From Planctomycetaceae bacterium (GTDB lineage Bacteria; Planctomycetota; Planctomycetia; Pirellulales; Pirellulaceae), in NCBI GenBank assembly GCA_002724245.1, contig PBOG01000054.1:1-46320 (forward strand): 46,320 nucleotides of DNA, read 5' to 3'. This document shows, piece by piece, positions 1-46,320 of this stretch. How positions within the stretch are numbered: the stretch's first letter is position 1; every line of letters begins with the position of its first letter. A program made the translations under genes and the position numbers. Below the pieces are notes generated by a model. It did no database searches and was not told the origin of the DNA. It saw only the letters and a list, made by a program, of their open reading frames with translations.

Positions 1-1560
1 CTGGGAGGGATCTGGTACCACTGGATGTACTTGTTTTCGACACCGTTTTACTGGATGATCGGACCGATTATCCGACGGTTACGCGTGATCACGACCGGTG
101 ATTTCTTTCGTATTCGCTACGGGCGTTCGTTGGAGATGGTCTATTCGCTGGTGGCGATTCTTTACCTCATCCAATCGATTGCGATGCTGCTGCGAGGTGC
201 GGGGTCCGCGATCGCTGGAGCGACGGGGGGCGAAATTCCTACCCAACCAGCGATTGTGCTGCTGGCTGTTTTGTTTTCCAGCTATGTCGTGGCCGGCGGA
301 CTCGTATCCGCCGCTTACACCGATGCCTTGCAGGGAATCCTGATCATCGTACTCTCCGTGATTCTGGTGCCTGCGGGATTGCAACAAATGGGTGGCTGGG
401 AACAGGTGCATGCCCAACTCGACCCGCATATGTTTCAGATTGCGGCTTCTTCGGAACACATCCCGACCGATACGTTCGAGGGTACGGTGGGGTTTATTAT
501 CTCGGTTTCTTTACTGGCACTAGCTGGAGTCGTCGTCCAGCCCCACGTGATGAATGCCACCGGCTCAGGAAAAACCGAGCTCGAAGCACGCGTTGGGATG
601 TGTTATGGGAATTTCATCAAGCGTTTGTTAACGATGGCCTGGGCTTTTACGGGGCTGATTGCCGCCGTTCAGTTTTCGTCCCATTGGCAGAGTGCGAATA
701 ACCCTCGGCAGGCGAGTGAAGAGCTTTTTGGCATGGCGATCCGTGAATGGCTGGGGGACGGTTGGCGGGGGTTGATGATTGCCTGTTTGGTGGCCGGAGT
801 GACCAGCGCGGAAGTTTTCATGGTGGTGGGGGCAGGTGTATTTACGCGAAATTTCTATCAGCCACTGATACCAGGACGAGAGCAAACGCACTATTTGAAG
901 GTGGGCCGAATCGCTTCCGCGATGATGCTGGTGGCCGGCATCGCCGTCGCGTTTTACGCTGGGAGTGTCACCGGGCTGGTACTGGCTTCTGTCGAAGTGA
1001 TTAGTCTTTTGGGCGCTGCGTTTTGGCTGGGTGTCTGCTGGCGGAGAGCGAATCCGACTGCCGCCTGGTGCAGTTTTCTGGCGAGTGTTTCGGTGTGGCT
1101 ATTGAGTTCGGTACAGATTCCGGCCAGCGCAGGGCTCCAGCTCCTGCAGCCAGTTGCCCGCAACCTGGTATGGTTGGGTGAGCAACTTCAGCTCCGTGAT
1201 CATTCCAAGCCGGTGGAGATCCTGATGATGCTGGCGGTGCAATTCGGAGTGATGGTGGTCGTCAGTCTGGTGACACGCGCGCAGTCGCGGACTGAGCTGG
1301 ACTCATTTTTTGCTCGCTTGTTAACTCCGGTGGGCGAAGAGCAGGTCGCTGAGTCGCAGCATGTTGCGGAAACAGCGCAGACGTTAGGCCTTGGGAAGAC
1401 TCGGCTGGATTTTGAGGCGGTGGCGGACAATGCCTACCAGGGCCCCCGCAAGTACGCCCTGGAGTTACCGCGCCTGACTGTCGTCGATTGGGGCGGATTC
1501 CTGGGGGCTTGGGTGCTGGTCGGTGTGTTAATTGGACTCTTGATGTGGCTTGCCAGCTGA
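1..1560 (+). CDS. Sodium/solute symporter (SSS family), 5' truncated
   Basis: The frame is open from the first base of the window, so the N-terminus lies upstream; an internal ATG at 25 is not a convincing start. The visible 519 residues form a very hydrophobic protein with about ten membrane spans. The early segment around G-D-F-F-R-I-R-Y-G resembles the loop after the first helices of sodium:solute symporters. Proteins of this family import sugars, amino acids, carboxylates or similar solutes with sodium across the inner membrane. A charged cytoplasmic region near residues 425-485 precedes a final hydrophobic helix ending at the TGA. The substrate cannot be read from the sequence. It is the only plus-strand gene at this end, and it converges on the SDR gene that ends at 1609. 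Confidence 0.8.
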   Translation: MGGIWYHWMYLFSTPFYWMIGPIIRRLRVITTGDFFRIRYGRSLEMVYSLVAILYLIQSIAMLLRGAGSAIAGATGGEIPTQPAIVLLAVLFSSYVVAGGLVSAAYTDALQGILIIVLSVILVPAGLQQMGGWEQVHAQLDPHMFQIAASSEHIPTDTFEGTVGFIISVSLLALAGVVVQPHVMNATGSGKTELEARVGMCYGNFIKRLLTMAWAFTGLIAAVQFSSHWQSANNPRQASEELFGMAIREWLGDGWRGLMIACLVAGVTSAEVFMVVGAGVFTRNFYQPLIPGREQTHYLKVGRIASAMMLVAGIAVAFYAGSVTGLVLASVEVISLLGAAFWLGVCWRRANPTAAWCSFLASVSVWLLSSVQIPASAGLQLLQPVARNLVWLGEQLQLRDHSKPVEILMMLAVQFGVMVVVSLVTRAQSRTELDSFFARLLTPVGEEQVAESQHVAETAQTLGLGKTRLDFEAVADNAYQGPRKYALELPRLTVVDWGGFLGAWVLVGVLIGLLMWLAS

Positions 1561-1608
1561 ACGGTGGCTTCACGAAAAGTGCACGGCCCTCACTAAAGTC
1601 CATGCCCC

Positions 1609-2418
1609 TCAAGAATGCATGACTATGCCTCCATCAACATTCATCGTTTGACCGGTGATGTTGTGTGCCAGAGGGGATGCCAGATACAGTGCGAGGGCAG
1701 CCACGTCTGCCGGTTCTTGCCAGCGGTTCAGCGGCGTTGTGGCCGCGATTTTCGCCGTTGCCCACTCGTCATACGATAGTTGCTGGCTCTCGGGCTGGGC
1801 ATTCTGCCAGGCCTGCCAGACGGATTCGTTGACCGCGGTTTTTACCATTCCAGGACAGATCGTATTAACCCGTACATCGTATTGGGCCAGATCTTTTGCA
1901 GCACACTGCGCGAAATTGATCACAGCGGCCTTGGCCGCACTGTAGGGTGGATCGGTTTGGGAACCAATTTGCCCGGCAATCGACGACAGAAACAACACGG
2001 TCCCCTGGCGCGCAGCCGTCATTTCCGGCGTAAATGCATGTGCTGCGTTCACAGCACCCAGGAGATTGATGTCCAATACACGTTGCCAGTCTGCGGGGGA
2101 TAAATTCCAGAAGGGGAATCCGTACTTTCCCGAACCAGCGCCTGCGGCGTAGATCAAGTGGTCAACACGGCCGAACTCACTGATTACACGTGCGGCGATT
2201 GTTTGCAGTGATTCGTAGTCTGTGGCATCAGCTACGGCTGCCAGTGTTTGGGCTGAGGTGGCCGCCGCCAATTCATCCGCGAGAGATTGGACGCCTGTAT
2301 CGACATCCACGATTGCGACGTGAGCACCCTCCTGCGCAAAACCGCGAACGATTGCCTGGCCGATACCTTTGGCCCCGCCGATGATGACTGCGACACTATT
2401 GGCTAGCTGCAAGTCCAC
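1609..2418 (-). CDS. Short-chain dehydrogenase/reductase
   Basis: This is a classical SDR of 269 residues, acting as an NAD(P)-dependent oxidoreductase in the cytoplasm. The nucleotide-binding glycine motif G-G-A-K-G-I-G is near the N-terminus, the catalytic Y-S-A-A-K follows the S-S-I-A-G strand, and the C-terminus has the usual N-I-T-G-Q and V-D-G-G segment. The open frame reaches upstream to 2532, but that would overlap the VOC gene by 80 bases. I chose the GTG at 2418, which has a GAGGGGGA ribosome-binding site about seven bases upstream and gives normal SDR length. It is the last gene of a likely three-gene run (cupin-like protein, VOC protein, SDR) with gaps of 60 and 34 bases. The substrate is unknown. 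Confidence 0.85.
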   Translation of the reverse strand: MDLQLANSVAVIIGGAKGIGQAIVRGFAQEGAHVAIVDVDTGVQSLADELAAATSAQTLAAVADATDYESLQTIAARVISEFGRVDHLIYAAGAGSGKYGFPFWNLSPADWQRVLDINLLGAVNAAHAFTPEMTAARQGTVLFLSSIAGQIGSQTDPPYSAAKAAVINFAQCAAKDLAQYDVRVNTICPGMVKTAVNESVWQAWQNAQPESQQLSYDEWATAKIAATTPLNRWQEPADVAALALYLASPLAHNITGQTMNVDGGIVMHS

Positions 2419-2452
2419 AATATTTCCCCCTCGTGCCGCCTTTTCGGAGGCC

Positions 2453-2836
2453 TTACGAATCAGCGACAGGTGGCTGGGTACAGAGCTCGAGGCAATGTCC
2501 ATCGGGATCTGATACGTAGATCTGGAAGGCACCGTCCGGTCGCGTACGGCGAGGGGTATAGGCTACGCCTTTTCCCTGGAGATACGCTTCCCAGGCGTCC
2601 ATGTCGTCGATCATCAGCGCCCAGTGATTGCCCCGGCTTTTGGCACCGGATACCGGTTCGTCCCGTTCCCCGATCAAATGAAGTTCCTGATCTACTCCTA
2701 ACAGGAACCACGCTCCGGGGAAAGTAAATCCCGGTCTGGGTATTTCCTTCAGTTGCATGACGTCGGAGTAGAACTGGATGCTTTTGTCCACATCTGCAAC
2801 GTGTAAAGCCACGTGATTCAATTGTGTGGTTTTCAT
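2453..2836 (-). CDS. VOC-superfamily (glyoxalase/bleomycin resistance-like) protein
   Basis: This 127-residue protein has the paired beta-alpha-beta-beta-beta layout of vicinal-oxygen-chelate enzymes. An N-H-V-A-L-H-V-A-D strand carries a potential metal histidine, a central N-H-W-A-L strand follows, and the C-terminal D-P-D-G-H-C-L-E-L strand supplies the usual final glutamate. Members are glyoxalases, dioxygenases, epimerases or binding proteins, and the reaction here cannot be assigned. Length is normal for a one-module VOC protein that works as a dimer. It sits between the cupin-like gene (60-base gap) and the SDR gene (34-base gap), so a shared small-molecule pathway is plausible but only inferred from position. 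Confidence 0.8.
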   Translation of the reverse strand: MKTTQLNHVALHVADVDKSIQFYSDVMQLKEIPRPGFTFPGAWFLLGVDQELHLIGERDEPVSGAKSRGNHWALMIDDMDAWEAYLQGKGVAYTPRRTRPDGAFQIYVSDPDGHCLELCTQPPVADS

Positions 2837-2896
2837 AGGGCTCGATCGGGCAACGGTTTGAATAGGCCGGTGAAACAGCGCGTTGTGAAACGGGGT

Positions 2897-3646
2897 TTAG
2901 CCATAGAGGCGGTAGGCTTCTGATGCGCCGATGCGACGCCCGCGGATCTTGCCTCCCGCTAGTTGTTCGCCGTTGGGGTCGACGTAGACACGCTTGGTAC
3001 GTCGCCCTTCGGTGACTCCCAGAATGTGGATATTGAAAATGAAGCCAGTCTCGCTGGTCGCTTTAAACCAATGCACGTTGTCTTTTTTGTCCGAGACCGA
3101 TGAGTACTGGCCAACGGTAAACGCCTGGTCAATGGTGGGCTTGATGATCATGTGGTCTTTGGTGTCTTCCAGGCGATCGTAGTGACGCCCCTGGAAACTA
3201 CCTTTCAAGACCAGGAATGCGGTTGCCATGTTGTCGTGCCCATGTGGTACGACCGACCGATCTTTCTTGAGCGCGAACATCTGGTTGCCAAACACCAGAT
3301 TGGTGGGAAGTCCTTCGACCTTTGGGAATCGAGGGCGCAGGCTTTTCTCACCCTTGTCACGAAAGCTGAGGCCCTTGGTGAGTTTGTCGAATTCGATGAA
3401 TTTCAGTAATTCCACAAGTTCGACTTTTGAGAACAAGCCCTCGACTTTTTCCTGCCATTGGACCTCTCCGAGTTTTTTTCCTTTCAGATCGTGGCCCAGT
3501 TCGTCTAGTTCTGCCAACCAGCGTGCCGTCACCGGTTTGATCTCGGCCGCAAAGGCGTCCGTCGCATAGAGGGCTTCAAGCAGGGACAAGGTGAGCAAGG
3601 AGCCGACAGTCTGTTGGTTGAACGCACGGCGTGAAACATCGGTCAT
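2897..3646 (-). CDS. Secreted cupin-like protein of unknown function
   Basis: The protein has 249 residues. I do not recognise a named family with certainty. The N-terminus (T-D-V-S-R-R-A-F-N-Q-Q) followed by a hydrophobic stretch resembles a Tat-type signal peptide, with possible cleavage after the A-F-A-A region. The middle contains P-H-G-H-D-N-M followed by beta-strand-like sequence (F-L-V-L-K-G-S-F), typical of a cupin metal-binding motif, and later N-V-H-W-F may supply another ligand. The ATG at 3646 is chosen over an in-frame TTG at 3661 because GGAG lies seven bases upstream. It is probably the first gene of the run that continues into the VOC and SDR genes. A folded metalloprotein exported by Tat would fit, but no activity is proposed. 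Confidence 0.65.
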   Translation of the reverse strand: MTDVSRRAFNQQTVGSLLTLSLLEALYATDAFAAEIKPVTARWLAELDELGHDLKGKKLGEVQWQEKVEGLFSKVELVELLKFIEFDKLTKGLSFRDKGEKSLRPRFPKVEGLPTNLVFGNQMFALKKDRSVVPHGHDNMATAFLVLKGSFQGRHYDRLEDTKDHMIIKPTIDQAFTVGQYSSVSDKKDNVHWFKATSETGFIFNIHILGVTEGRRTKRVYVDPNGEQLAGGKIRGRRIGASEAYRLYG

Positions 3647-3795
3647 GACAAGCTCCAGCAAGGGATTACAGGTTCAATGTGATGCATGTTCAGGCGTTTG
3701 CCGAGGAGATGTACCATCGCAGACGTCGTTGTGAACCTTGGCCAATCTAGGACATCAGTCTGTGCCTGGCTGCCGGTGACCCGGGCTCGTAGCCA

Positions 3796-5010
3796 CTACT
3801 CCTCCCAGTCTTCGTCCTCCTCTTCCTCGTCGTCCTCTTCCTCGTCGTCCTCTTCCTCGTCGTCCTCTTGCCACTCACCGGCTCCATCTTCTTCCCAATC
3901 TTCTACGTCTTCTTCGTCGCCTTCCTCTTCCTCTTCGTCGTCTTCGTCTTCGACTTCCTGCCAGTCTCCATCAGCGAAGTCGTCGTCCTCTTCCTCTTCG
4001 TCGTCCTCTTCGTATTCCTCTTCGTCTTCGTCTTCGTCTTCGTATTCGTCTTCCTCGTACTCTTCTTCTTCGTCTTCTTCGTCTACTTCCTCGTAACCAC
4101 CGTCTTCTGGTTCGCTATCCTCGAAGTCGTCATCCTCTCCGAACTCTTCATCTTGGTCTTCGTCATCGCTTGTCGAGGCGGTGATATTCTCTGGTGCCAG
4201 GGGTTCGGACTGGGGGGGGGCCAAGGTATCACCTGTCGCAACACTCACACTCACTTCGGACTCCTCTTCCAACGATAGAACGGCTTCGGGAACGGATTGA
4301 CTACTGACTGGTGTAATGGACTGCGCTTCATCTGCGATTTCAGTCCTGGGCAGCTTTTCCAGGCTTTGTAGACCAAACATTTGTAAGAAACGTCTGGTCG
4401 TTGTGTAAAGGTAGGGACGCCCCAATTCTTCGCTTCGGCCTGAAATTCGTACCAGATTTCGTTCCATGAGTTGTCGTAACATCTCCCCACACGTTACGCC
4501 CCGAATCGCCTCCACATCGGCTCGGATGACGGGTTGTCGATAGGCGACGACCGCCAGTGTCTCCATGGCGGGGGCTGACAGCCTGGTTTCCTGGGGAGTG
4601 TGTTGCAGGCGTCTCAGCCAAGGCGCAAACACCGCACGGCTGAGAAGTTGAAATCCCCCCGCCACCTCTTCGACACGGAATGCACGACCAGCACTGTCGT
4701 ACATCTGGTTGAGTTGTCGAACCATTGCTCTGGCCTCGGTACCGTCCGCCAGGCCCACATACCGACTGAGCTTGCGACTTGAAATCGGGTCACGGGTGAG
4801 GAACAAGACAGCTTCCAGGCGACGGATCCGCCTGTCGCGTTCACCGGGTTGGCCAGCAGATTGTCGCGATTCTGGTGAATTGGCCAGGAGGGAGGAGCGA
4901 ATCCGCGCCGGCAGACTCCTAGGAGCCAGCGGGCACATCGCCTGCCGCGTGTAACGTCCGGCAACGCTGCCGAGCCGACGAGCGGGGGTAAAAACTCGAT
5001 CGTACATCAT
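3796..5010 (-). CDS. scpB: Segregation and condensation protein B with hyperacidic C-terminal tail
   Basis: ScpB is the winged-helix subunit of the SMC-ScpA-ScpB complex that organises and segregates the chromosome. The recognisable core (about residues 58-240) begins R-R-L-E-A-V-L-F-L and includes A-P-A-M-E-T-L-A-V-V-A-Y-R-Q-P and R-A-D-V-E-A-I-R-G-V, which are highly typical of the family, then G-R-P-Y-L-Y-T-T. The protein is 404 residues, about twice the usual size, because of an N-terminal extension and a final 123-residue segment made mostly of Asp and Glu. The start is uncertain: the tandem ATG at 5010/5007 has AGGA adjacent to it, and an ATG at 4938 is also possible. No scpA is adjacent. 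Confidence 0.87.
   Translation of the reverse strand: MMYDRVFTPARRLGSVAGRYTRQAMCPLAPRSLPARIRSSLLANSPESRQSAGQPGERDRRIRRLEAVLFLTRDPISSRKLSRYVGLADGTEARAMVRQLNQMYDSAGRAFRVEEVAGGFQLLSRAVFAPWLRRLQHTPQETRLSAPAMETLAVVAYRQPVIRADVEAIRGVTCGEMLRQLMERNLVRISGRSEELGRPYLYTTTRRFLQMFGLQSLEKLPRTEIADEAQSITPVSSQSVPEAVLSLEEESEVSVSVATGDTLAPPQSEPLAPENITASTSDDEDQDEEFGEDDDFEDSEPEDGGYEEVDEEDEEEEYEEDEYEDEDEDEEEYEEDDEEEEDDDFADGDWQEVEDEDDEEEEEGDEEDVEDWEEDGAGEWQEDDEEEDDEEEDDEEEEDEDWEE
3799..4167 (-). repeat. Low-complexity GAA/GAG/GAC tract coding the ScpB acidic tail
   Basis: About 370 bases consist of degenerate repeats of Glu and Asp codons on the coding strand, seen as TCT/TCC/TCG-rich sequence on the plus strand. Near-exact blocks recur close to the 3' end of the gene (around 3815-3870). 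It encodes roughly 123 residues, about four fifths Asp or Glu, with scattered Trp and Tyr. Such tracts are prone to slippage, so tail length may vary between strains. Confidence 0.85.
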
Positions 5011-5246
5011 TCCTGACAAACCACGACGAGTGAATGAGTGACAGCATCTGATATCGATGCGAAAACAGCCTTGCGCCGAGGGCAAAGTATCCGCAACAGG
5101 ACAGATTCGGCAAGTCGGATATCTACAAAATGAGTGCCAGGACACCGATGGCAGACAGCGTGCCTGCAGGCATCCTGGCAGGTTCTGTATTCACTAATTG
5201 CCAGGGCGCGACAGCATGGACGCACGTGGATGCACCTAGTTGGTGT

Positions 5247-6974
5247 TTACTTGGCCTCCGCGACAAGTTCATCGATCAGCTTGTCGAGTGTGGCGCCGCC
5301 AGGTGACCCCGTGAACTTGTGGCGAATGACACCTTTGTGATCAATCAGATACATTGTGGGCCAGCCGCGTACATTCCAGGCGGTTGAGATCGGGCCTCGT
5401 GTACTGCCGCCGTTCCAGAAACTACGCCAAGTAATTTGCTCTTCCTTAAGGACTTCTTTCAGTTTTTCACGGTCTCGGTCACTGTTGATACCAAGTAGTG
5501 CGAAGGGTTCACCAGCCAGACGTTTCACGAGCGACCGCTCGTGCGGGTACATGGCCCGGCAGGGGCCTCACCAATGTCCCCAAAAATCAAGCATCACGAC
5601 TTTCCCTCGATAATCGCTCAATTTGAACGGGACGCCTTCGAGATCCTCGGCAGTGATTTCTGGCGCCACATTACCAACGGAAAGCTGCGTAATTTCATTG
5701 AGAATGGGTTTTGCCTGGTCGCCGAGCGTGCCACTCATCAGGGTTCGACCGTTGAGTGTGACCTCGCCGTTGACGTCTGCGTACGTGGAGATGACACGTT
5801 CCAGGACAGTGGTTGCTGCCGCCACCACTGGGTCAGGCTCTAGCTTTGCAATACGGTCCACATAGCTGGCACCATAGCTCCGGTTGTACCGAGCACGCTG
5901 AGCCTTCGAAGCCCCACGCAGCCGGCGGGACAGTGTCGCTTGGGAATGTAGCAGTTTGGCCAATCCCAACAGGGCCGGACCTTGGACGGCGGGACTCAGG
6001 TTTGCCTTCAGCAGGGTTCGCAACACCCGCTCGTTGGAGTCCGAATGGCTGGCACGCAACGTCACAGAACGGATGCGTTCCACAAAATCGGATTCCTCTG
6101 CGTGGTCTTGGATCAGAACATTTAATGCGTCGATGCGGCTGCCGCCGGTACTTTGCTCGACAACGGATAGCAAGGTTGGCAGGTCGCTGGATTCTTTGAG
6201 TGCGCGTGCAAACAAATCCTCTGCCTTGCTCTTTAACTCATTTGCGTTGCCTGATCGTTGAATCATTTCAACCGTGTCTTGGCCATAAACCCGTACGTAA
6301 CGTTCGGGACTGGCCTGTACTTGCGGGGAAATGCGAGCAGTGTAAACGTGTATCCGCGCCAGACGAATGCATGCCGCACTGCGCACCTGGGGATGGGGGC
6401 TCTTGGCTAGCATGGCAGTCAACAGACGTTGGCGGGCTGCGGACGGTGACACTCCAGGTCCAGTGCTGATCGCCTCTGTGATGCGCGGATCTTGAAGGTG
6501 AAGTTTGATTAACAGGTCAACTGCGTCATCCAGTGTCTGGTCAATGCGGACGTGGCCGGCAGTCCATGCCAACGCATCGAGGGCAGTTTTTTCCTTGGGG
6601 TGTTGTCTGGCGTATTCCAGAAACCGTTTTCCGTACGTTTTAGGCTGGGGACGTTGTTCCAGGATGGCCCGTCGCTCGGGTGGAGTTTTCGCGGCTCGCA
6701 TCTTGGTGAGCAGCTCATAATTCGCTCGAAGATACTCAAACAAAATCTCTTCATAGCCATTGGCCGGTTTTCGTTTGGGAGGTGGGGTGTCGTTGCCAAA
6801 AAACAAGCTCAGAGGAATCGCTGGTACCGGTGCGGCTGCCTTTTTCTTTGTTTTCCCGGTTGCGCGGTTTGCCGGAACTGCCTGCTGCGCGGAACCGATC
6901 TGAGTTGCCAGCAGTAAGAGTGAGAGACTCGTAGTGGTGAACAACCTGGTTGGCAGTCGTCTTGCAGTGAGCAT
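5247..6974 (-). CDS. Secreted TlpA/ResA-like thioredoxin-fold protein, probable selenoprotein (UGA at 5568-5570)
   Basis: Read through one UGA, this is a 575-residue protein. An N-terminal signal peptide (hydrophobic L-F-T-T-T-S-L-S-L-L-L-L-A) is followed by about 390 residues of helical, repeat-like sequence. The C-terminal thioredoxin domain (about 430-575) begins A-P-E-I-T-A-E-D-L-E-G and continues V-V-M-L-D-F-W-G-H-W, then UGA, then G-P-C-R-A-M-Y-P. The UGA (residue 469) replaces the first cysteine of the W-C-G-P-C type active site. Downstream sequence keeps the fold, including the cis-proline segment G-W-P-T-M-Y-L-I-D. Selenocysteine would give a U-G-P-C thiol/selenol oxidoreductase outside the cytoplasm, perhaps acting on disulfides or peroxides. 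I chose the ATG at 6974; a GTG at 6992 is in frame. A nonsense mutation or sequence error is the alternative. Confidence 0.82.
5526..5543 (-). promoter_or_regulatory. Candidate bacterial SECIS hairpin in the thioredoxin-fold gene
   Basis: On the coding strand CACGAGC and GCUCGUG form a perfect seven-pair stem closed by the loop GGUC. The loop starts 31 nt after the UGA, inside the range of roughly 16-37 nt generally used for bacterial SECIS elements, and it has G in its first two positions. The same GGUC occurs in the apical loop of the Escherichia coli fdhF element. A second small stem (GGCCC/GGGCC) begins directly after the UGA. Confidence 0.65.
5568..5570 (-). other. In-frame UGA, probable selenocysteine codon (U-G-P-C)
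   Basis: The codon reads TGA on the minus strand. It is preceded by W-G-H-W and followed in the same frame by G-P-C-R-A. It occupies exactly the position of the nucleophilic cysteine in thioredoxin-fold oxidoreductases. Confidence 0.78.
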
Positions 6975-7546
6975 GAGCAGTCCCGAGAACACGGAATTAA
7001 GGGCTTGGCTGAGGCGCGAAGGCCACGGCGTACGAAGCGAGCTGGTGATCGAAATTTGCCATGGCGGCTACGGGGATCGCGATTGTCAGACTGGCACATG
7101 GTGTCATTTGCATGCCCTGCCGGTCGGAGATCTAGACGGATTGAGGTCAAACATGACAGGGCCAGCACGCTGCCACGGGTTGCTGTGGTTGCAGGAGCAG
7201 TAGGACACTGGTGTATTGTAGCGTGACCGGAGGCCGAGCGGACTATATGTTCAAGCAGCTTTTTGGCGGATTGGACAGCTGCATTCACCGCCGAGGATGG
7301 CGTCTGTTGGCAGAGACAGCGGTCGCAATTGGCCAGCGCGCTGCTGATCGGGTAGCCCGGTCGCAAGCCTCAGCAAGTCCGAGGGCCTGTTAGGCTTTTT
7401 CCTGCCGTTGTTCATTCAACCACCCAGGCCAGCCAGTTCGGCGACCGGTGGTCTGGGTAGGGAGAGATTTCAGTGGGAGGAGTTTTCCCGATCCGGGTAC
7501 AGGGCCAGATTGAAGTCTAGCCAGATCCGGTGTTCAATACGAACAG
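6975..7546. other. Intergenic stretch without a recognisable gene
   Basis: About 570 bases separate the start of the thioredoxin-fold gene from the tRNA. The open frames here have no family features and overlap one another. A weak stem (AAGCCT near 7365 with AGGCTT near 7391, followed by T residues) could be a terminator on the plus strand, but no plus-strand gene ends there. I see nothing else. Confidence 0.5.
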
Positions 7547-7621
7547 TCGGGGCGAGAGGATTCGAACCTCCGACCTTTTGACCCCCAGTCAAACGCGCTA
7601 ACCAGGCTGCGCTACGCCCCG
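7547..7621 (-). tRNA. tRNA-Pro (anticodon GGG)
   Basis: The minus strand folds as a full 75-nt cloverleaf. The acceptor CGGGGCG pairs with CGCCCCG, T8 is present, and the D stem GCGC pairs with GCGC. The anticodon stem TTTGA/TCAAA encloses the loop C-T-G-G-G-G-G, with GGG after T33. The T arm has the loop TTCGAAT and the discriminator base is A. The anticodon reads CCC/CCU proline codons. CCA is not encoded. A sigma-70-like promoter lies upstream at 7672-7701. Confidence 0.93.
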
Positions 7622-7671
7622 CACACGGACAGCAGCAGACAAGCCAGTGGCGTGTCACTGCCGACTCGCAG

Positions 7672-7701
7672 TGAATATCGCAGATTGGGATTGGCTGTCA
7701 A
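7672..7701 (-). promoter_or_regulatory. Sigma-70-like promoter before tRNA-Pro
   Basis: On the minus strand a perfect TTGACA (7696-7701) is followed by TATTCA after 18 bases, or GATATT after 16, ending about 50 bases before the tRNA. The -35 box is convincing and the -10 box only fair. Confidence 0.45.
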
Positions 7702-7817
7702 CAGGTTGGCGACGCGCGTCGCTCTGGCATGCCGGTGGCACCGCAGTGGTGACTGGGAACCGGGCAGAGAATCTGCCCAGGGTTTGTGATGAGAAATGTG
7801 AATGGAGATTGCCTGGT

Positions 7818-8750
7818 GTGACAATATTTGGAGAACGTCTGTTGAATGCAGTTCGCCGCTGTCGGACACCGGTCCTGGTTGGACTGGATCCGCGGCGGGA
7901 CCAGTTACCCCCTGGTCTGCAGCCGGCGGCAGATGCGGAGCCGCAGTCTGTGGCAACCGCGTATGCAGAATTCTGCCGCGGTGTCATTGATGTGGTTGCG
8001 CCGAGTGTTCCGGCAGTCAAGCCGCAAGCTGCTTTTTTCGAGCAGTTGGGCGCGCCGGGGATGGTGGCGCTGGCGGAGGTCATTACCTATGCACGCGAAA
8101 AAGGTCTGTTGGTGATTCTGGATGGGAAGCGAAATGACATTGGGTCGACGGCTGCTGCCTACGCGGATGCGTATCTGGGACAGGAAAGTCCCTGGGGAGC
8201 AGATGCGTTGACGGTCAATCCGTATCTGGGTAGCGACAGCCTGGAACCGTTTGTTGAGGTTGCGCGACAGCGTGAATCCGGGGTTTTTGTGCTTGTCAAG
8301 ACTTCCAATCCAGGTAGCCACTTGTTGCAGGATCTGGTTGCTCAGGAACAGACAATCTACCAGCGGGTCGCTGCCGTGGTTGAGCAGCTGGCCCAGCAGA
8401 CATGCGCAGATACTCCCTACGGATCGGTTGGTGCGGTTGTTGGTGCGACGTACCCCGAACAGTTGGCGGAGCTGAGGCAGTCCATGGCACACACCTGGTT
8501 GCTGGTGCCCGGTTTTGGGGCTCAGGGTGGTTCGGCAGCCGATGTGTCAGGTGCCTTTGATGACCATGGCGGGGGAGCGATTATCAACAGCTCGCGGGCG
8601 ATCATTTTTGCCTATCATCGGAAGCCGTACCAGGATCGCTACGGTCCGCAACAGTGGCAGCGTTGCGTTGAGGAGGCAACGCGGGACATGGCGCAGCAAT
8701 TGGCAGCGGAAACACCCGCGGGCAGCCTGCTGGACGAATCGACGTTGTGA
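7818..8750 (+). CDS. pyrF: Orotidine 5'-phosphate decarboxylase
   Basis: This enzyme decarboxylates OMP to UMP, the last step of de novo pyrimidine synthesis, in the cytoplasm. With the GTG start at 7818 it has 310 residues, which fits the longer type 2 form. The catalytic block L-D-G-K-R-N-D-I-G-S-T is at residues 101-111, with K104 and D107 as the expected catalytic pair. The early strand V-G-L-D-P-R and the late phosphate-binding V-P-G-F-G-A-Q-G-G are also typical. The frame is open back to 7647, but that region overlaps the tRNA promoter and lacks family sequence; GGAG at 7804-7807 supports the GTG. pyrE lies 21 kb away on the other strand, so the pathway is not clustered. Confidence 0.92.
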   Translation: MTIFGERLLNAVRRCRTPVLVGLDPRRDQLPPGLQPAADAEPQSVATAYAEFCRGVIDVVAPSVPAVKPQAAFFEQLGAPGMVALAEVITYAREKGLLVILDGKRNDIGSTAAAYADAYLGQESPWGADALTVNPYLGSDSLEPFVEVARQRESGVFVLVKTSNPGSHLLQDLVAQEQTIYQRVAAVVEQLAQQTCADTPYGSVGAVVGATYPEQLAELRQSMAHTWLLVPGFGAQGGSAADVSGAFDDHGGGAIINSSRAIIFAYHRKPYQDRYGPQQWQRCVEEATRDMAQQLAAETPAGSLLDESTL

Positions 8751-8810
8751 ATCGGTTCGTTGGCGATTTCAGTTCCCTGATGCACTTCTGGCAGCCTGGG
8801 CCTGTTCGGT

Positions 8811-8839
8811 TTGGCGGCTGTGTCCAACTGGCATAAAAT
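8811..8839 (+). promoter_or_regulatory. Sigma-70-like promoter for the PSCyt/DUF1501 gene run
   Basis: TTGGCG (8811-8816) and TAAAAT (8834-8839) are separated by exactly 17 bases, and the -10 box matches the consensus at five of six positions. The predicted start of transcription is about 50 bases before the ATG at 8895. Confidence 0.5.
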
Positions 8840-8894
8840 GAAATGTGCTGGAGAAACTGATGCGACCCGATCTGTGGCTTCTGGAGAACGCTCA

Positions 8895-11888
8895 ATGAAG
8901 AGAGCACCCACGCGAATAACAGCAGGCCGGCAAATCCGCAATGCACTGTGCCTGCTGGTGTTACTTGGCAGTGGAAGTCTGTTCGTTCCTGTGGCAAACG
9001 CTGCCGAAACGCCTCAGTTTGAAACACACATTGCCCCTTTGTTCAAACGTCACTGTGTGAAATGCCACAATGCGGAGCTGCGTAAAGCAGATCTCGATCT
9101 GAGTACACCTCAGGGACTGTTTCGCGGTGGCGAATCCGGTCCCGTGCTCGTTTCTGGCGATCCCGAAAAAAGTACTCTGTACGAACAAGTGCATGAGGGT
9201 GCGATGCCACCCGCAGAGGAGTCGCAGTTACCAGCACACGATATTGAGACCATTCGTTTCTGGATTAAATCGGGCACACCCTTTGTTGCCAGAATTGCCT
9301 TGGCTGAATTGACCGCGGCGGCTGAGGTCAGTAACCATGAAATTGAGCCGTTGATGCGTCTGCGCTGCGCAACCTGTCACGGCTTGCGTGCCAAGGAAGG
9401 CGGTCTCGATGTACGTTCCAAGGCAGCGCTGTTGAAAGGCGGGAAATCGGGGCCGGCCATCGTATTAGGAGATCCTGCAAACAGCCTGTTGCTCAAACGC
9501 ATTCACGCCGGGGAGATGCCACCCGACGAGAAGCTCATCGAGGCCGGTGTGAAACCGATTACGGTGGCCGAGATCAGCCGCCTCGAACGATGGATCGAGA
9601 TTGGTGCGCCCGAAGTGCTCGTTGCTCCGGATATCGCATCGGCCGAGATGGACCGGTTGGTATCCGATGAGGACCGGCAGCACTGGTCCTTCAGGAGATT
9701 GCGTCCAGTCGCAATACCCCGAGCGTCTGCGTTCCAGGACACTGCGATGGTGCCGCGTCAGCCAGTCGATCTGTTCATTGTCCATAAACAGCAAGAGCAA
9801 GCTCTGCAGATGGCCCCGGAGGCAGAGAAACTGACCTTGCTGCGGCGGATTACTTATGACCTCACGGGCCTGCCGCCGCATCCAGAGGACGTCGAGCAAT
9901 TTCTGGTCGCCGAGCAGCCCGATGCATACGAACGCGTCGTCGACCGGCTCCTGGTATCTCCACGCCATGGCGAACGTTGGGCGACGTTCTGGCTCGATGC
10001 GGCCGGCTACGCCGATTCGGAAGGGAAGCGAAGTGCGGATCCAATTCGGCCTTATGCATACAAGTACCGAGATTATGTGGTGCGTTCTTTCAACGTAGAC
10101 AAGTCATACGATCGGTTTCTGTTGGAGCAGATTGCCGGGGATGAGCTGGCCGATTACACCGACCCTGCGCAGGTTACCGAGGAAATAGTCGATAACCTCA
10201 TTGCGACGGGTTTTCTCCGTATGGCTCCTGATGGGACCGGTTCTGATGTGGTGAACTTCGTTCCCGAACGGTTGGAGGTGATGTCGGACCAGATCGAGAT
10301 TTTTGGCAGTACCGTACTGGGGCTCACGATTAAATGTGCGCGATGCCATAGCCATAAATACGATCCCATTCCCCAGCGGGATTACTATCGGCTGCTGGCG
10401 ATCTTCAAAGGTGCCTTTGACGAACACGACTGGTTGAAACCTGCTTTCGTACCCGGGCAAACAAAAGTCCAGAAGGCGGGACGTCTGTTGTCGATCGCCA
10501 CGCCGGCAGAATTGAGTCAAATGACTTTCCGTAACCGCCGGATCGAGCAGGAGATTGAACAGCAGCAACGAAAATTAACGCAGCTTGCTGTATCGGTTCG
10601 CCAACAGCATCTGGAGGAGCAGCTTAAGAGCGTGCCGGCAGATCTACGACAGCCACTACGGGCGCTACTGACTGTCGATCCTGGCAAACGGGGGCCTCGA
10701 CAGCGTGAACTGGCCGCACAATACGAAGCCAAACTGGCCTTGGACGATGCGATGTTGAAGAAGCATCCGGCTTACAAGCGTGCTGCTGTCGAGATTGATC
10801 GCACGATCAAGTCACTGCAAAGTGAAAAAGTTGATCGGCCACAGATCCGGGCACTGTGGGACCGCGGTGTTCCTTCTCCCACCTATGTCTACCGCCGTGG
10901 GGACTATCGGCAATGGTCCAGCCTGGTGGGGCCGGGCGTTCCGTCTGTTCTGACGGACGGCAAAACACCTTTTGTCTATCAGCCTCCGTGGCCTAACGCG
11001 ACCAAGACAGGACGACGTCTGGCACTGGCGCGCTGGCTCGTTGAGTCTGATCATCCACTCACCTCACGAGTGATGGTCAATCGAATCTGGAAACACCACT
11101 TTGGGCGCGGCATTGTCACGACGATTGATAACTTTGGGAAATTAGGGGTGCCACCTTCTCATCCGGAGCTGTTGGACTGGTTGGCGAATCAGTTTGTGCA
11201 AACGGGCTGGAGCCTCAAACGCTTGCACCGTTTGCTGGTTACATCCCAGGTCTATCGACAGACTTCACGTGTTTCTTCTGAGCAGCTTCGTGACGATGCG
11301 GAAAACCAGTGGTTCACACGCATGCCACTGCAGCGGCTCGACGCCGAGGAACTGCGTGACTCGCTGTTGGCCGTTGCTGGCAGGCTTGACGAACGCCCCT
11401 TTGGTCGTCCCGACGCGGTCAATGTTCGCAAGGACGGACTGGTCACTTCGATCGGAGCAGAGGGGAGCTGGCGGCGGAGCTTGTATGTGCGCCACCGCCG
11501 CAAAGAAATGCCGACCGTGCTGGAGACGTTCGACTTGCCACAAATGAACCCGGCATGTCAGCAACGTCCCACTTCCACGGTGGCCCAGCAGGCCCTGTTC
11601 TTAATGAATAATACGGCGGTGCGCGCGCTGAGCCAGGATTTTGCTCGCCGAATTTTGGGCCAGACGGCTGACCCCGTGGCGCAGGTGGAACGCGCCTACC
11701 TCACGGCGCTGGGCCACGGCCCGACTGCAGAGGAGCGGGAGGTTGCGGTACAGACATTGTTGAACCTGGAAGCAGAATTTGCGGCGTTGTCCAACGTTGC
11801 TGAGCAGCCCCAGGATTCAGCAGAACAGGCTTTGGCTGTACTCTGCCATACGTTGATGAATTCCGCGGCGTTTTTGTTTGTGGATTAG
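8895..11888 (+). CDS. Planctomycete cytochrome-type protein (PSCyt1, DUF1549, DUF1553)
   Basis: This 997-residue secreted protein belongs to a class abundant in planctomycetes. A signal peptide (cleavage likely after A-N-A-A) is followed by two PSCyt1 modules with haem-c motifs C-V-K-C-H (54-58) and C-A-T-C-H (158-162). The DUF1549/PSCyt2 domain follows ([12 protein letters not shown]), with a third C-A-R-C-H at 481-485. The C-terminal DUF1553/PSD1 domain contains [14 protein letters not shown]. The start is the ATG at 8895, preceded by GGAG eight bases away. The family's role is not established; electron transfer during polysaccharide breakdown has been suggested. Its usual partner, a DUF1501 protein, follows after 108 bases, so the two probably act together outside the cytoplasm. 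Confidence 0.93.
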
Positions 11889-11996
11889 TAGTTGCGGTGG
11901 GTTCAAGAGTGATTGGGATCCCCATCAGGATCGGTTGAGACAGGTGCGCCGGCCGGCAGGATTTTCACGACAGGTGTTGAACGGAGGGGTGTAGTG

Positions 11997-13508
11997 ATGA
12001 AAACGAGAACGAGCACACGTCAAGATTGCCCCGGAGACGTGGCCCTGCGACAGAGTCGCCGTGGTTTTTTTCACCGGGCAGCGGACGGCGTACATGGTGC
12101 GGCTCTGACCTATCTGCTCGGACGCGATGTGTTTGCCCAGGAAGGACTACCGACACCGACTCGGCAACCTGCCAGTGGCGGTCCTCGACAGGTTTATGAC
12201 TTGAGTTCTCGGCAAACCCATTTTCCGGCCCGGGCGCGTTCGGTGATTCACCTGTTTATGAATGGAGGTCCCAGCCAGGTCGATCTGTTTGATCCAAAAC
12301 CGGCTCTCGACCGAATGCATGGACAATCATACTTCAGCGAAATTGCTCAAGACGTCTCGTCGCCGCAGCAGGCAGGCGGGTTGCTGAGAAGCCCTTATAA
12401 GTTCGCCCAGTACGGTGACAGTGGCACCATTGTCTCAGAAGTGATGCCGCATTTGGCTCGCCAGGTTGATGAGATTGCGGTGATCCGTTCGATGTACAAT
12501 TCGCATCCCAACCATGAACCCGCTTTGTTCAAGATCCATTCGGGTCGTTTGCTGCCAGGGAGGCCCGCTCTGGGTGCGTGGGTTGTCTATGGATTGGGTA
12601 CGGAAAACCAGAGTCTGCCTGCTTATGTCGTACTCGATGACCCGCTGGGCTTGCCGGTGAATACCGTGCAAAACTGGCAGGCTGGGTTCTTGCCCCCTGT
12701 CTACCAGGGATCCCGCATTCGTTCGACCGGTTCACCGATTTTGAATCTGAGGCCGGAAGCGGACCGCCCTGCTGTGATTGACCGGTTACAGGGCGACTTG
12801 CTGAGTCGACTGGATGAGATTCACCGCCGCCAACGCCCTGGGATGCTGCAGCTGGACGCCCGCATCAAAAGTTATGAGTTAGCAGCGCGGATGCAGTTAG
12901 AAGCAAGTGATGCGCTCGATATTGGTCAGGAGTCGCAGAGAACTTTGGAACTCTATGGCGTAGGCAAAAAACCCACCGATTCCTACGCGCGGCGTTGCTT
13001 GATGGCGCGTCGCCTGGTCGAGCGCGGTGTACGGTTTGTGCAGCTCTACATCAACGGGCAGATTTGGGACAACCACAATGGTTTGCAGAATGGCTTGAAG
13101 ACGGCTTGTGATCGCACGGATCAACCGGTCGCTGCGCTGTTGACGGATCTCAAACAGCGTGGCCTGCTGAATGAGACGCTTGTCGTGTGGGGCGGTGAGT
13201 TCGGTCGATTACCCATTGCCCAAATACCCGAGGGAAAAGATTTGAGCAGTGCTGGACGCGATCACGGTCCGCGTGGTTTCAGCTTGTGGATGGCGGGTGG
13301 CGGGATCAAGGGGGGAGTCACCTATGGAGGGACTGACGAAATTGGATTTGCTGCGGCGGAAAATCCAGTTAGTATCGCTGATTGGCATGCGACCATCTTG
13401 CATCAACTGGGCCTCCATCACGACCATCTCTTTTTTGATCGAAACGGCTTGCACGAAAAGCTGACCGATACCTTCAAGCCCCGTGTTGTCAAAGAAATTC
13501 TGGCTTGA
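11997..13508 (+). CDS. DUF1501 family protein (alkaline-phosphatase-fold, sulfatase-like)
   Basis: The protein has 503 residues. The N-terminus S-R-R-G-F-F-H-R-A-A-D-G is a Tat-like signal. The body has the family landmarks V-I-H-L-F-M-N-G-G-P-S-Q-V-D-L-F-D-P-K-P, S-M-Y-N-S-H-P-N-H-E-P-A, W-G-G-E-F-G-R-L-P and G-R-D-H-G-P-R-G-F-S, and ends with W-H-A-T-I-L-H-Q-L-G. These conserved Asp, His and Glu residues resemble metal ligands of the alkaline phosphatase/sulfatase superfamily, but no activity is proven for the family. The ATG at 11997 has a strong GGAGGGG site eight bases upstream and is preferred to the longer frame. Such genes almost always accompany a PSD1 gene, as here. Confidence 0.92.
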   Translation: MKTRTSTRQDCPGDVALRQSRRGFFHRAADGVHGAALTYLLGRDVFAQEGLPTPTRQPASGGPRQVYDLSSRQTHFPARARSVIHLFMNGGPSQVDLFDPKPALDRMHGQSYFSEIAQDVSSPQQAGGLLRSPYKFAQYGDSGTIVSEVMPHLARQVDEIAVIRSMYNSHPNHEPALFKIHSGRLLPGRPALGAWVVYGLGTENQSLPAYVVLDDPLGLPVNTVQNWQAGFLPPVYQGSRIRSTGSPILNLRPEADRPAVIDRLQGDLLSRLDEIHRRQRPGMLQLDARIKSYELAARMQLEASDALDIGQESQRTLELYGVGKKPTDSYARRCLMARRLVERGVRFVQLYINGQIWDNHNGLQNGLKTACDRTDQPVAALLTDLKQRGLLNETLVVWGGEFGRLPIAQIPEGKDLSSAGRDHGPRGFSLWMAGGGIKGGVTYGGTDEIGFAAAENPVSIADWHATILHQLGLHHDHLFFDRNGLHEKLTDTFKPRVVKEILA

Positions 13509-13537
13509 TCTGGATGCGCAACAGAGAGGATTTGCTG

Positions 13538-14425
13538 ATGAGGTGTTGTCGGATCGCGCCGTGTTGCCGTGTTCATCCCGGACTGTTGGTGTGCCTGTCA
13601 TTGTTGCTCATCTGCTGGGCAACGGTAGCGGCTTCCGCGGAACCCCCGCGGTTGCGGGTGATGACGTATAACGTCCGTTATGCCAGCGATCAGGGGCCTC
13701 ACCGCTGGCAGTTGCGGAGGCCCCTTGCCCAACGCATGCTGGCCGAGCAAGACCCAGATGTGATTGGTATGCAGGAAGCGCTGTACCGGCAAGTGAAGGA
13801 CTTCGACCAGGATTTGCCTGAACATGCTTGGATTGGTTTAGGGCGGGAAGGCGGCAGTCGTAGTGAATTTATGGCAGTGTTTTACCGCCGCGAGAGATTG
13901 GATCCTGCTGCCTTCGGGCATTATTGGTTGTCCGATACTCCGAATGTAATCGGGTCGGCGACGTGGGGACACTCGAACCGCAGGATGGTCACCTGGGTGC
14001 GTTTTTTAGACCGGATGTCCGGGAAACAGTTCTACCTGGTCAATACGCATTTTGACCATGAAGTGCGGACGGCCCGCGAAAAGAGCGCGCGATTGGTGTT
14101 CGAGCGGATCTCGAAGTGGAATTCGTCGGTACCCGTGTTGTTGCTTGGCGATTTTAATGCGCGGGCTGAGGAGAGCGAGGTTTATCAGACCCTGGTTGGT
14201 CCCCAGCGGCTGGTTGACACGTGGTTGACAGCGAAAGAGCGTGGTCCGCTGTACGATACGTTTCACGGCTATCGAGGGCTGTCGCGAACCGGCCGAAGAA
14301 TTGATTGGATTCTTGCACGCGGTTCAGTCCAGGTAGAATCGAGCAGGGTTATTACGTTTCAACAGCAGGGCCAGTTTCCCAGCGATCATTTTCCAGTAGT
14401 CGCAGATGTCCAGATTGGGCCTTGA
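13538..14425 (+). CDS. Secreted endonuclease/exonuclease/phosphatase family protein
   Basis: This 295-residue protein carries a signal peptide (hydrophobic segment L-L-V-C-L-S-L-L-L-I, cleavage near A-A-S-A). All catalytic motifs of the DNase I-like fold are present: M-T-Y-N-V-R-Y, G-M-Q-E with the metal-binding Glu, N-T-H-F-D-H, G-D-F-N-A, R-I-D-W-I-L and S-D-H-F-P-V. Members cleave phosphodiester bonds in nucleic acids, phosphoinositides or sphingomyelin; the exported form suggests an extracellular or periplasmic phosphodiesterase. The ATG at 13538 is chosen because AGAGGA lies seven bases upstream; an in-frame TTG at 13505 would overlap the preceding stop. The gap to the DUF1501 gene is only 29 bases, so they are probably co-transcribed. 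Confidence 0.88.
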   Translation: MRCCRIAPCCRVHPGLLVCLSLLLICWATVAASAEPPRLRVMTYNVRYASDQGPHRWQLRRPLAQRMLAEQDPDVIGMQEALYRQVKDFDQDLPEHAWIGLGREGGSRSEFMAVFYRRERLDPAAFGHYWLSDTPNVIGSATWGHSNRRMVTWVRFLDRMSGKQFYLVNTHFDHEVRTAREKSARLVFERISKWNSSVPVLLLGDFNARAEESEVYQTLVGPQRLVDTWLTAKERGPLYDTFHGYRGLSRTGRRIDWILARGSVQVESSRVITFQQQGQFPSDHFPVVADVQIGP

Positions 14426-14506
14426 AGGCGGCATAGCTTCGTTTGGATGTCAATCCGGTGCATCTTTGTGGCGCACCTTGGAACTACCTCTCCAGGATTT
14501 GAAAGC

Positions 14507-16609
14507 ATGAGTTACCGTACAAGTCGATCAAGCCGCGTTAAGCTGACAGCGACGTTACTGTGCAGCATCTTGTTCAGTGTCGTTGCAATTCGCCCCCCGA
14601 GCGTGCAGGCAGATGGCTTGCGCGACAACAACGCCGAAGACGTAAGGCGGATTCCCCGCGCGGGAATCGAAGTTGACGCGCAGACTCGCCAGGAACTGGA
14701 GCACGAATTGACGCAGTTGTCGGCGATGATCGACGCGTTGCGCGAACGTGACGAGCCGGTAATTTCACGCCATCTTCCTGATGTTGTTATTTTTTCTCGT
14801 GCCGTACACGACGCACTTGTCCATGGGGAGTTCTTCGCGGAAGGTGATTTGGACATTGCCCGCCGGTTGCTGCAAGCTGGTCGTCAACGTGCGGAACAAC
14901 TGGCAGAGAAAAAGAACCCATGGATGCGTCAGCGAGGATTGGTTGTGCTGGGATATGTTTCGCGAATCGATCATTCGGTGCAGCCTTACGGACTGGTGAT
15001 TCCTCCTGCCTGGCGTCGCACGCAGAAGGACGCTTCCCGGTTGGATATCTGGTTTCACGGTCGCGGGGAGACACTAAGTGAAGTGAAATTTCTTGGACAG
15101 CGTATGCAGCAAACGGGTGCTTACACGCCGCGTGATACGATCGTGCTCCACCCCTACGGCCGTTATTCCAATGCGTTCAAATTTGCTGGCGAAGTCGACG
15201 TACTTGAGGCGCTTGCCGACGTCCAGCGACGCTACCGAATCGATGAAGATCGTATTTCAGTACGCGGCTTTTCCATGGGCGGGGCGGCTTGTTGGCAATT
15301 TGCAGTTCATTATCCGGACCGCTGGTTTGCGGCGAATCCCGGGGCTGGTTTTTCCGAGACACCGGAATTTCTGCGATTCTTTCAGAAAGAGACATTGAAC
15401 CCAACCTGGTATGAGAAAAAGTTGTGGCATCTGTACGATTGCACGGACTGGGCGAGGAATCTTCATCACTGCCCGACCGTGGCCTACAGCGGAGAATTGG
15501 ATATCCAGAAGCAGGCTGCGGACATCATGCAGCAGGCATTGCGTCAAGAACAGCTGTCCCTGGTACATATCATCGGGCCCCAGACAAAACACTCCATTCA
15601 CCCTGGGGCGAAGCGGCAAATTGAGGCACGCTTTGATCGGTTGGCTCGCCCAGGCCGTCAGCGCACGCCGCAGCGTGTGCGTTTTACAACGTACACACTG
15701 AAATACAATCGCCTGGGCTGGGTGCAGATCAATGCCCTGGGGAGGCACTGGAGCCGCGCCAGTGTGGATGCTCGGATCGAGGCTGCGGGTTCGATTGTCG
15801 TGCGTGTTGAAAATGTCACGGACCTGGCGTTGCGTTTCTCGCCGGGTGAGTTTCCAACTGAATTTGCCCAGCGGCCTCCCACGGTCCTGTTTGAGGATGT
15901 GAATGGAGATCAGGTCATGCGCACTACGCTTGCTGGAAGTGACCTGCCTTTGGTACGTACTGATCGGTCCTGGGCCTGTCGTTTTCACCGAGAGGACGGG
16001 GGCTGGACCAGAGGCGCTGCACCAGCCGGTGGACTACGTAAACAGCACAATTTGCAAGGGCCGATTGATGACGCATTTATGGACTCGTTTTTGTTTGTGG
16101 AGCCCACGGGTACGGCGCGGAGCCCACTGGTTCAACGTTGGGTAGAGGCAGAGCTGGAGCACGCGGTAGTCCACTGGCGCAGACATTTTCGAGGAGATGC
16201 CCGAGTCAAGAAAGATACTGAAGTTGACGACCAGGAGATTGCCTCTGCGAACCTCGTCCTGTTCGGGGATCCTCAGAGTAATCGTTTGCTCGCGCGGTTG
16301 AGTGAGAAGTTGCCGCTGCAGTGGTCGGCGGACGGTATCCAGGTTGGCAAACGTCGGTTTGATGCGAGCCACCACGCGCCCATCCTGATCTACCCGAATC
16401 CGCTCAACCCACGGCGCTATGTTGTACTGAACAGCGGTTTCACTTTCCGTGAGTACGATTACTTGAACAATGCCCGCCAGGTACCCAAGTTACCCGACTG
16501 GGCGATCGTTGACCTCAACACGCCGGCGAATTCGCGCTATCCGGGTAAGATCGTGGCCGCGAATTTTTTTGGGGAACATTGGGAGTTGCGGCCGGACGAT
16601 GCGCGCTAA
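14507..16609 (+). CDS. Secreted alpha/beta hydrolase (prolyl oligopeptidase-like esterase)
   Basis: The protein has 700 residues. A signal peptide (L-L-C-S-I-L-F-S-V-V-A-I) precedes an alpha-helical region and then an alpha/beta hydrolase domain (about 170-390). The nucleophile elbow is G-F-S-M-G-G, a possible acid is in S-G-E-L-D, and the likely catalytic histidine is in T-K-H-S-I-H-P-G. The remaining 300 residues are beta-rich and unassigned, with an aromatic, glycine-rich ending (V-A-A-N-F-F-G-E-H-W). Related planctomycete proteins are annotated as esterases or peptidases of the S9 type; the substrate is unknown. The ATG at 14507 is used rather than 14447 because the signal peptide follows it directly. 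It closes the four-gene plus-strand run. Confidence 0.82.
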   Translation: MSYRTSRSSRVKLTATLLCSILFSVVAIRPPSVQADGLRDNNAEDVRRIPRAGIEVDAQTRQELEHELTQLSAMIDALRERDEPVISRHLPDVVIFSRAVHDALVHGEFFAEGDLDIARRLLQAGRQRAEQLAEKKNPWMRQRGLVVLGYVSRIDHSVQPYGLVIPPAWRRTQKDASRLDIWFHGRGETLSEVKFLGQRMQQTGAYTPRDTIVLHPYGRYSNAFKFAGEVDVLEALADVQRRYRIDEDRISVRGFSMGGAACWQFAVHYPDRWFAANPGAGFSETPEFLRFFQKETLNPTWYEKKLWHLYDCTDWARNLHHCPTVAYSGELDIQKQAADIMQQALRQEQLSLVHIIGPQTKHSIHPGAKRQIEARFDRLARPGRQRTPQRVRFTTYTLKYNRLGWVQINALGRHWSRASVDARIEAAGSIVVRVENVTDLALRFSPGEFPTEFAQRPPTVLFEDVNGDQVMRTTLAGSDLPLVRTDRSWACRFHREDGGWTRGAAPAGGLRKQHNLQGPIDDAFMDSFLFVEPTGTARSPLVQRWVEAELEHAVVHWRRHFRGDARVKKDTEVDDQEIASANLVLFGDPQSNRLLARLSEKLPLQWSADGIQVGKRRFDASHHAPILIYPNPLNPRRYVVLNSGFTFREYDYLNNARQVPKLPDWAIVDLNTPANSRYPGKIVAANFFGEHWELRPDDAR

Positions 16610-16685
16610 CGAAATCTCAGGCAGATGGCGTCAACACCTTCTACGGGAGCGTTGCCTGTACCGTAGGCGGTGGTAGCCATCGTGC

Positions 16686-17417
16686 TCAGAGGGCCCGGCG
16701 TGCAAGACTAAATGATTGGGCTGTAGGTCCTTGGCCGCTTTGGGAAGCCAGGAACAGGGCGAGCGGCGCCACATCGTGAGGGCGTTTGATCCATTCACTG
16801 GCGATGGTGGGGTGGGGCTGATCTGGAGACCAGATGCTCTGCGTGAGTTCCGTGTAGACAGGGCCTGGAATTAACTCGTTAACAGTAATTCGGTCCTGCC
16901 AGACTTCACTTGCCAGGCATCGTGTGAACATCCACACCGCGGCCTTGGAAGTGTTGTAGGAACTGTTTCCGGAACGGGACTGGTGTGCCATGCCACTACT
17001 GACGTTGATAATGGTGCCCCCGTTCTGTTTCAGCAATGGTAGCGCGGCGCGGCTCACATAATAGGTGCCGATTAGATTGACTTGGACGACGTGCACCCAT
17101 TGTTGGGGATCATCTTCTCCAACGTTCGTACGTTCTTGTCCGCCACCTGCGTTGTTGACCAGAATTTCCAGTCCTCCCAGTTGCTGGCTGACTTGCTGAA
17201 TCGCTGCTTCGACTTCGTGGAATTCCGTAATGTCGCAGGTGATCGCGATACTGCGGCGCCCTGCCTGGCGAATTTCTTCTGCTGTGTTGTCGATTTCTGC
17301 GGTAGTTCGTGCCAGGACCGCAACGTCGGCACCGGCTTTTGCGTAGGCGATTGCAATCGCTCGTCCGATTCCGCGGCCGGCCCCAGTTACCAGTGCGCGT
17401 TGTCCTGACAGTTGCAT
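16686..17417 (-). CDS. Short-chain dehydrogenase/reductase (3-oxoacyl reductase-like)
   Basis: This SDR has 243 residues. T-G-A-G-R-G-I-G binds the cofactor, N-N-A-G-G-G lies in the fourth strand, N-V-S-S-G carries the catalytic serine region, and Y-N-T-S-K is the active-site pair. The end (G-Q-G-P-T-A-Q-S-F-S-L-A-R-R) matches the pattern of 3-oxoacyl-ACP-reductase-like members that replace the usual D-G-G tail. The substrate is not determinable. The ATG at 17417 has AGGA and GAG in the preceding bases. It lies 120 bases downstream of the TolC-like gene on the same strand, and its relation to the transporter genes is unclear. Confidence 0.87.
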   Translation of the reverse strand: MQLSGQRALVTGAGRGIGRAIAIAYAKAGADVAVLARTTAEIDNTAEEIRQAGRRSIAITCDITEFHEVEAAIQQVSQQLGGLEILVNNAGGGQERTNVGEDDPQQWVHVVQVNLIGTYYVSRAALPLLKQNGGTIINVSSGMAHQSRSGNSSYNTSKAAVWMFTRCLASEVWQDRITVNELIPGPVYTELTQSIWSPDQPHPTIASEWIKRPHDVAPLALFLASQSGQGPTAQSFSLARRAL

Positions 17418-17537
17418 CAGCTCGTCCTTTCCAGATGACTGACGGAAACCAACAGAGTCAGGTAGCAGGCAAGGCTACGATCTACTTCCGAGGTGCGGAG
17501 CTGCCGTCGTGGGTTGGGGAGTCGATTTGACTTGATG

Positions 17538-19514
17538 TCAACGTACACCGCGAAAGTTGTCGCCATTCTTGGATGTACTGCGGTTTGTCCTTTCACGTCG
17601 TGCCTGGATGAACGAGCGTAAGTTGTCTGGGGTGACTGCGGGCAGACGTCGGAGGCGAGGTGTGCCGGTCCCTTCATCGACAGGTGGCACCGGTTCCGGT
17701 TCCGCGGACTGCCTCCAGGGGTCTTTCAGGTCAAACTCCAATTCTGCAGGCCGATCGCCAGGGGTGTAGCGGTTGGTGTTGGTTGCAGGCCGCAACGCGG
17801 ACGGGTAATCAACTTCTCCGAAATAGCAACTGAGTGGACCTGCTTGTTGGAATTGTTCTTCAACGAAACGAATCCCATGTGTTTCCAGAATCGTGCCTGT
17901 TTGACGTTCAAGAGTTGCCAGTTCTGTGTGGTAATTGGCCAGGGAAGCGGATTCCTGGGCAATGGCATTGCCCCAGTCACCAATCGCCGTGCGGAATTGC
18001 AGGTAGGGAAGAACAATTCCCAGTCGCGATTCTGCTTCGACCTGTTCCAGCGTGTCGGCGGCTGCTTGACGTAGTCGGCGTGAAATCTGGTACTGTTCAT
18101 AGAGTTGGGCCAGGTTGCGGACACTGATGGCCAGGTTGTGGGACATCGCATGAATGCCCTGCTGTAGATTTTCTCGGTCACGCAGGAGTAAGAGTTCCGT
18201 CTGACGGATTTGGGCACGCTCGCGCCGTAGCCCAAGTGGAACTGAAAAGTTGATTGACAGCGTCCAGTCTGTGAACTGACCAGCAGCTGAGGACAGTTGT
18301 GCTCCGTTGGGCATTTCACCTGAGATCCCGTTCCAGCGATACATGGCCATGGTATCGACACGGGGTAAGGCCCGGTTCTTATTGAGCAATAAACGTTGCT
18401 GGTCGGCTTCCAGAATGAGTTTAAGTTCAATCAGATCAGGACGATTTGTTTGTGCCAGTTCGAGCAGCGGTTTCCAGAGAATGTCTCTGCGCTCTGTGGT
18501 CAGTGTTGTGGTAGGTACGATCAGACGGTCATCCTGCGGCGGGAGGCCCAGGACATTTCGGAGCGCGGATTCGCGCAGTAGTAAATCGGCTTGGGCGCCG
18601 ATTAATCCGGCGCGGAGTGTTGCGGCAAGTGAGGTTGCCTGAGCGACATCGATCTGCTCGTTGTTCCCGACTCGACGTTGGGCTTGTACATATTCCAGAT
18701 ACTCAGCGGCCATGTCGACTTGTTGCTGGCGTGCCCAAACGGTGGTACGCGCGGCTACCAGCGACCAGTAACCGGCGATGACGCTGCGGACCATCTCTTG
18801 GATGCGATCTTTGAATTGAAAGAAAGATCGTTCGGTATCAATGCTGGCGATGACGATCGGTACACGATTGACGTCGCGGCCACGTCCCTGCAATAAAGCC
18901 TGGGTGTAGCTCAATTCGACTGCGGATCCGGTTTGCGGGTTGAGGGGATAGGTGCCCGGGCGGAAACGAGCGGGATTGGAATTTACACCGAGATTCCAGG
19001 TTCCGCCCGACACATTCGGTTGGCTGAGCCCCAGGTTGAATCGACTGGTATCACCACGACCACCCGTAATGATTGCTTGGGTCGGGTCGGACGGATCGAA
19101 TGCAGCACCGGGCGATTCACTGCGGTTAAAGGCCTCAGAGACTTGAAGTGACGGATTGAATTGTGCGGTATTTTGATCGATTGTGGTGTGGGAAATCGCT
19201 GGATCATAAATGGTTGCGCCGCTGCTACTGGCGCTAAGGCCATTCAGAATGCGAATCACTCGAGCGTTTTCCAACGCCATCCGAATGACTTCATTCAAGG
19301 AGATATGCCATTGTTGTTGCGGTATCGGGGCATCCGATACGGTTTGTGGTGCCGGTAAATCGGGAACTGTGACCTGGGCAAACTCGCCCGGCTCACGAAC
19401 TTTGATTTCCCGCTTTTCTGGCTCGATCCAGGGCCAGGATTGGCAAGGCGCAACGGTCCCGCTCAGTAGCCATACAACGGCGACGATCGTACCCTTGAGC
19501 AACCGTTTTCCCAT
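17538..19514 (-). CDS. TolC-like outer membrane efflux protein
   Basis: This 658-residue protein has a signal peptide ending near A-P-C-Q-S and two outer-membrane-efflux-protein repeats. The conserved motifs include a beta-strand region with N-L-G-L-S-Q-P, the A-L-L-Q-G-R-G strand, and long coiled-coil helices with heptads (V-D-M-A-A-E-Y-L-E-Y-V-Q-A-Q, and I-S-R-R-L-R-Q-A-A-A-D-T-L-E-Q-V-E). TolC-type trimers form the outer duct of efflux pumps or type I secretion. It is about 200 residues longer than E. coli TolC, with an extra proline-rich C-terminal tail. An ABC ATPase gene lies 62 bases upstream on the same strand, so the pair may belong to one export system, though no permease or adaptor gene is adjacent. 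Confidence 0.88.
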   Translation of the reverse strand: MGKRLLKGTIVAVVWLLSGTVAPCQSWPWIEPEKREIKVREPGEFAQVTVPDLPAPQTVSDAPIPQQQWHISLNEVIRMALENARVIRILNGLSASSSGATIYDPAISHTTIDQNTAQFNPSLQVSEAFNRSESPGAAFDPSDPTQAIITGGRGDTSRFNLGLSQPNVSGGTWNLGVNSNPARFRPGTYPLNPQTGSAVELSYTQALLQGRGRDVNRVPIVIASIDTERSFFQFKDRIQEMVRSVIAGYWSLVAARTTVWARQQQVDMAAEYLEYVQAQRRVGNNEQIDVAQATSLAATLRAGLIGAQADLLLRESALRNVLGLPPQDDRLIVPTTTLTTERRDILWKPLLELAQTNRPDLIELKLILEADQQRLLLNKNRALPRVDTMAMYRWNGISGEMPNGAQLSSAAGQFTDWTLSINFSVPLGLRRERAQIRQTELLLLRDRENLQQGIHAMSHNLAISVRNLAQLYEQYQISRRLRQAAADTLEQVEAESRLGIVLPYLQFRTAIGDWGNAIAQESASLANYHTELATLERQTGTILETHGIRFVEEQFQQAGPLSCYFGEVDYPSALRPATNTNRYTPGDRPAELEFDLKDPWRQSAEPEPVPPVDEGTGTPRLRRLPAVTPDNLRSFIQARRERTNRSTSKNGDNFRGVR

Positions 19515-19576
19515 ACCAGAGAAAGTCGGCGAATTGCCGCGGGACTGTCGATGAATTTCAGCGACGTTCAGGATGG

Positions 19577-20452
19577 TCAGTCAGGTGCATCCTGATCTGG
19601 TGCGGCATCTGACGATTCTAGCGCTTCGTCAGGTTCATCCGGAGTTGCTTCCGCGCTTTGCGGGGCGGGCGTCTTGTCCGGGTTGGGTTCTGCATTTGAC
19701 GGTTCTGTCGCTTCGTCGGTTTCATCGAAGTCGTCTTCAGCATGTAGCGATTCTAGCGCTTCTTCAAAATTAGTGGTGTCGGCAGCAATGTAGCCGTCAC
19801 GCAGCACAATGGTTCGGTCGGCATGGCGGGCGACGTTCTGGTCATGCGTTACCAGGATAATCGTGATACCACTCTCTTCATTGAGTTGACGAAACAGCTT
19901 GATCACATCACGGCTTGTGCGCGAGTCGAGATTTCCAGTCGGCTCGTCTCCCATCAATATGGCTGGATTGTTGACCAGGGCGCGGGCAATGGCGACGCGT
20001 TGTTGTTGGCCACCCGACAATTGCCCCGGATGGTGATCCATGCGATCACCCAAGCCAACGCGTTCGAGCAGGTCCACGGCACGCTGGCGACGTTCACGAG
20101 CGGAAATTTCCTGCGAGTAAAGGAGAGGCAGTTCGACATTTTCCAGTGCCGAAGTTCGCGCCAGTAGATTGAAGTTCTGGAAGACAAAGCCGAGTTGACG
20201 ATTCCGGATCCTGGCACGCGGATTGCGTCCTAAATGAGCCAGCTCTTCATTGTCCAGGAGATAACTTCCTTGAGTGGGACGGTCGAGGCATCCCAGGGTA
20301 TTCATCAGAGTCGATTTGCCTGAACCGGAAGGACCTACGAGTGCGACGTATTCACCACGTTCAATCGATAGCGAGGCGTCGCACAGTGCGTTGACCTTGA
20401 TTTCACCAAGGTCATAAGTTTTCCAAACGTTATGGAGTTCAATCAGTGCCAT
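19577..20452 (-). CDS. ABC transporter ATP-binding protein (LolD/MacB type)
   Basis: The ATPase has 291 residues. Walker A is G-P-S-G-S-G-K-S-T, the Q-loop is F-V-F-Q-N-F-N-L, the signature is L-S-G-G-Q-Q-Q-R-V, Walker B leads into [10 protein letters not shown], and the H-loop is V-T-H-D. The L-G-C-L-D-R-P-T-x-G segment and the spacing place it in the MacB/LolD/FtsE branch, which powers lipoprotein release or mechanotransmission efflux. After about residue 225 there is an unusual acidic, proline- and alanine-rich tail built of degenerate repeats ([10 protein letters not shown]). The MacB-type membrane subunit normally fused or adjacent is not present. The TolC-like gene follows after 62 bases. 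Confidence 0.9.
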
Positions 20453-20628
20453 CGGGTCTATTTGCGGCGTAGTTGGAGCGGAAGCAGGGTAACGACGGGG
20501 AGCAAGATCACGGTGACTTGCCAGCGCTTGTTGTCGCTCAACCTCTCAGCATAATTACTATGCTGGAATGATGGTATCGGTGATTGGCGGAGAGAACGTG
20601 CAAAGCCAATGATTCTCCGCCACATACG

Positions 20629-21339
20629 TCATTCGTCAGGCAGCTGTTCTGAGTGACTGTCTCGAAATCGATACCCGACGCCGCGGACCGTTTCAATCAG
20701 ATTAGCCGACTCGCGGAGTTTTTTGCGGAGAGCGCGGATGTGGACGTCGATGGTGCGCTCCAACACGACCGTATTTGTCCCCAGTGACGCATCGATGAGT
20801 TCGGAGCGCTGGAAAACCCGGCCTGGTTGCCGCACCAGCGTATCGAGCAGGCGAAATTCAGTGCGCGTCAACTCGAGGGGAACTTTGTTGACTGAGGCTT
20901 TGTGACGAGCCCTGTCGATGATCAGAGTGTGATGGCTGACCACATCTTCGTCTACCACGCGGTTACTGTGACTTCGTTCCAGAACCTTGATGCGCTGCAG
21001 CAGCACTTTCACGCTGAACGGTTTGGTGACGTAATCGTCGGCGCCGAGGGCAAATCCAATGAGTTGGTCAGACTCTTCAGATTTAGCGGTTAGCATCAGG
21101 ATGCGCGTGTGCTGGGTTGCCGCTTCGGCGCGCAGGCAGCGGCAAACTTCGTGCCCGTCGAGGACCGGTAACATCACGTCCAGAATTACGATGTCCGGCA
21201 AGTCGAGCCGAGCTCGTGTCAGTCCGTCTCGACCATCGTGGGAGACGGTGACTTCAAAACCATTTTGTTCCAGGTTGTAGGCCAGGACGTCGGCTAAAGA
21301 ACGATCATCTTCGACGATCAACACGCGTGTTTTGCTCAT
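20629..21339 (-). CDS. OmpR/PhoB-family response regulator
   Basis: The receiver domain (residues 1-120) has the acidic pocket V-E-D-D, the phosphorylated Asp at D54 in V-I-L-D-V-M-L-P, the conserved L-T-A-K and the Lys of V-T-K-P-F-S. The C-terminal winged helix (about 135-225) contains L-T-R-T-E-F-R-L-L and ends R-G-V-G-Y-R-F. Total length is 236 residues, normal for PhoB-type transcription factors. No histidine kinase gene is adjacent, so the partner is elsewhere; PhoB and phosphate control are possible but cannot be claimed from the sequence. Downstream, 176 bases separate it from the ABC ATPase gene. Confidence 0.92.
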   Translation of the reverse strand: MSKTRVLIVEDDRSLADVLAYNLEQNGFEVTVSHDGRDGLTRARLDLPDIVILDVMLPVLDGHEVCRCLRAEAATQHTRILMLTAKSEESDQLIGFALGADDYVTKPFSVKVLLQRIKVLERSHSNRVVDEDVVSHHTLIIDRARHKASVNKVPLELTRTEFRLLDTLVRQPGRVFQRSELIDASLGTNTVVLERTIDVHIRALRKKLRESANLIETVRGVGYRFRDSHSEQLPDE

Positions 21340-21422
21340 CTTATTCTTGCCAGGCGATTAGACGCGCGAGTGACTCGACTTCTCCATTGTTTTGACGAAC
21401 TTGTTGATCCAAGGTTATGGAT

Positions 21423-21450
21423 ACTTTAGCGCCCTATTACTACGTGACAA
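21423..21450 (-). promoter_or_regulatory. Possible sigma-70-like promoter for the response regulator
   Basis: On the minus strand TTGTCA (21445-21450) and TAAAGT (21423-21428) are 16 bases apart and lie about 85 bases before the ATG. The -10 match is only four of six, so this is tentative. Confidence 0.28.
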
Positions 21451-21605
21451 ATATGAAGGTTTGATGAGGGTATCGTTAACTTCTATTTTTACCTGGCGTA
21501 GGCTGAGATGTGGCTGGCTGATCGGACGCGGTAAAGTCGAAGTTGCTCTAAGATCAGCAGCTTGGCCCGGGAGCTACCGATTGGGTCGTGATCAACCGGA
21601 AAGTG

Positions 21606-23855
21606 TTAGCGTAGCAGCCAGTCGATTGCGGCGCGGGTTGGCGTGGTGCCGTTGTACAGCGTAAGAGCGTCTTCTGCATCGGCTGCAGCATAGCTGGCTT
21701 GAATCAACCTGGACGAAGGGCCTTCGCCGCAAAGCCACAGTGCATGTGGTGCTGAGAGAGACAGGAATCCCGGCAGGTCACCATATTTGGCTCCGCCGGG
21801 AAGAAACGCTGGATCCAACAGCCCAGCGACCTGACCAAACCGGAATTTCTGGGAGTCGATCGCAGCGCGTGTCACCTGACTACCCGCCTGTGCGCGGGCG
21901 GCCGCGACCCAGGGACCTGCGCCATTGAGGCCGACGAGATAAACGGCCTTGGGGTGCTCTTCGTGATTTCGGACAAAGACAATCATCGTCAACAGATCAT
22001 GTACCCGCTTGGCAAATAATGCGTGGTTATAGCCAAAGGTGTAGGCCGCGGCTTCTCGGGGGTTGGCTACTTTGCGTGCCCGTTGGTGGGGTTTGCCATC
22101 GTTGAGAAACTCACCCTGCTGTAACAGGTCGACTCCCACAATCGACATGCCAGCGGAGAGCAAGCGATTGACGTTGTCCCGAGGCTCCCCGTTGGGGCCA
22201 TAGAGTGCCTGTTTTCCAGACGGATCCGACCAGATCACGACACGACCATCCCAATTCTTGGGATGAAAAAACGCTACAGGGAGCTCTTCTTGATGCAGGC
22301 GATTACGCACCCGCCCGACGATTTCGATGTAACTGCCGCGATCTGCCTTGGTTGTACGTTCGTAGGAGATGTGTTTCGCATCCGGAAGCTCGCGCCCGAT
22401 GATGGTTGCCACTGCACCCCCAACGACATGACGATAACTTTTCCACCCAACTGCGTCGCTTGGAGTCAACGCCGCGAGTTGATGCTGACTGTCGTCGTGC
22501 CAGGACTGCAACAGTTTTTGCTCAAATGCCTCCCCACCCTCGGGTTGCGGATGGTTCGCTTCGTTCCAGACGGTCATCTCTGCGGTTGTCAGCCGTTGGA
22601 AATCTGTTTCGACAATGGGTTCGTGGACACCCAGCTGCAGGTGTGTGTTGAGCCAATGGTACATTGCCAGGCGGCTGGGGAGATTGTAGTTGTGACCGAA
22701 CTCCACACGTGAATGCAGGTAAATCTGTTTCCCGGCCCCCAGCATCCGATAGTGTTGTTGAAGTTGTGGGAAGCCCTTGGTTTTCATTTCAAGCGTCCAG
22801 TCGTTGGCTGCAGTGAGCGCTTGTGGACGCGGCGCTACCAACGCCGCAAATTCGACATTGCCGGTTCCGACACGGAGTCCACATGCGTTTTCACAGGTAC
22901 ATCCACCTTGCATAGCGGTAGACACCATGACTGCTGGGACACTGACTTTGATGCGTGGGTCGATGGCAGCCAGGATGAAGCTTTGTGTACCACCACCACT
23001 GGCACCGGTGACTGCGATTCGCTCGGCGTCAACATCGGGCAGGCTTTGCAGAAAGTCGACGGCGCGAAGCGAATTATAGGTCTGTAAACCCATTACGGAT
23101 TGCAGGTGTGATTCGGCTTGGGGGCTGAAGAGCCCCCACCCTGATGGTCGGTTCATATGGGGGCGTTGAACAGCAAACCGATGTGCCAGGTCAAAGGAAA
23201 TCTGCGTACTGTCGGCATAGCCAATCATGTCGTAGTGGAAAACGACACAGCCCATCCGTGCCAGGGTGACACAGCGTGCCTGGAGGTGGCTGCGACCGCT
23301 ATCAGGGAACTGTTCTTCTCCCCGCTTGATTTCTGCCAGGGCCTGCTCCGCTCCTTTGTCGTGAAAGCGACCATTTGCCCAGTGACCATGAGGACACAGA
23401 ACAGCGGGGGCTTGACCAGATATGGTACGCGGTCGATAGAGATTTCCGGTGACATAGAATCCTGGAAAACTTTCGAAGTAGACTTTTTCAACCGTGTAGG
23501 TATTGCGTTCCAGTTTGCCGTGGATGACAGCATTCAACGGCGTTTTGCGGGGCATGGGCCATAAACCTTGGGAGACAAGGATGCGTCGCCTTACCTGTTC
23601 TGCGCGATGGTTCCATTCGCGTGTTCCGGCCGATGGTTCAAACGGAAAATAGCCATTCAAGTCCAGCAGTGGTTGCAGACGCTGGTCATCGGGTTGCGTG
23701 CCAGCGGGAAGTGCCTTCAGCGGTTCACCGGCGGCAGAGATACCACTGGCGAGAGTTACCATCAGCAGGCAAGCGTAGAGAGTTGCGTTCTGTCGTGGCC
23801 TGGTGTCGGAAACGCACTTGATTTGGGTTCTAGCGTAGCGGTGTCGTCGCAACAT
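21606..23855 (-). CDS. Large secreted alpha/beta hydrolase (acetyl-xylan-esterase-like)
   Basis: This 749-residue protein has a hydrophobic N-terminal segment (A-C-L-L-M-V-T-L-A-S-G-I-S-A-A) that fits a signal peptide with a long basic lead; an ATG inside it would give a shorter form. The first hydrolase domain has the C-P-H-G-H-W oxyanion region, a nucleophile elbow G-A-S-G-G-G and a probable catalytic His in E-F-G-H-N-Y-N. A second half (about 430-749) looks like another, degenerate hydrolase-type domain with V-G-L-N-G-A-G in place of a serine elbow. Planctomycetes have many such proteins, generally called acetyl xylan esterases or dienelactone hydrolases; the substrate is unknown. The gene stands alone between the regulator and PPK2 genes. 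Confidence 0.82.
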   Translation of the reverse strand: MLRRHRYARTQIKCVSDTRPRQNATLYACLLMVTLASGISAAGEPLKALPAGTQPDDQRLQPLLDLNGYFPFEPSAGTREWNHRAEQVRRRILVSQGLWPMPRKTPLNAVIHGKLERNTYTVEKVYFESFPGFYVTGNLYRPRTISGQAPAVLCPHGHWANGRFHDKGAEQALAEIKRGEEQFPDSGRSHLQARCVTLARMGCVVFHYDMIGYADSTQISFDLAHRFAVQRPHMNRPSGWGLFSPQAESHLQSVMGLQTYNSLRAVDFLQSLPDVDAERIAVTGASGGGTQSFILAAIDPRIKVSVPAVMVSTAMQGGCTCENACGLRVGTGNVEFAALVAPRPQALTAANDWTLEMKTKGFPQLQQHYRMLGAGKQIYLHSRVEFGHNYNLPSRLAMYHWLNTHLQLGVHEPIVETDFQRLTTAEMTVWNEANHPQPEGGEAFEQKLLQSWHDDSQHQLAALTPSDAVGWKSYRHVVGGAVATIIGRELPDAKHISYERTTKADRGSYIEIVGRVRNRLHQEELPVAFFHPKNWDGRVVIWSDPSGKQALYGPNGEPRDNVNRLLSAGMSIVGVDLLQQGEFLNDGKPHQRARKVANPREAAAYTFGYNHALFAKRVHDLLTMIVFVRNHEEHPKAVYLVGLNGAGPWVAAARAQAGSQVTRAAIDSQKFRFGQVAGLLDPAFLPGGAKYGDLPGFLSLSAPHALWLCGEGPSSRLIQASYAAADAEDALTLYNGTTPTRAAIDWLLR

Positions 23856-23966
23856 GGCTCGGAGCCCTTTCGCGTTATGGCCGGATTACTAACCGGAGGC
23901 GAGTTTCAACCGTCGATCGCTGCAGTCTAAATAATGATTACTGCGTTGAACACGTGGTGTCTGCGG

Positions 23967-24773
23967 CTAGTCAACGACGACGTCGTCTAAACCGGCAGGC
24001 GCGGATGGATATTGAGGATCCATTTCACGTAGTGTGGTAACCAACAGGTGGGCCACGGCCATGTTCCGATACCATTTCTGGTCCGCTGGAATCACATGCC
24101 ATGGAGCGGCGTCTGTCGTACAGCGCTCGAGCATTTCCTGAAAGGCGTTTTGGTAGTCGTCCCAGTATTTTCGTTTCTCGAGGTCTTCGTGCGAGAATTT
24201 CCAGTTTTTTTCAGGGATCTGCAGACGTTCTTCAAAGCGTTTTTTTTGTTCTTGCTTGGAGATGTGCAGGAAGATCTTGATGATCTTTGTGCCTGTTTCG
24301 TTCAGCAGGGATTCAAAATGATTGATTTGCTCGTAACGAGGACGCCAGACGGCTTCGGGGACAATCTCGTGGACACGCACGGCCAGTACGTCTTCGTAAT
24401 GAGAACGATTGAAGACACCGATCATTCCCGCGGCGGGAACCGCCTGGTGTATGCGCCACAAATAGTCGTGTTTCAATTCTCGACGAGTCGGAGCTTTGAA
24501 CGAGGTGACCCGAACCCCTTGCGGATTTACACCCTGGAACACACGGCGAATGGTGCCGTCTTTACCGCCAGCGTCTAACGCCTGCAATACGACGAGTAAT
24601 TTTTGATCTTCGCTAGCGTAGAGACGTGATTGCCAATCACAAAGTTCCTTGCGTAACTTTTTGAAGTCGTTTTCTGCCTGATCACGGTCAGCACAATATT
24701 CCTCTCCCCTGGTCGGGATTTCATCCAGTGCGACGGTTCCGCCAGGTTTGAGTTGATGGAGGTGGTGCGTCAC
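23967..24773 (-). CDS. ppk2: Polyphosphate kinase 2 family protein
   Basis: PPK2 enzymes transfer phosphate between polyphosphate and nucleotides in the cytoplasm. The 268 residues include Walker A as G-G-K-D-G-T, the lid region R-V-T-S-F-K-A-P-T, and the F-N-R-S-H-Y-E-D-V-L-A-V-R-V-H block typical of the short class with one kinase domain. K-I-F-L-H-I-S-K-x-E-Q-K-K-R-F follows, then a W-H-V-I-P-A-D-x-K-W-Y-R-N motif. The start is GTG at 24773, whose GTGA overlaps the stop of the upstream sixA gene by four bases, with CCGGAG eight bases before it. Coupled translation with the phosphatase gene is therefore likely. Nucleotide preference (ADP, AMP or both) cannot be decided here. Confidence 0.92.
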   Translation of the reverse strand: MTHHLHQLKPGGTVALDEIPTRGEEYCADRDQAENDFKKLRKELCDWQSRLYASEDQKLLVVLQALDAGGKDGTIRRVFQGVNPQGVRVTSFKAPTRRELKHDYLWRIHQAVPAAGMIGVFNRSHYEDVLAVRVHEIVPEAVWRPRYEQINHFESLLNETGTKIIKIFLHISKQEQKKRFEERLQIPEKNWKFSHEDLEKRKYWDDYQNAFQEMLERCTTDAAPWHVIPADQKWYRNMAVAHLLVTTLREMDPQYPSAPAGLDDVVVD

Positions 24774-25276
24774 GTGGATGACTCCGGGGACAAGTTCCGT
24801 GGCTGCCAGTGGCCTGCCAAATCGGCATTTTGAAGAAAATCCAATTCCTCCCAGTTGTCAATTGGCAAAGTCAGTTGTGCCAACGCTGCGGTCGGCATCG
24901 TTTCATGGCGCCCGGTCAATTCGAGGATCAGATCCTCGAGTCCAGGATTATGGCCGACCACCATCACCCGCTGAGGTTCTGAGCCAAGTTGTTGCAAGAA
25001 CGTGCGGTAGACATCAGGCGCTGCCAGATAGAGTGCGTCTTCCCACTGCAGCGTGCCACAAAACCCACTGGTGGAAACCAACGCCTCAACGGTTTCTCGA
25101 GCGCGACAGGCCGTGGAGCTAATAATCTGGTCGGGAACCAATTGTTCATCTCTTAGTAGAGTTCCCATACGAGGCGCTGCACGCTGCCCCCGTGGATTGA
25201 GAGGGCGTTCGTGGTCGGTTTGGCCTGCCTGGTCCCAACTGGACTTGGCGTGCCGCATAATCAACAGGGTTTTCAT
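24770..25276 (-). CDS. sixA: SixA-type phosphohistidine phosphatase (histidine phosphatase family)
   Basis: This 168-residue member of the histidine phosphatase superfamily begins M-K-T-L-L-I-M-R-H-A-K-S-S-W, with the catalytic R-H-A/G motif and the S-S-W typical of SixA. It continues with D-H-E-R-P-L-N-P-R-G and a second histidine in V-V-G-H-N-P-G-L-E-D-L. SixA removes phosphate from phosphohistidine in signalling or transport proteins. The frame runs open to 25537, but the family sequence begins exactly at the ATG at 25276, and the longer version would overlap uvrA. Its stop overlaps the GTG of ppk2, and the gene is transcribed away from uvrA. Confidence 0.88.
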   Translation of the reverse strand: MKTLLIMRHAKSSWDQAGQTDHERPLNPRGQRAAPRMGTLLRDEQLVPDQIISSTACRARETVEALVSTSGFCGTLQWEDALYLAAPDVYRTFLQQLGSEPQRVMVVGHNPGLEDLILELTGRHETMPTAALAQLTLPIDNWEELDFLQNADLAGHWQPRNLSPESST

Positions 25277-25438
25277 CAGGGAAGGCCGGAATTTGCGACG
25301 GCTCTGGGAGGGGACGCAGGGGGTGAAACTCGCCGAGTGCTTACCAGGCATTCTGATCCACGCTGCGGCTGAACGCAAATGCGGTGGTGACTTGTTCTGC
25401 TGCGCCCCATCCACTAGCCTTGCGGCTTGGTGCACCTT

Positions 25439-25471
25439 AATTGCGGGAATGTGAAAATTGCGGGAATGTGA
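25439..25471 (+). repeat. Tandem 16-bp duplication just before uvrA
   Basis: The 16-base unit AATTGCGGGAATGTGA occurs at 25439-25454 and again at 25456-25471, one base apart and ending directly at the ATG of the uvrA-like gene. Each copy contains CGGGA, so the ribosome-binding region is duplicated. It could be a regulatory repeat or a recent small duplication. Confidence 0.8.
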
Positions 25472-28303
25472 ATGATGGTGGGAACTGCGGCGGATGAGCG
25501 TAGCGACTACATCCGCATTCGCGGCGCGCGCGCCCACAACCTCCAGGACCTGAACCTGGATATTCCGCGGAATCAGTTAATCGTTGTCACAGGACCCAGC
25601 GGATCTGGCAAAAGCACCTTGGCTTTGGACACATTGTTTGCCGAGGGGCAACGCCAGTACATTGAAACGCTTTCAATCTACTCGCGGCAGTTTTTCCATC
25701 AACGCGAACGGCCGGATGTCGATTCCATCGAAGGATTGCAGCCAACGGTCTGCCTGGATCAGCATCCTGGTGCTGCCAACCCTCGCAGTACTGTCGCGAC
25801 TTTGACGGAAATTCATGACTACCTGCGTTTGCTCATGGCGCGACTTGGAAATATTTCCTGTCACGGATGTGGTACACCGATTCGTCAGCAGAGTGTCGAG
25901 CAAATTCGAGATCGCCTGCTCGAACTTCCAGCAGGCACCAGGCTGATGTTGTTGGCGCCGATGGTTCGAGGGCGCCGTGGGCAGCACCAAGAAGTGTTGG
26001 CACAGATTCGCAAAGCGCGTTTCGTCCGGGTGCGGATTGACGGCGAAGTTTTCGACATCGACGACTTGCCCGAACTTTCTCCGCGTCATCCCCACAACGT
26101 GGAAGCCGTTGTAGATCGTATCAAGATCAGTGACGCATCAAGTGGGCGGTTGGTTGAGTCGATCCGGGTTGCCGTCCAGTACGGAGAAGGCCTGGTAGTT
26201 GCCTGCTTTCCAGACCCCGAGTATCCGGATGGTGGTATCAGTGACTGGCGGGACGAGTTGTTCAGCACGCTCTATGCGTGCCCGCAATGTGGAATTAATT
26301 TTGCCGAGATTGAGCCGCGCACCTTCAGTTTTAACAGCCCTTATGGTGCCTGTCCCGATTGCGCGGGTTTAGGCTCTCGATGGCAGTTCGATCCGGAACG
26401 CCTGTTTGGTGATTCTACGACTCCCCTGTCGGCTGACTCGATCTTGCCCTGGAAAAACCTGTCGGACGAGACACGAAGTAAAGTAGAATGTCAGTTCGCT
26501 GCCTTTGGGGATGCGTGTGACAAGCAACCTCACGCATGGGAGGAATTCACGTCCGACCAGCGGGCATTACTACTCGATGGAAGTGGTTCTGACTTTCCTG
26601 GTATTCTGCAGGTTCTGGAACAAGACTATGCCACGGCGACGCAGCGACGACGCCGTGAAGAACTCGAGCTGTTCCGGTCAGAAGTCAGCTGCCGTTCGTG
26701 CCAGGGTGCTCGTTTACGTCCCGAGGCGCTTGGTGTACGTCTTTTTGGCCACACGATTCACGACCTTGTCTGTCTGCCAATTTGTGAAGCGATCGCAGTG
26801 TTTGAGGGGTTCAAGTTTGATGCGACGCAGCAGCGGATCGCGCAGCCGATACTCGATGATGTATTGCAGCGTTTGGTGTTTCTGGACACTGTGGGTGTCG
26901 GTTACCTGACTCTCGATCGTTCGGCAGACACGCTAAGTGGTGGCGAATTGCAGCGCGTACGATTGGCCACCAGCATTGGTACTGGACTGGTAGGAGTGTG
27001 TTACGTTCTCGATGAGCCTTCAATAGGATTACACCCTCGCGACAATCAGAGGTTGATTGATTCGTTACGGAATCTCCAGGTGGGTGGTAACACCGTTCTG
27101 GTCGTGGAACACGATGAGACGATGATGCGTCAGGCGGATCGCCTTATTGATATGGGGCCCGGTGCTGGTTGGGAGGGTGGACAGATTGTCGCTCAGGGAA
27201 CTCCACAGGAAGTTGCCAACGACATGAATTCACCAACGGGCGCTTACCTGTCCGGGCGCCGACAGATTCCGGTGCCCGTTCGGCGCCGTCGAACTGCGAA
27301 GTCGCGTTCGTTACAGATCGACGGAGTGACGACCAATAACTTGCAGGATGTCAGCGTTCATTTTCCTTTGGAGGCATTGGTTTGTGTCACAGGCGTCAGT
27401 GGATCGGGGAAGAGCTCACTGGTCAATGAGACGTTGGCACCAGCAGTGCTACGACGATTTGGCAATGTGGCTACCCCCGGTGGATCGTTTGCAAGCCTGC
27501 GTGGCGTCAGTCAGATTGACAATCTAGTGATCGTTGATCAAAGTCCGATCGGGCGTAGTCCACGCAGTAATGCAGCGACGTACATCGGTGTGTTTGACGA
27601 AATTCGCAAGGTGTTTGCCGCCACACGTGATGCCAAACAACGGGGCTTTCGAGCTTCTCGTTTCAGTTTTAACGGGAAGACCGGGCGTTGCGAATCCTGT
27701 CAGGGTTACGGAATGCAGAAAATAGAAATGAACCTATTGCCGGATCTCTGGTTAACATGCGAAGCATGTCGCGGTGCACGTTTCAATCGCCATACGCTGC
27801 AAGTTCGGTTTCGCGAAAAGACAATTGCGCAAATACTGGAGCTGCCAGTTTCGCAAGCCCGTAGTTTCTTCGAGAATTTTGCCGTTATCGAGCGTTTGCT
27901 CGCCAGTTTAGAGCGAGTGGGATTGGGTTATCTTCCGCTCGGTCAGTCTGCGACGTCGCTTTCTGGTGGCGAGGCACAACGTGTTAAGCTGGCGTCGCAA
28001 CTCGCTCTCTCGAAAACCGGCAGGACGCTCTATCTTCTCGACGAACCGACCACGGGACTCCACTTTGCGGACGTGGCTCGGTTACTTGGAGTACTCAATG
28101 AGCTTGTCGACCGCGGCAATTCGGTGTTGGTGATTGAGCACCACCTAGACGTTATCAAGTGTGCTGACTGGGTCATTGACCTGGGGCCGGAAGGTGGACG
28201 TGCAGGTGGCCAAATCATGGCAGTCGGCACGCCTGAACAGATTGCGGCGCGGCCCGAGAACCAGACGGGCAAGTTTCTCGGACCGCTCCTGCAAGCTGAT
28301 TGA
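25472..28303 (+). CDS. uvrA: Excinuclease ABC subunit A (UvrA or close paralogue)
   Basis: UvrA is the damage-recognising ATPase of nucleotide excision repair. The 943 residues have the family's normal length and order: R-G-A-R-A-H-N-L, first Walker [10 protein letters not shown], and R-P-D-V-D-S-I-E-G-L. A zinc module follows (C-P-Q-C then C-P-D-C around F-S-F-N-S-P-Y-G-A), then signature L-S-G-G-E-L-Q-R-V. The second half has Walker A G-V-S-G-S-G-K-S-S, the zinc finger C-E-S-C then C-E-A-C, and signature L-S-G-G-E-A-Q-R-V-K-L-A. The segment after the first Walker A reads S-I-Y-S-R-Q-F-F rather than the common S-A-Y-A-R-Q-F, so this may be a divergent paralogue. The start is the ATG at 25472 (or 25475). 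Confidence 0.9.
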   Translation: MMVGTAADERSDYIRIRGARAHNLQDLNLDIPRNQLIVVTGPSGSGKSTLALDTLFAEGQRQYIETLSIYSRQFFHQRERPDVDSIEGLQPTVCLDQHPGAANPRSTVATLTEIHDYLRLLMARLGNISCHGCGTPIRQQSVEQIRDRLLELPAGTRLMLLAPMVRGRRGQHQEVLAQIRKARFVRVRIDGEVFDIDDLPELSPRHPHNVEAVVDRIKISDASSGRLVESIRVAVQYGEGLVVACFPDPEYPDGGISDWRDELFSTLYACPQCGINFAEIEPRTFSFNSPYGACPDCAGLGSRWQFDPERLFGDSTTPLSADSILPWKNLSDETRSKVECQFAAFGDACDKQPHAWEEFTSDQRALLLDGSGSDFPGILQVLEQDYATATQRRRREELELFRSEVSCRSCQGARLRPEALGVRLFGHTIHDLVCLPICEAIAVFEGFKFDATQQRIAQPILDDVLQRLVFLDTVGVGYLTLDRSADTLSGGELQRVRLATSIGTGLVGVCYVLDEPSIGLHPRDNQRLIDSLRNLQVGGNTVLVVEHDETMMRQADRLIDMGPGAGWEGGQIVAQGTPQEVANDMNSPTGAYLSGRRQIPVPVRRRRTAKSRSLQIDGVTTNNLQDVSVHFPLEALVCVTGVSGSGKSSLVNETLAPAVLRRFGNVATPGGSFASLRGVSQIDNLVIVDQSPIGRSPRSNAATYIGVFDEIRKVFAATRDAKQRGFRASRFSFNGKTGRCESCQGYGMQKIEMNLLPDLWLTCEACRGARFNRHTLQVRFREKTIAQILELPVSQARSFFENFAVIERLLASLERVGLGYLPLGQSATSLSGGEAQRVKLASQLALSKTGRTLYLLDEPTTGLHFADVARLLGVLNELVDRGNSVLVIEHHLDVIKCADWVIDLGPEGGRAGGQIMAVGTPEQIAARPENQTGKFLGPLLQAD

Positions 28304-28329
28304 GACTCTTGCTCGTACAAGCGTGTCGC

Positions 28330-29184
28330 CTACTTGTTGCCGGCGACGACGTCGCGGGCCTTCTTTTCCTCAGCGGCCGAGAGTTCTGGGTTCGGCGTCG
28401 CTTCTCCTTTTTCGCTTCCCAGCATCCATTTCATGCCGCCTAACAGCGACGCGGCGTAGGTTTTGTTGGTCCAGACATCTTCTCGGTGGCCCAGGCTCAT
28501 GTGCATCACTTTTCCCTGACCGTATTCCTTCACCCATAGAATGGGAACGTGGTAGGGTTTCTTCAACGAAGTTTTCGCCATGTTCAGGCTCATCAGCACA
28601 CGGACTTTTTGGGGTTGCCAATTCTTGAATCGGTAGATTTCATCCTTGATCACGAATTCCTTGCCCCATACACGGCTGGCCGGATGCTGGCTGTCGTGAA
28701 CCGTAATGGTGACCGTTGAATTGGATCCCCAGGGATGCCCATTGAAGGTTCCGCCAATCATATCCCAATAGGGTTTAAAGTCCTTGTAGGTATCTGCGGC
28801 AGAGTGTGTGCCAATGAATCCATGTCCCTTTTTCTTTAGCCACACATTCAGGAAGTAGTCCATGTCTTCTTGTTTGATGGGAAGTTTACCTGTGGTGTAG
28901 AACAGCACGAGGTCGTAGTTGTCCAGATTCTCGCGCGTAAAATCCTTGGCGCAGTCCTGGGTGCATGTTGCGCGGAATAGATTACTCGAGACGCCAAGCT
29001 GGGTAATGGCACGTTCAGCGGGTGCCAGCGGTTGGTTCTTGCGATTGACCGAGCCGTGCCGGAAACCGGCGCTTTGCGTAACCATCAACAGACGCGCAGC
29101 TCGCTCATTTTCTGCCTGCCCTGAGTTGGCACACGTAAATACAGCCACTAGTATCAGGATTGCGGACAGCTTGTAGCGCTTCAT
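28330..29184 (-). CDS. Secreted ThuA-domain protein
   Basis: This 284-residue protein has a signal peptide (L-S-A-I-L-I-L-V-A-V-F-T, cleavage near S-G-Q-A) and one ThuA-like domain of the glutamine-amidotransferase-like fold. Family landmarks are T-Q-S-A-G-F-R-H-G-S-V, Y-D-L-V-L-F-Y-T-T-G, G-F-I-G-T-H-S-A-A-D-T, the G-G-T-F-N-G-H-P-W segment and L-G-H-R-E-D-V-W. ThuA domains occur in sugar-metabolism proteins (named after trehalose utilisation) and are numerous in planctomycetes; the exact chemistry is not known. The ATG at 29184 is chosen because the signal peptide starts there. The gene converges on uvrA with a 26-base gap. Confidence 0.87.
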   Translation of the reverse strand: MKRYKLSAILILVAVFTCANSGQAENERAARLLMVTQSAGFRHGSVNRKNQPLAPAERAITQLGVSSNLFRATCTQDCAKDFTRENLDNYDLVLFYTTGKLPIKQEDMDYFLNVWLKKKGHGFIGTHSAADTYKDFKPYWDMIGGTFNGHPWGSNSTVTITVHDSQHPASRVWGKEFVIKDEIYRFKNWQPQKVRVLMSLNMAKTSLKKPYHVPILWVKEYGQGKVMHMSLGHREDVWTNKTYAASLLGGMKWMLGSEKGEATPNPELSAAEEKKARDVVAGNK

Positions 29185-29494
29185 GGGTGTTACTTTCTTG
29201 CGTGAGAGAAGATGGATAGCGTAGGCAGCGGAGCGGATTGTTGATTCAGTAAAGCCATCTTGCCTGACCGGCGAATCATCACATTGGATGAGGATGGAAC
29301 GGCAGGTAGGCAGCAGTGGGTCCTTACGCGTTGTGTAAGACGGCCTGCGGCACAACCTCACCCTAACCAGTCTAGCGTTCTATCTGTTGCAAATCGACCA
29401 GTTTCCGCAAGCTGGCTGAGTGCTGAACCAGGAGCAGCGGATGCCGTGTGCGCCCTTGTACTGCGCCCACTAGTTGAACGGAATTAAAAACGGT
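29185..29494. other. Intergenic stretch between ThuA gene and pyrE
   Basis: About 310 bases with no supported gene. It should hold the pyrE 3' end signals and the ThuA promoter, but I could not identify a convincing promoter or terminator. Confidence 0.4.
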
Positions 29495-30037
29495 TTACTC
29501 GATTCCAAAGTCACGTACTGTCAGGAGGGTGGTGAGGGGGATACCGCGTTGCTGGAAGGCCTCCGCCCCGCCCTCCAGGCGGTCGATAATGGCGATCACC
29601 CGTTCAACCTGCAGGCCGAACTGTTCGACTTGATCGATTGCCCGGAGTGAACTACCACCTGTCGTGACGACATCTTCTACGATGACGACTCGGTCACCCG
29701 GTGTAACTGGCCCTTCGACGGCTCGCCCCTTGCCGTGCTGTTTGGCTTCTTTGCGGACAATGAATCCTTTCAGGTCGATTTCGCGCAAGCCCGCCAGTGT
29801 GATGACGGCCGCAGTAATGGGATCAGCGCCAATGGCCATGCCTCCCACTGCATTTGGCATGGCTTCGCCAAGTAGCTCCAGAATGCCTTCTGCAATCAAA
29901 CGGGCACCCCGTGAATCGAGTGTTACTTTGCGGCAATCGAGGTAGTAAGAGGCTTTCTTGCCAGAGGCGAGTGTGAAATCCCCAAACTCCAGGCCCTGCT
30001 GACGGATCAGTTCAATCAACGATTCCTTGTCGTACAA
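29495..30037 (-). CDS. pyrE: Orotate phosphoribosyltransferase
   Basis: PyrE joins orotate and PRPP to make OMP, the fifth step of de novo pyrimidine synthesis. The 180 residues have the normal length and motifs. F-T-L-A-S-G-K-K-A-S-Y-Y-L-D lies near the N-terminus, G-G-M-A-I-G-A-D-P-I in the middle, then R-K-E-A-K-Q-H-G, and the PRPP loop V-V-I-V-E-D-V-V-T-T-G-G-S-S. The start codon is TTG at 30037, supported by GGAG seven bases upstream. It lies 66 bases downstream of the second propeller selenoprotein candidate on the same strand, so it may share its transcript. pyrF, the next enzyme, is at 7818-8750. Confidence 0.94.
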   Translation of the reverse strand: MYDKESLIELIRQQGLEFGDFTLASGKKASYYLDCRKVTLDSRGARLIAEGILELLGEAMPNAVGGMAIGADPITAAVITLAGLREIDLKGFIVRKEAKQHGKGRAVEGPVTPGDRVVIVEDVVTTGGSSLRAIDQVEQFGLQVERVIAIIDRLEGGAEAFQQRGIPLTTLLTVRDFGIE

Positions 30038-30103
30038 AGTCGTTCTCCAAAACGAGAGAGTAGTAGCGACTCAACGTCCACTCGTGGTGCTGATCGCCGG
30101 TAG

Positions 30104-32539
30104 TCATTCTTGCTGTGGGGCGGGTTCTGGTTCATCAAACAGTAACCTGCCAGCTTCAACCGTATGTGTTTCTTTGTGGCCAGAGGGCCAGCTGATGGAC
30201 AGCGTCATCGGTCCCTGGTGGCCGCCGATTCCGAAAATCGTCTCGGTTGCGTTTTGGGAAGAGTAGCTGTTTTGTGGGAAGTGGTCGCGGACAAGAATAT
30301 GGTCACCGACAGTAAGTTGCAGCCGCGCGCCGATTCCCTCCGGATTGGACGTGTGCCCCCGCAGCGTGACATGAAGTGAGCGGTGTTGGGTGATTCGGTT
30401 GAGGAAGATTTGCAGCGGTCCACCACCCACACCACGCACAACCAGATCTGGGCGCCCGTCTTCGTTCAAGTCCCCGACTGCGACGGACCTTGAGTCGGCG
30501 TCGATATCCGTTGCACTGATGTGGGAGACATCGGCGAAAACGCAATCGCCTTGATTGAAGAACAGCCGATTGCGTTCAAACATCGAGAGGTTGAACCCTT
30601 TAAGTCGCTGGAAATCGAACGGGTTTTCCAACCAGAATTCACCCAGGTTGTCGTCCAGCTTGCGTGGCGAAGCGTGTCGAAGTTCCATGTTGAGCGGCTG
30701 CGCAGCCACAGCCTGCCATATGCAACTTCACCCGTCCGGTTTTTCTGGATCATTCGAGTTGTAGCCACAGGGTGCGTAGAGGTCTAATTGACCATCGAGG
30801 TCAAAGTCAGCCATGGCGCCAGACCAACCCCAGCCGACTGCATTGACACCGGCACGCACACTGGTTTCCTGGTAGCTCTGTTGTCCCTGAGCACGGTATA
30901 GTCGATTCCCGGTAACAGACGCCACAAACATGTGACGAACTTCCTCGGGGTAGACTTCCATGGGCAGGTGGTGATAGATGCGGTGGCCTGCTTTGGAGTA
31001 CATGTTCGCGACGTACAGGTCGATGTCGCCGTCGCCATCCAAATCGCCGCTGGTGACGCCCATAGAAAACCCGCCAAACTCTTTGTCTACATCTTCCACT
31101 TCGAGGAAACGTTTCCCTTCCTGGTTGATGAGAAACAAATTCCGACCAAATTCATTGGCAGCAAACAGGTCCGGCCAGGGGTCGTCGTTCGCGAAGAGCC
31201 AGGTGGCGGCGAAGGCGCGGCCACGTGCGGGTGATGCGTTGGTTGCATGTGTTACATCTTCAAACCGGCCGTTGCCCAGATTGCGGAAGAGCAGGTTTTC
31301 CTTGCCGAAGATGCGTTGGTTGTCGAAAAAACCTTTCGTCTTGGCATAAAACGAAGGGAACTCGCGACCGGCGTTTAACAGGTAGATATCGGTTTTTCCG
31401 TCTCGGTCGAAATCACACAGGCTGGCGTCTGCGTTAGGCAGTTCCACCGCCCCTGGGATCAACTTCAGCGTTTCATCGCTGTTTGACCATGCGTAGAATT
31501 TCCCACCGAAGAGAACTTCTCGACGACCGTCTCCAGTGGTGTCAAAAATGGCGGCGAAAGGTACAAAATATTCCTTTCCGTTCACGGAGGTGGTTTCAAA
31601 AACAGGCGATTTCCATCCGCTGTCGCGAAACGTACCATCGCCATTTCCCAGGTATAGCCAGCCACGGCCCATACCCGTGACCAGCAAATCCAGATGTTTG
31701 TCGTGATTGATGTCGCCCAAATAGGGGCCACCCGTAAAGTCGTAATAGGCCTTGTCTTTCCAGTTGTCATGCATGGCGCCGGTGTTAATTCCGGAGCTTA
31801 CTGTGGTCTCTTCAAACAGGTGTTTTGGTGCGGCCAGGAAAGAGATGTCTTCCAATACGAGTTGGTGAATCCAGCCTGCCTGGAGTCCACCGTTCGTTGG
31901 TGGAGATTCGGTTGTGACATCAATTCCCTGGTGTTTCAGTCGGAATGAGCCCTGCAACTCTAACAGGCCACCTGTCTTGGACTGGCCAGCGATACGAAAT
32001 GTGCCCTGACTTTCCCCGACGACGTCTTGCCCGCCAACGATCGAAGGGGCATTTCGTTTTCTTCCAAACGCGATTGACTCAATCTTCTTGAATTGGTCGT
32101 GGAGGTCGTCGATCCAGGAAAGAAAACCTGAGCTGTCGAGGCGTTTCCCGGCGGATGAATCTGTAGCAAAACGATAAGTAACGTCGCGTTTTGCGTCGCC
32201 GACATCCTTCGGTACGGTGGGAACGGTTGCCTCAAAATCAGGTGCCAACAGCGAGTGGATCCCCTTTCGATCTCCCTGTTTTATCGCCGTATAGAGGGGC
32301 TTGAGCGCCTTTCCCAGCAGCAGGTCGGCGCGTTCCAGGTCAAACAACAGTTGGCGTTGTTCAAGCGTCAAATAGGAGTCTGGAATGGCTGGTTCGGAGG
32401 CCGCCGATGTGGTGGCATTAGGCTGGGGTGTGAGAACTGGTTCTGGCACTGGCTCCTGTGGGGCGCGTTGCCAGAGATAGAAACCGATGATGCTTGCTAG
32501 CCCGAGTACGATGCAGCCGAGTAGGACCTGGATCCGCAT
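30104..32539 (-). CDS. FG-GAP/VCBS propeller-ASPIC protein, probable selenoprotein (UGA at 30728-30730)
   Basis: Read through one UGA, this is an 811-residue protein. An N-terminal membrane anchor (residues 4-23) and proline-rich linker are followed by an NTF2/SnoaL-like region (about 45-230). A beta-propeller follows with repeated D-x-D-x-D-G calcium loops (D-G-D-G-D-I-D-L-Y, D-L-D-G-Q-L-D-L-Y). The UGA (residue 604) is in K-P-D-G-U-S-C-I-W-Q-A-V. After it come another blade (D-S-R-S-V-A-V-G-D-L-N-E-D-G) and the ASPIC/UnbV domain (G-I-G-A-R-L-Q-L, W-P-S-G-H-K). The tandem neighbour at 32709-35135 has the same architecture and the same UGA. A stop would remove a blade and the whole ASPIC domain. 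The protein probably acts outside the cytoplasm; its reaction is unknown. Confidence 0.8.
30696..30713 (-). promoter_or_regulatory. Candidate SECIS hairpin, second propeller gene
   Basis: GGCUGU pairs with GCAGCC (five Watson-Crick pairs and one U-G) around the loop GGCUGC, which begins 20 nt after the UGA and starts with GG. An alternative stem, GGCU/AGCC closing GCGC, uses the same bases. It occupies exactly the same codon positions as the hairpin in the paralogue. Confidence 0.55.
30728..30730 (-). other. In-frame UGA, probable selenocysteine codon (U-S-C)
   Basis: TGA on the minus strand lies between K-P-D-G and S-C-I-W-Q in one continuous frame. The paralogue has UGA at the same aligned position. 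Confidence 0.78.
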
Positions 32540-32708
32540 AGATGTTCTCAGTGTAAAAGGCTCAACGGAATCCGTGGACTAGGATGCGAATTGGTTTGTA
32601 TGCACGCGAGTTTCTGGGAACGCGCGGGTGAAATGCAACAGGGGATTCGCGATCGCTGACAAGATTGCATTACAGGGGCGAGTTTGTTTCGACTGGCTGC
32701 AGGGCGAT

Positions 32709-35135
32709 TCAAGATGTCGGTGTAACCACTTCTTGAACCTCAAAGGTGTCTGCCGACTCTCTGATTATAATGTCTCGATTTACGGGGAGTTGTTGCATTT
32801 CCTGGACCTTCCCGGTGGGCCAACGAATTTCGATGCGGTCAATTTGTGTTACGTCTCCGACACCAATCAGCAATTGGGGAGGGCCTTGTCCCATAAAAGG
32901 GTTCGGCGCGAACAGATCACGGACAATCTGTCGGCTGCCACAGTGGAGGATGACGCGAGAACCAATAGCAGGCCGGTTACTGGTTTTGCCGACGAGATGC
33001 AGACGCACCCAGTGACGTGGTGGAAACCGGTTCAGGAACAAACGCAAAGGTCCACCACCTACCGAGCAAACCAGCAAGTCGACTGCCCCGTCACGATTGA
33101 AGTCCGCGGCCACCACTGACCGTGAATCCGCATCGATGTCGGCTGCGGATGCGAACGAAGCATCCAGGAATGGATTGTTTGGAACGTTCAAGTAGAGGCG
33201 ATTCGGTTCAAAGGCGCTCAGGTTTTTGCGTTCGGCAGGCATCGTGAAAGGGTTAGCTACCCAAAATTCACCAGCTTCTTCATCCAGCGTTCCTAGCTGA
33301 GGTAATTTTTCGGTGCGGTCTAAAGGCTGTGTCACGACAGCCCGCCAGAGACACGTTCACCCATCCGGTTTGTGGCGATCAAACGAGATAAATCCGGTCG
33401 TCGCGTAGAGGTCGAGCCAGCCATCCGAGTCGAGGTCAGCCATCGCTGGTGCGTAGGCCCAGCCGACTGCGTTGACCCCGGCCTCGTCACTGGATTCGCG
33501 GTAGGCGCCTGCGGCGCGGTTAGAATACAGGCGGTTTCCGGCACATGACCCTTGAATCTGTTGGAAGATCCCGGCAGGGTAATCTTCCTCGGATACATGT
33601 GCGATGATCCTGCGGCCCATCTTTGAGTACATGTTGGCCACGTAGAGATCCGACTGTCCGTCATTGTTCAGGTCCCCGGCGGCGACTGCCATGCTGGTGG
33701 CGAAATCGCTGGTACCGGAAGCTTCAGAAAGGTCTTCGAACGTGCCGTCGCCGCGATTGCGCAGCAGAACATTGTTACCGAAGTCGTTGGCCAGGTAGAG
33801 GTCTGGGTAGTGGTCCTGGTCAAAAAAGAACCAGCATGCACCAAGCGTGTGTCGGCGGCCGCCACTGTAACCTTGTGAGGCGGAAACCAGTCGGAAACGA
33901 CCATTTCCTTCATTATGCCACAGTTGATTTTCGGCTCCCGACTGGTTGTCGCCAACCCACTGCTGCTCTCCTTGGTGGAGGCTTTCAAAGCCTCGCTGGT
34001 ACTGCACGTAAAGGTCGAGATAGCCATCACAGTCGTAGTCCGCGATCTGACAGCCCATTGATTGACGATGGAACCGTAATCCAGAAGCTGCGGTCACATC
34101 GACAAAACGCTTTCCGGCTTCGTTGTGATACAGTCGATTTCCCAATAGCAGGTCGCTGAAACCGTCGTTATCGTAATCGATCCATCCAGCAACGTAGGTA
34201 CGAGGATCTGCCGTGGTGCGGATGCCAAGGGAAGCGGCGACATCCTGGAAACGCTGGCCTTCAACAAACTTCAACAGGAAAAATTTTCCATCAAAGCACG
34301 AAAGCGCGATGTCCAGCCATCCGTCATGGTCGTAGTCCTCGACGGCCATCTGATAGCGATAGTCTTCGGGAACTCCGTCGATAAGCGACCAGTTATCGAC
34401 GAGTTCGAGTTCTGCCAAACCCAGTTTTTCGGTTGTCTCCTCCATCAGGGTTTGCTGCGAGATGCATTCGAGGATCTGCGTGATTTTCCAGCGGGTGATT
34501 ACCGCCTCTTTTTCAAGTTCCTGATCTTCCTGAAAACAGCAGGTAACGTCATGTTCCGACTGCAGCTTGATTTGTTCGCCAGATTTGCCCTCACCGTATG
34601 CCGTCAGCAGTAGCCTGGCTTGCCAGGCGTCGGGCGAATTCGTGGCACGATCGATGGACAGTACCCGGAGCTTGGGTTGTTGGATTTCCTGAAACTTGTC
34701 GAACCACGCGACCAGGTGACTTGCCAGTTGCGGTCCCGTGGCAGCTTGGGATGCATTGTCATCTTCTGACCAGACAGTTTCACTCAACACACTGTGTGAG
34801 CGGGTTTGTGGCTGATCAAGCACCAGCGTGGAGCCTGTAAAAGATGTTGCAAAGAGGGTTTGCAGTTGCGCAGCGTCGCGGGCTTTCCAGGCATCGACAA
34901 AGCGGGTCGCAAAACGATTCTCTAACTCAAAGCTGGTGTGTTCCGCGTCCCATATGTGCTGCTGTTTGACGGGATCGAGAACGACTTTGACGTCAGAAGT
35001 TTTGGTGTTCAATTCGCCGGTTGATTCAGGTGTAACATCGATGGCTTCTGGTCCGTCCGTCTGGCGGGCACCGCAGCCACCGCATAGCAGCAGTCCCACG
35101 AGGACGGCGGTGGATAATTGGATAGGAATGGCCAT
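32709..35135 (-). CDS. FG-GAP/VCBS propeller-ASPIC protein, probable selenoprotein (UGA at 33357-33359)
   Basis: Read through one UGA, this is an 808-residue protein. The N-terminus (hydrophobic S-T-A-V-L-V-G-L-L-L-C-G-G-C) is a signal peptide, possibly of lipoprotein type. An NTF2-like region (about 60-240) precedes a calcium-loop beta-propeller (D-Y-D-H-D-G, D-Y-D-N-D-G, D-L-N-N-D-G). The UGA (residue 593) is in K-P-D-G-U-T-C-L-W-R-A-V-V. It is followed by a further blade (D-S-R-S-V-V-A-A-D-F-N-R-D-G) and the ASPIC/UnbV domain (A-I-G-S-R-V-I-L, W-P-T-G-K-V). I chose the ATG at 35135; ATG 35150 and a longer frame to 35369 exist but would place sequence before the signal peptide. A small lipoprotein gene lies 148 bases upstream. 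Function unknown. Confidence 0.8.
33325..33342 (-). promoter_or_regulatory. Candidate SECIS hairpin, first propeller gene
   Basis: GGCUGU and ACAGCC form six perfect pairs around the loop CGUGAC, which begins 20 nt after the UGA; a flanking G-U pair can extend the stem. The second loop base is G. Position and stem are shared with the paralogue although the loop and codons differ. Confidence 0.58.
33357..33359 (-). other. In-frame UGA, probable selenocysteine codon (U-T-C)
   Basis: TGA on the minus strand lies between K-P-D-G and T-C-L-W-R in one continuous frame. It aligns with the UGA of the downstream paralogue. Confidence 0.78.
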
Positions 35136-35283
35136 CGAACTTATCAGCATCCGGTTGAACTGCGCAACGAACCGAGCACAACTTCCAGGACAAATAGAGA
35201 ACACCGCCAACCCCGCACCCTGTTCAAGGGTCACGAAGCTGGCGGTGCACTGTTTGACAGTTGAAATAAAGAACGCACGGAAA

Positions 35284-35562
35284 TTACTCGTCAGAGTTCT
35301 TTTCCGTTGCCGCGCCAGCACTTCCAGCATCAGCGCCAGTGATTTCACCAGCGTCGGCGCCAGCGTCACCGGCCATTTGTTTGCCCATGCCGGCGCTCAT
35401 TTCCATCTGCTTCTTGATTTGATCTTCACTCTGCACGGTATCAGTTCCACCGACACCATATTTTTCGGCTTCGGCATTACCCTCGGCGCTTCCACCACCG
35501 CCACCACAGCCGAGAGAAAAGGCCGCTGAAAGTACGGCAACGAAGGCTAGGCTACGAATCAT
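35284..35562 (-). CDS. Small lipoprotein, planctomycete type
   Basis: This 92-residue protein starts M-I-R-S-L-A-F-V-A-V-L-S-A-A-F-S-L-G-C, a classic signal peptide II with lipidated cysteine at 19, followed by a run of glycines. The rest is hydrophilic, with Ala, Gly, Glu and Met (Q-S-E-D-Q-I-K-K-Q-M-E-M-S-A-G-M) and no recognisable domain. GGGAG lies seven bases before the ATG. It stands between the TPR gene (115-base gap) and the first propeller selenoprotein candidate, all on the same strand. Similar small glycine-rich lipoproteins are common in planctomycetes; the role is unknown. Confidence 0.75.
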   Translation of the reverse strand: MIRSLAFVAVLSAAFSLGCGGGGGSAEGNAEAEKYGVGGTDTVQSEDQIKKQMEMSAGMGKQMAGDAGADAGEITGADAGSAGAATEKNSDE

Positions 35563-35677
35563 CAGACATCTCCCATGGAAAAGAAAACAAGGACTATTCG
35601 CTTCACGTATAAGATGCTCGGGAACGCTAAATTATTCCCACGAGCTTCTATTATTCTCGGATCTGAAGCCATAAAGC

Positions 35678-37180
35678 TCAAGGGGCCCCAGATTTAGTCG
35701 GTTGTTCGCCAGTCGGTTGTTCGCCAGTCGGTGCGAAGGGAACAGCGGGGGAGTTGGCGGGCTCTGCGGGCCTGATTTCTTGCTTGGGCGGTTCTCCGTA
35801 TTTTTCCACCAGTGCGAACTGGTCCTGCCACGCTTTGGCTTCGCGCTGCATTCCCAGGTCCGTATAGAACTTGACCATGATGTTGTAGCAATCTCGCGTG
35901 CCGAGATTGGCCAGCGCGTCACGTACCTGGGAGTGTTGTTCGCGTTCCATAAGTTTCTCTATTTGCTTGGCCTTTTCAAGCTCTTTTTGCGCTTCCTGAT
36001 GTTTTTGCAGTTTTTGGAGGCAAGTTTTCTTGCGATGACGGGTTTGCCAGTCGACCGGGCCGGGCCAGGAGGCCAACGCCTGTTCGAAAAGATTAGCGGC
36101 TTGTTCGTCGTCGTCATCCAGTTCGGAGAGCAGCACAGCTTGCCACTTGAAATAATCGTACCCTTTTTGGGCGGTGGGCCATCGCTTGAATGCTTCACGG
36201 GCTTCGTCGTATTGGCCCAGATCGGTCAGGCAGCGAATCAGCGTAGCGACGAAGAAGGGATCTTCGAACCGTTTGTCACCGAGTTTTTCGGCCGCTTCAT
36301 CCAGCATGCGTTTGGCAAAATTGGGATCGGTTTCGTCGAGGAACCACTTGGCCAGGGCGGCATGGGCGACAGGCCAGGTGGGTTCGACCTTGCGGAAATA
36401 ATCAAACCGTTCGTACTCATTGTCGCTACTGGGAACTTCTTCGGTGCCCAGCAAACCCATCTGTCTTTCCAACATCAGGTTGGCCGTCGGGGCAAAAAAC
36501 TGTGTCATGTACCATTGACGCAAGCGGACCGGCCGTCGGTCTGGATGGGTCAATTCGTAGACACGCCAAAAGATTTCTTCAGACCAGTCGGCACGCCCTG
36601 TCAGTTCCAACAGTTTCCAGAGCAGGAAGTGCGATTCTTCATCCTTAGGGTTGAGCTTGATCGCTTCACGCAATGCACTCTCGGCCAAGCCCAGTTTGTG
36701 TACCATCATCAGGTACAATTTTCCCTCTTTAGCCCGAGCCTGGGCGCCTTGAGGCGCTTCGCTGGGAATGTTCCGCAATTGGGTCAACGCCTCTTTCACA
36801 GCATCTTCATGGGTCAGGCTTTCGTCGTGGATCAAGGCCTCCACAAGCAGCAGCTGTGCGTCTCCATCACTGGAGAATAAGGGGAACTGCAAGTACTCTT
36901 CCAGTTCGAGTCGCGCGTGCTTCCACAGGTTGGGGAGGTTCTCTTCCTGCGCGCGTTCGATCATCTTTTCGGCGCGGGCACGGTTCCCGAAGGTCTGCAT
37001 CCCCAACCAGCTAAAGGCTCCTGTAACCAAGACGAGAAGAACAAGCCCTGTCAGAAGCAGTGGCTTCCTGGAGGGAGTTGCACTCGCCGTATCCCCAGTC
37101 ACAGATGGTGCGGAATCATGGGAAACAGTTTCAACGTCGATGGGATTCGTGGAAGATTCGCGAGGCTCAGTCATGATCAA
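35678..37180 (-). CDS. Membrane-anchored TPR-repeat protein
   Basis: The protein has 500 residues. The first 38 are hydrophilic and cytoplasmic, then comes one membrane helix (about 41-60). After that there are about 380 residues of helical repeats of the tetratricopeptide type, such as L-G-L-A-E-S-A-L-R-E-A-I-K-L-N-P and D-L-G-Q-Y-D-E-A-R-E-A-F-K-R-W-P. A charged coiled-coil region (Q-E-A-Q-K-E-L-E-K-A-K-Q) follows near residue 405. The C-terminus is proline-rich with a perfect direct repeat of G-E-Q-P-T. Its ATG overlaps the stop of the last tandem propeller gene by four bases (ATGA), so it is probably translated with that series. TPR regions bind partner proteins; here the obvious candidates are the propeller proteins. 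Confidence 0.82.
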   Translation of the reverse strand: MIMTEPRESSTNPIDVETVSHDSAPSVTGDTASATPSRKPLLLTGLVLLVLVTGAFSWLGMQTFGNRARAEKMIERAQEENLPNLWKHARLELEEYLQFPLFSSDGDAQLLLVEALIHDESLTHEDAVKEALTQLRNIPSEAPQGAQARAKEGKLYLMMVHKLGLAESALREAIKLNPKDEESHFLLWKLLELTGRADWSEEIFWRVYELTHPDRRPVRLRQWYMTQFFAPTANLMLERQMGLLGTEEVPSSDNEYERFDYFRKVEPTWPVAHAALAKWFLDETDPNFAKRMLDEAAEKLGDKRFEDPFFVATLIRCLTDLGQYDEAREAFKRWPTAQKGYDYFKWQAVLLSELDDDDEQAANLFEQALASWPGPVDWQTRHRKKTCLQKLQKHQEAQKELEKAKQIEKLMEREQHSQVRDALANLGTRDCYNIMVKFYTDLGMQREAKAWQDQFALVEKYGEPPKQEIRPAEPANSPAVPFAPTGEQPTGEQPTKSGAP

Positions 37181-39084
37181 TCTCTGGTGTGTACGGACTG
37201 CGGTTCCGTTCCTTCGATTATAAGCCAGTAGCGATTAGTGCCAAGTTCTGACCAGTGGTCAACTCGCCCGGACGGCCAGTAGATGTCCAGCTCAACCTGC
37301 GTGACCGCTTCGCTCAGCCCAATCAGAAGACGTGGATCATTCGTCGATGCGTAACTGCCACCCGCGGTGATCAGTTTGGTGATTGTGATGTTTGGGGCGG
37401 TTACAACGACGCGGCCTCCCACTGGTGGCACTCGGTCGGCAGTACGCAAGTCCAACCCGAGAAACGGGCGGCCGTCGGTCGCGGTTTCATTGCGCAACAA
37501 CGCAGTGTTTTTGTACAAGTGGCTGATCGCGAGGTCGAGGTCGCCGTCGTTATCGTAGTCCCCGCCCGCAACCCCTCGTCCGACCCATTCTTGCCGGAAA
37601 TAAGTGCCCGCCGACTTGGAGATGTCGTCAAATTGTCCCTTGCCGTTGTTGCGGAAGAACTGCGGTGTCATGGCGTAGGGGTCGTAGTTTGGTCCCAGGA
37701 CATGGCCGTTCGTCGCGAACAGGTCGAGCCAGCCGTCACGGTCGTAATCGAATGTGACAGTGCCGAAACCTAACGTGTGGTAGCTGTGCTGTGCGATCTG
37801 CGTGCCTTTGCTCACATCCTGAAACCGCAACTGCCCGTGGTTGCGGTAGAGTGTGTTCTTGTGGTTGTAGAAATGGGTCAGGAACAAGTCGCTCCAGCCA
37901 TCGCGGTCAAAATCTCCGCAGGCAATTCCCATCGACGCCTCCACATAGCCCTGGTCGTCGACAGCAGCACCAGCGGCGGCGGCGATTTCCAAAAAGGGTG
38001 TCGATGCAGAATTGCTGTCTTGCAGCAAGAACGCGGGGCGACTGCGTGTGTACAGCAGGTTGGGTGACAGGTCATTGCCCACATAGAGTTCGGGTTGCAG
38101 GTCATTGTCGAGGTCGGCCGCCAAGGCGACGAGTCCTTTGCCCACTGTGCCGGCGAATCCAAATGATTTTGCCGACTCGGAGAATTGTCCATTACCCAGA
38201 TTGATAAAAAGCCGGTCGGGTAGGCCCGAGAATTCGCCGGGGCCGCAGAAGACGGGTTGCCCATTGACGTCACAGGTCTTGCTTTTTTGAAATGACCAAT
38301 CGATGTAGTTGACGACAAACAAGTCAAGATCGCGGTCCCCATCGATGTCGAACCAGACCCCGCCAAATCCCCACAACGGGTCACCGACACCAGCGGTATC
38401 GGTCACATCGTCAAACGTGCCGTCGCCGTTGTTGTGAAGCAGTGTATTGGTACCAAAATTGGTCAAGTAAAGGTCGGGAAAGCCGTCGGCGTCAAAGTCC
38501 CCGACGGCCACAGCGTGGCCGTACCCTTTGTGGTGCCCATTGGCGGTGACACCGACCTCGGCGAATTTTTGCTGCCCTAGATTACGGAACAGATGGTTGA
38601 CAAAGTCTCCCGACTGCGACCCGGGGCCTTGCAGACTGCTGCCGTTGACGAGGTACAAATCCAGACAGCCGTCGCCGTCGTAGTCGACCCATGCGGCTCC
38701 CCCCCCCATCGATTCTGGGAGAAAGAAGCGGCCTTCCACTTCGTCGTTGAAATATTGGAATTGGATACCGGCTTCGCTGGCGATGTCGACAAACTGAGGC
38801 GCAATGGAGAGTGCTGGCCCCGGCGGTTTGGGTCTTTCCTTGGGAGGTGTTGAATTTCTGAGTTCTTCAAATTCAGCGGGTGACAGGTTTGTGAACACAT
38901 CGTCCACCGTTTCCGGGGCACGGTTGCAACCGCACAGATGCCCTAGCAAGGCTGCCAGCAAGCACGTGCTCCACGGGCGCATCGCCAGCCATCGCGGGGT
39001 GGTCCTCTCGCTGAATGTTGAGCTGCTCGACATCGTACTGCTCGGTGCAGGCTGTGGCGTGATCTGTGTGTGGAAGAGGCTCAT
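37177..39084 (-). CDS. FG-GAP/VCBS propeller-ASPIC/UnbV protein (tandem copy 4)
   Basis: The protein has 635 residues. After a long leader there is a lipoprotein-like segment (L-L-A-A-L-L-G-H-L-C-G-C) starting from an internal Met. The propeller begins F-V-D-I-A-S-E-A-G-I-Q-F-Q-Y and carries repeated calcium loops (D-Y-D-G-D-G-C-L-D-L-Y, D-F-D-A-D-G-F-P-D-L-Y). A Cys pair at about 270 and 278 lies before G-P-G-E-F and could be a disulfide. The ASPIC domain ends W-P-S-G-R-V-D. The ATG at 39084 is preferred because it overlaps the upstream stop by four bases, like its neighbours, although an ATG nearer the hydrophobic segment could be the true start. Human CRTAC1 shares this domain pair; the bacterial role is unknown. 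Confidence 0.87.
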   Translation of the reverse strand: MSLFHTQITPQPAPSSTMSSSSTFSERTTPRWLAMRPWSTCLLAALLGHLCGCNRAPETVDDVFTNLSPAEFEELRNSTPPKERPKPPGPALSIAPQFVDIASEAGIQFQYFNDEVEGRFFLPESMGGGAAWVDYDGDGCLDLYLVNGSSLQGPGSQSGDFVNHLFRNLGQQKFAEVGVTANGHHKGYGHAVAVGDFDADGFPDLYLTNFGTNTLLHNNGDGTFDDVTDTAGVGDPLWGFGGVWFDIDGDRDLDLFVVNYIDWSFQKSKTCDVNGQPVFCGPGEFSGLPDRLFINLGNGQFSESAKSFGFAGTVGKGLVALAADLDNDLQPELYVGNDLSPNLLYTRSRPAFLLQDSNSASTPFLEIAAAAGAAVDDQGYVEASMGIACGDFDRDGWSDLFLTHFYNHKNTLYRNHGQLRFQDVSKGTQIAQHSYHTLGFGTVTFDYDRDGWLDLFATNGHVLGPNYDPYAMTPQFFRNNGKGQFDDISKSAGTYFRQEWVGRGVAGGDYDNDGDLDLAISHLYKNTALLRNETATDGRPFLGLDLRTADRVPPVGGRVVVTAPNITITKLITAGGSYASTNDPRLLIGLSEAVTQVELDIYWPSGRVDHWSELGTNRYWLIIEGTEPQSVHTRD

Positions 39085-40928
39085 GGCGGATCCGATAATG
39101 GGAGGGGCATTTGCCCCTCGTGGATCAGCCAATAGCGATTGAGTTCCAGATTGGAAAAGTTGTCGACGCGACCGGACGGCCAGTGAATCTGCACGCTGAC
39201 AGGACCTGCAGTCGGGTCGACACCGAATAGCAAACGGTCGTCGTTACTACAGAGATAGGTGCCTCCTGCAATGATCGGGGTCCACTGTTCGAGTCGCGGT
39301 GTTTTCAACAGAACACGGCCGCCCACCGGTGGGACTCGTGAGGTGGTTCGCAACATCAGTCCCAGGAAAGCCCGTGTGGAGGTAGTTTCGTTCTGCAGCA
39401 AGCTCACAGGTCGGTCGAGGTGTGTGATCGCGAAGTCGAGATCTCCATCATTATCATAGTCGGCGGAACCGAGTCCTCGACCGAGCCAGAGTTCCTGAAA
39501 ATAGGCTCCGGCGTGATCGCTGATATCATCAAAACGCCCCTTCGTTGTATTGCGCAGCAGTTGCGGTCGCATTGCGCTGGGTTGATGCTCTGGCCCAAAC
39601 ACATGGCCGTTGGCAACGATCAGATCCAGCCAGCCATCGCGGTCGTAGTCAAACGCTGTGGTGCCAAACCCTAGTGTCTCCATGCTATGGATGGCGACCC
39701 GCGTCCGCTTGCTGTTATCTACGAACCGAAGGCCACCGAGGTTCTGGTAAAGTGTGTTCTTGGCAAGGTGAAAATGCGTGAGAAATAAATCGAAATGACT
39801 GTCGCGGTCGAAGTCTCCGACTGCGATACCCATGCTTGCCTCCAGGTAACCGACGTCACTGAACGCAGCACCCGATGCAGCACCAACATTGATGAACGGT
39901 TTCGCTTCGTTTTTTGCTGCGTCGTTTTGCGCTGCGTCGGCAAATGGAGGCCGGCTTTGCGTAAACAGAAAGTTCTCCGTCATATCGTTGGCCACATAGA
40001 CTTCGGCCTTAAGGTCCTGGTCGAGATCAACCGCAGTCACCGCCAAACCCTTTCCTTTGTCGCGCTGTAGTCCCCATGGGATCGCGGATTCGACGAACGT
40101 GCCATCGCCTTGATTGACGAATAATTTATCCGGGACTCCTTCATATTCACCCGGGCCACAGTAGATGTGGATTTTCTCCATGTCACAGATCTTGTTTCCC
40201 TTGATCGACCAGGTGATGTAGTCTGCGACGAAAAGATCGAGATCGTCATCGCCATCGACGTCGAACCAGGTTGCCCCGAAACTCCAGACAGGATCTTCCA
40301 CTCCTGCTTCACGTGTCACCGGTTCCAGAGTCCCATCGCCATTATTTCGGAGCAAAGCATTGGCGCCGAAATTGGTCAGATAGAGATCGTCAAACCCATC
40401 GCCGTCATAATCGCCAACGAAGCAACCGTGGCCGTAGCCGCGATGTGCTGCGTTGGACAGAGAAGAAATCTCTTCAAAGCGGCCTCCTTGATTTCGGTAG
40501 AGTCGATTTCCCGGGCTTTGGGCTTGCTGCTTGGGGTCTGCGAGCAAACCACCGTCCATGAGGTACATGTCCAGCCAACCATCGTTATCGAAATCGAACC
40601 AACCCACACCACCACCCATGATCTCCGGCAGGAAGAAGCGCCCCGGTTGTTGGTCGTTCTGGTAGAGAAAGTCGATGCCGACCGCTTGTGCCACATTGAC
40701 GAAGCGTGGCGTGACGTCGGGAGCGGGGGACGGTTGGGACCCGCTGGGGCCAACCGCTGGCGAATCGTCATTTCGCAAGCCAAATCCGCCGTCCTTGTTC
40801 TGTTCGATGGTCTCTCCGGGAAGGATAGAGACCGGGGATGATTGAGACTCCGGATCCGTAGTCTCTCCACATCCACTGGCAAAGGCCGCAGTCAGGACAA
40901 GGGTAGCCCACCGTAGCAAGTTTCTCAT
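39081..40928 (-). CDS. FG-GAP/VCBS propeller-ASPIC/UnbV lipoprotein (tandem copy 3)
   Basis: This 615-residue protein has a lipoprotein signal, with F-A-S-G-C placing the lipidated Cys at 20. A low-complexity linker leads to the propeller (F-V-N-V-A-Q-A-V-G-I-D-F-L-Y) with E-I-M-G-G-G-V-G-W-F-D-F-D-N-D-G and several more Asp-rich loops. The conserved Cys pair is at about 247 and 256 (C-D-M and Y-C-G-P-G-E-Y). The ASPIC domain has P-P-V-G-G-R-V-L-L and W-P-S-G-R-V-D. Start and stop overlap both neighbours by ATGA. Sequence between the blades differs enough from the other copies to show old duplication rather than a recent one. A surface or periplasmic location is expected. Confidence 0.88.
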   Translation of the reverse strand: MRNLLRWATLVLTAAFASGCGETTDPESQSSPVSILPGETIEQNKDGGFGLRNDDSPAVGPSGSQPSPAPDVTPRFVNVAQAVGIDFLYQNDQQPGRFFLPEIMGGGVGWFDFDNDGWLDMYLMDGGLLADPKQQAQSPGNRLYRNQGGRFEEISSLSNAAHRGYGHGCFVGDYDGDGFDDLYLTNFGANALLRNNGDGTLEPVTREAGVEDPVWSFGATWFDVDGDDDLDLFVADYITWSIKGNKICDMEKIHIYCGPGEYEGVPDKLFVNQGDGTFVESAIPWGLQRDKGKGLAVTAVDLDQDLKAEVYVANDMTENFLFTQSRPPFADAAQNDAAKNEAKPFINVGAASGAAFSDVGYLEASMGIAVGDFDRDSHFDLFLTHFHLAKNTLYQNLGGLRFVDNSKRTRVAIHSMETLGFGTTAFDYDRDGWLDLIVANGHVFGPEHQPSAMRPQLLRNTTKGRFDDISDHAGAYFQELWLGRGLGSADYDNDGDLDFAITHLDRPVSLLQNETTSTRAFLGLMLRTTSRVPPVGGRVLLKTPRLEQWTPIIAGGTYLCSNDDRLLFGVDPTAGPVSVQIHWPSGRVDNFSNLELNRYWLIHEGQMPLPLSDPP

Positions 40929-42706
40929 GAATCAGACACCGATTGAGGTGGTCGTTTCTCCATTATAAGCCAGTATTGGCCAACGCCCAGATCGCAGGTC
41001 TGGACATATCCGGAAGGCCAGAAAATTTTCACTTTGACGGGCCCGTCATGCTTCCCCAGTCCGCACAGTAGTCGGGGGTCATTTGTGGAGAGATAGCTTC
41101 CACCGGTGACAATTGGAAACACGAGCGAGGTGTGCGGTAACTGGACCACGATACGGCCCCCAACCGCGGGAAGCCGGTTGGCCGTTTGGAGTTCAATCCC
41201 GACGAAGTGATTGGTGGCAGCTGTGTCATTACGCAGTAAGGCTACGGGTTGCTGCAGGTGGCTGATGAGCAGGTCCACATCCCCATCGTTGTCAAAATCG
41301 GCTGCCGCCATCCCCCGCCCCAACCAATCTCGAGAGAAATAGGGTCCTGCATCGGCGGAGACATCTTCAAAGTGCCCCCCTCTGTTTTTCAGGAGTTGAG
41401 GTCGCATGGCATACGGAGGACAATTGGGTCCTAGGACGTGCCCATTGGCAACGGCCAGGTCCTGCCAACTGTCGCGGTCGTAGTCTAAGGCAACGGTCCC
41501 GAATCCCAGTCGCTGCCAGCTTGGCTCAACGATGCCCGACTGCTGGCTGACGTCTGAGAAGCGGAGCTTGGGTTGCCCCGCATAGAGCGTGTTTTTTTGT
41601 TCAAAGAAATGGGTCAGGAACAGGTCCAGATGGGTGTCATGGTTGTAATCCAAGCAGACGATGCCCATGCTCGCTTCGGTGAACCCGTCTCCGCTCAACG
41701 CGCAGCCCGTTTCGCGTGCCCGATTCCGATAGCGGAGCCGTTGGCCATCGTCAGCGTGCTCAGAAGCGGTGGTTGTGTATAAAAAATTAGCCGATTCGTC
41801 GTTGGCCACGTAGATTTCCGGGCGGAGATCGTTGTCCAGATCCATCCCGGCGACTCCCAAGCCTTTCGGGTGTATTCCTGTGATTCCAAGTCGACTTGCC
41901 GCTTCCTGGAAAGTGCCGTTGCCTTGATTGAGGTACACCTGATCGGCCAGACCGCGGTACTTGCCGGGGCCGCAGTAGCCCACATAGCCGTCTCGTTCAC
42001 AGACTTGTGAATTGGCAAAATCCCAATCCAAGTAGTTTGTGACATAGAGATCGAGATCTTCATCGTGATCGACGTCGATCCAGATGCAGCTGAAGCTCCA
42101 GAATCGATCGTTGATGCGGGTCCGCTGCGTGATGTCTTCGTAGGTGCCGTCCCCATTGTTGTGCAGTAGCGTGTTACGTCCAAAATTGCTGATGTACAAG
42201 TCCGGAAACCCGTCCACGTCATAGTCACCGACTGCGCAGCCATGTCCGAACTGACGGTCGCCCGTCGAGGAGGCAAATGTGGCATCTTCAAAGCGTCCCT
42301 GCCCCAGATTCCGGTAGAGTCTGTTTTGGTGCCGGTTGGTGGGGGCGTAGGGGTCTTCTTCCAGACGACAACCATTGACCAGATAGAGATCGAGCTTTCC
42401 GTCCTGGTCGTAGTCGACCCAGCCGGCTCCACCTCCCATCACCTCAGGGAGGTAAAAGCGATCCGGGACTGCATCGTTGAAGTAGGTGAAGTCAATTCCA
42501 GACGCAGTCGCGACGTTGGTGAAGACGGGTGGGATGGACGGAGCAGAGGCACTGGCTGTGTGTTGATCAGGCCCGGAACTGGTTTTCGACTCAGGGATTT
42601 CAGCGAGTTGGCCATTCCGGCTAGCGAGGAACCAGTACAGCATGATTGCCGTGAACACAGTCACCACGGCTGTGAAGACTCGGCGAACTTGTCTTGCCAG
42701 ACGCAC
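40925..42706 (-). CDS. FG-GAP/VCBS propeller-ASPIC/UnbV protein (tandem copy 2)
   Basis: This 593-residue protein differs from copies 1 and 3 by having a plain membrane anchor (F-T-A-V-V-T-V-F-T-A-I-M-L-Y-W-F) instead of a lipobox. The propeller starts F-T-N-V-A-T-A-S-G-I-D-F-T-Y and has the loops D-Y-D-Q-D-G-K-L-D-L-Y and D-Y-D-V-D-G-F-P-D-L-Y. The Cys pair lies at about 235 and 243 (V-C-E-R and Y-C-G-P-G-K-Y). The ASPIC domain has G-G-R-I-V-V and G-G-S-Y-L-S. It is separated from copy 1 by 60 bases and coupled to copy 3 by an ATGA overlap. The function is unknown. Confidence 0.88.
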   Translation of the reverse strand: MRLARQVRRVFTAVVTVFTAIMLYWFLASRNGQLAEIPESKTSSGPDQHTASASAPSIPPVFTNVATASGIDFTYFNDAVPDRFYLPEVMGGGAGWVDYDQDGKLDLYLVNGCRLEEDPYAPTNRHQNRLYRNLGQGRFEDATFASSTGDRQFGHGCAVGDYDVDGFPDLYISNFGRNTLLHNNGDGTYEDITQRTRINDRFWSFSCIWIDVDHDEDLDLYVTNYLDWDFANSQVCERDGYVGYCGPGKYRGLADQVYLNQGNGTFQEAASRLGITGIHPKGLGVAGMDLDNDLRPEIYVANDESANFLYTTTASEHADDGQRLRYRNRARETGCALSGDGFTEASMGIVCLDYNHDTHLDLFLTHFFEQKNTLYAGQPKLRFSDVSQQSGIVEPSWQRLGFGTVALDYDRDSWQDLAVANGHVLGPNCPPYAMRPQLLKNRGGHFEDVSADAGPYFSRDWLGRGMAAADFDNDGDVDLLISHLQQPVALLRNDTAATNHFVGIELQTANRLPAVGGRIVVQLPHTSLVFPIVTGGSYLSTNDPRLLCGLGKHDGPVKVKIFWPSGYVQTCDLGVGQYWLIMEKRPPQSVSDS

Positions 42707-42766
42707 AGTGAGTTCCGCGCTAAAGAAGATGCTATGTGAACCTGCCTGGTGACATCGCGAGGATCA

Positions 42767-44560
42767 TTATTGTGCTGCAGTGGTGCGTACGGCTGGCTGA
42801 CCCTCACGAACCAGCCAATAGCAGTTAGGCTCCAGGTCGACCAGTTTGTCGACGCGTCCGGAGGGCCAGTGAATTTCCACCGTGACGTCGGAGGCTTTGT
42901 TGTCTAGGCCAAATAGCAACCGCTGATCCGAGGAAGACAGATAGCTGCCCCCGGCCATCACAGGGAGCATTTGCTGCTTGCCGGCGTGGTGGACGATCAC
43001 GCGACCACCGATGGGGGGAATACGGTTGGCAGTTGCCAATTCCAGTCCCAGGAAGGCTCGTCCGGTTTCCGTGCGATTTTCCAGGAGACCGAATGGATCT
43101 TTTAGATGGCTGATCGCCAGATCGAGGTCACCGTCATTGTCGAAATCCCCTCCCGCGGCCGCTCGGCCCAGCAGACGCCTCTCGAAATACGGTCCGCATG
43201 CCGAGGAAACGTCAACGAAATTTCCGGCACCTTCATTCTGCAATAACTGTGGGCGCATCCAGGAAATTTCGTGTTGCGAGCCAAGTACATGGCCATTGGT
43301 CATGAACAGATCGAGTGCGCCGTCGCGGTCGTAGTCGAACGCAATCGTGCCAAATCCCAGAGTATCGTAAGTATGCCGTGCGATCTTGGTGCGCCGACTG
43401 GCGTCAAGGAACTGCAGGCCATTGCCCTGGTTCTGGTAGAGTGTCCCTTTTTGTTGGTGAAAGTGGGTCAGGTAAATGTCATTGAACCCATTGCGATCGA
43501 AGTCTCCGCAGGCAATCCCCATGCTGGCTTCTTCAAGGCCACGTTCACTGACGGCACATCCGGCAACGGAGGCCAGGTTCAGGAACAGGTGGTCATTGTC
43601 TGATTCGATGAGTTTGGCGATGGGTGGGCGGCTTTGCGTGAAGAGGAAATTTGCGCACATATCGTTGGCGACATAAATCTCTGGCTTGGCATCATTGTCA
43701 AGATCGAGTGCGACAACTCCCAACGCTTTGCCTTTAGGTGCAGACAGGCCCAGCGTTTGCGCGGCATCGACGAAAGTGCCATCACCTTGGTTCAGGAAGA
43801 AGCGGTCTGGCTGCGCGTTGTAGTCGCGTGGGCCGCAATAACCGAAGGACTTGTCATACAGGCATAATTCGTGCTGTGCCGGATCCCAATCCGTGTAGTT
43901 GGCGACATACAAGTCGAGCAGCCCGTCCGCATTGGCGTCGACCCATAGCGTGCTCGTTCCCCACAGTGGATCTGCGACTCCCGCATGATTTTCCACGTGT
44001 TCAAAGGTGCCGTCTCCGTTATTTCGCAGGAGAGCATTTTCACCATAGTTCGATACGTACAGGTCGTAAAAGCCGTCGGCATCAAAGTCACCGACCGCGA
44101 CACCATGTCCAAAGCGGATGTCAGCGCTCGCTGCGGATTGGGTGACATCGGCGAAGTGGCCGTTCCCCAAGTTGCGGAAGAGCCGATTTTCAAATTCGCT
44201 TTGATTGGGGTCGGTTTTGACGAGTCGACAGCCGTTGACCATGTACAGATCGAGCCAGCCGTCGGAGTCAAAATCGACCCAGGCCACGCCGCCACCCTGG
44301 ATCTCGGGAATATAGAACCGGTCCGGGACTTCATCGTTGAAGTAGGTGAAGTCAATGCCCCGTGATTGGGCAATATCGACAAAGTGTGGGGGGATCGCGA
44401 GTTGGGGAGCAGCAGGCTTAACTGCCGTATCCCGGTTGGCGGGCTCAGTAGAAGGAGAAACAGCCGGCACCCCAGGGGCACCGGCTGTTTCTTCATTTCG
44501 ACTACAACCACTATGCATCAAGACCAGCATAATGGCCGCGGCGAACACCAGTTTGGTCAT
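42767..44560 (-). CDS. FG-GAP/VCBS propeller-ASPIC/UnbV lipoprotein (tandem copy 1)
   Basis: This 597-residue lipoprotein (M-L-V-L-M-H-S-G-C, lipidated Cys at 19) has the same layout as the next three genes. Its propeller begins [18 protein letters not shown] with repeated calcium loops (D-F-D-S-D-G, D-F-D-A-D-G, D-Y-D-R-D-G). The Cys pair lies at about 233 and 242 (L-C-L-Y and Y-C-G-P). The ASPIC domain has P-P-I-G-G-R-V-I-V and W-P-S-G-R-V-D-K-L. Its ATG overlaps the stop of the DUF1559 gene, so translation of the series appears to start with that pseudopilin-like protein. Binding of sugars, calcium or partner proteins at the surface is plausible from the fold only. Confidence 0.88.
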
Positions 44561-45771
44561 TGAGCACTGGAGTCCGCTGTAGTTTCGTTACCATCACGTG
44601 AACCCAGGGCCCACCACACTTGAGCGTCAACGTTTTCCTGGACGAATCCAACGGAACCGTCCGCACGGGCAACATTAACACCACCGGGGTGTTTGCTGGT
44701 TGCGCTCATCATGTTGGTGCCTTCCCAGTCATTCGTGTAAGAGTGACAGGGAGTTTCATTCGGCAGCATCGTGTGAGCATAAGCCGAGCCAGTTCCCATG
44801 AAGGACCAGGCCCAAGAGCGACCACGCATTTCTTGCCGCCAGCTCAGTTGACCGTTTCTGATGCGGACGTTGATGCAGTAAATACGATGTCGAGCGGTAT
44901 TCGAACCACTGGTCCAGGAGTGAACCATGTTCTTACCACGCGGCCAGTCGTACTGGGTGGATTCGGTTTTTTCCGCTTCCTTCCAGGTATCGACGACAAA
45001 CTCCGAGTAGGCAGCCGTGTTACTCGTACCATCGGTAATGGTCGAGAGTCGCACGGGCATACTACTACGGCACCAGCTATTGGGGTTCGGGCCGAAGAAC
45101 GCGGCGACACCATTGTGGCGTCCCCAGTCCATTCGGGCACTGGAACCACCGGCACCCGTCTTCGGGTCACCGTGCGGAGGCGAGTGAGCCGTACCGTGAT
45201 TGGTGGCGTAGGTGAACTGACCGCGACCACCGAAGTTTTCATAAGGCTGCGAGGGGCAGTTGAAAATCGGGATCTTGATCGACTGGGTACGACGGTTGGC
45301 GTTACTGTTACTCCAGTTCCATCCACCCGGATCGTACGCAGAACCTGTTCCCAGACGGTTGAATTCCTGGGTGAGGTCTCGATCGTTCAACGCCTGCGAC
45401 CAGTCCTGGTAGACGGCCGTGTTCTGGTTCCCGCCACCGGGCAGCTGCTTGAACGGATCGAAGATCGTCCGGTCATAGAACGTATCCAGTTCGAGATACG
45501 GCAACAGCGCGACTTTGTCGGCAAAACCACCGTCAAAGTTGTTCCACGGGCTCCAAGCGATCATGATCGGCAGACGCTTGTAGGTGTCGTGATAGTTGTG
45601 CGATGCCAGCACGAGTTGTTTCAAGTGGTTGTTACATTGGGCGCGCCTGGCAGCTTCACGCGCCATCTGAACCGCTGGTAAGAGTAACGCGATCAGAATA
45701 CCGATGATCGCGATGACCACTAGGAGTTCAACCAGCGTGAACCCTCTGTGGCGTCTGTGACTAGACCGCAT
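44557..45771 (-). CDS. DUF1559 pseudopilin-like protein with H-X9-DG motif
   Basis: This 404-residue protein has the type IV pilin/type II secretion N-terminus ([22 protein letters not shown]), in which the prepilin peptidase cuts before Phe. The planctomycete DUF1559 sequence follows ([16 protein letters not shown]) and the C-terminal [12 protein letters not shown] fits the H-X9-DG tag exactly. Such proteins occur in dozens to hundreds of copies in planctomycetes, probably at the cell envelope; their job is unknown. The ATG at 45771 has GGGAGG upstream and is preferred over 45807. It heads the minus-strand run and is coupled to the first propeller gene by ATGA. Confidence 0.93.
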
Positions 45772-46192
45772 TGTGAAGGACCTCCCAGAACGATAAAAAA
45801 GAAACATGAAAAATAACGTGAAACTCTGATGAGAAAAACGCCCAAATTGCCGAGCGCTTTCGCTGATTCTAGCTCAACGATAAGCCGTGTCAATCGATTT
45901 ACTTTTTTTTCGGTACTGAGAAGTTTATCTCATCGACGTGGCAGGGGTGGTCTCTGAAATCAACTCCGCAGGTTTCAGTGATGCCCGTTGTGGCGACCTT
46001 GATGGAATTGGTGTAAGTAGTTGTATTTAAAGCACTTGCGACTATCGCGGCGTTCCGCAATGCCGCCTGATGCGGAGTTTTTCAGGTGAAAATGACCGCG
46101 AGGACCGTCCGAGAGTACGTTTGTGAGCCGTTTACCAGGGTAGTGCCCGGTGATTGCTTGCCCCAGTGGATGTTTTTAACGAGGAGCTGCTT
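45772..46192. other. Intergenic region between the DUF1559 gene and def
   Basis: About 420 bases between divergent genes. The part near 45780-45910 is AT-rich and holds the promoter described separately. I see no gene or strong hairpin in the remainder and could not assign a def promoter. Confidence 0.5.
45866..45893 (-). promoter_or_regulatory. Sigma-70-like promoter of the DUF1559-propeller operon
   Basis: On the minus strand a perfect TTGACA (45888-45893) is followed after 16 bases by TAGAAT (45866-45871), five of six consensus positions. The predicted leader to the ATG at 45771 is about 90 bases. Confidence 0.62.
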
Positions 46193-46320
46193 TTGCAGAT
46201 CGTGAAGTACCCCCACCCGACGTTGCGTCACAAGTCGCAGCCGGTCAGACGTGTGGACGCGGAGCTCCGCGATGCCATCCGCACGATGTTCGAGTTGATG
46301 TACGAGGCGCAGGGAATCGG
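46193..46320 (+). CDS. def: Peptide deformylase, 3' truncated by window end
   Basis: The visible 42 residues (I-V-K-Y-P-H-P-T-L-R-H-K-S, then P-V-R-R-V-D-A-E-L-R, M-F-E-L-M-Y-E-A-Q-G-I-G) are the standard N-terminus of peptide deformylase. Deformylase removes the formyl group from new proteins using a metal bound by motifs beyond the window. The likely start is TTG at 46193, with GAGGAG six bases upstream; an in-frame GTG at 46166 lacks such a site. It is transcribed away from the DUF1559 operon. Confidence 0.9.
   Translation, partial: MQIVKYPHPTLRHKSQPVRRVDAELRDAIRTMFELMYEAQGI

Follow-up and report, generated by a model that had tools for sequence, protein, structure and literature searches.

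The window analysed here is a stretch of 46,320 nucleotides (contig PBOG01000054.1, assembly GCA_002724245.1) from a Planctomycetaceae bacterium of the order Pirellulales, family Pirellulaceae. At positions 32709-35135 its minus strand carries an FG-GAP/ASPIC gene, delimited by its open reading frame and by Pfam matches, that starts with an ATG at 35135, ends at a TGA terminator (32711-32709) and encodes 808 residues when one in-frame UGA is read through. This UGA (33359-33357), the sole internal TGA of the gene, is codon 593 and is followed by 215 open codons encoding further propeller sequence and the ASPIC/UnbV domain (PF07593, 32772-32969). A first-pass annotation of the same DNA had placed a single TGA at 33357-33359 in the context K-P-D-G-[UGA]-T-C-L-W-R-A-V-V, and had described the propeller and the whole ASPIC/UnbV domain as continuing after it without a change of frame. 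The coordinates were right, and Pfam, which detected both FG-GAP repeats and an ASPIC domain above cut-off, locates the latter at residues 723-788, entirely downstream of the UGA; the minus orientation of the gene had been absent from that annotation. NCBIfam returned a single weak match to the product, under its cut-off. The N-terminus, judged by eye, resembles a lipoprotein signal. On the basis of the frame, its recurrence and aligned relatives, residue 593 is proposed to be selenocysteine (Sec), with Cys595 (33351-33353, minus strand), at position +2, as a candidate resolving thiol. A SECIS-like hairpin with a 6-bp stem and a 6-nt loop (33336-33331) lies at 33325-33342 on the same strand, with 20 nt between UGA and loop.

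An adjacent gene on the minus strand (30104-32539) is of the same kind, with an in-frame UGA at 30728-30730 in the motif KPDG-U-S-C-I-W, a SECIS-like hairpin at 30696-30713 and an ASPIC/UnbV domain at 30161-30337. Beside the two UGA genes, a one-strand run of genes (35678-45807, minus) encodes four ordinary ASPIC proteins, one TPR protein and one DUF1559 protein, and is perhaps one expression unit. The sole RNA gene reported in the window is a tRNA-Pro (GGG) at 7546-7621, also on the minus strand. In the source genome as a whole (7.79 Mb, 98.8% complete), a search for ASPIC returned 14 domains, whose surrounding open frame measured 207-215 residues in five cases and 515-914 in nine. All five short-frame genes carry KPDG-UGA-[T/N/S]-C-[L/I]-W with the UGA in the same column; four genes besides the one at 35135-32709 thus contain it, including the neighbour in the window. 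Six of the genome's ordinary ASPIC proteins were aligned, and in all six the loop that bears the UGA is wholly missing.

Recurrence in other genomes was assessed with the pattern K-P-D-G-(TGN)-x-C-x-W, which accepts any TGN triplet at the key position. Among 296 genomes of the order, 18 matches were found in 11 genomes, and the codon was TGA in all 18, indicating that UGA occurs at this motif beyond chance. The same pattern recovered at least 80 loci on GTDB contigs. Together the two scans yielded 98 loci (L027-L124), of which 97 were matched by script; one containing Ns (L088) was left out. The codon was TGA in 90 of these 97, TGT in five and TGG in two, and every hit in a propeller context had TGA. 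The seven non-TGA hits were considered as Cys or other forms of the motif and rejected as chance matches, since no propeller context could be seen by eye. Removal of these seven, of eight TGA chance hits (including L098) and of nine duplicates left 73 distinct loci. Because the locus filter itself demanded UGA, the absence of a Cys form among pattern-found loci rests on a reading of all 97 hits: no Cys version of the exact motif KPDG-x-C-x-W was present among them, nor among the 18 order matches. By record title the listed loci are from Planctomycetota, apart from 15 assigned to Verrucomicrobia, Verrucomicrobiales or Akkermansiaceae and two labelled only 'bacterium'. Homologues ending at the UGA would, according to the first-pass annotation, have refuted its reading; this is not what was found, as the downstream frame closes within the fetched DNA in 70 of the 73 loci and runs for 200-241 codons in 69 of those 70. 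One locus (L067) has extra in-frame stops, is apparently a broken or frameshifted copy and was excluded from protein alignments.

In the pattern-found loci the residues K, P, D, G, C and W are fixed by construction, a bias from which profile searches, which impose no motif, are free. In 70 genomes of the family, at least 126 profile matches were found in 29 genomes; 119 contained one stop, which was TGA, and seven contained none. In a partly overlapping sample of 199 genomes of the phylum, 45 genomes gave at least 92 matches, of which 85 contained a single TGA, one contained three and six contained none. Only the best candidates in each genome were scored, up to 32 in the family sample and up to 11 in the phylum sample, and the copy numbers are therefore lower bounds. 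Cys occupies the UGA column in six of the seven family-sample matches without a stop and in seven of the 13 UGA-less matches overall. Across 75 aligned loci the codon at this column is TGA in 62, Cys in seven, Ala in two, Asn in two, His in one and Arg in one, so that homologues with UGA and homologues with Cys, either of which the first-pass annotation had suggested looking for, both exist. These 75 loci are not a random sample: the UGA-less state is over-represented, because all 13 UGA-less matches were fetched on purpose and the UGA-bearing ones only in part. The six loci with Ala, Asn, His or Arg (L179, L233, L236, L237, L238 and L240) have no second Cys and may be relatives that lost selenol/thiol chemistry. 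The profile match with three in-frame TGAs is L241, in genome G354; one of the three lies at the Sec column.

The nucleotides immediately 3' of the UGA are conserved beyond what the protein requires. Over the 73 loci, codons +6 to +10 hardly vary at their synonymous positions (0.11-0.39 bits), compared with about 1-2 bits for most flanking degenerate codons and 1.97 bits for codon +11 (Pro). Codons +6 to +10 fold as GGCUGU-CGUG(U/A)C-ACAGCC, with 98.1% of cells paired in 72 distinct rows. Two-sided changes were seen in three of the six pairs (eight cells, against 0.5 in shuffled alignments), and the covariation score of 0.100, against 0.065 in shuffles, was equalled in none of 500. When the partner was slid by +2 columns the covariation was still 0.096, yet just 38% of cells were paired. 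Given the frozen synonymous positions and the compensatory changes, the aligned sequences indicate that the hairpin is under selection at the RNA level. The hairpin of the window gene has a predicted energy of -10 kcal/mol. In a 2026 review (PMC13188914), the bacterial SECIS model has a loop of 3-9 nt, a stem of 4-16 bp, a G within the first two loop positions and a UGA-to-loop distance of 16-37 nt. A scan for this geometry was satisfied by all 96 UGA genes, from both of the subfamilies described below; with an additional energy limit of -7.5 kcal/mol, 79 of the 96 passed and 17 missed, compared with 112 of 1706 control codons. The geometry was found in none of six Cys homologues (a seventh, L239, was outside this test). 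Of the 69 loci whose flanks were long enough, 30 fall under the label A3. In subfamily B a separate hairpin lies near the UGA, with 93.5% of cells paired, and covariation within B alone is weak.

The first-pass annotation had held that absence of the Sec machinery from the genome would count against it; the machinery is present in full. The source genome encodes a tRNA-Sec with anticodon UCA (70 bits), SelB (366.8 bits), SelA directly after SelB (560.9 bits) and SelD. The SelD gene (L215, contig C89) itself contains one in-frame TGA and therefore resembles a known selenoprotein within the same genome. A UGA-less SelD in another genome (L216, genome G216) has an open frame 737 residues long and is possibly a fusion protein. 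In the order sample, tRNA-Sec at 60 bits or above was detected in 9 of 11 genomes with the motif, as against 64 of the 285 without it (p = 8e-5). For SelA above 500 bits, the family sample gave 25 of 28 among the genomes with a UGA gene and 19 of 42 among the rest (p = 1.4e-4). Since the genomes are related, these values overstate independence and serve as a guide only. Many genomes that use Sec are without the UGA propeller family. There are also exceptions in the other direction. Genome G282 gave no hit for tRNA-Sec or SelD and has SelA; in G288 neither tRNA-Sec nor SelA reaches the cut-off and a SelD with UGA is present; and SelA was not found in G330 and G332 (82% and 86% complete), for which tRNA-Sec was outside the test. 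Most exception genomes are fragmented assemblies. G234, which is 99% complete and has a UGA gene (L178), has tRNA-Sec and no detectable SelA, and this case is unexplained.

The first-pass annotation had proposed a new selenoprotein family with a U-T-C motif. A family with UGA in many genomes is indeed what we find; it is multi-copy and comprises at least two subfamilies rather than a single gene, and U-x-C marks only one of them. Subfamily A, which includes the gene at 35135-32709, has the motif KPDG-U-x-C-x-W. Subfamily B has D-L-U-S-x-x-W-R, and its proteins are longer; at least 24 of at least 25 matches in genome G264 bear UGA, and genome G330 has at least 22 such matches. U-x-C had to be rejected as a defining feature, being missing in 22 of 23 motif-picked subfamily B loci and in L218. 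All eight long subfamily B proteins scanned carry an AhpC-TSA/redoxin (thioredoxin-like) domain after ASPIC, followed by TPRs. In 16 of 23 B loci, [FWY]CxxC occurs 267-287 residues past the UGA, and in two of the remaining seven the sequence is too short. No neighbouring gene with a thioredoxin-like WCxxC was found beside any of 55 subfamily A loci with a crude pattern. In the 62 profile-found UGA loci a second Cys lies at +2 in 28 and, without one at +2, at position 646/647 in 25; nine have neither. Thus 53 of 62 UGA loci have a second Cys at one of these sites, compared with none of the 13 UGA-less loci, although no distance data are available.

An AlphaFold2 model built with 47 sequences had a mean pLDDT of 88.9. 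In the model, a helix spanning residues 593-602 starts at the Sec position (Cys in the model). The best match among solved structures is murine CRTAC1 (PDB 9etn; VIA-align Z 35.8, rmsd 2.5 over 451 residues, 21% identity; Foldseek E 5.9e-26), so that domains and fold are common to these proteins and to the CRTAC1/ASPIC-UnbV FG-GAP proteins (PF07593, PF13517), whereas the UGA loop distinguishes the product of the window gene from the six ordinary ASPIC proteins aligned from its own genome. With selenoproteins of the SelB/bSECIS type, such as formate dehydrogenase and SelD, they share an in-frame UGA, a hairpin at the distance of the model, Cys homologues and the Sec genes. They also resemble the thioredoxin-like UxC/UxxC selenoproteins, as far as Table 1 of PMC13188914 represents these, in the U-x-C of subfamily A at the start of a helix and in the fusion of subfamily B to a thioredoxin-like domain. 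Unlike in those proteins, Sec is located in the propeller part, and U-x-C is missing from nearly all of subfamily B.

We consider that the UGA at 33359-33357 very probably inserts selenocysteine, an inference that is strong but drawn from sequence, as neither selenium nor a Sec peptide has been measured. Our reading as a whole, to which we assign a probability of about 0.88, is that Sec is decoded here by the standard pathway in a CRTAC1-fold propeller/ASPIC protein that is probably exported and has an inferred thiol/selenol role. SelD would supply selenophosphate to SelA for the synthesis of Sec-tRNA(Sec) (anticodon UCA), which SelB, bound to the hairpin just 3' of the UGA, would deliver. The predicted product would then carry Sec at the start of the short helix, in the loop that ordinary ASPIC proteins of this genome lack. 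Export is inferred from N-termini that look lipoprotein-like by eye. The second thiol with which the selenolate might pair would be Cys +2 here and, in most members of the other subfamily, Cys 646/647; a thioredoxin-like protein is another possible partner. The protein might function in the envelope as a thiol/selenol oxidoreductase or a peroxidase, for which there are no activity data. Such chemistry is inferred because the second Cys occurs only together with Sec, because subfamily B has the fused domain and because Sec stands at a helix start; without activity or distance data, the redox role of these Sec propeller proteins remains a hypothesis.

The alternative that survives best accepts Sec and disputes its function: the residue might bind a metal or act as the nucleophile of some other propeller enzyme, rather than form part of a redox couple. 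The second Cys is, after all, missing from both sites in nine UGA loci, W597 (75 of 75 loci) and E643 (74 of 75) are kept regardless of whether the residue in the Sec column is a thiol, and the six relatives with Ala, Asn, His or Arg in that column also speak against a redox role. A metal-dependent aldos-2-ulose dehydratase matches the propeller with a Z of about 20.5, but many unrelated propellers match equally well. Set against this are the fusion of subfamily B to a thioredoxin-like domain and the candidate partner Cys, which is present in 53 of 62 UGA loci but in no UGA-less locus; we regard a non-redox function as possible but rather unlikely.

Far less plausible is a reading without selenium, in which an ordinary amino acid is inserted at the UGA, or the codon serves as a programmed partial stop that yields two products, one short and one long. 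In its favour are the absence of protein data and a few genomes with a UGA gene but no detected SelA or tRNA-Sec. It would, however, leave unaccounted for the hairpin of SECIS geometry, the Cys in relatives and the co-occurrence with the Sec machinery; moreover, UGA is also an ordinary terminator in these genes, 35 of the 70 closed frames ending at TGA. For the same reason, and because the gene at 35135-32709 itself ends at TGA, a recoded UGA that is always sense was dropped. Sequencing error or gene decay, for which the one broken copy (L067) is the only precedent, can be set aside given five such genes in one genome, their occurrence in many genomes including the complete-chromosome record CP036526.1, and a downstream frame and domain that are intact in 69 of 70 cases. 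None of the three outcomes that the first-pass annotation had named as refuting it, the last being a sense codon on resequencing, has been encountered.

We conclude that Sec decoding through the hairpin remains the preferred reading, and the decoding system is a known one. What appears to be new is the protein family, together with its expansion and the presence of this fold among selenoproteins. The first-pass annotation knew of no selenoprotein in the FG-GAP/ASPIC class, and no ASPIC or FG-GAP selenoprotein was among the matches listed from the open-licence PubMed Central literature. Neither is represented among the 119 families and subfamilies of a 2026 catalogue, as far as Table 1 of PMC13188914 extends, and the fold is not thioredoxin-like. 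Sec insertion genes have been reported from planctomycetes P1 and P2, of the same phylum (PMC4807772); the selenoproteins named in that paper include FdhA and FmdB, and the terms 'aspic' and 'fg-gap' are absent from its main text. Because its S9 candidate table was not in readable form, an earlier unnamed sighting is not excluded. Apparently, then, Planctomycetota and Verrucomicrobiota have a large and so far undescribed family of propeller proteins that very probably contain selenium.

According to the 2026 review (PMC13188914), the majority of selenoproteins characterised so far adopt a thioredoxin-like fold, and it is chiefly anaerobes whose genomes are richest in selenoprotein genes; here, the proposed Sec is placed in a beta-propeller/ASPIC protein that is multi-copy in Planctomycetota and Verrucomicrobiota. 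We lean, with some reserve, towards the broader view that these proteins are a large superfamily of exported, Sec-dependent propeller enzymes in Planctomycetota and Verrucomicrobiota, reaching more than 20 copies in some genomes. They would constitute envelope oxidoreductases of a new class, in which Sec lies in a propeller loop, the partner Cys is movable and one branch is fused to a thioredoxin-like domain. If so, they would make up much of the selenoproteome of these phyla. Confirmation of Sec insertion would restore as whole genes a class that standard gene calling would split in two, provide a testable chemical handle on the unexplained bacterial ASPIC/CRTAC1 fold, and make selenium a nutrient worth considering in Planctomycetota and Verrucomicrobiota.
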